Shown here: positions 1 to 30,169 of the stretch, piece by piece | Numbering within the stretch: the stretch's first letter is position 1 | How the letters are laid out: each line of letters begins with the position of its first letter | From: a virus | Virus record (IMG/VR): IMGVR_UViG_3300045966_000006 | Span: 1 to 30,169 of that record | Reading direction: 5' to 3' (one strand) | DNA: 30,169 nucleotides | Made by a program: the position numbers and the translations under genes | Notes under the pieces: model-generated | What the model saw: the letters and a program-made list of their open reading frames with translations, nothing else | Databases searched by the model: none | Told to the model about the DNA's origin: nothing

Positions 1-208
1 TCGACGGGAGGCCTGCAGACAGCGTTTCCCTTTTTTTTTGCCCCCACCCCCCGGTCCCCGGACCGGACGGACCGACCGTCGCCGACGCGATCGCCGGCGA
101 ACGACCGCGGCGCTGGCGACGTTGACCGTTGTGGCGAGTTCGGACCGGACCGCAGGTCACAGCATGTCCAGGATCCAGCGCGTTCTGGCGCCATCCTGGA
201 CGGTTCAG
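1..208. other. Left-end non-coding stretch with homopolymer and G-rich tract
   Basis: I see no convincing gene here. It holds a run of nine T (31-39), then C-runs (41-45, 47-52) and an inverted repeat CCGGTC/GACCGG (51-56/61-66). Read on the minus strand the C-runs become GGGG, GGGGGG and GGGGG, a possible G-quadruplex. The hairpin is not followed by T on either strand, so it is not a standard terminator. The position, between the HNH gene and (if the ends join) TerS, suits a packaging-site region. Confidence 0.4.
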
Positions 209-490
209 CTACAGACTGCTGTGATGGAACGGACAGACGAACCGGCGCAAGTCGATCAGCGCCCATAGCAGCGCGGTCGGCACATTGTAGTCATGCGGTC
301 CGCGGCCGGTCGTACCGTGACAGCGAAGCGTATGCATTCGCTGACCGCGCCAGTCGACGACCGGCAGCTGATCGATCTGGCGCTGGCGTTCGGCGGCGGC
401 GTGCTCGCCGTAGAACTCGACGAACGCGGCGCGGCAGCGTGCCGCCGCGGCGTCCGGATGTAACAGCCGTGATCGGACGCGATGCCGCAT
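209..490 (-). CDS. Conserved phage protein downstream of the HNH gene
   Basis: This encodes 93 residues. I recognise the pattern of a conserved small phage protein that travels with HNH endonucleases: an ERQRQIDQLPVVDWRGQRM-like core, then LRCHGTTGRGPHDYNVP and an ending in LLWALIDLRRFVCPFH. The Cys and His in the core (LRCHG) and at the end (CPFHH) could bind a metal. The ATG at 490 was chosen because the HNH stop ends one base before it, which suggests translational coupling. No enzymatic function is known to me. It is the last gene of the minus-strand operon. Confidence 0.72.
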   Translation of the reverse strand: MRHRVRSRLLHPDAAAARCRAAFVEFYGEHAAAERQRQIDQLPVVDWRGQRMHTLRCHGTTGRGPHDYNVPTALLWALIDLRRFVCPFHHSSL

Positions 491-491
491 G

Positions 492-836
492 TCAGCTGCC
501 GGCGCGTGTCTTGGCCGCATGGCATCGGTGACATAACCCCTGCAGGTTCGACCGTGACCAGAACAGTCGCGGATCGCCTCTGTGCGGAATGACGTGATCG
601 ACGTCGGCGTTACCGTCGACCAGCGCTCGCGTACAACCTGGACCAGCGCAGAACGGCTGTTCACGTAACACGCGCGCTCGCATGCCATAGACCGGATGTC
701 GCCAGCGGGCGCTGTTATACCAGCGTTCGGCGTCCGGTTTCGCGACCGACTGCGAACGGTGCTCGCGACAGAAGCCGCGGCGGACCAGGACCGAACAGCC
801 AGGCGTTCGACAGAACGACAGCGGTAGCGTCGGCAT
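492..836 (-). CDS. HNH endonuclease
   Basis: This 114-residue protein has the usual size of phage HNH nucleases that sit beside terminases. An N-terminal zinc site is visible (C9, C14, C23, H26), then a WYNSARWR helix. The HNH core carries Cys63 and Cys68, the D80-H81 pair of the VDHVIPHRGD motif, N97 in SNLQ, and C102/C105/H106 (LCHRCH). In phages of the HK97 packaging type such an enzyme works with TerS and TerL to nick or cut DNA at cos. If the window ends join, TerS is the next gene, in the canonical order. Family assignment is firm; the cos role is inferred. Confidence 0.93.
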   Translation of the reverse strand: MPTLPLSFCRTPGCSVLVRRGFCREHRSQSVAKPDAERWYNSARWRHPVYGMRARVLREQPFCAGPGCTRALVDGNADVDHVIPHRGDPRLFWSRSNLQGLCHRCHAAKTRAGS

Positions 837-849
837 ACTGGCGTCCGTG

Positions 850-1011
850 TCAGCGTTTGATCATCTGCGCCAGCGTTCGCAGCCAGGCGGCGCGGCATGC
901 TTGGCACGTCACCGGACCTAAGAACTTACTCAGCTGCGCCGGCGTGACGGACCTGGCGCCACACCAGGCGCGGCCGTCGTCGTCCAGATGGATCGTTATC
1001 GGCCAGGTCAT
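850..1011 (-). CDS. Small CxxC protein
   Basis: This encodes 53 residues beginning at ATG 1011, inside a longer open frame; the ATG overlaps the stop of the membrane-peptide gene as ATGA. The sequence starts with a beta-like MTWPITIHLDDDG segment, has a Cys in AWCGAR and a CQAC pair near the end, which together could hold one zinc ion, followed by a short basic helix (LRTLAQMIKR). It resembles small zinc-finger-like proteins common in early operons of soil phages. Function is unknown. Confidence 0.65.
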   Translation of the reverse strand: MTWPITIHLDDDGRAWCGARSVTPAQLSKFLGPVTCQACRAAWLRTLAQMIKR

Positions 1012-1145
1012 TTCCAGCCGAGCGCGATCGCGCGCTCGAGAATCAGACACAGCACGGCCGGCCAGATCGGAAACGGCCGCACGGCCGACACGACGACGAA
1101 TATCAGCGCCAGGATCAGCAGCACGACAGCAAGCGATAGCGGCAT
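1008..1145 (-). CDS. 45-residue single-pass membrane peptide
   Basis: This short gene is easy to miss. ATG at 1145 is preceded by GAGGT seven bases upstream, a strong ribosome-binding site lying just beyond the cupin stop codon. The peptide is MPLSLAVVLLILALIFVVV followed by SAVRPFPIWPAVLCLILERAIALGWK. The first half is a clear transmembrane helix of about 18 residues; the second half is also hydrophobic. It ends with an ATGA overlap into the next gene. A holin role is possible but unproven; short one-helix phage peptides of unknown function are common. The gene call rests on ribosome-binding site, hydrophobicity and operon fit. Confidence 0.7.
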   Translation of the reverse strand: MPLSLAVVLLILALIFVVVSAVRPFPIWPAVLCLILERAIALGWK

Positions 1146-1155
1146 GTTCGTTACC

Positions 1156-1587
1156 TCAGCATGTCGAATAGAACGACCAGGCTTTGTCCAGATCGCCGGC
1201 CAGAAACAACGTCCAGCAGTCGTCGCCGATCAGGTCGATTCGGTGACGGTCGTCCGGCCGTAACACATTGACGTCACCTGGCACGTAGCAGCGGACGTCG
1301 CGTTCGTCGCCGGCGCCGCGGCAGCGTTCCTCGCGATAGCCGCCGACCAGGATCAGGCTGCTCGACCAACCCCACGGATGCGAATGAACCGCGACGGCCG
1401 GATCGCTGCCGACGAAATGGTGTAGGAACACGGCCGGTCCGGACCGTTTGCGGATCGGATTCCAGCCGGCCAGGAAATACCGGTCCAGGTACGGCTGACC
1501 GTTCGGCCGGATCGACTGCATGAACGCGGTAGACGCCAGCCGTTCACACCAGCGGCGGATCGTGTCCGCGTCGCCGAGGTCGGTCAT
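1156..1587 (-). CDS. Cupin-fold protein
   Basis: This encodes 143 residues starting at ATG 1587 (MTDLGDADTIRRW). The frame is open further upstream, but that extension overlaps the plus-strand gene at 1672 and reads as random. The core has LHHFVGSDPAVAVHSHPWGW, then SLILVGGYREE, then YVPGDVNVLRPDDRHRIDL and CWTLFLAG, which is the beta-barrel pattern of small phage cupins with a HxH metal pair and a later His. The metal and substrate cannot be read from sequence. It may be a single-gene accessory unit, since a promoter-like sequence lies immediately upstream. Cupin fold likely; function unknown. Confidence 0.8.
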   Translation of the reverse strand: MTDLGDADTIRRWCERLASTAFMQSIRPNGQPYLDRYFLAGWNPIRKRSGPAVFLHHFVGSDPAVAVHSHPWGWSSSLILVGGYREERCRGAGDERDVRCYVPGDVNVLRPDDRHRIDLIGDDCWTLFLAGDLDKAWSFYSTC

Positions 1588-1596
1588 GTCCGGACC

Positions 1597-1626
1597 CCTA
1601 TATCTAGTAGTTCGACCGACAGTCAA
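1597..1626 (-). promoter_or_regulatory. Sigma70-like promoter candidate upstream of the cupin gene
   Basis: On the minus strand TTGACT (1626-1621) is followed after 18 bases by TATAGG (1602-1597). The -35 match is good, the -10 fair. Transcription would begin about three bases before the ATG at 1587, leaving almost no leader and placing the AGGGG ribosome-binding-like sequence upstream of the start, so the call is tentative. The 84-bp gap is also the divergent space before the plus-strand gene at 1672. Confidence 0.3.
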
Positions 1627-1671
1627 TACCGCCGGTTCAGTGTGACAATCGAAACAGCTGAACTGCAGACT

Positions 1672-1893
1672 ATGAAACTGATCATCGCAAGCCGTCGTGA
1701 CGGAACGTGTCGCGGCTGCGGCGCCGCGATCGTCTGGTTTCAAACGCTGGCCGGCAAATTGATGCCCATGAATCGCTTTGCGCTGGCGCGAACGATCGAA
1801 ACCGACTTTCTGACCGGCGAACGAATCGGCGTGTTCGATCGCACGGATTCACACTGGAACTGTCCGCGCGCCGAACGGTTCCGCCGGCGCTGA
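1672..1893 (+). CDS. Small zinc-binding protein on the plus strand
   Basis: This encodes 73 residues from ATG 1672 (MKLIIASRRDGTC). A GTG at 1642 in the same frame is an alternative start. The CRGCGAAIVWFQTLAGKLMP segment and the closing SHWNCPRAERF follow a pattern I know from small phage proteins with two Cys near the start and a His/Cys pair near the end, which probably form one zinc site. It is the only plus-strand gene in the early block, divergent from the cupin gene and convergent with the gene ending at 1894. Function unknown. Confidence 0.72.
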   Translation: MKLIIASRRDGTCRGCGAAIVWFQTLAGKLMPMNRFALARTIETDFLTGERIGVFDRTDSHWNCPRAERFRRR

Positions 1894-2179
1894 TCACACG
1901 ACATCGATCCAGCCAGGCGGCAGGTACGATCGTACCGCCGCGAATCGTCGTTCCGCGTCGATCGTGCGGCGGACGTCGACGACCGGTCCGACGATTGCGG
2001 CTTCGCTGTCGGTTAGCCGCCGGCGCAGATGAATAAATCGATCGTTCAGTTCGATCCATTCGTGCCGGCGATCGCCCGCGCCGTCCAGCACGGCATACGC
2101 CAGCAGTCGCCTGGTAAGCGTGTCGCCGCCGGCCGTGCTGACGTGCCAAACTGGCCCGCCGAATCCGGCCTCCAGTCAT
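1894..2179 (-). pseudogene. Small conserved phage gene with a frame break near its start
   Basis: The clear coding sense is GPVWHVSTAGGDTLTRRLL, continuing AYAVLDGAGDRRHEWIELND, LTDSEAAIVGPVVDVR and ending YLPPGWIDVV, a pattern resembling a small phage protein with a WHVS start and a LPPGW end. In this frame there is no ATG, GTG or TTG before a GTG at 2091 that would cut off half of it. An ATG at 2179 overlaps the preceding stop as ATGA, exactly as its neighbours do, but is in another frame; one missing base within about 15 bases of it would join the two. It may be a sequencing error, true decay, or unusual initiation. Confidence 0.6.
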
Positions 2180-2355
2180 TCGTAACCGGAATTGACCGTC
2201 AGCCGGACGCTATGGCCGGCGTGCCGCCAGCCGAAACGCGGATGGACGGTTTCGACCGCCAGGCGGCAGTGATAGTGCAGCGCGATCGCCCGCTGCTGAC
2301 TGACACGCAGCCGCAGCACGTCGGCGGCGGACCGCATGCGTTGAAAGGTCGTCAC
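2176..2355 (-). CDS. 59-residue conserved hypothetical protein
   Basis: The gene starts at GTG 2355, which overlaps the stop of the upstream gene as GTGA. The product reads VTTFQRMRSAADVLRLRVSQ, then QQRAIALHYHCRLAVETVHP and ends FGWRHAGHSVRLTVNSGYE. A longer open frame extends upstream, but there it overlaps two better genes. It looks like an N-terminal helix followed by beta strands. No function is recognised. The next frame with coding sense follows in phase directly after its TGA. Confidence 0.65.
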   Translation of the reverse strand: MTTFQRMRSAADVLRLRVSQQRAIALHYHCRLAVETVHPRFGWRHAGHSVRLTVNSGYE

Positions 2356-2531
2356 GGCTTGCTCCACAGCTGTAAGGCGTCCATGATCGAACGCGCCGGT
2401 ACCTGTTCCCATGCCGCGAATTCTTCCAGCGTCATGTTCGTTGGTTCGTGTGTCGCGACGCGGACGACACACCAGTACACGAGGCGCCGCGGCAGACGCC
2501 AGGCGATCCACATGAAACAGCGATCGCGCAT
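2352..2531 (-). CDS. Small conserved phage protein (RLPRRLVYWCVVRV type)
   Basis: This encodes 59 residues from ATG 2531, with AAAGG about ten bases upstream. The sequence contains MWIAWRLPRRLVYWCVVRVA, a basic amphipathic or membrane-adjacent helix, then MTLEEFAAWEQVPARSIMDA and a LQLWSKP end. This layout is a recurrent small protein of actinobacterial and soil phages, of unknown role. It is linked by a GTGA overlap to the next gene. An internal ATG seven codons in is an alternative start. Confidence 0.72.
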   Translation of the reverse strand: MRDRCFMWIAWRLPRRLVYWCVVRVATHEPTNMTLEEFAAWEQVPARSIMDALQLWSKP

Positions 2532-2537
2532 TCGTGA

Positions 2538-2972
2538 TTAACCTTTCGTTTCCCAGTCCGATCGCGACTGCCAGCCGCCGCCGCGGCGTAGATAACCGCG
2601 CTGTTCCAGCCAGGCGATCACGTCGTCGACCGTGCCGGCGGCGTATTCGGCCGTCGACCGCTGTACGACGTCGCGAAAGTGTGTCTGCGCCGGACTGAAT
2701 CGTCCGCCGCTGGCTTTCTGTTCCAGGAACAGGACCGGCCGCGGACCGTCGCCGCCGGCGTGTCCTGGCAGAAAGACGACCAGATCGGAAATACCAGGCG
2801 TTTGGCACGTCCCCTGAAATTCGCTGACGAACGTGCCGCAGCACGGACACGGCCGACCGCGCGGGCGGCGCGTGCCGAGCTGGTACACGTCGGCGCCGAT
2901 CGTCGCGAACAGCTGCACCGTATTCGCCTGTTCGGTTTTTTCGAGTACCTGAAAATCGCGCCGGCGCGTCAT
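2538..2972 (-). CDS. VRR-NUC / Holliday-junction-resolvase-like nuclease
   Basis: This 144-residue protein shows the PD-(D/E)xK core of the VRR-NUC family: TPGISDLVVFLPG supplies the Asp, LFLEQKASGGRFSPAQ supplies the E-x-K and the usual S-P-x-Q helix start, and a C-terminal DDVIAWLEQRGYL helix closes the domain. Before the core, CPCC and a later GTCQ (three to four Cys) suggest an inserted zinc knuckle. Family members cut branched or nicked DNA; in phages such a protein could serve recombination or DNA processing. It joins its upstream neighbour by an ATGA overlap at 2969-2972. Confidence 0.82.
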   Translation of the reverse strand: MTRRRDFQVLEKTEQANTVQLFATIGADVYQLGTRRPRGRPCPCCGTFVSEFQGTCQTPGISDLVVFLPGHAGGDGPRPVLFLEQKASGGRFSPAQTHFRDVVQRSTAEYAAGTVDDVIAWLEQRGYLRRGGGWQSRSDWETKG

Positions 2973-3196
2973 TTTCGTTTGCCTGACGTCGCCAGCGCTC
3001 GCGGCAGGACCAGGACGATCCGCGTCCGCTGACCGCCGACCGATTCGTCAGAAACGTGTTCGTCGGCGTCGATCACGAACACGTCGGACGGCTGGATCTG
3101 GACTGCGGCGCGTGACACCAGCGCGGCCAGGTCGGCGAGCACTTCCGGATCGGTCGTCCAGCCGAACGTCGTGCCGCGTTTCGATCGCTTACTCAT
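2969..3196 (-). CDS. 75-residue hypothetical protein
   Basis: ATG 3196 overlaps the stop of the previous gene as ATGA and the product ends with another ATGA into the nuclease gene, so it is firmly embedded in the operon. The N-terminus is basic (MSKRSKRGTTFGW), followed by a helix (DPEVLADLAALVSRAAVQI) and two strands (DVFVIDADEHV, RTRIVLVLP), and the C-terminus is basic. No family is recognised. The small alpha-beta layout and tight coupling with a nuclease suggest an accessory DNA-binding protein, but that is only inference. Confidence 0.6.
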   Translation of the reverse strand: MSKRSKRGTTFGWTTDPEVLADLAALVSRAAVQIQPSDVFVIDADEHVSDESVGGQRTRIVLVLPRALATSGKRK

Positions 3197-3450
3197 GACG
3201 ACTGACCTGCTGTCTTTGGTACGGCGACGACTTTCGTCCGTGGTCCGATCAGCGGCGCCAGCTGATTCGCGCAGTCGCGATCCGTTTCGCCGAAAAACAG
3301 CATAACGACGAAACTCGCCGGAAAGCCGGGGTGTGTTTCTGCCGTCACGCGGATCGGTTCGCCGGCGATCAGCCGGTCGACATTTCCGCGTGTCAGTCCG
3401 AGAACGGCGATCGTTTGGCCGTCGCCGCCGGTCGCGCAGGCTGTTACCAC
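3193..3450 (-). CDS. 85-residue conserved hypothetical protein
   Basis: It starts at GTG 3450, with a GGGGGCG purine tract a few bases upstream. The central part, GQTIAVLGLTRGNVDRLIAG, followed by EPIRVTAETHPGFPASFVVM and LFFGETDRDCANQLAPLIGP, looks like a compact alpha-beta domain found as a small early protein in many phages; I know no function for it. It is the first gene after the attP-like region, so its transcription may start in the 157-bp gap upstream. Confidence 0.68.
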   Translation of the reverse strand: MVTACATGGDGQTIAVLGLTRGNVDRLIAGEPIRVTAETHPGFPASFVVMLFFGETDRDCANQLAPLIGPRTKVVAVPKTAGQSS

Positions 3451-3467
3451 TTTCGCCCCCGATCCGA

Positions 3468-3494
3468 TGTCGCGACCAGACGCGACCGGTCGCG
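3468..3494. promoter_or_regulatory. Palindromic CGCGACCGGTCGCG element
   Basis: CGCGACCGGTCGCG (3481-3494) is a perfect 14-bp palindrome, and a further TCGCGACC half-site starts near 3470, so TCGCGACC and GGTCGCGA also form an 8-bp stem with a 10-base loop. It lies 31 bases or less upstream of the GTG start at 3450 and beside the attP-like core. It could be an operator, a recombination accessory site or an RNA hairpin; no T-run follows, so a terminator is unlikely. Confidence 0.35.
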
Positions 3495-3548
3495 AGGGTA
3501 AGTAAGACTGACCGAATTTGCTAAGGAAATACTGCGATCTGCGGATAA

Positions 3549-3593
3549 TTCGTAATCAGCAGGTCGCGCGTTCAAGTCGCGCCGCCGGCCCCA
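3549..3593 (+). other. attP: attP core candidate: 3' half of a tRNA-Thr(CGU) gene
   Basis: The plus strand reads as a tRNA 3' half: anticodon loop TTCGTAA (3549-3555, anticodon CGT), 3' anticodon stem TCAGC, variable AGGTC, T-arm GCGCG-TTCAAGT-CGCGC (3566-3582, five perfect pairs), acceptor strand CGCCGGC (3583-3589), C, then CCA. The 5' half is absent: the bases before the loop do not pair with TCAGC and no GCCGGCG acceptor strand is found upstream. This is what an attP core that restores a host tRNA on integration looks like. It lies about 2.2 kb beyond the integrase stop. A decayed tRNA gene is the alternative. Confidence 0.75.
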
Positions 3594-3607
3594 AGCAAAC
3601 AAACGAC

Positions 3608-3936
3608 TTACGGCGATCCAGTGTTAGAAACATCACCGTCAGTTTCACTTTCAGTTTCACTTAGTTTCACTTTCGACTTTGCGCCGGTTTCAGACCGACT
3701 TTCGCCTGGCCGGTGCAGCGCCAGAATCAGCCGATCGATCGCGTCCGGTCCTGGTTGATAGCCGGCCGCGGCGCCACGGTCCAGCCACGTCACGCAGCGG
3801 TCCACATGGACGACCGGTCCGCCCGTCACCAGGCCAAACTGCCGCGCCGCGTCCAGCGCCAGCAGCGCCGATGCCAGATCGACGGACCTCCTGCCATTCG
3901 GCCGGCGTCGCCGGATCCGCCGGCGGCGGTTTTCAT
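3608..3936 (-). pseudogene. Conserved small phage gene with an internal frame break
   Basis: Coding sense is VDLASALLALDAARQFGLVT, then GGPVVHVDRCVTWLDRGA, DAIDRLILALH and a charged tail rich in Ser, Glu and Lys. In that frame the only usable start is a GTG at 3829 that would cut off the first helix and has no ribosome-binding site. An ATG at 3936 overlaps the preceding stop as ATGA and encodes MKTAAGGSGDAGRMAGGP in a different frame; one missing base around 3885 would join them. The helix-rich layout suggests a small regulator, but I recognise no family. The 3' end contains the three 10-bp repeats. Confidence 0.5.
3641..3672. repeat. Three direct AGTTTCACTT repeats, possible integrase arm sites
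   Basis: AGTTTCACTT occurs three times without a mismatch at 3641-3650, 3653-3662 and 3663-3672, the last two abutting. They lie 48-80 bases from the end of the tRNA-like core. A looser inverse copy, AAGTAAGACT (8 of 10), is at 3500-3509 on the other side. Size, spacing and placement resemble arm-type sites of tyrosine integrases. The same bases encode the Lys/Ser/Glu-rich tail of the gene ending at 3608. Confidence 0.5.
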
Positions 3937-4574
3937 CGGCGTTTGCCTTTCGTCGCCGGCGGATCGATCGCTACCGTCGCCGGCGTCCGGCGTCGTCGTC
4001 GTCGACGTCCGGCGGCGTCGTGATCGGTTGCGCCCGGCCGGTCCGGCTGGCCTGGTCGGTTCGGCTGGCCTGGCTGGATCGGCTGACTGGGCCGAAGCCG
4101 CCGGCGACGCCGCCGGGCGTGTTCGGCGTCGTGTCGCTCATCTGTCGTACCTCCGACCGAACCGGCAGCACGATCGACGCCAGCGATCACGGCGTCGACG
4201 GCGGCTTGTGCCGCCTGACCGCGCCGCAGAAAGTCCGCCAGCAGGTCGCCGTCGTCCAGGTCGCGCCAGGTCGTCGCGTCGTCCTGGCTGGCGATCCAGG
4301 CGCCGACGTCGATTTCGATCTGAAAGGCATTGCGCGGCAGCGGCGCGATCACCTCGCGTTTGAATCGCTGATGGTAATGGACCGCCTGGCGCGGCGTCAG
4401 GCCAGCGTGTAACAGGATCGCCAGCGCCAGCTGCGCCGGTCCGCTGCCGGCATAGCCCCAACAAAAGCCGGTCGGCGAATGGTTCCAGACGGCTTGTGAC
4501 GGCCGCGGATCCAGCCGCCGGCCGTCGACATACACGACGCCGCCGCGATCGGTCCAGCGTCCGGTAATCGTCAC
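3933..4574 (-). CDS. DUF6166-like protein with low-complexity tail
   Basis: It starts at GTG 4574 (VTITGRWTDRGGVVYVDGRR), which overlaps the upstream stop as GTGA; 213 residues. The signature HSPTGFCWGYAGSGPAQLAL, then a YHQRFKREVIAPLP helix and a final IDVGAWIASQ match DUF6166-type phage proteins, whose function is unknown. After about residue 110 the product becomes Asp/Ala- then Arg/Pro/Gln-rich with PGQPNRPGQPDRPG repeats. The tail overlaps another small open frame with a strong ribosome-binding site, so the true C-terminus is uncertain, although the stop at 3933 does form an ATGA overlap with the next start. Confidence 0.65.
   Translation of the reverse strand: MTITGRWTDRGGVVYVDGRRLDPRPSQAVWNHSPTGFCWGYAGSGPAQLALAILLHAGLTPRQAVHYHQRFKREVIAPLPRNAFQIEIDVGAWIASQDDATTWRDLDDGDLLADFLRRGQAAQAAVDAVIAGVDRAAGSVGGTTDERHDAEHARRRRRRLRPSQPIQPGQPNRPGQPDRPGATDHDAAGRRRRRRRTPATVAIDPPATKGKRR
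3971..4141 (-). CDS. Overlapping 56-residue low-complexity open frame
   Basis: ATG 4141 is preceded by a perfect GGAGGT seven bases upstream. The product MSDTTPNTPGGVAGGFGPVS is followed by SSQASRTDQASRTGRAQ and an acidic DVDDDDAG end. It lies wholly inside the tail of the DUF6166-like frame. Either the two genes truly overlap, or an undetected base error shifts the DUF6166 frame so that it stops at the ATGA here and this gene runs on to 3933. The ribosome-binding site is the main support; the protein itself is disordered and unrecognised. Confidence 0.4.
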   Translation of the reverse strand: MSDTTPNTPGGVAGGFGPVSRSSQASRTDQASRTGRAQPITTPPDVDDDDAGRRRR

Positions 4575-4807
4575 AGGACCAGCCGCGCCGGAAACGCTTG
4601 CGGTTCGGACGGTCGGACGGCTGGCGTCGCGTGCAGTTCGCGATCGAATGCCGCGGTATCGTCGGCCGACTTGACCGCGATCCGCGTGACCATCATTTGA
4701 ATCGCGATACCGCCGTCCGTCGTGCCTTGCCAGATACGCGCCGGCACGCTGCCGCCGGCGGTCACGATGTCGATCACGCGATCGGTGCTTTCGATTGTGG
4801 CTTTCAC
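4571..4807 (-). CDS. 78-residue conserved hypothetical protein
   Basis: ATG 4807 overlaps the stop of the upstream gene as ATGA and the gene ends as GTGA into the DUF6166-like gene. The product begins MKATIESTDRVIDIVTAGG, then SVPARIWQGTTDGGIAIQMM and VTRIAVKSADDTAAFDREL, which suits a small beta-rich domain with one helix. I recall similar small proteins in the early operons of mycobacterial and soil phages without known function. Its first residues resemble those of the gene starting at 5544 (MKATVEV), so the two may be distant relatives or share only a start context. Confidence 0.7.
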   Translation of the reverse strand: MKATIESTDRVIDIVTAGGSVPARIWQGTTDGGIAIQMMVTRIAVKSADDTAAFDRELHATPAVRPSEPQAFPARLVL

Positions 4808-5322
4808 TGGATCTGCCTCCGCATGAATTCGCGCAGTACGGACAGCATGTCGTCGCGGTTTGCCGTGCTGAGATAGAACGTCGCGCCGCCTTCACCTTCA
4901 CCTGGCAGTCCGGTCGGACCGTAGGAAAACAGAAACAGCGTGAAACCGAAGCCGGCCGGCATATCGGCCTTTAGCCGCCGTCCAAGGTCGCGTAATCGGC
5001 TTTCGATTTCCGGACTGCGGACGTTGAAGCCGGCCGAGGCGTCAACGACGACCGGCGGCGCCGCCGGCGGCGCGGTTTCGGCCGCGTCCGCAGTCGCGAA
5101 CGCTTCGCATTCGGCTTGCAGCGATTCCAGGATTTCGACGCCTTCGTTTTCGCCGATCGCGTCGTCGCCGATCGTGTTCGCGACGGCCATGAGCAGCGCG
5201 TACGAACCGGCGTAAAAGGCGCGGCGGCATTCGTCGACCTGGATCGCCGGCGCGTCGTCTGGAATGACGCCGGCGCGGTAGCTGGCGAACATATCCGCGA
5301 TTGACAGCCGCGGCGGCGTCAT
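4804..5322 (-). CDS. 172-residue protein of two small phage domains
   Basis: ATG 5322 overlaps the stop of the frame-broken upstream gene as ATGA, although the same reading frame is open through it. Residues 1-75 (IADMFASYRAGVIP through DECRRAFYAGSYALLMAVAN, then NEGVEILESLQAECEAF) are helical. An Ala/Pro linker follows. Residues about 100-172 (SRLRDLGRRLKADMPAGFGF, FYLSTANRDDMLSVLREFMR) form a second domain that I know as a separate small phage protein. Both parts have unknown roles. The fusion is the notable point. It sits in the middle of a chain of overlapping genes downstream of integrase. Confidence 0.7.
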   Translation of the reverse strand: MTPPRLSIADMFASYRAGVIPDDAPAIQVDECRRAFYAGSYALLMAVANTIGDDAIGENEGVEILESLQAECEAFATADAAETAPPAAPPVVVDASAGFNVRSPEIESRLRDLGRRLKADMPAGFGFTLFLFSYGPTGLPGEGEGGATFYLSTANRDDMLSVLREFMRRQIQ

Positions 5323-5544
5323 GACGGCGGTACCGTGTCGGCGTCGCCGTCGAACGGCAATTTCGCATGCTGTTCGGCGAAGTAATCGGACACGAACGCC
5401 AGGACACGCTGGCGTGCGCGATCGTTCGGCAGCTGGCGCAATATGCCCATCGTGACGACAGAACGCGCGGACGTCCGCGTCCTGCAGCGCGTCGCGGATC
5501 GCTTGCGCCTCTTTCCGGTCTTTCACTTCGACTGTGGCTTTCAT
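5319..5544 (-). pseudogene. Small conserved gene split over two frames
   Basis: ATG 5544 overlaps the upstream stop as ATGA and gives MKATVEVKDRKEAQAIRDAL then QDADVRAF. Right after this, coding sense passes to a frame shifted by one base: VVTMGILRQLPNDRARQRVL, AFVSDYFAEQHAKLPFDGD, ending PPS with a TGA that overlaps the next ATG. Removing one T near 5460 restores a single protein of about 75 residues. Read without correction, the first frame runs on with an Arg-rich random-looking stretch into the next gene. The two halves together match a small phage protein type I have seen as one piece; function unknown. Confidence 0.65.
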
Positions 5545-5747
5545 ATCGCTTTCACCGGTCCGGATTGTTCGATCTGGTCAGCAATGTCGCGCAGTATTTC
5601 TGGAATTCGTAAGGTGAGGTCCAGCGGCAGCTGCGCCGAAAATCCATTTCCGCGATCGCCGTCGAACACGACAAGTAACACGCCGGCGGCGTGCGTGTCG
5701 CGCCGGATGCGCGTGGTTTCCGGATCGTACTTTCCTGGACCGATCAT
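5541..5747 (-). CDS. 68-residue conserved hypothetical protein
   Basis: ATG 5747 overlaps the integrase stop as ATGA. The product MIGPGKYDPETTRIRRDTHA continues AAGVLLVVFDGDRGNGFSAQ and ends ILRDIADQIEQSGP: a small alpha-beta domain with two central strands and a C-terminal helix. I recognise it as a frequent small protein of phage early regions (MIGPGKYD start, then GVLLIVF and GFSV motifs) with no known activity. It is translationally coupled to the integrase gene and to the frame-broken gene after it. Confidence 0.75.
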   Translation of the reverse strand: MIGPGKYDPETTRIRRDTHAAGVLLVVFDGDRGNGFSAQLPLDLTLRIPEILRDIADQIEQSGPVKAI

Positions 5748-7327
5748 CGGTTTGCCTCCGCGTCCGGCAGCTGGATCGCGCCGGTCAGATTCAGATCGCC
5801 AGACATGCGCCGATCGCCGGCCCACGCCGGTACCCACTTGGCATATCGGTTGAACGTCGTGGACCGCTGGCGATGGCCGAGCATCCAGGACACCCAGGTA
5901 ACTTTTCCGCTGTCTTTCAGCAGATGCAACGTCGCAAACGTGTCGCGGCAGTCGTGGATCGTGTGGCGTTCGTCGCCGGCGCCGATCGCGTCCATGCCGG
6001 CCACGAACACCCGTTCCGCAGTCGTCGAATCCGACAGGACACGCACGCCGCGATCGGTCCGAAACACGTAGTCGCGATCGGTCCATTTCCGGCCAGCGGC
6101 GAACGCCTGTTCGCGCTGGATCCGCTGCAGGTCGCGCAGTACCGGAATCAGTTCCGCGTCAATTTCGATCGTGCGGCGGCGTTTGCTTTTCAGCGTCACG
6201 TCGCCGTCACCGGTCGGACTGGCGGCAGCGGCAGCTGGCGAATAGTTCCGCTCGAGGATCGCCAGGCCGCGATCCAGATCGACGGTCTGCCAGCGCAGTC
6301 CGGCGGCTTCGCCGCGACGCATGCCGGTCAGCAGCAAGGTCAGAAAGTACGCATACCAGCCGCGGTACTGACCGCGCCGATCGAACGTGATCCGCTGTCG
6401 CGCCGGATCGTCGACGACCGGCAGCGGCGTCGGTTGCAGGTTCGCGCCGGCCGCTTTGCGGCTGAAATACCGGTTGTACGGCAGCGGCACGTCATAGCGC
6501 CGGCAGACGGCGCCGAGCTCCGTCGCCGACAGCCACAGCGGCGCCGCGACCGCGGCCAGCGACGAATTCGACCAGACACGCGCGTGCAGCTGTTCGCGTG
6601 TCAGCGTGACGCGATCCAGCCGGCCGGCGCGTGTCGTGACGTCGACGCCGCTGACGCCGGTTCGCAGCCAGCTCAGAAACGCCGTCGCCTGGACCGCGGA
6701 CAGCGGATTCGGTTCCGGTTCCTCGTAGTCGCCGGCGCTGTCGTCGCGCAGTTCTTTGGTCAGCTGCAAGCACGGATTGTGCGACAGATGGCCGAACCGC
6801 ACGGCCCAGCGCAGACACGACGACACGACACGGATGATCGCTTTCTGTGTCCCCCAGCCGACGCCGGCGGCGGCGCGTGTCGTGACGACCAGGACGATCT
6901 GTTCGGTGCCGATCGCCTTGACCTTGACCGGTCCGAGCGTCGGATAAACGTGTGTTTCCAGCGTGTCGCGATACATCTTCTGCGTTGACGGTTTCTTTCG
7001 CGACACGATCGCCGTCTGCCAGCGTTCGGCGAATTGCTGGAACGTGCCAGGATCGCCGGCCAGGTCGTTCTGGTCGGCCGGTCGCGGCGGCGCGGCTTTC
7101 GGCTTCGCCGGCACGGCGGTCGCAGCTGGCGGCGGCGGCGGCAGCGCGGCGGCGTTCGCTTCGTGCCGCGCCTTTTCCGCGACGGCTTCGGCTTCGGTCG
7201 CAAAGAACAGCGCGAACGTCCGCCGTTTGCCGGTCGTCGGATCCGGACCGCGCCAGAACACGCCCCACGGGGCCGGCCGGCCGGCGACGTGCCGGACCGT
7301 CATGGTATGGACCAGCGGTCGCGCCAT
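5744..7327 (-). CDS. int: Tyrosine integrase with an inserted HTH-like domain
   Basis: This 527-residue site-specific recombinase starts at ATG 7327, sharing one base with the excisionase stop (TAATG). Residues 1-60 resemble an arm-binding domain; 61-90 is a Pro/Ala linker; 93-195 is the core-binding SAM-like domain. Catalytic residues are R337 (TGMRRGE), a Lys at 380 or 382 (LKSKRRRTIEI), H458 and R461 (HDCR, with Asp where His/Lys is usual after it), H485 (LGH) and the nucleophile Y495 (FNRYAKW). Residues about 225-325 interrupt the domain; 241-295 (LTREQLHARVWS, LGAVCRRYDVPLPYNRYF, SRKAAG) match an HTH-like module known from other proteins. It should integrate and excise the phage at the tRNA-Thr-like site. 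Confidence 0.95.
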   Translation of the reverse strand: MARPLVHTMTVRHVAGRPAPWGVFWRGPDPTTGKRRTFALFFATEAEAVAEKARHEANAAALPPPPPAATAVPAKPKAAPPRPADQNDLAGDPGTFQQFAERWQTAIVSRKKPSTQKMYRDTLETHVYPTLGPVKVKAIGTEQIVLVVTTRAAAGVGWGTQKAIIRVVSSCLRWAVRFGHLSHNPCLQLTKELRDDSAGDYEEPEPNPLSAVQATAFLSWLRTGVSGVDVTTRAGRLDRVTLTREQLHARVWSNSSLAAVAAPLWLSATELGAVCRRYDVPLPYNRYFSRKAAGANLQPTPLPVVDDPARQRITFDRRGQYRGWYAYFLTLLLTGMRRGEAAGLRWQTVDLDRGLAILERNYSPAAAAASPTGDGDVTLKSKRRRTIEIDAELIPVLRDLQRIQREQAFAAGRKWTDRDYVFRTDRGVRVLSDSTTAERVFVAGMDAIGAGDERHTIHDCRDTFATLHLLKDSGKVTWVSWMLGHRQRSTTFNRYAKWVPAWAGDRRMSGDLNLTGAIQLPDAEANR

Positions 7328-7650
7328 TAGCGTCGCTCCGCTGGATAGCCGCGGAGCGCCAGCGCGATCCGGCGGTCGTCGTCTGACAGGTCCGCGCCGG
7401 CGGCGCGGCTGCGGTGCTGACGGTTCGCCAGCCAACGGTCGTAGTCGGATTTACGCACGAACGTTGCCCTTCCGAGGCGAGAGACCGGCAGCGGATCGTC
7501 TGGATCGACGATCAGCCGTTGCAGCGTGCGGACGGACAGCGACGCGTACCGCGCCAGGTCGACCAGACGAAGGTACCGATCGTCGTCCGGCGGCGTCGGT
7601 AAGGCGTCCGGACTGTCGCACGATTCGCGCGGCGGCGTCGTTCGGATCAT
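7327..7650 (-). CDS. xis: Excisionase-like winged HTH protein
   Basis: This encodes 107 residues starting at ATG 7650. Residues about 25-75 (YLRLVDLARYASLSVRTLQR, LGRATFVRKSDYDRWLANR) are the MerR-like helix-turn-helix_17 fold of excisionases and DNA-binding recombination directionality factors. The integrase follows with a one-base overlap, so a role in attP/attL bending and excision is likely; transcriptional control is possible too. The N-terminal 24 residues are Pro/Asp-rich. The first 200 bases also lie under the 3' end of the upstream RHH gene in another frame, an unusually long overlap. Confidence 0.82.
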   Translation of the reverse strand: MIRTTPPRESCDSPDALPTPPDDDRYLRLVDLARYASLSVRTLQRLIVDPDDPLPVSRLGRATFVRKSDYDRWLANRQHRSRAAGADLSDDDRRIALALRGYPAERR

Positions 7651-7798
7651 TCGGATCGCTGTGTTCGATCGCGTCCAGCCAGTGTCGGACGGCGCGACGA
7701 ATCTGATCGGTAACAGGCATGCCGGTCTGTTCGCGGATCGCGAATAGCCGGCGCTGATCGTTGGCGCTGAACTGAATCAATAGGGAATATGTCGACAT
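7451..7798 (-). CDS. Ribbon-helix-helix regulator
   Basis: It begins at ATG 7798 (a GTG at 7816 is an alternative). Residues 1-47 (MSTYSLLIQFSANDQRRLFA, IREQTGMPVTDQIRRAVRHW) match a CopG/Arc type: a strand followed by two helices. Beyond residue 50 the 115-residue product turns into an Arg/Ser/Ala-rich stretch that lies over the excisionase gene and may be non-functional. A near-palindrome of repeated ATATGT/ACATAT half-sites covers the start codon, as expected of an autorepressing RHH protein. I expect it to control excisionase and integrase. The domain is well supported, the C-terminus less so. Confidence 0.72.
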   Translation of the reverse strand: MSTYSLLIQFSANDQRRLFAIREQTGMPVTDQIRRAVRHWLDAIEHSDPNDPNDAAARIVRQSGRLTDAAGRRSVPSSGRPGAVRVAVRPHAATADRRSRRSAAGLSPRKGNVRA

Positions 7799-7811
7799 AT
7801 GTCCACATATT
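7786..7811. promoter_or_regulatory. Operator-like near-palindrome over the RHH start
   Basis: ATATGTCGACATAT (7787-7800) is a perfect 14-bp palindrome. ATATGTCCACATAT (7797-7810) overlaps it and is palindromic but for its centre. Together the 26 bases are self-complementary at 24 positions. The element is AT-rich in a GC-rich neighbourhood and includes the ATG at 7798. Tandem overlapping half-sites fit cooperative binding by RHH dimers. Confidence 0.6.
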
Positions 7812-7821
7812 AGCACCCCGC

Positions 7822-8076
7822 TCAGATCCAGATTTCCACGACGGCCGGATCGTCGGCCGGATCGCGGTCCAGGCGAATCAGCTGTTTCGCCGCCAGGTGG
7901 GCGCGAGCTTCGGCCAGCGTCGGAAACAGCAGCGCCGCCGTCGACGGCCGATCGCAGCCGGCGGTAATGTGCCGGCGGCGGACGACGACATGCGCCGGAA
8001 AGTCGCGCGGCCGGTCGTAGACGGTCCAGATCGTCAACAGAATGTCGTCGTGCGGCGCCGCCGCGGTTTCGATCAT
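7822..8076 (-). CDS. 84-residue conserved phage protein (IWTVYDRPRDFP type)
   Basis: ATG 8076 shares a base with the upstream stop (TGATG); a GTG one codon earlier is possible. The product has TIWTVYDRPRDFPAHVVVRR, a middle with a helix (LFPTLAEARAHLAAKQLIRL) and a closing DPADDPAVVEIWI. This start and end are the hallmark of a small conserved phage and prophage protein whose role is unknown. It precedes the RHH operator by only a few bases. Confidence 0.8.
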   Translation of the reverse strand: MIETAAAPHDDILLTIWTVYDRPRDFPAHVVVRRRHITAGCDRPSTAALLFPTLAEARAHLAAKQLIRLDRDPADDPAVVEIWI

Positions 8077-8276
8077 CACGCGCCTCCGGTCGGTTTTTTC
8101 CGTGTCGCCGGCGACAGCAGATCGACCAGGATCCGGCCGTCGTCGTCGGATAGCGACGTCATGCGGGTCGCCAGCAGCGCGACCGCCGATCGCAGTTTGG
8201 TCAGTTCGACCAGCAGCGCGTCATAGTCGCGTTCGGTCGCGGTCGGCTGCGTGCGGAATGGCGGCAGCTGGATCAT
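8076..8276 (-). CDS. 66-residue hypothetical protein
   Basis: ATG 8276 overlaps the upstream stop as ATGA; longer open frame upstream is a shadow of the previous gene. The product MIQLPPFRTQPTATERDYDA is followed by a long helix (LLVELTKLRSAVALLATRMT) and another helix (DDDGRILVDLLSPATRK). The heptad-like Leu/Ala spacing suggests a short coiled coil. No family is recognised. Position between the putative replication gene and the conserved small protein suggests co-expression with both. Confidence 0.62.
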   Translation of the reverse strand: MIQLPPFRTQPTATERDYDALLVELTKLRSAVALLATRMTSLSDDDGRILVDLLSPATRKKPTGGA

Positions 8277-8716
8277 CGCGTCACCTGGCGCCGCGGTTCG
8301 TCGTTCTGCTGACGATAGGCAATATCCATCGCGACCGCGTACAGCGGCTGGCCGGATCGATCGCGTGCGTACGGATCGATGCCTTGCGCTAGACAGGTCT
8401 GTTTCACGGCTTCGGTCGCGCCGGCGGCGTCGGATTCCTTGCGAATGCACGCATGCGCGATCGCGACGACACGTTTCAGCGTCGACGGTTGCCCCTTCGA
8501 CGGCGGCGTGACCGGCAGCGGCAGGGGCAGATTTTGCGCGACTGGCGGCGCTGTACCTGTATTACTTGTACTTGTACTTGTACGTACAGGATCGGTACGT
8601 TCTACAGATACAGGTACAGCGCCGCGGTCGTCGGCGATCGCCGGCGCGACCGCGGCCGGACTGACCAGTAACACGCCGCCGCAGTGCGGACAGCGCAGTA
8701 ACGCGGCGTCAGCCAT
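8273..8716 (-). CDS. Zinc-knuckle protein with conserved C-terminal domain; possible replication protein
   Basis: This encodes 147 residues. An N-terminal CPHCGG half zinc ribbon (C9, C12) is followed by a Thr/Ser/Pro linker (about 40-77) and a helical C-terminal domain, STLKRVVAIAHACIRKESDA, then TEAVKQTCLAQGIDPYARD and a PLYAVAMDIAYR helix. It is the second gene of the leftward operon, next to the repressor-like gene, where phages often place replication initiators or loaders. Its linker DNA holds a 17-bp inverted repeat and short direct repeats. I do not recognise the family; the replication role is inferred from position and repeats alone. Confidence 0.6.
   Translation of the reverse strand: MADAALLRCPHCGGVLLVSPAAVAPAIADDRGAVPVSVERTDPVRTSTSTSNTGTAPPVAQNLPLPLPVTPPSKGQPSTLKRVVAIAHACIRKESDAAGATEAVKQTCLAQGIDPYARDRSGQPLYAVAMDIAYRQQNDEPRRQVTR
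8545..8625. repeat. 17-bp inverted repeat with iteron-like TTGTAC repeats (candidate origin)
   Basis: GCGGCGCTGTACCTGTA (8545-8561) and its exact complement TACAGGTACAGCGCCGC (8609-8625) flank 47 bases that include three copies of CTTGTA and several GTAC steps. The spacer is clearly richer in AT than its surroundings. The DNA codes for the Thr/Ser linker of the gene at 8273-8716, much as lambda ori lies inside gene O. Whether it is an origin or a by-product of low-complexity coding is open. Confidence 0.4.
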
Positions 8717-8732
8717 GTCGAACCTGGCGGCG

Positions 8733-8987
8733 TTACAGCCAGCTGATCAGAATCAGGACCGGCGACAGCTGCCGCAGTCCGCGCCGACTCGCCGCCAGTG
8801 CATCGTGCAGCCGGTCGACCGACACGCCGAGCGCTTTCGCGATTCGTCGAATGGTGGAATGCCGTGGATCGGCGATTTTGCCGCGTTCCAGGACGGAAAT
8901 GGTCGTTTGATTGACGCCAGCCATCACGGCTAATTCCGGCTGTGTCAGTCCTGCACGTTTGCGTAACCGTCGCAGGTTAGAAGCCAT
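8733..8987 (-). CDS. XRE-family HTH regulator (repressor- or Cro-like)
   Basis: This encodes 84 residues. Residues 3-58 (NLRRLRKRAGLTQPELAVMA, GVNQTTISVLERGKIADP, TIRRIAKALGVSVDRL) are a complete XRE/HTH_3 domain. The short C-terminal tail is hydrophobic (LSPVLILISWL) and might dimerise. The gene faces away from another HTH gene across 128 bases of AT-rich DNA with inverted repeats, the usual layout of a lysis-lysogeny switch. Which of the two is the lysogenic repressor cannot be told; leading the integrase side argues for a role there. Confidence 0.88.
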   Translation of the reverse strand: MASNLRRLRKRAGLTQPELAVMAGVNQTTISVLERGKIADPRHSTIRRIAKALGVSVDRLHDALAASRRGLRQLSPVLILISWL

Positions 8988-9115
8988 AGGCGGCGCATCC
9001 TACAGAAAAGCGTGAGCGGCTGTCGACCATTTTTTTCGTCACACGGCCGGGGTGCATTTTCCACGGATGAAAATAGGTATTTCGTCATATTTTGCCGGCG
9101 GCGTAGACTACGGCC
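8988..9115. promoter_or_regulatory. Divergent promoter and operator region of the genetic switch
   Basis: This gap separates two divergent HTH genes and is more AT-rich than the rest. It contains ATTTTC-N7-GAAAAT (9056-9074) overlapping GAAAATAGGTATTTC (9069-9083, a palindrome with one extra base), that is, three half-sites in alternating orientation. TTTCGTCA occurs twice as a direct repeat (9034-9041, 9080-9087). I cannot place convincing -35/-10 pairs on either strand. Confidence 0.55.
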
Positions 9116-9544
9116 ATGCGGGATCCGGCGCTGTGGCGCGAAGTCGGCCAATTACTACAGCGCGAACGCCGGCGGCGCCGCTGGACCTTACGCGACGTGA
9201 TGCGCCGCGGCGGTCCGAACTATGCGACGGTCCAGGCCCACGAACGCGGACGCGTACGCACGACGACCGCGCTGACGGCGCATCTGACCGTCTTTCGCTG
9301 GCGGCTGTTTGATGTCATGCAGCTGATCGCGAACACCCATCCGATCGTCGCGTCCAGCGACGTCCTGGCCGTGTTCACGTCTTACGAGGAAACGACCGAC
9401 GCCGGAAAAGCAGCACTGCACACAATGGCGGCACTTCTGCCGCCGTCGCCACGGCATACACGCCGGCGATCTGGACCAGGGACCGCTGACGGTCCGACGA
9501 ACAGCGGCGAAATGCCGCGACTAGCTGGCGTTCGGCGCGACTGA
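9116..9544 (+). CDS. HTH-domain regulator, plus strand
   Basis: This encodes 142 residues. Residues 7-65 (REVGQLLQRERRRRRWTLRD, VMRRGGPNYATVQAHERGRV, LTAHLTVFRWRLFDVMQLI) fit a divergent XRE-type HTH, with an Arg-rich second helix. The last 40 residues are Pro/Arg/Gly-rich and look disordered. Divergent from the 8987 HTH gene, it is likely the opposing arm of the switch. No clear ribosome-binding site precedes ATG 9116. Confidence in the gene is good, in the exact family moderate. Confidence 0.72.
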   Translation: MRDPALWREVGQLLQRERRRRRWTLRDVMRRGGPNYATVQAHERGRVRTTTALTAHLTVFRWRLFDVMQLIANTHPIVASSDVLAVFTSYEETTDAGKAALHTMAALLPPSPRHTRRRSGPGTADGPTNSGEMPRLAGVRRD

Positions 9545-9653
9545 TCGACCGAACGTCCGCGGCCGAATGCAAAACAGATCGGCTGTACATGACGCTTCGA
9601 CTCCGCACGGAAAACCGACGCACGACGGCAAATGGTTCGGGGAGGGGGTATAG

Positions 9654-10055
9654 GTGCCGAATCCTATGATGTTCACCATACATCACTGGCGAGCACTATG
9701 CGGAATCGGACTTGCCGGTTCCGCACTTGGCCAGCTGTACGCTGCCGGCTTCTGCGTGCTACGACGGACGATCGGTCAGAACGTTCGCCAGCTGCGGCTG
9801 CAGCGCGGACTCTCACAGCAAGCGTTAGCCGACCGGATCGGCATGCGCCAGCCGCAGCTGAACGGCATTGAACACGGCCGCTATGGTCTGACCAAACCGG
9901 TGACACTGATTCGCCTGGCGAAAGGTTTGGAATGCCTCGTCGACGACCTGCTGATCGGCATTGACGACGCGTACGACGAGCTATTACAGTCGCGCGGCTT
10001 CGACGTCATGCGCGAACCTGGCCGGCGCCGCGGTCCGCGCAAGCCGCCGAAGTAA
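9654..10055 (+). CDS. XRE-family HTH regulator, plus strand
   Basis: I chose GTG 9654 because GGGGAGGGGG lies about six bases upstream; ATGs at 9666 and 9669 are alternatives. The 133-residue product has an N-terminal extension of about 38 residues and then a typical XRE domain (TIGQNVRQLRLQRGLSQQAL, ADRIGMRQPQLNGIEHGRYG, LIRLAKGLECLVDDLLIG). The C-terminus is basic (GRRRGPRKPPK). It lies downstream of another HTH gene in the same direction and ends three bases before the end of the late operon on the opposite strand. Confidence 0.85.
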   Translation: MPNPMMFTIHHWRALCGIGLAGSALGQLYAAGFCVLRRTIGQNVRQLRLQRGLSQQALADRIGMRQPQLNGIEHGRYGLTKPVTLIRLAKGLECLVDDLLIGIDDAYDELLQSRGFDVMREPGRRRGPRKPPK

Positions 10056-10058
10056 TCC

Positions 10059-11186
10059 TTACGTCGTCGGGTCCGCCGCCGACGAAACCGCCGGTCGTTG
10101 CAGCAAGGCAAAGACGTCCTCGACCGTCGCCGCGTGCAGCACAATCAAATTGCCGAGATACGCGGTCAGCGGTCCGCGCCCCGGCCGCGCGGCGTCGTTG
10201 GCGTCGGCGTTACCGATGCCGACGTGCAGATGCCAAGTCGAGAACGGCTGATCGGTATCGGCGGTAAACGTCCAGGCGTCCAGGACCAGGACCGGATCGC
10301 GATCGACGTCCGCCGCCCAGATCCACGCACACCAGTCGCGACCGCCGATCGGCGCGAAAACCCAGAACGTCCGGAACAGCTTTTCCGCGACCAAACCGAA
10401 TTCGGCCGCGAGCGGTCCTGGACATTCGCCATAGTCGCGCTGTTCCTTCGGCGGCGCTCCGTGCGGCATCACGACGCGGAGCGTATTGCCGGCGTCGTCG
10501 ACCGAATGTGCGCCGCGAAAGCACGGCGGATAATGCGGCGTCGCGCCGGACAGGCTTTGCGGCTGAAACATCGTGACGTAGCCTTTCGGCTTGCCGTCAT
10601 ATTCCGACAGCGCCGGATCGCCGCCTGGCGGTTGATTGTGCGTCGCGTGCCGCGCCGTCGAATAATTGATCTGCCATTCAAAAAAGCCGCCGCCGCTGCG
10701 ATCGTCGCCGATGTACGGGAAACCTTTTTGATTGTTGATGGCCGTATGCGCGTAATGGAATTCGGCGCCGAGCCATTGATCCCAGGTGACAAAGACGACC
10801 TTGCCGTTCGCCGGCGGAATCGGCACGACGATGCCATTCCCGAAGTTCCCGCAGCCGTCCGGTAAGACCAGTTTGCCGAGGTCCTGCCGACGCGGATCCG
10901 GATCGTCCGGATAGCAGTACGACAGGCGCCGCGGTTCCGCCTTGCTGTACAGCGCGTCGATTTCCGCCTGGTCGCGAAACGACACGGCCGCGACACAATC
11001 CGACCGGACCCGTAGCGCGTTGAAGTACGCATGATCGACGCCGCCGCCGTCCGGCGGTTCGGGCAGCGGTTCGCCGCCGCCGGCGTCGGTCGTTACCGTG
11101 ACGTCGCCGGACATTCGTGTGACCGTGCCGTTTGACGCCGTGAGCGTGAGCTCGAGGAACTGGATTTCGGCGCGTGGTTTCGTCAT
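10059..11186 (-). CDS. Virion-associated protein with a jelly-roll (lectin-like) C-terminal region, putative
   Basis: This is the last gene of the late operon; 375 residues, with AAGGA upstream of ATG 11186. An N-terminal strand-rich part (TLTASNGTVTRMSGDVTVTT) leads into a Gly/Pro linker. The main body has WDQWLGAEFHYAHTAINN, FFEWQINYS, and near the end FRTFWVFAPIGGRDWCAWIW, DPVLVLDAWTF and RGPLTAYLGNLIVLH, which resemble beta-strand patterns of concanavalin-like jelly-roll domains in phage tail proteins. No catalytic residues can be assigned. Its place after the tail fibre-like gene suggests a tail tip or decoration protein that binds host glycans. Confidence 0.55.
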   Translation of the reverse strand: MTKPRAEIQFLELTLTASNGTVTRMSGDVTVTTDAGGGEPLPEPPDGGGVDHAYFNALRVRSDCVAAVSFRDQAEIDALYSKAEPRRLSYCYPDDPDPRRQDLGKLVLPDGCGNFGNGIVVPIPPANGKVVFVTWDQWLGAEFHYAHTAINNQKGFPYIGDDRSGGGFFEWQINYSTARHATHNQPPGGDPALSEYDGKPKGYVTMFQPQSLSGATPHYPPCFRGAHSVDDAGNTLRVVMPHGAPPKEQRDYGECPGPLAAEFGLVAEKLFRTFWVFAPIGGRDWCAWIWAADVDRDPVLVLDAWTFTADTDQPFSTWHLHVGIGNADANDAARPGRGPLTAYLGNLIVLHAATVEDVFALLQRPAVSSAADPTT

Positions 11187-11204
11187 GGCGTCGTCGTTCC
11201 TTTC

Positions 11205-11852
11205 TTAGAACCGGCCGCGCGTGCCCCACACGTTCGTCGGCGCGAATGCGTGAACCTGGAACGACACAGCGGCGGACATGCCAGGCCCCGGACAGTGATT
11301 CTGGATAATGTCGATTTCCCAGGTTCCGAGCGCGCCTTGCACGGACGGACCGCCGGTCGCGTGGTAGGCAATGACGTCGCCGGAAATGTTCACGCAGTTT
11401 CCCGCCTTGCAGACGTAGCCCCAGCGCGTGTCGGTCTGCCGCAGCGTGTCGATTACTTTGTCCAGAAACGCCCACGCCGCCGGACCGTAGACGTCGACGC
11501 AACTTTGCGCGAGCAGCTGCGGGTGCGTCGCCGCGATCGACTTGACGACCGGTTCCGCGCTGGCCGGATACGGCAGGACGCCGCCGGCCGGCGGATCCGG
11601 TGCGCGGGGCAGCTGCGGATTCACCGGCGACACATTGCCGATGCCAGGCGGCGAACCGTTGCCAGGCGTCGGCGGCGGGGGGTGGTTCACGTTGTCGTTA
11701 TTGTTCGTGTTCGTGCTGGTATTGGCGTTATTCACCGTCACGATCGGACTCGGCGCGGTCAGGATGAAACGACAGCCGGTGATGGTGACGGCGAGCACGA
11801 CAATCACCAGGCGGCGTACTTGGCTGTCGGATCGGTCGGGTACTGTCGCCAT
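11205..11852 (-). CDS. Phage lipoprotein with conserved C-terminal domain
   Basis: ATG 11852 has GGAGG about nine bases upstream; a longer frame upstream lacks this. The 215-residue product begins MATVPDRSDSQVRRLVIVVL and has the lipobox VTITGC, with the lipid-carrying Cys at residue 27. A disordered linker rich in Asn, Thr, Pro and Gly follows (to about 105). The C-terminal domain, with FLDKVIDTLRQTDTRWGYVC, KAGNCVNISGDVIAYHATGG and four Cys, is a pattern seen in other phage proteins of unknown role. It may be surface-exposed in lysogens, as in superinfection exclusion, or a virion-associated protein. Localisation is well supported. Confidence 0.75.
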   Translation of the reverse strand: MATVPDRSDSQVRRLVIVVLAVTITGCRFILTAPSPIVTVNNANTSTNTNNNDNVNHPPPPTPGNGSPPGIGNVSPVNPQLPRAPDPPAGGVLPYPASAEPVVKSIAATHPQLLAQSCVDVYGPAAWAFLDKVIDTLRQTDTRWGYVCKAGNCVNISGDVIAYHATGGPSVQGALGTWEIDIIQNHCPGPGMSAAVSFQVHAFAPTNVWGTRGRF

Positions 11853-11967
11853 AGCCGGCGCCTCCCGTTCGCCCGGGCGCCATTGTGCCGAAATTCGTTT
11901 CTGTGCGGGGAACAATTCTTTCGTCACCGATTTCACGCGACAGGAAAGTTCGTGCTAGAACTGGCCG

Positions 11968-12117
11968 CTAATGCAGGACGACGACGACGACGACGACGTA
12001 CTGCGTGCCGCCGGTCAGCACGTTCCGCGGCTGGAAGCTCGCGCCGGCTGGCAGCTGCCAGTGCCGCCGCCGCCGGCGGCGCCGCCGCGCCGGACCTGGC
12101 GCGACTGGCTGGCGAAG
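11968..12117 (-). other. Gap with (GAC)7 tract and an orphan open frame
   Basis: The 265 bases between the tail fibre-like gene and the lipoprotein gene hold no complete gene I can support. On the minus strand one frame ends WQLPAGASFQPRNVLTGGTQ then YVVVVVVVLH and a TAG at 11968; it looks like the C-terminus of a small tail protein, and the preceding part in a neighbouring frame (QSRQVRRGGAAGGGGTG) looks like its middle. Neither frame has a usable start. The Val run comes from seven GAC units (11977-11997 on the plus strand). It may be a small gene broken by an indel in a GC-repeat. Confidence 0.3.
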
Positions 12118-12750
12118 TTATTTCGCGTAAATCGCGACGCCGCGTAAATTGGTCGTATTGGTCAGGTGGTCAGTCGTCAGCACGCCCGTGGTGACCGTCG
12201 CCGTCGTCGTCGCGCCGCACGCGAGGTACGGCTGTCCCGGTACCGGATTAATCTGCACTGACACATGCGCGACCGCCAGCTGATACCACAGCGTTATGAC
12301 GCCGCCGCCCTGCAGCGTTCCACTACGGACCGGCACGGGCAAGCCGACGATCGATAGCTGCAGCCCCGCCGGCGGCGTGCCTTTGTTGGACAGATAGACG
12401 TCGAAGCCGACGACGACCAGATCGCCCAGGACGATCGACCAGCCGGATCGATTGTTATAGGTCGCGCCAGGAATCGGCGTGTTCTGCGTACCGAATGAAG
12501 GTGTCCAGGTCTGCAGCGCCGGCAGTCGTGCCGGATCGATCGTGCCGGACGTGATTACGCTGGCCGCGAGCGCCGTGATCGGATCGCTGCCGCCGGTATT
12601 GTGCGACGGCGCATGCGCCCCGCCGCCGATCAGCGCCAGCGCCGCGTCGATCTGGTCATACAGTTCGGTTTTCCATGCGGCATTGATTACGGTTCCGGTC
12701 GTACCGCTGCCGTCGTCGTCGATCATCGGCGTCCGTGCGATCGTCGCCAT
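12118..12750 (-). CDS. Tail fibre / receptor-binding-like protein
   Basis: This encodes 210 residues; GGAGGGG precedes ATG 12750. The N-terminal part (IDDDGSGTTGTVINAAWKTE, LYDQIDAALALIG) forms an anchoring helix. HAPSHNTGGSDPITALAASV followed by ITSGTIDPARLP is a frequent motif in phage tail fibre and tip proteins. The rest, from LQTWTPSFGTQNTPIPGATY to TTNLRGVAIYAK, is a compact beta-sandwich with the pattern of C-terminal fibre heads. It follows the hub gene directly and likely recognises the host surface. The specific receptor cannot be guessed. Confidence 0.72.
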   Translation of the reverse strand: MATIARTPMIDDDGSGTTGTVINAAWKTELYDQIDAALALIGGGAHAPSHNTGGSDPITALAASVITSGTIDPARLPALQTWTPSFGTQNTPIPGATYNNRSGWSIVLGDLVVVGFDVYLSNKGTPPAGLQLSIVGLPVPVRSGTLQGGGVITLWYQLAVAHVSVQINPVPGQPYLACGATTTATVTTGVLTTDHLTNTTNLRGVAIYAK

Positions 12751-12753
12751 TGC

Positions 12754-15700
12754 TTACCCCTCCGGTAAGTCACGCCAGCGGCGTAACAGGTCCTCGAAAC
12801 TGAAGCGTTCGGAACTGGCTTCGACGTCGAACGTCGGCAGTAGATCCGGCGTCGTATGCGACACGCGGACCGTCTGGATCATGAACGTCGCGCTGAGCGC
12901 ATACGGCGCCGACAGCAGATTGACCGTCACCGGTCGACCGCTGCGTGAATTGATGTCACGCGACTGGTAGCGAATCCGGATCTGCAGTTCGCGCCGTTGC
13001 TGCAGATGTGCGCGACCGCGGGCGCGAGCTTCCGCCGCCGACAGCCGGCGATCCTGGATTACATCTTCGATCACGCCGCTATGGACGCCGGCGGCGGCGG
13101 ACGTGAACAGCAGCGCCACGGCAGTCTGCGCCGCCAGGTCGTCGACCTGGATCCACAGGTTCACGTCGTCGCCTTCGACGATCGGATACTGAATCGCGCC
13201 GTCACCGGACGCCGGCACGCCGGTCAGCGCCGGCGCGACCGTGACGGTCGAGTTATAGGCGATCGACGCCGTGATCGATCCAGGTCCGGACGCCGGAATG
13301 CCGGTCAGCGTGTTTCCGCTGACGCCGGTATGCCGGACGACTTGCTGGCCATTGCCGATCACGGCCCAGCCGCCCGTCGACGGAAACGCGCCAGCGCCGG
13401 CGACGATCAGCGACGTCGCGCCGGCATTCACGCTGCCGGATGGCTGTGACAGTCCGGACGTGTCGGCGCCTGGCGGCGCGGCGCCGAGCGTCGCATCACT
13501 GGCGGCGTCCGGTCCATAGGCCGACGTCGTGTTATCCGCGATCGTCGCGAGCAGCTGCAGCGCCGCCTGGCCGGCTTTCGTGCGGTAGAGCTTTCGCGCC
13601 GTCGTCGCCGCCGGTCCGATCGGCACGCTGGTCAGATTGACGCGCGACGCGATCGCCGTCGCCGTCGCCGGCGGCGCGGCGCCGAGGCTGGCGTCCGGCG
13701 TCGTGTCGGTCGCGGTCGTCGTCGTATTGTCGTTCAGCGTCAGCGCCAGGCCGAACGGTCCCATCGCATTCGCCCGGGTGCGGTAGACGCGGCGTGCCGT
13801 CGTGTCCGGTCCGCCGATCGGAATCGCGGTCAGCTGCACCTGGCGCTGGCCGGCCGTGTTCACACTCGGCGGCGCGACGCCGCCGCCGCCGGCGATATCC
13901 GTGAACGACGTTGACGAATTGTTCGCGATCGTGCCGACGTGACCGTACGCCCCGCCGCCGGATCGGTAGACGCGCCGCGCCGTCGTGCCGGCCGGTCCGG
14001 TCGCGACGGACAGCGGAACCGATGTCGTCCAGCTGCCGGTCGTATTCGTCGCCGGCGGCGGTCCGCCCAGCGCCGAGAACGGCGCCGTATCCGTGTACGC
14101 CGTCGTCGTGTTATCCGCGATCCGCGTCAGAAACATCAGACCGCCGCCGCTCTGCGTGCGGTACAGCTGTCGGGCGATCGTGCCGGTCGGTCCGGTCGGA
14201 ATGTGTGTCAGCGGAATGGCGTTGAACGCGGCCGTCAGCGTGATCCACGGACCGGACGGACCGGCGGTCGTCTGACCGGTCGCGGTTTCAAACGTGACCG
14301 CGTACGCGTATTCGGCCGGCGGCATCGATCCGCCAGTCGTCGGCGTGCCAGGAACCGGCCCCGTCGACGGCGGCGCCATCGCGTTTTGGATCATCGTGAC
14401 CGGCAGACTGGCCGGACTCATCAGCGATTCGCCGGACGGCGTTTGGAACGTCACGCCGTAGTAGTACGTGCCTGGCGGAATCGCGCCGCCGAATCCTGGC
14501 GTGCCTGGCGTCGGCGCCGCCAGCGGAACCGGCGCGTCGGGGATCGTCGCGACCGCGCCGGCGCCGATCGTCGTTTCACCGGTCGCGGTCACGAACGTGA
14601 CCGCCCAGTAATGCCAGCCAGGATCCGGACCGACGCCAAGTAGCTGACTGCCGATCGTCAGCGCCGGCGGCGGCGCGATCGTGCCGACGATCAGCGTCAG
14701 CCGCGGACCGACCAGCGATTCGCCGGCGGCGGTCACGTAACTGACCGCGTACGCGTGTTCGCCTGGCTCAATGCCGCTACCGCCGACGACCAGGCCGACC
14801 GGCGCGACGACTGGCGCGGCGCCTGGACCGACCAGCGATCCGCCGCCGCCGACCAGGACGCCGCCGTACCGGATCCGCTGCGGACCGGACATGACGACGC
14901 CGCCGGCGGCTTCGTACCAGCTGGCGGTCGCGATCGGCATGATCGTCTCGCCTGGCCGAACTTCCGCCAGCGCCGCGGCGCCGCCGGCTTCGACATAGAC
15001 GCGCGTGACCAGCTGTGATCCGTCGCGATCGACGACCAGATCGGTCAGCGTCGCATGCGTCGCATTGACGATCGACGGCGGCGTGACGTGCGGTTCGTCG
15101 TTGACGAACAGATGCACTTGTCGCGCGTAGTCGACGTACCAATAGCCGCCGATCCGTCGCGCCAGCGCGGTCAGCGAGGACGACAGTTCTTCGTTCGTCG
15201 TCGTGAATTCGTCCAGCGCCGGCAGACCGGCCGCGATATAGCGCGTGCCGTACCCGGGCGCGCCGGCCGTCACCAGGTCGATCGCGATCGTCGTCGCACT
15301 GGTCGCGGTCCAGCGTCGCGCCACAAGCCGTTGATTCAGCCCCCAGGTCCAGTCAATCGCGTTGACGTCGTGCCAGTAGTTCGCCGGCGTGCCGACGTAG
15401 CCGTGACTGACGTTGAGGATCTGACCGGCGAACAGCCGATCGGCATTGTTCTTCGATCCGATCGTCACGATCACGTCGGATCCGATTTTCGGCACGACGC
15501 CGCGGACGCGGAACGTACAGCGGTTCGGCTGATCGTTCAGCGCGTCGGTAATCGTCAGGCCGCCCACGATTTTCTCGAGCGAATCCGCCGGCAGCGTGCC
15601 GACGTGGACGCCGCCGACGCTGACGAAGCCGCGGCCGGACGTGTAGTTCGATCGCGTCGCGCCGCTGCGGGCGACGTTCGACAGCGCGTACAGCCAGGCG

Positions 15701-15813
15701 GTCGTTCCGACGACCAGCGGCCAGCCGGATCGCGTCGCGCCGGATCGCGCCAGCTTCGACCGCGCCGGCGTGATCGCTTTCTGCGTGCCGCTGATCGCGA
15801 ACGTGATCGTCAT
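12754..15813 (-). CDS. Large tail hub / tip protein with two sets of beta repeats
   Basis: This encodes 1019 residues; ATG overlaps the tape measure stop as ATGA. Residues 1-60 carry two ARSGATRS copies (22-29, 48-55). Residues about 65-330 resemble a tail hub domain (LTITDALNDQPNRCTFRVRG, then FAGQILNVSHGY). Between about 345 and 790 are four short repeats of the AYAVSYVTAAGESLVGP type and four longer ones of the type TTARRVYRT ... IADNTTTAYTD ... LGAAPPAT. A C-terminal part (IVEGDDVNLWIQVDDLAAQT, RGRAHLQQRRELQIRIRYQS) resembles hub beta-domains again. It probably forms the tail tip, with the repeats as surface modules inserted into the hub. Confidence 0.75.
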   Translation of the reverse strand: MTITFAISGTQKAITPARSKLARSGATRSGWPLVVGTTAWLYALSNVARSGATRSNYTSGRGFVSVGGVHVGTLPADSLEKIVGGLTITDALNDQPNRCTFRVRGVVPKIGSDVIVTIGSKNNADRLFAGQILNVSHGYVGTPANYWHDVNAIDWTWGLNQRLVARRWTATSATTIAIDLVTAGAPGYGTRYIAAGLPALDEFTTTNEELSSSLTALARRIGGYWYVDYARQVHLFVNDEPHVTPPSIVNATHATLTDLVVDRDGSQLVTRVYVEAGGAAALAEVRPGETIMPIATASWYEAAGGVVMSGPQRIRYGGVLVGGGGSLVGPGAAPVVAPVGLVVGGSGIEPGEHAYAVSYVTAAGESLVGPRLTLIVGTIAPPPALTIGSQLLGVGPDPGWHYWAVTFVTATGETTIGAGAVATIPDAPVPLAAPTPGTPGFGGAIPPGTYYYGVTFQTPSGESLMSPASLPVTMIQNAMAPPSTGPVPGTPTTGGSMPPAEYAYAVTFETATGQTTAGPSGPWITLTAAFNAIPLTHIPTGPTGTIARQLYRTQSGGGLMFLTRIADNTTTAYTDTAPFSALGGPPPATNTTGSWTTSVPLSVATGPAGTTARRVYRSGGGAYGHVGTIANNSSTSFTDIAGGGGVAPPSVNTAGQRQVQLTAIPIGGPDTTARRVYRTRANAMGPFGLALTLNDNTTTTATDTTPDASLGAAPPATATAIASRVNLTSVPIGPAATTARKLYRTKAGQAALQLLATIADNTTSAYGPDAASDATLGAAPPGADTSGLSQPSGSVNAGATSLIVAGAGAFPSTGGWAVIGNGQQVVRHTGVSGNTLTGIPASGPGSITASIAYNSTVTVAPALTGVPASGDGAIQYPIVEGDDVNLWIQVDDLAAQTAVALLFTSAAAGVHSGVIEDVIQDRRLSAAEARARGRAHLQQRRELQIRIRYQSRDINSRSGRPVTVNLLSAPYALSATFMIQTVRVSHTTPDLLPTFDVEASSERFSFEDLLRRWRDLPEG

Positions 15814-18140
15814 GCGCGCGTGCCGGTACTGCGCCAGTCGTCGGCCAGTGCATCTTTCACGACGCGGGCGATCTCGTGTTTGTCGCCCATCACGGTATTG
15901 ACGTTGATATTCGTCGTGGTCGTCGTGCCGCCGCCGCCGCCGACGAATGGCGCCATGAATGCCGCCGCGGCGCCGAACGGTCCGCCGTACATCTGTTCCA
16001 GGTTCGCCTGCGAGCTATACAGCAGATTCGGCGTCGCCGTGCCGCCGCCGAAGCCGCCGGTAAAGTCCACGTATGGATTGTTGTACGAATCGAATCGCAC
16101 GGTTCCGCCGGCTTCGGCCGCGATTTTCGCCCATTCGGACGACGGTTTTCCGCGCAGCGACGGACCGCGCGACGCGATCTGTCCGGTCATGGTGCCTTGA
16201 CCTTGCCGTACCAGATCCATCGCTTCGGACCAGCTGACGGACATTTTCTGGACGGTTTCGGCCGCGAACCGTACTTTGTCGCTCATGTCGACGGCGGCGC
16301 CGCCGGCGGTCGTCAGCGCGTCGGTACTGGCCTCCGCGGTCTGATTCAGGACGGTAAGACTGGCGCTGTTATCGTCGACCGGCTTTTTCAGCTGCGCCAG
16401 CGATTGATTGAACAAAGTCGTCGCCGGAATCAGACCGGTCCGCAGATGCGCGGTCAGCTGTTCGACTTCGGTAGACGTGTCGGCGATCGGCCGTTTGTAC
16501 GCCGCCAGTCCGTCGCCGAACGATCGCAGATTCGGAATCAGCCCGTCGACCGTCTGACCGGTCCGCTGCAGCGCCGCGGTCGTCGTATCGGCCGCGGTCG
16601 CGTGGTCGCGTGCGGCCGTCGACGCGGCTTCGTGCGCGCGTTGGGCGCCTTCCATTGCGGCTTTCGTGTCGACGAGGACCTGGCGCGTCCGGCCGAGGGC
16701 TTCGATCACGACGCCTTGCCCTTGCGCCAGGTCGACCGACGCGGCCAGCTGTTCCTGTGCGCGTAACCGTGCCGCGGTCATTTCGGTCGCAATGGCGCGT
16801 GTCTGTTCGGCGACGCCGCGAAACTGATCGCCGACGCCTGGCGCCTTTGCTGCCAGTTCGACCAGCCAGGCGGTCGCGCTGGTCATTTTTTCGACGAAGA
16901 ACATGATCGCCGTCGTGATCGCATCGATCGGCGTTTTGACGACGCCGAACGCCCGCGCCGCGAACGTGCCAAAGTCAACGACCTTGATCCCCGCGTCGAC
17001 GACGGCGATCGCGGCTGTGTTGATCCAGTTCGTCATGCCGGCGATCATCGCTTCCGTCGATCCGCCGAACGCGCGGACCATGGCCTCCTGTAACGCCTTG
17101 ACGCCGGTCGACAGGACGCCGGATTCGTTGACGGCTTTGCCGAGTTCGGCGCGGTAGTTCGACCAGCTGACCTTACCTTGCTGGATCATTTCGTCCAGAC
17201 CGGCGGTCTGTTCGCCCAGCCGGCGCGTCGACGCCGCCACGGCGTCCAGAATGCCGGCGCGTGCGGCTTCCAGCTTTTCGTTCTTTTCCAGTTCGCGACC
17301 GACGATATTGTTCGCGTCGGCGTATCTCAGTTCGGCCTCCGTCAGATTGACGTGAATGCCTTCCATTTCCAGCGCCCGCGTCCGGCCGGTCAGCATGGCG
17401 TCATTCATCAGGTCGAACGCTTCGCTGACGTCTTTGCCGGTCGCATTCGCCAGCGCGAACGCGCCGTCCGCCAGGACGCCGAACGAACTTTCCGTCAGCG
17501 CCATGCCGGCATTCAGATCGCGATTGACCGTTTGCATGAGTTCCATGTCGGTAATCGTGTTCTGCGTGCCGGCACGCAGCCGCGTCAGCAGCGTGTCGCC
17601 AAGCAAGCCGGCACTGCCCGTCAGCGTGTCGAATGAACTGGACAGATCGGCGACGTCGGATCCCTCGACAATGATGTTCGCCAGTTCCACGCCCAGCTGT
17701 TTCGCCAGGTCGATCACCAGCTGTAAGCCGGCGGACAGCAGTTCGGCGCCGAGGTTGCCGATCGCCGTTCCGATCGCGATCATCGTCGTCGACAGACCGG
17801 ACGTCTGTTCGTTGACGTTCTTTGTCGACGCGGCCACGGCGTCCAGCGCCGGCGGGCCTTCGGATTCGAGCGCGCCGTACTGTGTCACGCCGTTCGCGAC
17901 CGCCGCGTTCAGGCCCTCCTGTTCTGCCGCGGTCAGCGCCGCCGCGTCGCCGATGTCGTCGAGCGCGGCTTCGGCGGCGGACGCCTGGGCGGCGATGTCG
18001 CCGCCGTCGAACGCGGCGGACGCCGCGGCCAGGTCGCCGGCGAGGCCCTCGATTGCGCCGTTCGCGTCGTCAAGACTGCGTTCCAGGTCGTCCAGGTTCG
18101 CCGCGACGCGAATGACCATTCCTGGATTACTGCCAGCCAT
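15810..18140 (-). CDS. Tape measure protein
   Basis: This encodes 776 residues, Ala-rich and largely helical. The N-terminus (MVIRVAANLDDLERSLDDAN, GAIEGLAGDLAAASAAFDGG) is coiled-coil. A TMP-type core spans about 110-330, including a GSAGLLGDTLLTRLRAGTQN stretch. Hydrophobic helices lie near 370-450 (AIAVVDAGIKVVDFGTFAAR, ITTAIMFFVEKM). The Gly/Thr-rich C-terminus is disordered, then GDKHEIARVVKDALADDWRS. It sets tail length and may pass through the host envelope; at about 1.5 angstrom per residue this predicts a tail near 115 nm. Location after the chaperone and gp10-like genes and before the hub is canonical. Confidence 0.9.
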   Translation of the reverse strand: MAGSNPGMVIRVAANLDDLERSLDDANGAIEGLAGDLAAASAAFDGGDIAAQASAAEAALDDIGDAAALTAAEQEGLNAAVANGVTQYGALESEGPPALDAVAASTKNVNEQTSGLSTTMIAIGTAIGNLGAELLSAGLQLVIDLAKQLGVELANIIVEGSDVADLSSSFDTLTGSAGLLGDTLLTRLRAGTQNTITDMELMQTVNRDLNAGMALTESSFGVLADGAFALANATGKDVSEAFDLMNDAMLTGRTRALEMEGIHVNLTEAELRYADANNIVGRELEKNEKLEAARAGILDAVAASTRRLGEQTAGLDEMIQQGKVSWSNYRAELGKAVNESGVLSTGVKALQEAMVRAFGGSTEAMIAGMTNWINTAAIAVVDAGIKVVDFGTFAARAFGVVKTPIDAITTAIMFFVEKMTSATAWLVELAAKAPGVGDQFRGVAEQTRAIATEMTAARLRAQEQLAASVDLAQGQGVVIEALGRTRQVLVDTKAAMEGAQRAHEAASTAARDHATAADTTTAALQRTGQTVDGLIPNLRSFGDGLAAYKRPIADTSTEVEQLTAHLRTGLIPATTLFNQSLAQLKKPVDDNSASLTVLNQTAEASTDALTTAGGAAVDMSDKVRFAAETVQKMSVSWSEAMDLVRQGQGTMTGQIASRGPSLRGKPSSEWAKIAAEAGGTVRFDSYNNPYVDFTGGFGGGTATPNLLYSSQANLEQMYGGPFGAAAAFMAPFVGGGGGTTTTTNINVNTVMGDKHEIARVVKDALADDWRSTGTRA

Positions 18141-18147
18141 AAACGTC

Positions 18148-18531
18148 TTACCCTCCGAATCCTGACGCGGTTATGGACGTCTGTACGGCGTCGGCGATCC
18201 GATCGGCGTGCGGTCCCTCTTCCAGCGCCGCCGACGCGAACAGGAACGGCCGTTTCGTCATGTACTGCGTACCGAATTCCAGCCAGTACGGCAGCTGCCG
18301 CCGCACTTCGCGCGTGACCAGGACGACGTAACCGGTTCCGTCGTACGTTTCTTCGGCGTGAATACCGCGCGACGTGTCGCCGGTCCGCCGCGCCACCCGC
18401 GCCTGACTTTCGCGGACGATGCCGTTCGCCGACGTCAACGACGCGGCTTTCGTGCGGTCGCGCATGTCGGCCAGCAGCGCGTCGAACGCCTGGCGGACCG
18501 GTCCAGTGTCGACGGTTGCGGTCAGCGTCAT
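18148..18531 (-). CDS. HK97 gp10-like neck/tail completion protein
   Basis: This encodes 127 residues. ATG 18531 overlaps, as ATGA, the stop of the frameshifted chaperone product. The pattern with a central helix (AASLTSANGIVRESQARVAR), a beta part (GIHAEETYDGTGYVVLVTRE) and the signature PYWLEFGTQYMTKRPFLFAS matches the HK97 gp10 family of neck proteins. These sit at the head-tail interface, so the gene is usually found among the connector genes; here it lies between the chaperone and the tape measure gene, an unusual place. Confidence 0.85.
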   Translation of the reverse strand: MTLTATVDTGPVRQAFDALLADMRDRTKAASLTSANGIVRESQARVARRTGDTSRGIHAEETYDGTGYVVLVTREVRRQLPYWLEFGTQYMTKRPFLFASAALEEGPHADRIADAVQTSITASGFGG

Positions 18532-19222
18532 GCCGTCCGCCTCGCGTCCAGCGCGTCCTGGACCAGCTGCAGGTCGTTTGCTTTGACCAGCTGCAGAATC
18601 GGCGGATCGACCTTGCCCTGGCCGCGCGCCTGATAGACGACGTAACCGCGCGAATACGCGCGGGCTTCCAGGATGCGATCGACCATGCCGGCCGGCAGTC
18701 GCATGTATTCGCGCCAGGCGTCAGACGGCAGACAGCAGAATTCCTCACACAGCCGCGATAAGACCAGTTCCAGCGGCGGCGGTCCGTCGCCGTCTAAGGC
18801 GCGGTGGATCGCTAGGTAGAAGTTTTTTTTTCCCCGTCGCCGTTCGGCAAGGTCAGGTCGAGGATCTGCCGTGCCAGCCAGTCCGCGGCGCTGTCGTCCA
18901 GGTCGTCCAGGCGTTCGGCCGATACCGGCTCGTCGTACGACCAGGACACGACGCCTTTTTCCAGAATGACTGACCGCGCGAACCGCTGAAACGGATCGGA
19001 CTTCGCGGCTTCGACCTGGCGATCGGCGTTCGTGACGGCGCCGAGCTCCTGCCGAAATGCCGCCATGCCGCCGATCCGTTTCACAAAGTCGAACGACGCG
19101 AATTGCTGTTCCTGCCGCGCCTTTTCCAGATGCCGGCCGGCCAGCTTTTGAATCGTGACCGTATGCGGCGGATCGAACGGAATTTCAATCGTCCGCTGTG
19201 TGCGTGACGCAAAGATTGACAT
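18528..19222 (-). CDS. Tail assembly chaperone G-T frameshift product
   Basis: A -1 ribosomal frameshift at the A9 run joins the first 132 codons of the chaperone gene to a second frame, giving about 231 residues. The second frame reads FYLAIHRALDGDGPPPLELV, LSRLCEEFCCLPSDAWREYM, RLPAGMVDRILEARAYSRGY and so on to LVQDALDARRTA, with clear protein character and no start codon of its own near the shift. Its TGA (18528-18530) overlaps the next ATG, which confirms that it is a translated frame. In lambda and most siphoviruses the G and G-T products bind the tape measure protein and guide tail tube assembly. Confidence 0.85.
18812..19222 (-). CDS. Tail assembly chaperone (G-like, unshifted product)
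   Basis: Zero-frame product of 136 residues from ATG 19222 (MSIFASRTQRTIEIPFDPPH); the frame is open further upstream but overlaps the tail tube gene. Features are beta strands at the start (EIPFDPPHTVTIQKL), helices rich in Gln and Arg (RHLEKARQEQQFASFDFVKR), FARSVILEKGVVSWSYDEPV, and LDDSAADWLARQILDLTLPN near the end. The stop follows closely after the slippery run. Such proteins are made in excess over their frameshifted form and coat the tape measure protein before tube assembly. Confidence 0.85.
   Translation of the reverse strand: MSIFASRTQRTIEIPFDPPHTVTIQKLAGRHLEKARQEQQFASFDFVKRIGGMAAFRQELGAVTNADRQVEAAKSDPFQRFARSVILEKGVVSWSYDEPVSAERLDDLDDSAADWLARQILDLTLPNGDGEKKTST
18822..18835 (-). 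promoter_or_regulatory. -1 frameshift slippery site
   Basis: On the minus strand the sequence is GGGGAAAAAAAAAC, zero-frame codons GAA AAA AAA ACT. The heptamer A-AAA-AAA (18830-18824) allows both tRNA-Lys to slip back one base. The sequence CGGCGACGGACCGCCG, which can fold into a five-base-pair stem, lies about 35 bases downstream and may stimulate slipping. The shifted frame stays open for about 100 codons. Confidence 0.8.
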
Positions 19223-19229
19223 GACCGTG

Positions 19230-19664
19230 TTAGGACCAGACCGCCGCGCCGGTCGGCTGGACCGTCGCCGTGAATTCCGTGAGCGCGGCATTCTGCGCCG
19301 CGACTTCGTAATCGATCAGCCGCGTTTCGACCGTGAACGTTTTGCCGTCGCCGAAGCCGATCGCCAGCGTGCGCGTCCCGCCGTTCGGATCACAGTCCGC
19401 GTCGCGGACCTGCAGAATGTCGTGCGGACCGTCCGGCGTCGTGTCGAACAGACCGCTCATTTTGATGGCTGGACAGCCGCGCAGACCGGTCGGAACGTGT
19501 TCGTTCCAGCGATCGCCGAACGCGGTACTGTCCTGGGTGCGGACTTCGATTTTCGCGCCGCCGATTTCCATGAAAAAGTTTTCGATCGCGACCAGCTGGC
19601 CGGTCGGACCCGGGCCGTCGTCGAAGCCGACCGTTACATCTGGCGATCCGTATTTGCCTGGCAT
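19230..19664 (-). CDS. Major tail tube-like protein, copy 2
   Basis: This encodes 144 residues; GGAGG precedes ATG 19664. It shares with the upstream gene the motif GDRWNEHVPTGLR and the following GLFDTTPDGPHDILQ, here after IENFFMEIGGAKIEVRTQDS. The beta-rich pattern and its place directly before the chaperone gene make it the best candidate for the main tail tube protein, which polymerises as rings around the tape measure protein. It lacks the C-terminal extension of its paralogue. Whether both copies enter the tail is not known. Confidence 0.72.
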   Translation of the reverse strand: MPGKYGSPDVTVGFDDGPGPTGQLVAIENFFMEIGGAKIEVRTQDSTAFGDRWNEHVPTGLRGCPAIKMSGLFDTTPDGPHDILQVRDADCDPNGGTRTLAIGFGDGKTFTVETRLIDYEVAAQNAALTEFTATVQPTGAAVWS

Positions 19665-19676
19665 GGTCCCTCCGTG

Positions 19677-20393
19677 TCAGTGCCGTTTCAGGCTGGCGAG
19701 CACGCGTACCGTGCCGTCGCCGTCCAGGTTTCCGCTATAGACGACATAGCGATCGATCGTGCCGGCGATCGGCAATGTTTTCGCCGCGCCGGCCGCGACG
19801 ACGCTGGCGAACGCGATCAGGTCCGCGAACACGATGCCGTCCGGACTGTCGCGCAGTGTGCCGACAAAGCCGGTCGGACCGGTCAGCTGCGTGACCAGCT
19901 GTAACGCTTCGCCGCCGCCGGCGGTCGCGGCGCCCTGATCGATCACGGCGGACGTCCAGTCCGCGGTCTGCGGATCCGGGGCTTGCACGATCGCGCTTTC
20001 GCTGACGGCGCCGCTGACGGTATACGTGACGTTCGCGCGTGTCAGTTTGGCGTTTTTCGCTTCGACGCTGTACGACTGGTTATACACGCCAGTCGCGACG
20101 ACGGCCGTACCGCCGGCGGGGCCGACCGCCATGACCAGCGTGCGCGGCGTCAACGGCATGCCTTGAAACGCTTCGTGAATCGTGTTCTGGCGCGTGTCGA
20201 AAAATGCGCCGGTCTGCGTGACCAGGACGCGGCGCAGACCGGTCGGCGTGTGTTCTTCCCACCGATCGCCGAGACCGGTCGTCTGTTCCAGGACGTTTTC
20301 GACCTTGTGTGTCGCCGTCTGCACTTTCGCCGGCAGCAAGTCGAAGCCGTCGACCTGGAACACGCTGAAGTCTGCCGAACCGGCTTTGCCCAT
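19677..20393 (-). CDS. Major tail tube-like protein, copy 1, with C-terminal extension
   Basis: This encodes 238 residues; a perfect GGAGGT precedes ATG 20393. Residues 10-135 align by eye with the downstream protein: HKVENVLEQTTGLGDRWEEH followed by TPTGLRRVLVTQTGAFFDTR and HEAFQ. A second domain of about 95 residues follows (from QAPDPQTADWTSAVIDQGAA, through LQLVTQLTGPTGFVGTLRDS, to RYVVYSGNLDGDGTVRVLAS), a beta-sandwich pattern common in phage tail proteins and likely exposed on the tube. The pair may be a tube protein plus a decorated variant. Confidence 0.72.
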   Translation of the reverse strand: MGKAGSADFSVFQVDGFDLLPAKVQTATHKVENVLEQTTGLGDRWEEHTPTGLRRVLVTQTGAFFDTRQNTIHEAFQGMPLTPRTLVMAVGPAGGTAVVATGVYNQSYSVEAKNAKLTRANVTYTVSGAVSESAIVQAPDPQTADWTSAVIDQGAATAGGGEALQLVTQLTGPTGFVGTLRDSPDGIVFADLIAFASVVAAGAAKTLPIAGTIDRYVVYSGNLDGDGTVRVLASLKRH

Positions 20394-20395
20394 GA

Positions 20396-20704
20396 TTACC
20401 TCCGCGGCCGGCGCGGGAGCGGCGGCATCGGTTCATTGCGGATCGTGTCCGCGTATGACGTACCGACGGCGCTGATTTTCCCGCTGGCCAGCAGCGCGTC
20501 GATCGATCCGTCCGGCACGCGGCTACACAGTTCGCCAGCTGCCGCCAGTGTGTCGTTCGCCAGGTTCGACAGCCGGACGTTCGCGCGGAACGCTGGCCCG
20601 CGAGTATAGCTGTCCTGGCATGGCGTCGCCGCGCCGGCGGCGGCAGCGCTCGCGCCGCGGACCGTCACCGTCGCCCGCCGGATCGTTACCGTTTCGTCGG
20701 CCAT
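20396..20704 (-). CDS. 102-residue hypothetical structural-region protein
   Basis: GAGGAG stands eight bases before ATG 20704, and the first 19 bases overlap the zinc-ribbon gene. The product begins with two strands (ETVTIRRATVTVRGASAAAA), contains two Cys (TPCQDSY, GELCSRV) and a helical middle (RANVRLSNLANDTLAAAGEL), and ends in a Pro/Arg-rich tail. I recognise no family. Being placed just before the tail tube genes, it may be a minor tail or assembly protein. It is certainly translated, given the ribosome-binding site and codon continuity. Confidence 0.62.
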   Translation of the reverse strand: MADETVTIRRATVTVRGASAAAAGAATPCQDSYTRGPAFRANVRLSNLANDTLAAAGELCSRVPDGSIDALLASGKISAVGTSYADTIRNEPMPPLPRRPRR

Positions 20705-20895
20705 ATGGTTCGCTCCTCAAAGGCATGTCCGCAGCGCCGGCAGACGTCATGCACGGTCCGACCGAAGCCAGCGGAGGCCTGGCGCTGGTCTGGACCAGCG
20801 CCGCAGCGCGGACACAGCCGCGACGCCGGCCGGCGTGCCGGTTCGCCGGATTCGTCCAGGATCAGCGGCGGTCGGTCGGATTCCGGATCGATCAC
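20686..20895 (-). CDS. Zinc-ribbon protein
   Basis: This encodes 69 residues; the ATG overlaps the upstream stop as ATGA. Two CxxC knuckles, CPRCGAG and CRRCGHAF, lie 24 residues apart and form a classical zinc ribbon. The N-terminus is acidic and disordered. Small zinc ribbons within structural operons are common in phages, and no partner is known. It could bind nucleic acid or regulate late genes. The motif and the tight overlap leave little doubt that the gene is real. Confidence 0.75.
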   Translation of the reverse strand: MIDPESDRPPLILDESGEPARRPASRLCPRCGAGPDQRQASAGFGRTVHDVCRRCGHAFEERTIWPTKR

Positions 20896-21341
20896 GGAAA
20901 GTCCTGTTCTTCGACGTACAGCCGAAACTGTGTGACCAGTTCTGTCACCTTGATTCCGCTCAGCTGTTCAAACGGTAGAAGCACATTCCGATCGTGCGGC
21001 AGGTACCACGGCGTCCAGCCGACGACCGGCAGCGCCGACGACCGCAGCAAGTCGATCACGGTTTCAATAATCCGCTGGGCTTCTGACTGGCCGGCGTACG
21101 TGGAAAACGCATGGACGTTGACGGCGATTTCCATCAGCCACGGTCCGCGGCCGAGGCTGCTGACGTTCGTTTCGGACGCCAGTTCGTACCAGACGAACGG
21201 AAAATCGGCCGACGAGTCGACGGACGGATCGTCCGTGACTTTGCGTCCGCCGGCGCCGACCGGCGGCGGCGCCGTCAATGCCGGCACGTTCAGCACTTTG
21301 AACACGGCTTGACTGACCGGCTGCAGCGCAGAATTCGCCAT
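20892..21341 (-). CDS. Tail terminator / completion protein (gpU- or DUF3168-like)
   Basis: This encodes 149 residues with ATG directly after the preceding TGA. The pattern MANSALQPVSQAVFKVLNVP, then DFPFVWYELASETNVSSLGR, GPWLMEIAVNVHAFSTYAGQ, SEAQRIIETVIDLLRS and a C-terminal strand (GIKVTELVTQFRLYVEEQ) is that of tail terminator proteins of the DUF3168/gpU type: helix, strands, long helix, strand. These cap the tail tube and mediate joining to the head. The position after the head-tail adaptor is canonical. Confidence 0.82.
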   Translation of the reverse strand: MANSALQPVSQAVFKVLNVPALTAPPPVGAGGRKVTDDPSVDSSADFPFVWYELASETNVSSLGRGPWLMEIAVNVHAFSTYAGQSEAQRIIETVIDLLRSSALPVVGWTPWYLPHDRNVLLPFEQLSGIKVTELVTQFRLYVEEQDFP

Positions 21342-21932
21342 TCAGGCCCCCTGCACTTCGCCGCATTCCAGGATCAAGTACCGATGCGCGAACGCCGGAT
21401 CGGCGTGCGGCAGGACGCCGGCAATCTCGAGCAGCGTCGGCGCCGATTCCTGAAACTTCGTCCATTTCAGCCGCATGTGTGGCCACAGATCCGGTTGATA
21501 GTGAATCGTGACGCGATAGGTCGCGATCGATGCGACGGCTTCCGCGGCCAGGCGTTCGCTAGCTGTCAACGGCTGGACCTGGCCATAGACGACGCCGACA
21601 TCCCACCAACCCGATCCGCTCCCGCCTTGCGAATCCGATCGAAAGTCGACCGTGATCGATCCGGACGCCGGCGAGTCCAGCGTGTCAGCGACGTCGTACG
21701 AAAACGACGTCGGACCGGTCACGACGATCTGGATCTGTTCGCCGTTATAGCCGAGCGGCATCGCGCCGCGGACGGCGACGTAATCACCGGTCGTCAGTCC
21801 GTGCGGCGTCGCGGTCACGGCGTCGGCACGGCCGGCGGTCTGCGACAGCGACGACACGACGGACGACGGCGGATCGTCCGATTGAATGGTCAGCGGTTCG
21901 GTCATGCGTCCGATCGGATTGACAGGCGGCAT
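21342..21932 (-). CDS. Head-tail adaptor with an inserted beta domain
   Basis: This encodes 196 residues. The first residues (IGRMTEPLTIQ) and the last 85 (VQPLTASERLAAEAVASIAT, YRVTIHYQPDLWPHMRLKW, LEIAGVLPHADPAFAHRYLI, LECGEV) form the head-closure/adaptor fold of phage_H_T_join proteins. Between them, residues about 22-110 contain a separate beta module (DAVTATPHGLTTGDYVAVRG, MPLGYNGEQIQIVVTGPTSF, ASGSITVDF) of a type usually seen in tail fibre-like proteins. ATG 21932 was chosen because it preserves the GRxxxPLTIQ-like start; an ATG at 21905 is possible. Confidence 0.8.
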   Translation of the reverse strand: MPPVNPIGRMTEPLTIQSDDPPSSVVSSLSQTAGRADAVTATPHGLTTGDYVAVRGAMPLGYNGEQIQIVVTGPTSFSYDVADTLDSPASGSITVDFRSDSQGGSGSGWWDVGVVYGQVQPLTASERLAAEAVASIATYRVTIHYQPDLWPHMRLKWTKFQESAPTLLEIAGVLPHADPAFAHRYLILECGEVQGA

Positions 21933-21936
21933 GTCG

Positions 21937-22266
21937 TTACCGTGCCGTGCCGATATGCCAGGGGGCCAAAAGCGTCTGGACGCGGTACGACAAGGCGCCG
22001 CCTTTTTGCGGTTCCGGATTGTCGTCCGTGCCGCGGTTCGCCCACTGGTCGGCCAGGACGTTGAGGATCGCGGCGCGAACGTTCCGCGGCACGGTCGTCG
22101 CCGTCCACGGTTCCGCCGGCAGATTGAAATTCAGAAACGCGCCGACGATCGCCGTCGCGTCGTCGACTTTCGACTGAATGAACGCATCCCGTAAGGCGTG
22201 CGCGACGTCGATCTGTTCTTTGGCGTCGGCCAGCGTCACGATCGGTCCGGCAAAGACGTCGCCCAT
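21937..22266 (-). CDS. gp6-like head-tail connector
   Basis: This encodes 109 residues; the ATG shares one base with the upstream stop (TAATG). The helical pattern TLADAKEQIDVAHALRDAFI, QSKVDDATAIVGAFLNF and VPRNVRAAILNVLADQWANR is that of the HK97 gp6-like (Phage_gp6/connector) family that forms a ring under the portal. Length is typical. Its place between the portal block and the adaptor agrees. Confidence 0.85.
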   Translation of the reverse strand: MGDVFAGPIVTLADAKEQIDVAHALRDAFIQSKVDDATAIVGAFLNFNLPAEPWTATTVPRNVRAAILNVLADQWANRGTDDNPEPQKGGALSYRVQTLLAPWHIGTAR

Positions 22267-22793
22267 TACCGATCCGGACCTTTCCAGTCTTTACCGCGGC
22301 GGACCATGAGCGTCCAGGCGCCGACGTCGTTGCCGGGGCGCAGCTGTGTCGACTGGTTACAGTGCCAGAGGTTTCCGCCGGCGGTCACGACGTCGCCAGG
22401 CGCGTACGGCCGGCCGGCGACGTAGACGCCTTGATAGACGACCAGCGGCGGCGTCAGGACGACCTGGACGCCGTTTGCGAAACAGAACGTGAACGTCCGT
22501 ACGCCGTCATAGACCAGCGGCGGATCGGCGAAGCCGATGCCGTCCGCGCCGCGATCGCCGACCGGTCCTGGTAGCGCCGGCCGCGCCTCGACCGCGGCCA
22601 GGCGTTCGCGGACGGCGCCGACGTCGCCAGCCAGCGCGACCAGCGCGGCGGCGGTCGGCGGATCGGTCGTCCGGCGTTCCAGGTCCGCGATCCGCGTGTC
22701 GACTGCCGCCAGGCGCGTCAGGACCGGTCGCAGCGCCGTTCTGAGGACTTCCAGGACGTCCGCCGCCAGACGGACGGGATCAAGCCGCGGCAT
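22266..22793 (-). CDS. Virion protein with coiled coil, collagen-like and carbohydrate-binding-like parts
   Basis: It starts at ATG 22793 with GGAGGA five bases upstream; the frame is open a little further. The 175-residue protein has an N-terminal coiled coil (ADVLEVLRTALRPVLTRLAA, VDTRIADLERRT), a short collagen-like GPVGDRGADG, a beta part (LVYDGVRTFTFCFANGVQVV) and a C-terminal module (YVAGRPYAPGDVVTAGGNLW, HCNQSTQLRPGND, AWTLMVRRGKDWKG) resembling chitin-binding type 5/12 domains. Such proteins adorn heads or tails. It follows the portal gene with a 14-base overlap. Confidence 0.72.
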   Translation of the reverse strand: MPRLDPVRLAADVLEVLRTALRPVLTRLAAVDTRIADLERRTTDPPTAAALVALAGDVGAVRERLAAVEARPALPGPVGDRGADGIGFADPPLVYDGVRTFTFCFANGVQVVLTPPLVVYQGVYVAGRPYAPGDVVTAGGNLWHCNQSTQLRPGNDVGAWTLMVRRGKDWKGPDR

Positions 22794-24204
22794 ACCAGTC
22801 CTCCGCGCTGAGGGCTTTGTGGAAGGCATCGCGGAATGCCGCGTTCAGGTCGTCGTCGTCCAGGTCGTCGTCGTCCGCCGGCAGCGGTCCGCTGACCGCC
22901 GGCGTCGCCGGCGGCGGCTTGCTGAACGGCTGATCCTGGTCGCGTTCGGCCAGCGCCGTCAGACTGTAATTCTGCTGCTGCATGTACGGCGTATCGCCGC
23001 CGTCGACCGGTCCGAGGCCAAAGTAGCGGTACCTGGCTTCGTTCGGCGTCATGGCGCCCGATCCGATCGCGTCGACGGCGGCTTTCGTCCGCGTCGGCGA
23101 ATCCAGCCAGATCAGATCGTCGATCGCGAATTCAGTGCCGTACGGCCGGATCAGTTCCAGTCCGTCGTCGAGCGCGAATTCCAGCGCCGTCATATGCGCT
23201 TGCAGACATTGTGAATAGAACTGCTGTGTCGCCTGTTCGCTGTTCGCCGCCGGCGTCGCCTTGCTGGTATTGACCAGGCCGATCGGAACGTGGAAACAGC
23301 CGGCGATCGTTTCGTCGGACCAGTGCAGCTGATCGATCAGCTGTGCATCGGCGGCGGATTGTGCCGTGGCTTCGTATTTCATGCCGGCGTCGAGGACCGC
23401 GGCTTTGCCGACGTTCGTGCCGCCGTGCCGCGCGTACCAGTTTTCGAGGATCGCGTCGGCCTCCTGTTCGGTCAGCGGTAACGGCGACGTCAGGACGCCG
23501 GACGGCTGCGATCCGTTGGCAAAGAACGTCGTGGAACTTTCCTGAATGCGGAGGCCTTGCAGCGCCGCCAGGCCGCACGCATAGATCGGACTGACGCCGA
23601 CCAACGGATGAAACAGCGGTACCATGAGGTCGTGAATCAGTTCGCGCGCCGGCACGGCCGGAAAGTTCGGATCGAATCGATCCGGCGTCAAGCCGTTCAG
23701 GTCGTCGCGTCCGAGCTGGTAATAGACCGCGCCGTCCGGCGCGACCAGCGGCGTGACTTTCGTCGGATCCAGCACGTACAGCGCGACGACGACGCCGCGG
23801 CCGTCACGCTGTTTCAAGACATAGGTATTACCGTGGAGCAATTTCGATGCGATCCACAGTTCCACGAATTTCTGGATCGACTGGTAGCGGTTCGGCTTCC
23901 GCAGGACCGGCGAATACGCCGGACTGGTCGTGTCGGTCCACACCGTTCCGAGGTCGGTTTCCGTCGCGCTGACCAGGCGTAGTCGGCACTTTCCGATCGT
24001 TTCGGCGATCAGCGTCGCGCAAGCAAAGACGGTCGGATTCTGTGTGACGTCCGATAGCGCGATTTCTTCGTTCTTCTGCCAGGCGCCCGTGTACGGTTCA
24101 CGGACGACCGGCCAGCTGCCGCGGTACCGGCGTCGTTCCGGTACCGGCGTCAGCGGACCAGTCGCCCGCGTCAAGCGAAGTTCGTAGCCGAACGGCAGTT
24201 TCAC
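22780..24204 (-). CDS. Portal protein (HK97 family)
   Basis: It starts at GTG 24204, overlapping the capsid stop as GTGA; the open frame reaches further upstream but lies on the capsid gene. The 474-residue product contains PTVFACATLIAETIGKCRLR, FVELWIASKLLHGNTYVLKQ, VSPIYACGLAALQGLRIQES, FFANGSQPSGVL, and FHVPIGLVNTSKATPAANSE, a series of hallmarks of HK97-type portals. The C-terminus is acidic (DDDDLDDDDLNAAF). The dodecamer forms the DNA entry pore. Unusually, the gene follows the capsid gene rather than preceding it. Confidence 0.93.
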   Translation of the reverse strand: MKLPFGYELRLTRATGPLTPVPERRRYRGSWPVVREPYTGAWQKNEEIALSDVTQNPTVFACATLIAETIGKCRLRLVSATETDLGTVWTDTTSPAYSPVLRKPNRYQSIQKFVELWIASKLLHGNTYVLKQRDGRGVVVALYVLDPTKVTPLVAPDGAVYYQLGRDDLNGLTPDRFDPNFPAVPARELIHDLMVPLFHPLVGVSPIYACGLAALQGLRIQESSTTFFANGSQPSGVLTSPLPLTEQEADAILENWYARHGGTNVGKAAVLDAGMKYEATAQSAADAQLIDQLHWSDETIAGCFHVPIGLVNTSKATPAANSEQATQQFYSQCLQAHMTALEFALDDGLELIRPYGTEFAIDDLIWLDSPTRTKAAVDAIGSGAMTPNEARYRYFGLGPVDGGDTPYMQQQNYSLTALAERDQDQPFSKPPPATPAVSGPLPADDDDLDDDDLNAAFRDAFHKALSAEDWYAAA

Positions 24205-26153
24205 GATCGCCGTTTGTGATTCGTTTCCGGTTCCACGTCGACGGCCGGCGTCGGCTGGCGCCGTCCGGTCGCCGGATTCAGCATGAGCGACGGCGTATAG
24301 GTCGCGCCGCTGACGAACTTCACGGCGTTCGGCGTGATCCGTTTCCAGTTCACGTACCGCTCTGCGCGGAGGCCGACCAGGTTTTCCTGCCACAGCGACC
24401 GCATAACGACAGTCGCATCTGGCGGATTCATCGGCGCCGAATCCATCTGCACGGACGCCTCTTTCGACACGTCGACCGTCACCTGGCCGTCGTCGGCGTA
24501 CAGGATGTACGGCGCCGCGACGCCAATGACCCAGCCGTTCGCGGTATTCGACGTGATCACGTTGAAACCTTCGGCGTTTCCGCCTTTGACGCCGATGCCG
24601 GGGAACAGTCGCGCGCCGCTGACCGGATCACGCTGCCAGCCAAGCGTGAACGCATTCGTTTCCGACATGATCAGCGTCAGACTGCCGAGGCTGACGTTGG
24701 CCGTCGCGAATGCGCTGATGATCGCGTGCAGGTCCGCGACCGCATCACCCGTCGACGCGATCGGCGCGATGCCGTTCGTGATCGACGCCGGCGAAATGTT
24801 CGGCACTTCCGCGATCGCCGGATCGATAAATTGCTGATCGAGAAATTGCGCGATGCCTTTGATCATGTCGTTCCGGACCAGTTCTTCCGCGGCCGGCGTC
24901 GACAGCTTGGCCAGTTCGTCCGTGATGATAATGATCCCCGCGGCTTTCGCGATGCCGAGCGCGGTGGTACCGAACGCCAGTTTCGTGACCGGCTTCGGCG
25001 CACCCTGACCGACCCAGCCGTACGATCCGCCGGCGGTCTGCGCTGGTACCGTGACGTTGAACGGTACTTTCCGCAAACCGTTCGCGCCGCCGGTCGGCAT
25101 CTGGCCGAGGATCGTCGCCGGCCGTAGCAGGTCGATAAATTCGCCGGTGATGTTACTGACCTGTGCCAGCACGCCGGCCCACGCCGGATCGGTCGTCGAA
25201 CCTGGCGCGACCGCCGCTTTCACCCAGAGTTCGACTTCTGGCGTCGAATCAAACTGTCGCGCGTACTGGAGCGCCTGGTAGCCGTCGCCTTTCGCGCGTG
25301 CCAGACACATCAGCGACCGCACGAACAGATGCCCTTTGGGCAGTTCGGCGGATCGGACCTGGATCGTCGGCGTGCGGACGTCGCCGGCTTTCGTGACGAT
25401 CGGCGCCGCTGCCGCCATGTTCGCTTTCTCGAGGACGGACAGCCGCCGCAGCTGATCGTCGCAGCCGGACAGCTGACCGGCCAGGTCGTCGTACGTTTTC
25501 GCTTCGTTGCCGTCCAGCGTCGTCGTCCGACCGGACATCATGTCCGTCATTCGCTGCAGGAGCGGACCGCGAACGCCGGTCCAATGTGAGATCTGTTCCT
25601 GAATGGTTTGCATGGTGTTGGGTACTGCGGGAACGTCCGCGACGGCGGACACATGACGGCCGGACGCGGCCAGGTCGAACGCTTTGATTCCGGTAATCGT
25701 TGCGGACGGATTCGCCGGAACGGTGACGAGCGAGAGTTCAACGACTTCTGCGCGCGTGAAATGGTAGCCGCCGGTCGCCAGCGGCTTAATCCAGTCCGGT
25801 ACGGCGCGGTAGCCGATCGAAACGCCTTTCAAAAAGCCGGCGCGGATTGACTGCCAGGCCTCCTCAATGCGATCGCGCAGCGCCGGCGGATCGCTGATCG
25901 GTTTCAGCCAGGCGGTAAACGTCACGCCGGCGGCGGTCGGTCGGCCGAACGTCGCGACGCCGACCGGTCGTTCCTTGTCGTGGAACAGCAGGAGCGGCAG
26001 TTCGGCCGCGAATTCCAGGCCGAGCGGATCGATCACGTCGCCGCGGCGGTCCGGTTCCGGCGTCGTGGCAATGCCGGTGATGCGCCGTTCGTCGGCGTCG
26101 AACGCCTTGATCTGAAAGTCGTACCAGACGCGCGTGTCGGTTGTGCGGTCCAC
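24201..26153 (-). CDS. Prohead protease fused to major capsid protein
   Basis: Reads from GTG 26153 (weak ribosome-binding site); 650 residues. Residues 1-165 are an S78-type prohead protease with H58 (LLLFHDKERPVG), S112 (FLKGVSIGYR) and E139 (EVVELSLVTVPANPSA) as a likely triad. Residues about 180-250 form a helical delta/scaffold-like segment. Then comes the HK97-fold major capsid protein (FVRSLMCLARAKGDGYQALQ, VPFNVTVPAQTAGGSYGWVG, KAAGIIIITDELAKLSTPAA, DQQFIDPAIAEV, YVNWKRITPNAVKFVSG). The fusion is processed by self-cleavage after shell assembly in related systems; the cleavage site cannot be fixed here. Confidence 0.93.
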   Translation of the reverse strand: MDRTTDTRVWYDFQIKAFDADERRITGIATTPEPDRRGDVIDPLGLEFAAELPLLLFHDKERPVGVATFGRPTAAGVTFTAWLKPISDPPALRDRIEEAWQSIRAGFLKGVSIGYRAVPDWIKPLATGGYHFTRAEVVELSLVTVPANPSATITGIKAFDLAASGRHVSAVADVPAVPNTMQTIQEQISHWTGVRGPLLQRMTDMMSGRTTTLDGNEAKTYDDLAGQLSGCDDQLRRLSVLEKANMAAAAPIVTKAGDVRTPTIQVRSAELPKGHLFVRSLMCLARAKGDGYQALQYARQFDSTPEVELWVKAAVAPGSTTDPAWAGVLAQVSNITGEFIDLLRPATILGQMPTGGANGLRKVPFNVTVPAQTAGGSYGWVGQGAPKPVTKLAFGTTALGIAKAAGIIIITDELAKLSTPAAEELVRNDMIKGIAQFLDQQFIDPAIAEVPNISPASITNGIAPIASTGDAVADLHAIISAFATANVSLGSLTLIMSETNAFTLGWQRDPVSGARLFPGIGVKGGNAEGFNVITSNTANGWVIGVAAPYILYADDGQVTVDVSKEASVQMDSAPMNPPDATVVMRSLWQENLVGLRAERYVNWKRITPNAVKFVSGATYTPSLMLNPATGRRQPTPAVDVEPETNHKRRS

Positions 26154-26202
26154 AGCCGGCGAGGGTAAGACCGCGCCGGCTCGACTGTCGATTTTCCGTC
26201 CG

Positions 26203-26406
26203 TCAGCGCGGCGGCGTCGCCGGCGGCGGACGGCGCGTCATGGCGTCGCGGATCTGGTCGCGGATCCAGTCGTTGACGGACTGCCTGGCGCGTTTCGCTT
26301 CGGCATACGTTTTGTCGTACAGCTGCGCCGGTAAGACCAGATGCACGTCGACTGACCGGTGAGCGGGATCCAGGCGCGGACGTCCGCGGCGGTTCGTGTC
26401 GGTCAT
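26203..26406 (-). CDS. Small ribbon-helix-helix-like protein
   Basis: This encodes 67 residues; the ATG overlaps the TerL stop as ATGA. RRGRPRLDPAHRSVDVHLVL (basic tail and strand) is followed by PAQLYDKTYAEAKRARQSVN and DWIRDQIRDAMTRR (two helices), the outline of an Arc/CopG ribbon-helix-helix protein. Such a DNA-binding protein within the late operon might regulate head gene expression or bind packaging DNA; there is no direct evidence. A gap of 49 bases separates it from the protease-capsid gene. Confidence 0.72.
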   Translation of the reverse strand: MTDTNRRGRPRLDPAHRSVDVHLVLPAQLYDKTYAEAKRARQSVNDWIRDQIRDAMTRRPPPATPPR

Positions 26407-27950
26407 GGCGGCGCTCCTTTGTAGACGTAGACATGCGGCGTCGGCTTCGGCGCCGAATGCCGATCCATCATGTCGATCGCGATGATTAGCGCGACGACGC
26501 CATCGATTCGCGCCGTCGACTTATTCTTTGACGGTTTCAGGTTGCCGGCGGCGTCCGATTCGACGCTGACGTTCGATACGTTCCAGCGTAGAACCGGCTG
26601 GCCGCTATGCCGCAGCGTGCGACCGACGACGGCGCGTTCTAATGCTTTCGTCGGCGACGACATGGCCGCGAACCCCTGCCGGACCGGCACGCACAGAAAG
26701 CCGTCATGCGTTTTCAGCCGTTCGGTCAGATCGGTCGCGTTCCACGGATCGAAGCCGATCGCGATCACGTCGAATTCGTCGTCCCATTGCTGCAGCGTCG
26801 CGCGAACGGCTTCGTAGTCGACGCTGTTACCTGGCGTCAGCTGCAGCTGGCCGTCACGCGCCCACACGTCATACGGCACGCGGTCACGCCGGATCCGATC
26901 CGCCAGGTTGTCGGCCGGCAGATAGAACTGGGTCAGCACGTCGAAGCCGTCGCCGTCTGGAAACACGCCGACCGCCGCGGTCAGATCCGTCGTCGCCGAC
27001 AGGTCCAGGCCGACAAAGCAGCGGCGCCGCCGCAGCGCGGCGCGGTCGATCGCCTGGCGACAGCCGTCCCACGCGACCAGCTGCAGCCAGCGTGACGCCT
27101 GTTCGGTCCATTGGTTCAGGTACAGCCGGCGGAACGTGTTTTCCTGTGCCGGTATGACTTCGGCGCGACGGCCGGCGATCCGCATTTCTTCCAGGCTGCG
27201 AAAGTCGCCGAGCGCCGGATTCGCTTTGCGCCAGACGCGCTCCGACAGCCAGTTCGCGTCCTGTGCCGCGGCATAGATCACTGGCAGGAACGTCGGATCC
27301 AGGTTCGGATTCTCGCGGACGCGGAGGCCGTGTTCGTGCAGTTCGTAGCAGATCGAATGCCGGTCATAGCCGGCGGTCGTCGGAATAAACATCAGCGGAT
27401 TGCGCCGGCCGCCCGTCGACGTCGACAGCACGTCATACAGTTCGCGGTTCGGCGCCGCGTGCAGTTCGTCGTAGACGATCGTGCTGGCGTTGAATCCGTG
27501 TTTCGTGAACGCTTCGGAACTGATCGCACGGTAGAACGATCCTGACGGCCGATGGACGATCCGCTTTTGCGAATCGATCAGATCGCATTGGGCCTCCAGC
27601 GTCGGATCGTTGCGGATCATCTGTGCCGCGACGTGGAAACAGATCGCCGCCTGGTCTTTGTCGGCGGCGGCGCTGTAGACTTCGGCGCCGAGCTCCCCAT
27701 CGCCAAACAGACCGTACAGCGCGACCGCCGCGGCCAGTTCCGTCTTTCCGTTCTTCCGCGGAATTTCCAGCAGCACCGTCCGATACTGCCGCGTGCCGTC
27801 GCGCCGCGTGCGAAACGCCTGACGAATAATCCGTTCCTGCCACGGTCGCAGATTGAACGGCCGGCCGGCCCAGTCGCCTTTGGTATGCGTCAGATTGTTG
27901 ATAAACCGGACGGCGCGTGACGGACCAGGATCGGCGCGGCGCCGCGTCAT
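26403..27950 (-). CDS. Terminase large subunit (Terminase_1 type)
   Basis: This encodes 515 residues; ATG overlaps the glycosyltransferase stop as ATGA. The ATPase domain has a Walker A-like IPRKNGKTE (63-71) with K70-T71 variant spacing typical of this family, Walker B and catalytic Glu in TIVYDELHAA (157-166), and an FIPTTAGYD motif-III region. The RNase H-like nuclease domain has D316 (GLDLSATTD), D401 (GFDPWN) and D483 (RIDGVVALIIA). The motor uses ATP to thread DNA into the prohead and cuts the concatemer, probably at cos with the HNH protein. Confidence 0.96.
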   Translation of the reverse strand: MTRRRADPGPSRAVRFINNLTHTKGDWAGRPFNLRPWQERIIRQAFRTRRDGTRQYRTVLLEIPRKNGKTELAAAVALYGLFGDGELGAEVYSAAADKDQAAICFHVAAQMIRNDPTLEAQCDLIDSQKRIVHRPSGSFYRAISSEAFTKHGFNASTIVYDELHAAPNRELYDVLSTSTGGRRNPLMFIPTTAGYDRHSICYELHEHGLRVRENPNLDPTFLPVIYAAAQDANWLSERVWRKANPALGDFRSLEEMRIAGRRAEVIPAQENTFRRLYLNQWTEQASRWLQLVAWDGCRQAIDRAALRRRRCFVGLDLSATTDLTAAVGVFPDGDGFDVLTQFYLPADNLADRIRRDRVPYDVWARDGQLQLTPGNSVDYEAVRATLQQWDDEFDVIAIGFDPWNATDLTERLKTHDGFLCVPVRQGFAAMSSPTKALERAVVGRTLRHSGQPVLRWNVSNVSVESDAAGNLKPSKNKSTARIDGVVALIIAIDMMDRHSAPKPTPHVYVYKGAPP

Positions 27951-28777
27951 GGTTTCAACGTCCGCAATTTCAAGCCGTAATCATTCGGCGTCGGATCGAT
28001 CACGACGTCGGCTTTCCGTCGTAGCGGCGTATCGAAGCCGCGCCAGGCGTCGCGGACGACATGCTGCGGACGGCGGTACCGGCGATCGACGCTGACGACG
28101 CCAGGCCAGCGGCGGACCAGCGATCGCGCCATCTGTAGCCGGCCGTCGCCGCGATAGATCGGATGATTTCCGCCTTTCATGGTGAGGGTCTGCACCTTTT
28201 TCACGACGAACGCATTGACCAGGACCGTACACCAGCCGCCGGCGAGGACCTGCAGACACAGATCGGTATCGTCGTTGTACAGCGATCGCCAGCGGTACGG
28301 AATCGTGTTTAGGACCAGCGAACACGAATAGACGTGAACGTTCAGGTAGTACGGCGGCGGATTGTCTTTCGCGACGACATGCCAGGCGTAATTGAGACCG
28401 GCGATCGCGACGTTTTCGTACCGATCGGCAAAGTCCTCGCAGACCGCCAGCGCGACGCCGAACGGACAGCTGATTTTCCGATGCCCCCATTTCCGATAGG
28501 CGCGGTAAATGTTGTCGTCCAGCTGCCAGTGCCGAACCTGGCCGGCGGCGGTCGCATGGTCTTTGATCCAGTTCCGCGCCGCGATCAGCCCGCGATTCGC
28601 AAACGGCAGCGTCAGCAGTCGATCGGCGCCGAAGTGTGCGGCGTACGCGTCGTGTTCCAGCGGTTCAACGACCAGGCGGTACGGCGTGCCTTCCGCGTCC
28701 AGACAGCGCGGCGTCTGACAGACCGCGGCGCGACCTTTCGACGGAATGTAGATCGGATAGCGCGGACGTCGCGCCAT
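27947..28777 (-). CDS. TET-associated-type glycosyltransferase (TAGT-like)
   Basis: This encodes 276 residues from ATG 28777, with GGAGG ten bases upstream; the longer frame upstream is a shadow of the ParB gene. The start PIYIPSKGRA, then FANRGLIAARNWIKDHA, WQLDDNIYRAY (LDDN 86-89, the DxD-like metal/nucleotide site of a GT-A fold), the YNDDTDLCLQVLAGGWCTVL block (167-186) and TMKGGN...YRGDGRLQMA (199-216) follow the family of phage glycosyltransferases linked with TET/JBP dioxygenases. Members are thought to transfer sugars onto hydroxymethylated pyrimidines in phage DNA. Here it lies between TerS and TerL with no TET gene in the window. Family assignment is by remembered motifs; sugar and base are unknown. 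Confidence 0.82.
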   Translation of the reverse strand: MARRPRYPIYIPSKGRAAVCQTPRCLDAEGTPYRLVVEPLEHDAYAAHFGADRLLTLPFANRGLIAARNWIKDHATAAGQVRHWQLDDNIYRAYRKWGHRKISCPFGVALAVCEDFADRYENVAIAGLNYAWHVVAKDNPPPYYLNVHVYSCSLVLNTIPYRWRSLYNDDTDLCLQVLAGGWCTVLVNAFVVKKVQTLTMKGGNHPIYRGDGRLQMARSLVRRWPGVVSVDRRYRRPQHVVRDAWRGFDTPLRRKADVVIDPTPNDYGLKLRTLKP

Positions 28778-28781
28778 GCGG

Positions 28782-29588
28782 TCAGTCCTCCGATTCGTCG
28801 AACGTTTCCGCGTGGTTCGGCGTGCGTGTCCGCAGCGGATACCAGATCGATTGTTTCGATTCGCGCACGACGACATGCTTTTTCGTCGCGCCGATCGCCT
28901 TGAAAAAGGCGGCGCGATCCGCCGGCGTCTGACAGAACACATGCACAGTCAACGGCGTGTCCTGGTCGTTCGTCGACGGCAGACCGACCCATTCCGCCGC
29001 GGCGTCATGGTCTTTGATTTCCGACGCCGGCCGGCTGACCATGACCAGCGCCGCCAGCTGTTCGGCGTCGTAGCCGGTCCCCAGCAGCGTCGTCAGGTCC
29101 GAATCGCTGATCGATTTCAGCATGTCGGTCAGCTGCCGGTCGTCGACGTCGGCCAGCTGTGCGATCTGGTTATCGCCGATCAGCAATTTGAGCGCTCGCG
29201 GATCGGACGGCGCCAGGTCCAGGCGAATCACCGGAACCGCCGGCAGCTGCAATTTCTTCGCGGCTTCGACGACGCCGTGACCGGCCAGGATCGTCCAGTC
29301 ACGCGCGACGACGACGTTTCGATACAAGCCGTGTTCTTCGATCGATCGACACAAATGGTCCAGCTGTTCGGCGGTATGCGTGCGGTAGTTCTGCGGGTGC
29401 GGACGTAAGGTCGCGACGTCGGCGGATTCGCGCCGCAGCACTGGCGCGGGCGCGCCGTTCGTGCGGCGGCGTGCGGCCGTCGACGCTGGCCGCGTTGAAC
29501 CGCGTTTCGCCGACACTGGCCGCGTCTTTCCGCGTTTGGCCGTTACAGGTTTCTGGCGTCGGTCACGCCGGACAGTAGCCCGTCCCAC
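28782..29588 (-). CDS. ParB/sulfiredoxin-fold domain protein
   Basis: Starts at GTG 29588 (AGGA ten bases upstream); an internal GTG at Val25 is possible. Residues 1-50 are basic with two copies of a [TS]AKRGxTRP repeat. Residues 56-125 are a ParB N-terminal-like domain: LRPHPQNYRTH, LCRSIEEHGLYRNVVVARD, ILAGHGVVEAAKKL (Val where an Arg is common in the GHGR motif). A helical part follows to about 185, then a beta-rich C-terminal domain (LTVHVFCQTPADRAAFFKAI) closing with KQSIWYP. Such proteins occur next to DNA-modification enzymes in phages. It overlaps TerS by 46 bases and the glycosyltransferase start follows after four bases, so the pair is likely co-translated. Confidence 0.85.
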   Translation of the reverse strand: MGRATVRRDRRQKPVTAKRGKTRPVSAKRGSTRPASTAARRRTNGAPAPVLRRESADVATLRPHPQNYRTHTAEQLDHLCRSIEEHGLYRNVVVARDWTILAGHGVVEAAKKLQLPAVPVIRLDLAPSDPRALKLLIGDNQIAQLADVDDRQLTDMLKSISDSDLTTLLGTGYDAEQLAALVMVSRPASEIKDHDAAAEWVGLPSTNDQDTPLTVHVFCQTPADRAAFFKAIGATKKHVVVRESKQSIWYPLRTRTPNHAETFDESED

Positions 29589-30058
29589 TTGCTACCGTCC
29601 TGCGAGGAATGGTCCGGTAACGCCGTGATCCTGGCGCGTCCACTTGGCGTCAATCCGAGTTCGACCCATAGCCGGTGACAGTGTGCCAGAGCTTTGTCGG
29701 CGATCGCCAGGAACGGATTCGCGATCGGTACGCCTTTCGGCGTTTTGACCAGCATGCCGAGCGCGCGGATTTTCGTCTGTGCTTCCAGGTACCGCGACCA
29801 TTGTTGGCACAGCGCCAGCAGGACCGTCCGTTCCGCTTCCGTCGCCAGGCGGCAGTTCCGCAGCATCGGCGCGACGCGGCGCCACTCGGCTTCGGCGATC
29901 GGATCGCCGGCCAGTTCGATCGGCGGCGTGTCGAACGCCGGCGTCGCCGCCGGCGGCTTCGCTTCGCCTGGATTGATCCGACGCTTGCCAGGATTACCGC
30001 GAATCAGCCGCATTTGTGTCGGCTGCGGTCGGCGTCCGCTGTTCCAGTTACCGGCCAT
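29543..30058 (-). CDS. Terminase small subunit (P27 family)
   Basis: This encodes 171 residues from ATG 30058 (MAGNWNSGRRPQPTQMRLIR); a TTG at 30070 in frame would fall within the hairpin. The hallmark RLIRGNPGKRRINPGEAKPP is the P27-like TerS N-terminus. The middle holds two helices (IAEAEWRRVAPMLRNCRLAT, VLLALCQQWSRYLEAQTKIR) and a helical C-terminus (LAIADKALAHCHRLWVELGL, TPSGRARI). The protein recognises the packaging site and recruits TerL. It is the first gene of the late operon. Confidence 0.95.
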   Translation of the reverse strand: MAGNWNSGRRPQPTQMRLIRGNPGKRRINPGEAKPPAATPAFDTPPIELAGDPIAEAEWRRVAPMLRNCRLATEAERTVLLALCQQWSRYLEAQTKIRALGMLVKTPKGVPIANPFLAIADKALAHCHRLWVELGLTPSGRARITALPDHSSQDGSKWDGLLSGVTDARNL

Positions 30059-30068
30059 AGCGTTCGAC

Positions 30069-30093
30069 AAACTGCACTTTTTTAGTGCAGTTT
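30069..30093. promoter_or_regulatory. Nine-bp hairpin just upstream of TerS
   Basis: AAACTGCAC (30069-30077) and GTGCAGTTT (30085-30093) are exact complements around a TTTTTTA loop. It ends 11 bases before the TerS ATG. On the minus strand no T-run follows the stem, so it is not a classical terminator. It may bind terminase as part of cos or control TerS translation. Confidence 0.6.
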
Positions 30094-30169
30094 CCGTGGG
30101 GCCCCTGCAGAAATGGCCGATTTTCGGCGGTTTTCACGATTCGATTTTCCGCGAAAATGCGTCCGTCGA
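30094..30169. other. Right-end cos/packaging-site candidate with clustered dyads
   Basis: No gene is seen. The stretch holds GGGGCCCC (30098-30105), GCCGA-TTT-TCGGC (30116-30128) and ATTTTC-CGC-GAAAAT (30144-30158). The last seven bases, CCGTCGA, are the complement of the first seven of the window, TCGACGG, so joining the ends makes the palindrome CCGTCGATCGACGG. Together with the position between HNH and TerS genes this suits a cos region, but chance cannot be excluded. Confidence 0.4.

Follow-up and report, generated by a model that had tools for sequence, protein, structure and literature searches.

Known TAGT and ParB-linked systems

The sole TAGT characterised so far is the T6 enzyme, which acts on DNA by sugar-to-sugar transfer, adding a second glucose onto glucosylated hmC (PMC13216743). 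TAGTs occur without an alpha-GT or beta-GT in 288 of the 753 phage genomes that carry such glycosyltransferases, and these solitary TAGTs are a stated puzzle (PMC13216743). Phage P12024L (Persicivirga/Nonlabens) also encodes a member of the family, a protein of 252 aa, flanked by a TET gene on one side and a methyltransferase gene on the other. ParB-like proteins are found next to other DNA-modification enzymes. ParBc accompanies CmoX (PMC12783734), the ParB-like ATPase DpdB serves the TGT DpdA in the Dpd system (PMC12839542), and ParB-methyltransferase fusions (phrog_498) are encoded by phages.

Organization of the locus

The window analysed here is a phage fragment of 30,169 bases from IMG/VR (IMGVR_UViG_3300045966_000006). 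Four coupled genes, all on the minus strand, encode the small terminase subunit (TerS), a ParB-domain protein, a TAGT and the large terminase subunit (TerL). Genes and relevant protein segments are the following:

29543-30058, minus strand: TerS, terminase small subunit (PF05119, E 6.5e-23)
28782-29588, minus strand: ParB_N-domain protein with the C-terminal partner domain (268 aa)
29214-29417, minus strand: core of the ParB_N (ParB/Srx-type) domain, residues 58-125 (PF02195 stretch; PDB sequence match to Spo0J 6sdk, E 4e-5)
28821-28997, minus strand: unnamed WGMP...SIWYP domain, partner of TAGT, residues ~198-256 (WVGLP ... KQSIWYP in the window)
27947-28777, minus strand: TAGT-family glycosyltransferase with predicted GT-A fold (276 aa; PF20691, E 1.5e-40; phrog_842, E 2e-36)
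28514-28519, minus strand: DD of the LDDN motif, D87-D88, candidate DxD metal/nucleotide-sugar site (invariant)
28262-28276, minus strand: NDDTD motif, residues 168-172 (N168, D170 and D172 invariant in 47 TAGTs)
26403-27950, minus strand: TerL, terminase large subunit (PF20441, E 2.7e-41; PF03354; phrog_9, E 9e-158)

The ParB gene starts with GTG and overlaps TerS by 46 bases. Four bases separate it from the TAGT gene, the ATG of which is shortly preceded by a GGAGG motif, and TAGT and TerL overlap at ATGA. The coupling of the four genes by overlaps or a four-base gap, already reported in the original prediction, is confirmed by these coordinates. The order TerS-ParB-TAGT-TerL is uncommon among related loci, the usual one being ParB-TAGT-(TerS)-TerL-portal; among them, locus L002 features the order of the window, plus one extra gene. 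The survey of gene neighbourhoods that had been suggested covered 80 related viral loci. In most of them ParB lies immediately 5' of TAGT, which excludes a chance adjacency of the two genes.

The glycosyltransferase

The TAGT-like assignment was substantiated by Pfam (PF20691, 139.8 bits against a cut-off of 27.5). An AlphaFold2 model of the protein (mean pLDDT 90.6) matches GT-A folds with Z scores up to 14.7, the value obtained with GalNAc-T2 (226 residues, rmsd 4.3), and the predicted structure is thus in line with the GT-A comparison originally proposed. The folds closest to the model in the structure search are GT2 and GT27, that is, polysaccharide and protein glycosyltransferases. A PDB sequence search with the TAGT found no relative. 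Acidic residues invariant across 47 TAGTs (D87, D88, E114, D170, D172) are all present in the window protein, and both D87 and D88 are also conserved in the TAGTs of the cultured phages compared. By family membership and modelling, the enzyme is a true TAGT with a predicted GT-A fold.

The T2/T6 beta-glucosyl-HMC-alpha-glucosyltransferase shares with the window enzyme the Pfam family, the GT-A fold and the conserved acidic motifs. In contrast to T2 and T6, the ParB-linked group is nearly devoid of hydroxymethylase and TET, shows no T4-type alpha-GT or beta-GT in 48 records, and features an obligate extra partner domain. T-even phages were not among the tblastn matches of the window TAGT.

The ParB protein and the partner domain

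The neighbour of TAGT had been called a ParB-domain protein, and its ParB_N fold is supported by matches to phrog_620 (E 1e-27) and phrog_498 (E 7e-28, limited to profile positions 20-179 of 633), and by Foldseek matches of its AlphaFold2 model to ParB/Noc/KorB/Srx folds (5k5d, E 1.7e-6; 6sdk, E 6.6e-6). The Pfam score is just below threshold (PF02195, 22.9 bits, cut-off 26.3), and the NCBIfam parB_part score well under it (19.6 against 58.45). The basic N-terminal region of about 50 aa is a low-confidence part of the prediction. The GERR-type CTP phosphate motif is absent, AGHGVVEAA being found where GERRxRA is expected. Use of NTP by the protein is not assured, because the usual phosphate-binding arginines are replaced by GHGV. 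A canonical chromosome-partition ParB was considered and rejected: the GERR motif is missing, no DNA-binding HTH is evident in the model, and the gene is TAGT-linked. Pfam detected no methyltransferase domain in the protein.

The KQSIWYP end of the ParB protein, singled out in the original prediction, was confirmed as part of a conserved domain of ~60 residues (pattern W-x-G-M-P ... K-S-I-W-Y-P) for which neither Pfam nor NCBIfam has a model. In the AlphaFold2 model it forms a small C-terminal element of alpha/beta type. The domain occurs in three states, fused to ParB (87 loci), standalone upstream of TAGT (90 loci), and fused to TAGT (11 loci, plus cultured phages). The cultured phages include Aeh1, POP12, PTm1, Kuja and the two Vibrio phages 1.076.O and 1.124.O, in which domain and TAGT make one polypeptide; in the window, by contrast, they are encoded by separate genes, and ParB_N is present as an additional domain. 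The TAGT of P12024L lacks the domain. The ParB-fused form was not found in the cultured-phage collection, and queries with the short domain in 50,697 phage records matched solely TAGT-fused genes.

A TAGT-independent search with the pattern WVGMPE[FY] identified 118 phage loci, all in frame. TAGT is fused, adjacent, or on the same strand within about 1.1 kb in 115 of them; the other 3, in which TAGT was not seen, end at contig ends. The domain is likewise present at every locus with sufficient upstream sequence. The pairing of domain and TAGT is therefore near-obligate. The ParB protein had been suggested as perhaps guiding the enzyme to DNA, but what stays constant beside TAGT is not ParB_N: the conserved partner is the ~60-residue domain at the C-terminus of the ParB protein. 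A large group of solitary TAGTs thus gains a defining feature.

The pair as a travelling unit

ParB and TAGT move as a unit between unrelated phages. TAGT is common to 14/14, and ParB to 13/14, otherwise unrelated phage contigs which share little else. Clustering of all the ORFs of the 14 contigs revealed no third gene travelling with the pair; other widely shared clusters, where position was checked, are head genes or ORFs that run antisense to the pair. TAGT and ParB distances are correlated (Mantel r 0.84, 0 of 5000 permutations). Genes found between the partner domain and TAGT are sugar-chemistry genes: FkbM and other methyltransferases, sulfotransferase, NDP-sugar epimerase, GT4, DXD-type GT, and a second TAGT. 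Standalone-domain loci adjoin replication-type genes (DnaC-like loader, NinG, SSB-like protein). In a genome collection of 84,980 species just 12 loci were detected, and no usable host assignment could be made since 11 of them are MAG contigs.

Acceptor-forming enzymes

Sugar transfer onto bases modified by a TET/JBP enzyme, as the original prediction envisaged, was not supported. TET was identified in 1 of 50 related records, the contig L017, and thymidylate-synthase-type hydroxymethylases in 2 of 47, all of these records being possible fragments; the scans took in contigs of 50-90 kb. In the window, itself a fragment, no acceptor-forming enzyme was detected, and TET is missing from the Pfam scans of its genes. 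T4-type alpha-GT (PF11440) and beta-GT (PF09198) were each found in 0 of 48 records, again possibly fragments, while the T4 positive control was detected. As general makers of an acceptor, C5-methylases and N6/N4-methylases were rejected after searches over ~47-50 records. DUF5131, presumably radical-SAM-like, was seen in one contig, then in 6 of 47 records, and is not general either. In the TAGT group marked by the partner domain, the enzymes that usually make the acceptor are thus mostly missing: few records, or none, have TET, a thymidylate-synthase-type hydroxymethylase or a T4-type glucosyltransferase.

Proposed function and alternatives

The locus is best read as serving DNA modification, given the identity of the enzyme as a TAGT, the ParB_N fold next to it and the conservation of the two as a pair. 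ParB and TAGT probably form a self-contained, DNA-directed two-gene glycosylation module, in which the partner domain would couple TAGT to its substrate and virion DNA would be protected. The GT-A enzyme would use a nucleotide-sugar as the donor in sugar transfer. The WGMP-SIWYP domain, whether a separate gene, the ParB tail or the front of TAGT, would dock the enzyme and couple it to the substrate. The ParB/Srx-fold domain probably handles DNA in an NTP-dependent manner, by analogy with the ParB-like partners of methylases, carboxymethyltransferases, TGT and Mom, and glycosylated phage DNA in the virion would resist host nucleases. We infer DNA as the acceptor, binding of NTP and DNA by ParB, and protection as the outcome.

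Phage ParB-methyltransferase fusions and the ParBc neighbours of CmoX resemble the window in the shared ParB_N, the frequent terminase location, and the DNA-modification partner. In the window the partner is instead a glycosyltransferase, joined via the new domain, and no methylase was found. The Dpd system provides a functional model only, in which an enzyme that modifies DNA bases is assisted by a ParB-like protein. Membership is not claimed: Pfam scans of the window genes found no TGT, there is no DpdC, and the neighbours of ParB are TerS, TAGT and TerL. TAGT would join methylases, CmoX, TGT and Mom among the enzymes that phages pair with ParB-like proteins.

It is conceivable, though unlikely, that the ParB/Srx NTPase and the WGMP-SIWYP domain present canonical DNA, and that TAGT glycosylates an unmodified base or another universal acceptor with no prior hydroxymethylation. 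If true, this would amount to an as yet undescribed chemistry of DNA glycosylation. A similarly low likelihood is assigned to a conventional route, in which TAGT acts, in the manner of P12024L or T-even-like phages, on a 5-hydroxymethylpyrimidine made by a TET or hydroxymethylase whose gene lies beyond the 30 kb fragment. The TET-TAGT-methyltransferase adjacency of P12024L, the TET of contig L017, and the thymidylate-synthase-family gene present in 5/5 large cultured phages checked with this TAGT sub-family are consistent with such a route. However, both enzymes are rare in the related records, long contigs included, and ParB-linked loci, in contrast to P12024L, lack TET. No third gene accompanies the pair. 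On four 53-55 kb contigs, where most predicted genes were scanned with Pfam, neither TET nor hydroxymethylase is listed, and the Vibrio phages 1.076.O and 1.124.O (~47 kb) have neither TET nor the thymidylate-synthase family.

A still more doubtful alternative is that the sugar goes not to DNA but to a host polysaccharide or to a protein, be it terminase, portal, capsid or ParB. It would suit the GT2/GT27 resemblance, the lack of a base-modification enzyme and the location among head genes, and the accessory FkbM methyltransferase, sulfotransferase and GT4 would fit any glycan. Against it, DNA is the substrate of the only characterised TAGT (PMC13216743), the ParB domain to which the partner is fused otherwise accompanies DNA-modification enzymes, and standalone forms lie beside replication-type genes.

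Least probable is the coupling of glycosylation to packaging that the original prediction had suggested, taken here to mean that ParB docks TAGT on the terminase complex and that DNA is glycosylated on head entry. Translational coupling in the window agrees with it, and so does TerL, which lies no more than 4 kb away on the same strand at 61/76 of the ParB-fused loci and belongs to four separate clusters. However, TerL is near in only 6/40 standalone and 0/5 TAGT-fused loci. Proximity to TerL is specific to ParB-fused forms and shared with other modification modules, so that it is weak evidence for glycosylation during packaging; late expression is a likelier reason for the location next to terminase than a mechanical connection to packaging. 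ParB genes without TAGT are also found near terminase, with methylases or TGT, and such genes also occur with Mom and a PAPS-reductase-like gene.

The TAGT locus

The window, which is the entire IMG/VR record (G000; linear, 30,169 bases), carries four consecutive genes on the minus strand, joined by overlaps or a 4-base gap:

29543–30058, minus strand: TerS (small terminase subunit), strong family match
28782–29588, minus strand: ParB protein, phrog_620 and phrog_498, slightly below the Pfam ParB_N cut-off
27947–28777, minus strand: TAGT glycosyltransferase, PF20691 (1.5e-40) and phrog_842 (2e-36)
26403–27950, minus strand: TerL (large terminase subunit), strong family match

The coupled TerS-ParB-TAGT-TerL order of the original prediction is borne out by coordinates, junctions and family matches, and the profile search confirms the glycosyltransferase as a TAGT. 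Elsewhere in the window, a single 650-aa reading frame (24201–26153, minus strand) joins a Peptidase_S78 prohead protease domain to a major capsid domain, as in phrog_617. Among genes otherwise without assignment in the left part, 3933–4901 encodes a DUF6166 protein (E 2e-21) and 2538–2972 weakly matches a VRR-NUC nuclease (both minus strand).

The enzyme looks intact. Residues D87, D88, E114, N168, D170, D172, G202, G203 and R213 are invariant in an alignment of 47 sequences, in which relatives are 42–65% identical to the window protein. The comparison with GT-A enzymes proposed with the original prediction (Foldseek, VIA-align) grouped the AlphaFold2 model (mean pLDDT 90.6) in the GT-A fold with GalNAc-T2, TarP, and hyaluronan and cellulose synthases, in agreement with the published placement of the T6 TAGT as sister of GT2 (PMC13216743). 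In contrast, T4 DNA glucosyltransferases are GT-B enzymes (PMC13216743). It was already known that phages carry TAGTs, some of them solitary, that these have a GT-A fold and that ParB can lie next to modification enzymes.

A partner domain of TAGT

The ParB-protein profile also matched short genes (63–112 aa) immediately upstream of TAGT in phages lacking ParB there, which align to the C-terminal part of the profile only. The shared segment, called WGMP-SIWYP, measures about 60 residues, starts with W-x-G-[ML]-P and ends with [KT]-x-S-x-W-[YFW]-P. In the cultured phages Aeh1, POP12, PTm1, Kuja and Vibrio 1.076.O and 1.124.O it forms the N-terminus of TAGT. The domain matched no Pfam or NCBIfam model, and a standalone copy matched no PHROG. 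Short queries hit TAGT-fused genes only among 50,697 phage records, and the ParB-fused form was not found in the cultured-phage collection.

Across the window and 197 viral loci, the domain was fused to ParB in 87 and to TAGT in 11, stood alone in 90 and was not seen in 7; in all 7, TAGT lies within ~510 bases of a contig end. The counts are indicative, as duplicates were kept and the search pattern given below samples one form of the motif. Independently of TAGT, viral contigs were scanned for DNA encoding WVGMPE[FY]. At least 118 loci were retrieved, and the motif is in an open frame in all 118 listed. TAGT is present on the same strand in 115 of these, either fused, adjacent, or past one gene (≤~1.1 kb); in the other 3 the contig stops 38–294 bases beyond the domain gene. 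The pairing looks obligate. The domain, its three arrangements and the near-obligate pairing appear new within the literature searched.

TAGT and ParB travel together

In ORF clustering of 14 contigs (30–82 kb, most fully read), TAGT was found in 14 and ParB in 13; the next most widely shared clusters, where positions were checked, are opposite-strand ORFs of ParB/TAGT or head genes. TAGT and ParB distances are correlated (r 0.84, 0/5000 permutations; 0.70 within the closer set). The adjoining TerL genes form four distinct clusters, one each of TerL_ATPase and Terminase_3 and two of Terminase_6. Genes inserted between partner domain and TAGT encode a sulfotransferase, an NDP-sugar epimerase, methyltransferases (FkbM and other class-I types), further glycosyltransferases (GT4, DXD-type) or a second TAGT, and are sugar-decoration chemistry. 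TAGT occurs in tandem at several loci. At one locus (L048, 586–2168) the order is reversed, TAGT preceding the ParB-domain gene.

Nature of the acceptor

Protein identities, domain-TAGT pairing, co-travel and neighbours were observed directly in the sequences; DNA as acceptor, NTP use and protection are inferred. Most likely, with a probability well above even, TAGT would glycosylate phage DNA, the WGMP-SIWYP domain would dock TAGT, and ParB would supply DNA handling, possibly NTP-driven.

The best-surviving alternative, still DNA glycosylation, is a conventional hydroxymethyl route with the enzyme encoded outside the fragment. Large cultured phages with the TAGT-fused form possess thymidylate-synthase-family genes; Vibrio phages 1.076.O and 1.124.O, whose ~47 kb records are labelled partial, lack both these and TET. 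Of 50 related records, one has a TET/JBP domain (L017 contig, 27176–27553); thymidylate-synthase-type enzymes were found in 2 of 47, C5-methylases in 6 and N6/N4-methylases in 10 related records. T4 alpha-GT or beta-GT was detected in none of 48 records; the positive control, T4 itself, gave the expected matches. Pfam scans covering most predicted genes in the window and in four 53–55 kb contigs listed no hydroxymethylase (25 of 28 families listed in one scan). Records may be fragments; absence of acceptor-makers across the set, with no third travelling gene, is a stronger point than absence from a single phage. A ParB-TAGT module without TET appears new within the literature searched, some relevant older work lying outside its scope.

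The L017 contig also has N6/N4-methylase matches and is a natural comparison for TET-free relatives. On the contigs of two standalone-domain TAGT loci (L049, L054), a thymidylate-synthase-family gene is found along with a deoxynucleoside-monophosphate-kinase-like one; together they resemble a hydroxymethyl route at the nucleotide level. DUF5131 (PF07505) proteins, found in 6 of 47 TAGT records (G004, G010, G013, G019, G023, G034), are possibly an extra, not general, modification chemistry.

A protein or polysaccharide acceptor, in place of DNA, is the next alternative.

ParB and the terminase genes

The original prediction had coupled sugar transfer to packaging, the weakest alternative. Among loci with enough sequence, a same-strand TerL is found no more than 4 kb away in 61/76 ParB-fused, 6/40 standalone and 0/5 TAGT-fused loci (ParB-fused vs standalone, Fisher 8e-12, ignoring relatedness). 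The terminase link therefore tracks ParB, not the glycosyltransferase, and TAGT-free ParB genes are placed alike: in ten records chosen non-randomly from a list, cultured phages feature ParB-TerL (Vibrio R19R), ParB near TerS-TerL (RcHotPocket) and ParB-methylase near TerL (P8625, Javan117).

The window ParB was rejected as a partition protein, since the GERR motif is absent and a DNA-binding HTH is not evident in the predicted model. On the simplest reading, ParB-like proteins seem common helpers of several phage DNA-modification chemistries, often in the late operon. ParBc proteins adjoin CmoX carboxymethyltransferases (PMC12783734), and DpdB is a ParB-like ATPase required by the TGT DpdA (PMC12839542). 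In Prochlorococcus phage MED4-184 (CPAG_00033–00037), ParB is followed by a queuine tRNA-ribosyltransferase (TGT), then TerL; in Arthrobacter phages, ParB-like genes adjoin Mom (Martha gp69–gp71) or a PAPS-reductase-like gene (Kovu gp5–gp6).

Follow-up and report, generated by a model that had tools for sequence, protein, structure and literature searches.

The window, a complete IMG/VR virus record of 30,169 bases, encodes a TAGT-family glycosyltransferase, which probably belongs to a subclass of the phage TAGT DNA glycosyltransferases that is independent of TET. The obligate partner of this subclass would be a small domain, termed here W.gMP-SIWYP and carried in the window by the ParB-like protein encoded upstream of TAGT, so that dedicated docking or DNA recognition would replace TET-linked targeting. 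The evidence comes from a near-exclusive two-way linkage of domain and enzyme, from the switching of the domain between attachment sites, and from the near absence of TET among the relatives.

The TAGT gene (27947..28777, minus strand; 276 aa) matches the full length of the TAGT family model PF20691 (E 1.5e-40; bit score 139.8, cut-off 27.5; model positions 1-205 of 205) and PHROG 842 'beta-glucosyl-HMC-alpha-glucosyltransferase' (2e-36), which bears out the TAGT call made for this gene in the initial annotation. An alignment of 33 sequences contains the invariant motifs QLDDN (D87, D88) and NDDTD (N168, D170, D172). A sequence search of solved structures with the TAGT profile gave no match. 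The neighbours of the predicted structure (pLDDT 90.1, pTM 0.88) are glycosyltransferases (Z 12.8-14.7, rmsd 3.0-5.0), the best being E. coli BcsA (Z 14.7, rmsd 4.2 over 204 residues), followed by Pyrobaculum PcManGT (Z 14.4) and GalNAc-T2 (Z 14.4), with hyaluronan synthase also among the matches. We take these structures to represent the GT-A fold, which is the fold predicted for the window enzyme. No near DNA match to positions 22001-30169 was found in the phage collection. The closest relative is 66% identical over 268 aligned codons, with 62, 61 and 155 differences at codon positions 1, 2 and 3, respectively, and by this comparison the gene looks intact and under purifying selection.

TAGT is located in the packaging cluster, where the gene order is TerS-ParB/domain-TAGT-TerL, all on the minus strand, with ParB and TAGT inserted between the genes for the small terminase subunit (29543..30070; PF05119 6.9e-23) and the large one (26403..27950; PF20441 2.7e-41, PF03354 4.1e-23). 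The start of TerL overlaps the stop of TAGT by 4 nt (ATGA), and a 4-nt gap separates the ParB stop from the TAGT start codon. The ParB-like protein (28782..29588; PHROG 498/620 at about 1e-27) has a weak ParB_N domain at residues 58-125 (29214..29417; PF02195 9.1e-05), sub-threshold at 22.9 bits against the curated cut-off of 26.3, which also matches the Spo0J structure 6sdk (E 4.3e-05). The ParB CTP-binding box is named GERR, and at the position of the Spo0J GERR box the window protein reads GHGV; it is therefore unlikely to be a CTP-switched clamp, and the role of its ParB_N domain may be to recognise a sequence or just to strengthen binding to DNA. The C-terminus of the same protein carries the W.gMP-SIWYP domain (residues 194-251, 28836..29009, minus strand; profile 3.4e-25, extending to about residue 266), directly upstream of TAGT on the same strand. 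The domain spans roughly 65 residues with the pattern W.gMP ... F ... kSIWyP.

To assess the conservation of this arrangement, we compared the window with 80 related loci (81 in total), most of them on contigs that may be incomplete. Clustering of the ORFs placed a ParB-like gene upstream of TAGT on the same strand in 70 of the 81 loci, and ParB and TAGT were the only genes whose position is constant among phages that are otherwise unlike one another. With an iterated profile, the W.gMP-SIWYP domain was found in 75/81 loci, and the six misses have just 2-424 nt of upstream sequence. The initial annotation had suggested that an unrecognised partner might exist, and the domain now fills that place. 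In 44 loci its carrier is a ParB_N protein no more than 400 nt from TAGT, and in 11 loci a ParB_N protein at 400-1500 nt; it stands alone within 400 nt in 14 loci and further off in 2; it is fused to TAGT in 2, is part of a longer ORF in 1, and has a ParB_N carrier encoded downstream of TAGT in 1 (L048). Many of the longer distances can be accounted for by a second TAGT-profile match, often located between ParB and the main TAGT, which was detected in ten loci (L008, L009, L021, L023, L025, L028, L039, L040, L044 and L073). Among genome contigs the domain is present in 10/12, one exception being truncated (L096) and the other, with a distant TAGT (26% identical), being truly without it (L097). 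In a further group, P0002, found with a Vibrio phage TAGT, 54/55 members have the domain and the sole miss is truncated; this set is biased, since the query itself contained the domain. Because of this bias and of the many near-copy loci, the counts are not independent trials. The small domain occurs without ParB_N in 14+2 of the 75 loci of the window group and in 37/54 of the P0002 group, and as so many loci keep the small domain alone, we downgraded ParB_N as an essential part of the system.

The reverse search, with the domain alone as the query, avoids circularity. The domain consensus gave 19 matches in 50,697 phage records, and all 19 belong to the 24 TAGT-bearing records, with the domain immediately upstream of TAGT on the same strand. 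In viral contigs the domain occurs in at least 576 stretches; among the best 80 of these, TAGT follows within 3 kb downstream in 76 and directly downstream in 61. Three of the four TAGT-less loci end within 700 nt, and the fourth, L217, has 2.7 kb of sequence without TAGT. Inspection by eye revealed a methyltransferase-like ORF right after the stand-alone domain, at the usual place of TAGT, in L201, L210 and L217. The three architectures (domain on ParB, alone, or on TAGT) interchange on the TAGT tree, which includes 114 sequences; they require 15 label changes, compared to a mean of 46.1 after shuffling, and the fused architecture needs 5 changes, at least 4 of them on well-supported branches. 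When a domain is joined again and again to one enzyme or to the protein encoded next to it, this classically indicates a partner, be it physical or functional.

We then assessed the enzymes that would be expected to prepare an acceptor base. Searches of the whole record for Tet_JBP (PF12851), C5 methyltransferase (PF00145), thymidylate synthase/hydroxymethylase (PF00303) and N6/N4 methyltransferase (PF01555) detected none of the four families. These results agree with the initial annotation, which had reported neither a TET nor a DNA methyltransferase, and the search for dioxygenases and hydroxymethylases that it had proposed returned neither PF12851 nor PF00303. Pfam scans of 10 + 38 window ORFs likewise revealed no oxygenase or base-modifying enzyme except TAGT, the families found being phage structural, terminase, integrase, HTH, VRR-NUC and HNH; the two longest tail ORFs (tape-measure and long tail) were covered by the four whole-record searches only. 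A protein with DUF6166 (2.2e-21) is encoded at 3933-4901 on the minus strand. The cupin-like protein (1156-1743, minus strand), put forward earlier as a candidate, matches PHROG 4786 'cysteine dioxygenase' at 7.7e-28, as a missing dioxygenase of the window phage might, but its family is found in the window and in 0/35 relatives and its gene lies about 26 kb from TAGT. We rejected it as a shared partner, and its being the dioxygenase of this phage has next to no probability.

The same families were surveyed in 36 records, namely the window and those 35 of the 80 relatives whose contigs reach 20 kb or more. TET was present in 1/36 (G007 being the sole carrier), C5 methyltransferase in 6/36, the thymidylate-synthase family in 1/36 and N6/N4 methyltransferase in 8/36 (7 above cut-off). 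The TET-less state is thus the rule for the TAGT lineage of the window, and since many TAGTs of the wider collection also lack a TET, the window is typical rather than exceptional. The 'orphan' label of the initial annotation is right for TET and wrong for partners in general. Methyltransferases and thymidylate-synthase enzymes were rejected as general TAGT partners, given their scattered occurrence. We also rejected the idea that TAGTs generally have a radical SAM enzyme as their partner; a motif scan revealed radical-SAM-like ORFs near TAGT in four loci (L003:7491-8900, L013:2635-3762, L016:674-2368 and L043:43-1050) and none in the window.

An acceptor-making enzyme (TET, hydroxymethylase or methyltransferase) might instead be encoded outside the record or by the host, with TAGT as an ordinary late enzyme in a divided pathway. 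End repeats are absent from the record, which may therefore be a fragment, and in the P0002 group four large T4-like phages do carry a thymidylate-synthase family enzyme. However, the nearest relative record, G001 (30,486 bases), is bounded by TerS and HNH, as the window is, and this shared span argues that both are near-complete; moreover, none of the surveyed enzymes recurs among the 36 records. We therefore regard a split pathway as rather unlikely. The window being the whole IMG/VR record and the span shared with G001 support, short of proof, the earlier description of the window as a nearly whole genome, which it probably is. The ends of both records are perhaps of the cos type. Positions 1-7 and 30163-30169 of the window form a 7-base inverted match (TCGACGG...CCGTCGA), and a circular junction of these ends would form a 14-base palindrome, perhaps connected with the packaging site or with assembly.

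TET and the partner domain are nearly mutually exclusive. In addition to the 1/36 above, TET was found in 0/44 further domain-linked records. When we started from TET proteins, a TAGT was close by in 8/24 loci; the domain was missing from seven of them, and the eighth is G007. The seven domain-less loci belong to one lineage, with TETs 77-100% identical to the query, so that they constitute a pattern and not a statistic. In G007, the Tet_JBP gene is about 2 kb downstream of TAGT, in a separate hypermodification cluster. Its locus (L085:8673-14453) places ParB-TAGT beside Ploopntkinase3, a second ParB, Tet_JBP and an ADDT amino acid:DNA transferase, together with an ORF that looks like an FAD oxidase and has no Pfam match, so that two modification modules, each headed by a ParB, follow one another.

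The ParB-like protein had been named earlier as a candidate worth testing for the missing activity. It does carry the partner domain, and in this respect the suggestion holds; as a dioxygenase it does not, being a ParB_N domain joined to a domain without a metal signature. Inspection of the domain alignment revealed neither a conserved His/Asp metal signature nor a nucleotide motif. A Pfam search with nine stand-alone copies gave nothing significant, and PHROG 22103 'unknown function' matched one stand-alone copy, the second small copy of L139, which follows TAGT. In a model of a fused domain-TAGT protein, the domain block (residues 31-100) has a pLDDT of 53-85, too uncertain for reading an interface, and with a fold of such low confidence we infer, rather than observe, docking or DNA binding. 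The ParB_N plus W.gMP-SIWYP protein could also make the acceptor itself, the two genes then forming a self-contained modification pathway. The ParB/sulfiredoxin superfamily includes kinases, ParB_N recurs beside TET, ADDT and methyltransferase genes, and ParB and TAGT are the sole genes with a fixed place, all of which would suit such a role. It is nevertheless very unlikely, given the many loci without ParB_N, the lack of a conserved metal or nucleotide motif in the domain, and the replacement of the GERR box by GHGV. Our search for literature combining TAGT, ParB, phage and glycosyltransferase found no such work and no description of the partner domain, which may nonetheless be described outside the literature searched. 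A 2013 NAR paper by Iyer et al. may be relevant here.

The family member with known chemistry is the T6 beta-glucosyl-HMC-alpha-glucosyltransferase, which belongs to the same PF20691 family and is matched by the window-group profile at 1.1e-08, at a very large distance from the window TAGT (34% over 56 residues). It is encoded next to a dCMP hydroxymethylase, not a TET, according to the T6 gene order, whereas the window has no hydroxymethylase; no W.gMP-SIWYP domain was found in the 16 kb of T6 sequence examined. The T6 enzyme adds a second glucose to glucosyl-hmC (PMC13216743), and the earlier premise that known TAGTs need a methyltransferase and a TET was hence too narrow. The same paper reports solitary TAGT homologs, without alpha- or beta-GT, in 288/753 phage genomes and suggests that novel transferases are encoded there (PMC13216743, 2026). 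The TAGT-like protein of Nonlabens phage P12024L (27% identical to the window TAGT over 230 residues) has as its neighbours an oxygenase of family PF12851 and a DNA methyltransferase, neither of which accompanies the window TAGT, and its cassette, unlike that of the window, has no ParB and no partner domain. The T4-like Aeromonas phages Aeh1, 65, Ah1 and phiAS5 and the Tenacibaculum phage PTm1 have TAGTs 33-37% identical to that of the window. They share the W.gMP-SIWYP domain with it, but as part of the TAGT protein instead of on ParB; the four Aeromonas records examined encode a thymidylate-synthase-family enzyme, consistent with an hmC substrate there, and the window does not.

Phage fusions of ParB_N to DNA methyltransferase (PHROG 498) contain the same kind of ParB_N as the window protein, with a methyltransferase in place of the glycosyltransferase as the partner. 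The CmoX-associated ParBc is likewise a ParB_N-type domain with a DNA-modifying enzyme, and the precise role of the ParB_N-methyltransferase fusion is called unknown in PMC12783734. The thymidine hypermodification cluster of Rhodococcus phage Tonitrus includes ParB, a TET-like protein, aGPT-Pplase2 and a 5-hmU kinase; the excerpt describing it names no TAGT (PMC11955845), and the window lacks the other genes of this cluster. A cluster similar to that of Tonitrus adjoins ParB-TAGT in G007.

The nature of the acceptor was approached through genomic context. In L073:3912-7733 (plus strand), a single frame of 1277 codons combines two domain-like copies and TAGT (2.3e-37) with a DNA polymerase of family A (DNA_pol_A, 3.3e-19) behind a long linker, and L074:9569-10975 contains a matching, truncated copy. 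The polymerase fusion, the sharing of ParB_N with DNA methyltransferases, the G007 context and the thymidylate-synthase-family enzymes of the Aeromonas phages all point to DNA as the likely TAGT substrate. The enzyme could instead act on a protein, an RNA or a cell-surface glycan, with the domain as a targeting subunit. Its closest solved folds (BcsA, hyaluronan synthase, GalNAc-T2) are indeed those of polysaccharide or protein glycosyltransferases, and the fold alone is silent on the acceptor. Against such an acceptor are the fusion to DNA polymerase A, the ParB_N domain common to DNA methyltransferases and the action on DNA of the T6 TAGT, the family member with known chemistry (PMC13216743), and we consider it unlikely. 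The window TAGT is a putative catalyst, and its transfer of a sugar to a DNA base is predicted from the T6 enzyme and from the polymerase and ParB_N contexts. As no enzyme for hydroxymethylation, methylation or nucleotide modification is recognisable in the genome, the acceptor would pre-exist in host-made DNA or be on an ordinary base. The candidate acceptors in the window phage are thus a component of host-made DNA and an ordinary base, a target other than DNA being less likely; in the T4-like members the acceptor can be hmC.

According to the favoured reading of a TET-independent subclass with an obligate partner domain, the ParB-domain protein and TAGT would be made together with the packaging machinery, and the domain would bind TAGT, DNA or both and bring the enzyme to the phage DNA. 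A sugar from host NDP-sugars would be transferred onto this DNA, and the glycosylated product may protect the packaged DNA from restriction or CRISPR. It is conceivable, though doubtful, that the system works without any prior base oxidation, the domain, in many cases on ParB, loading TAGT onto the DNA or, as the polymerase fusion would suggest, onto the replisome, and an ordinary base being sugared directly, for example on an exocyclic amino group.

DNA glycosylation is a major route by which phages escape restriction and CRISPR, and to our knowledge all of its pathways first install a hydroxyl handle. The partner domain sets a TET-independent TAGT subclass apart by sequence and provides a concrete second component, by which the substrate question becomes testable. 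Glycosyltransferases thereby join the DNA-modifying enzymes that are paired with phage ParB_N domains. If the direct modification of an ordinary base were true, it would represent a DNA glycosylation chemistry without a hydroxymethyl handle that is widespread in uncultivated viruses.
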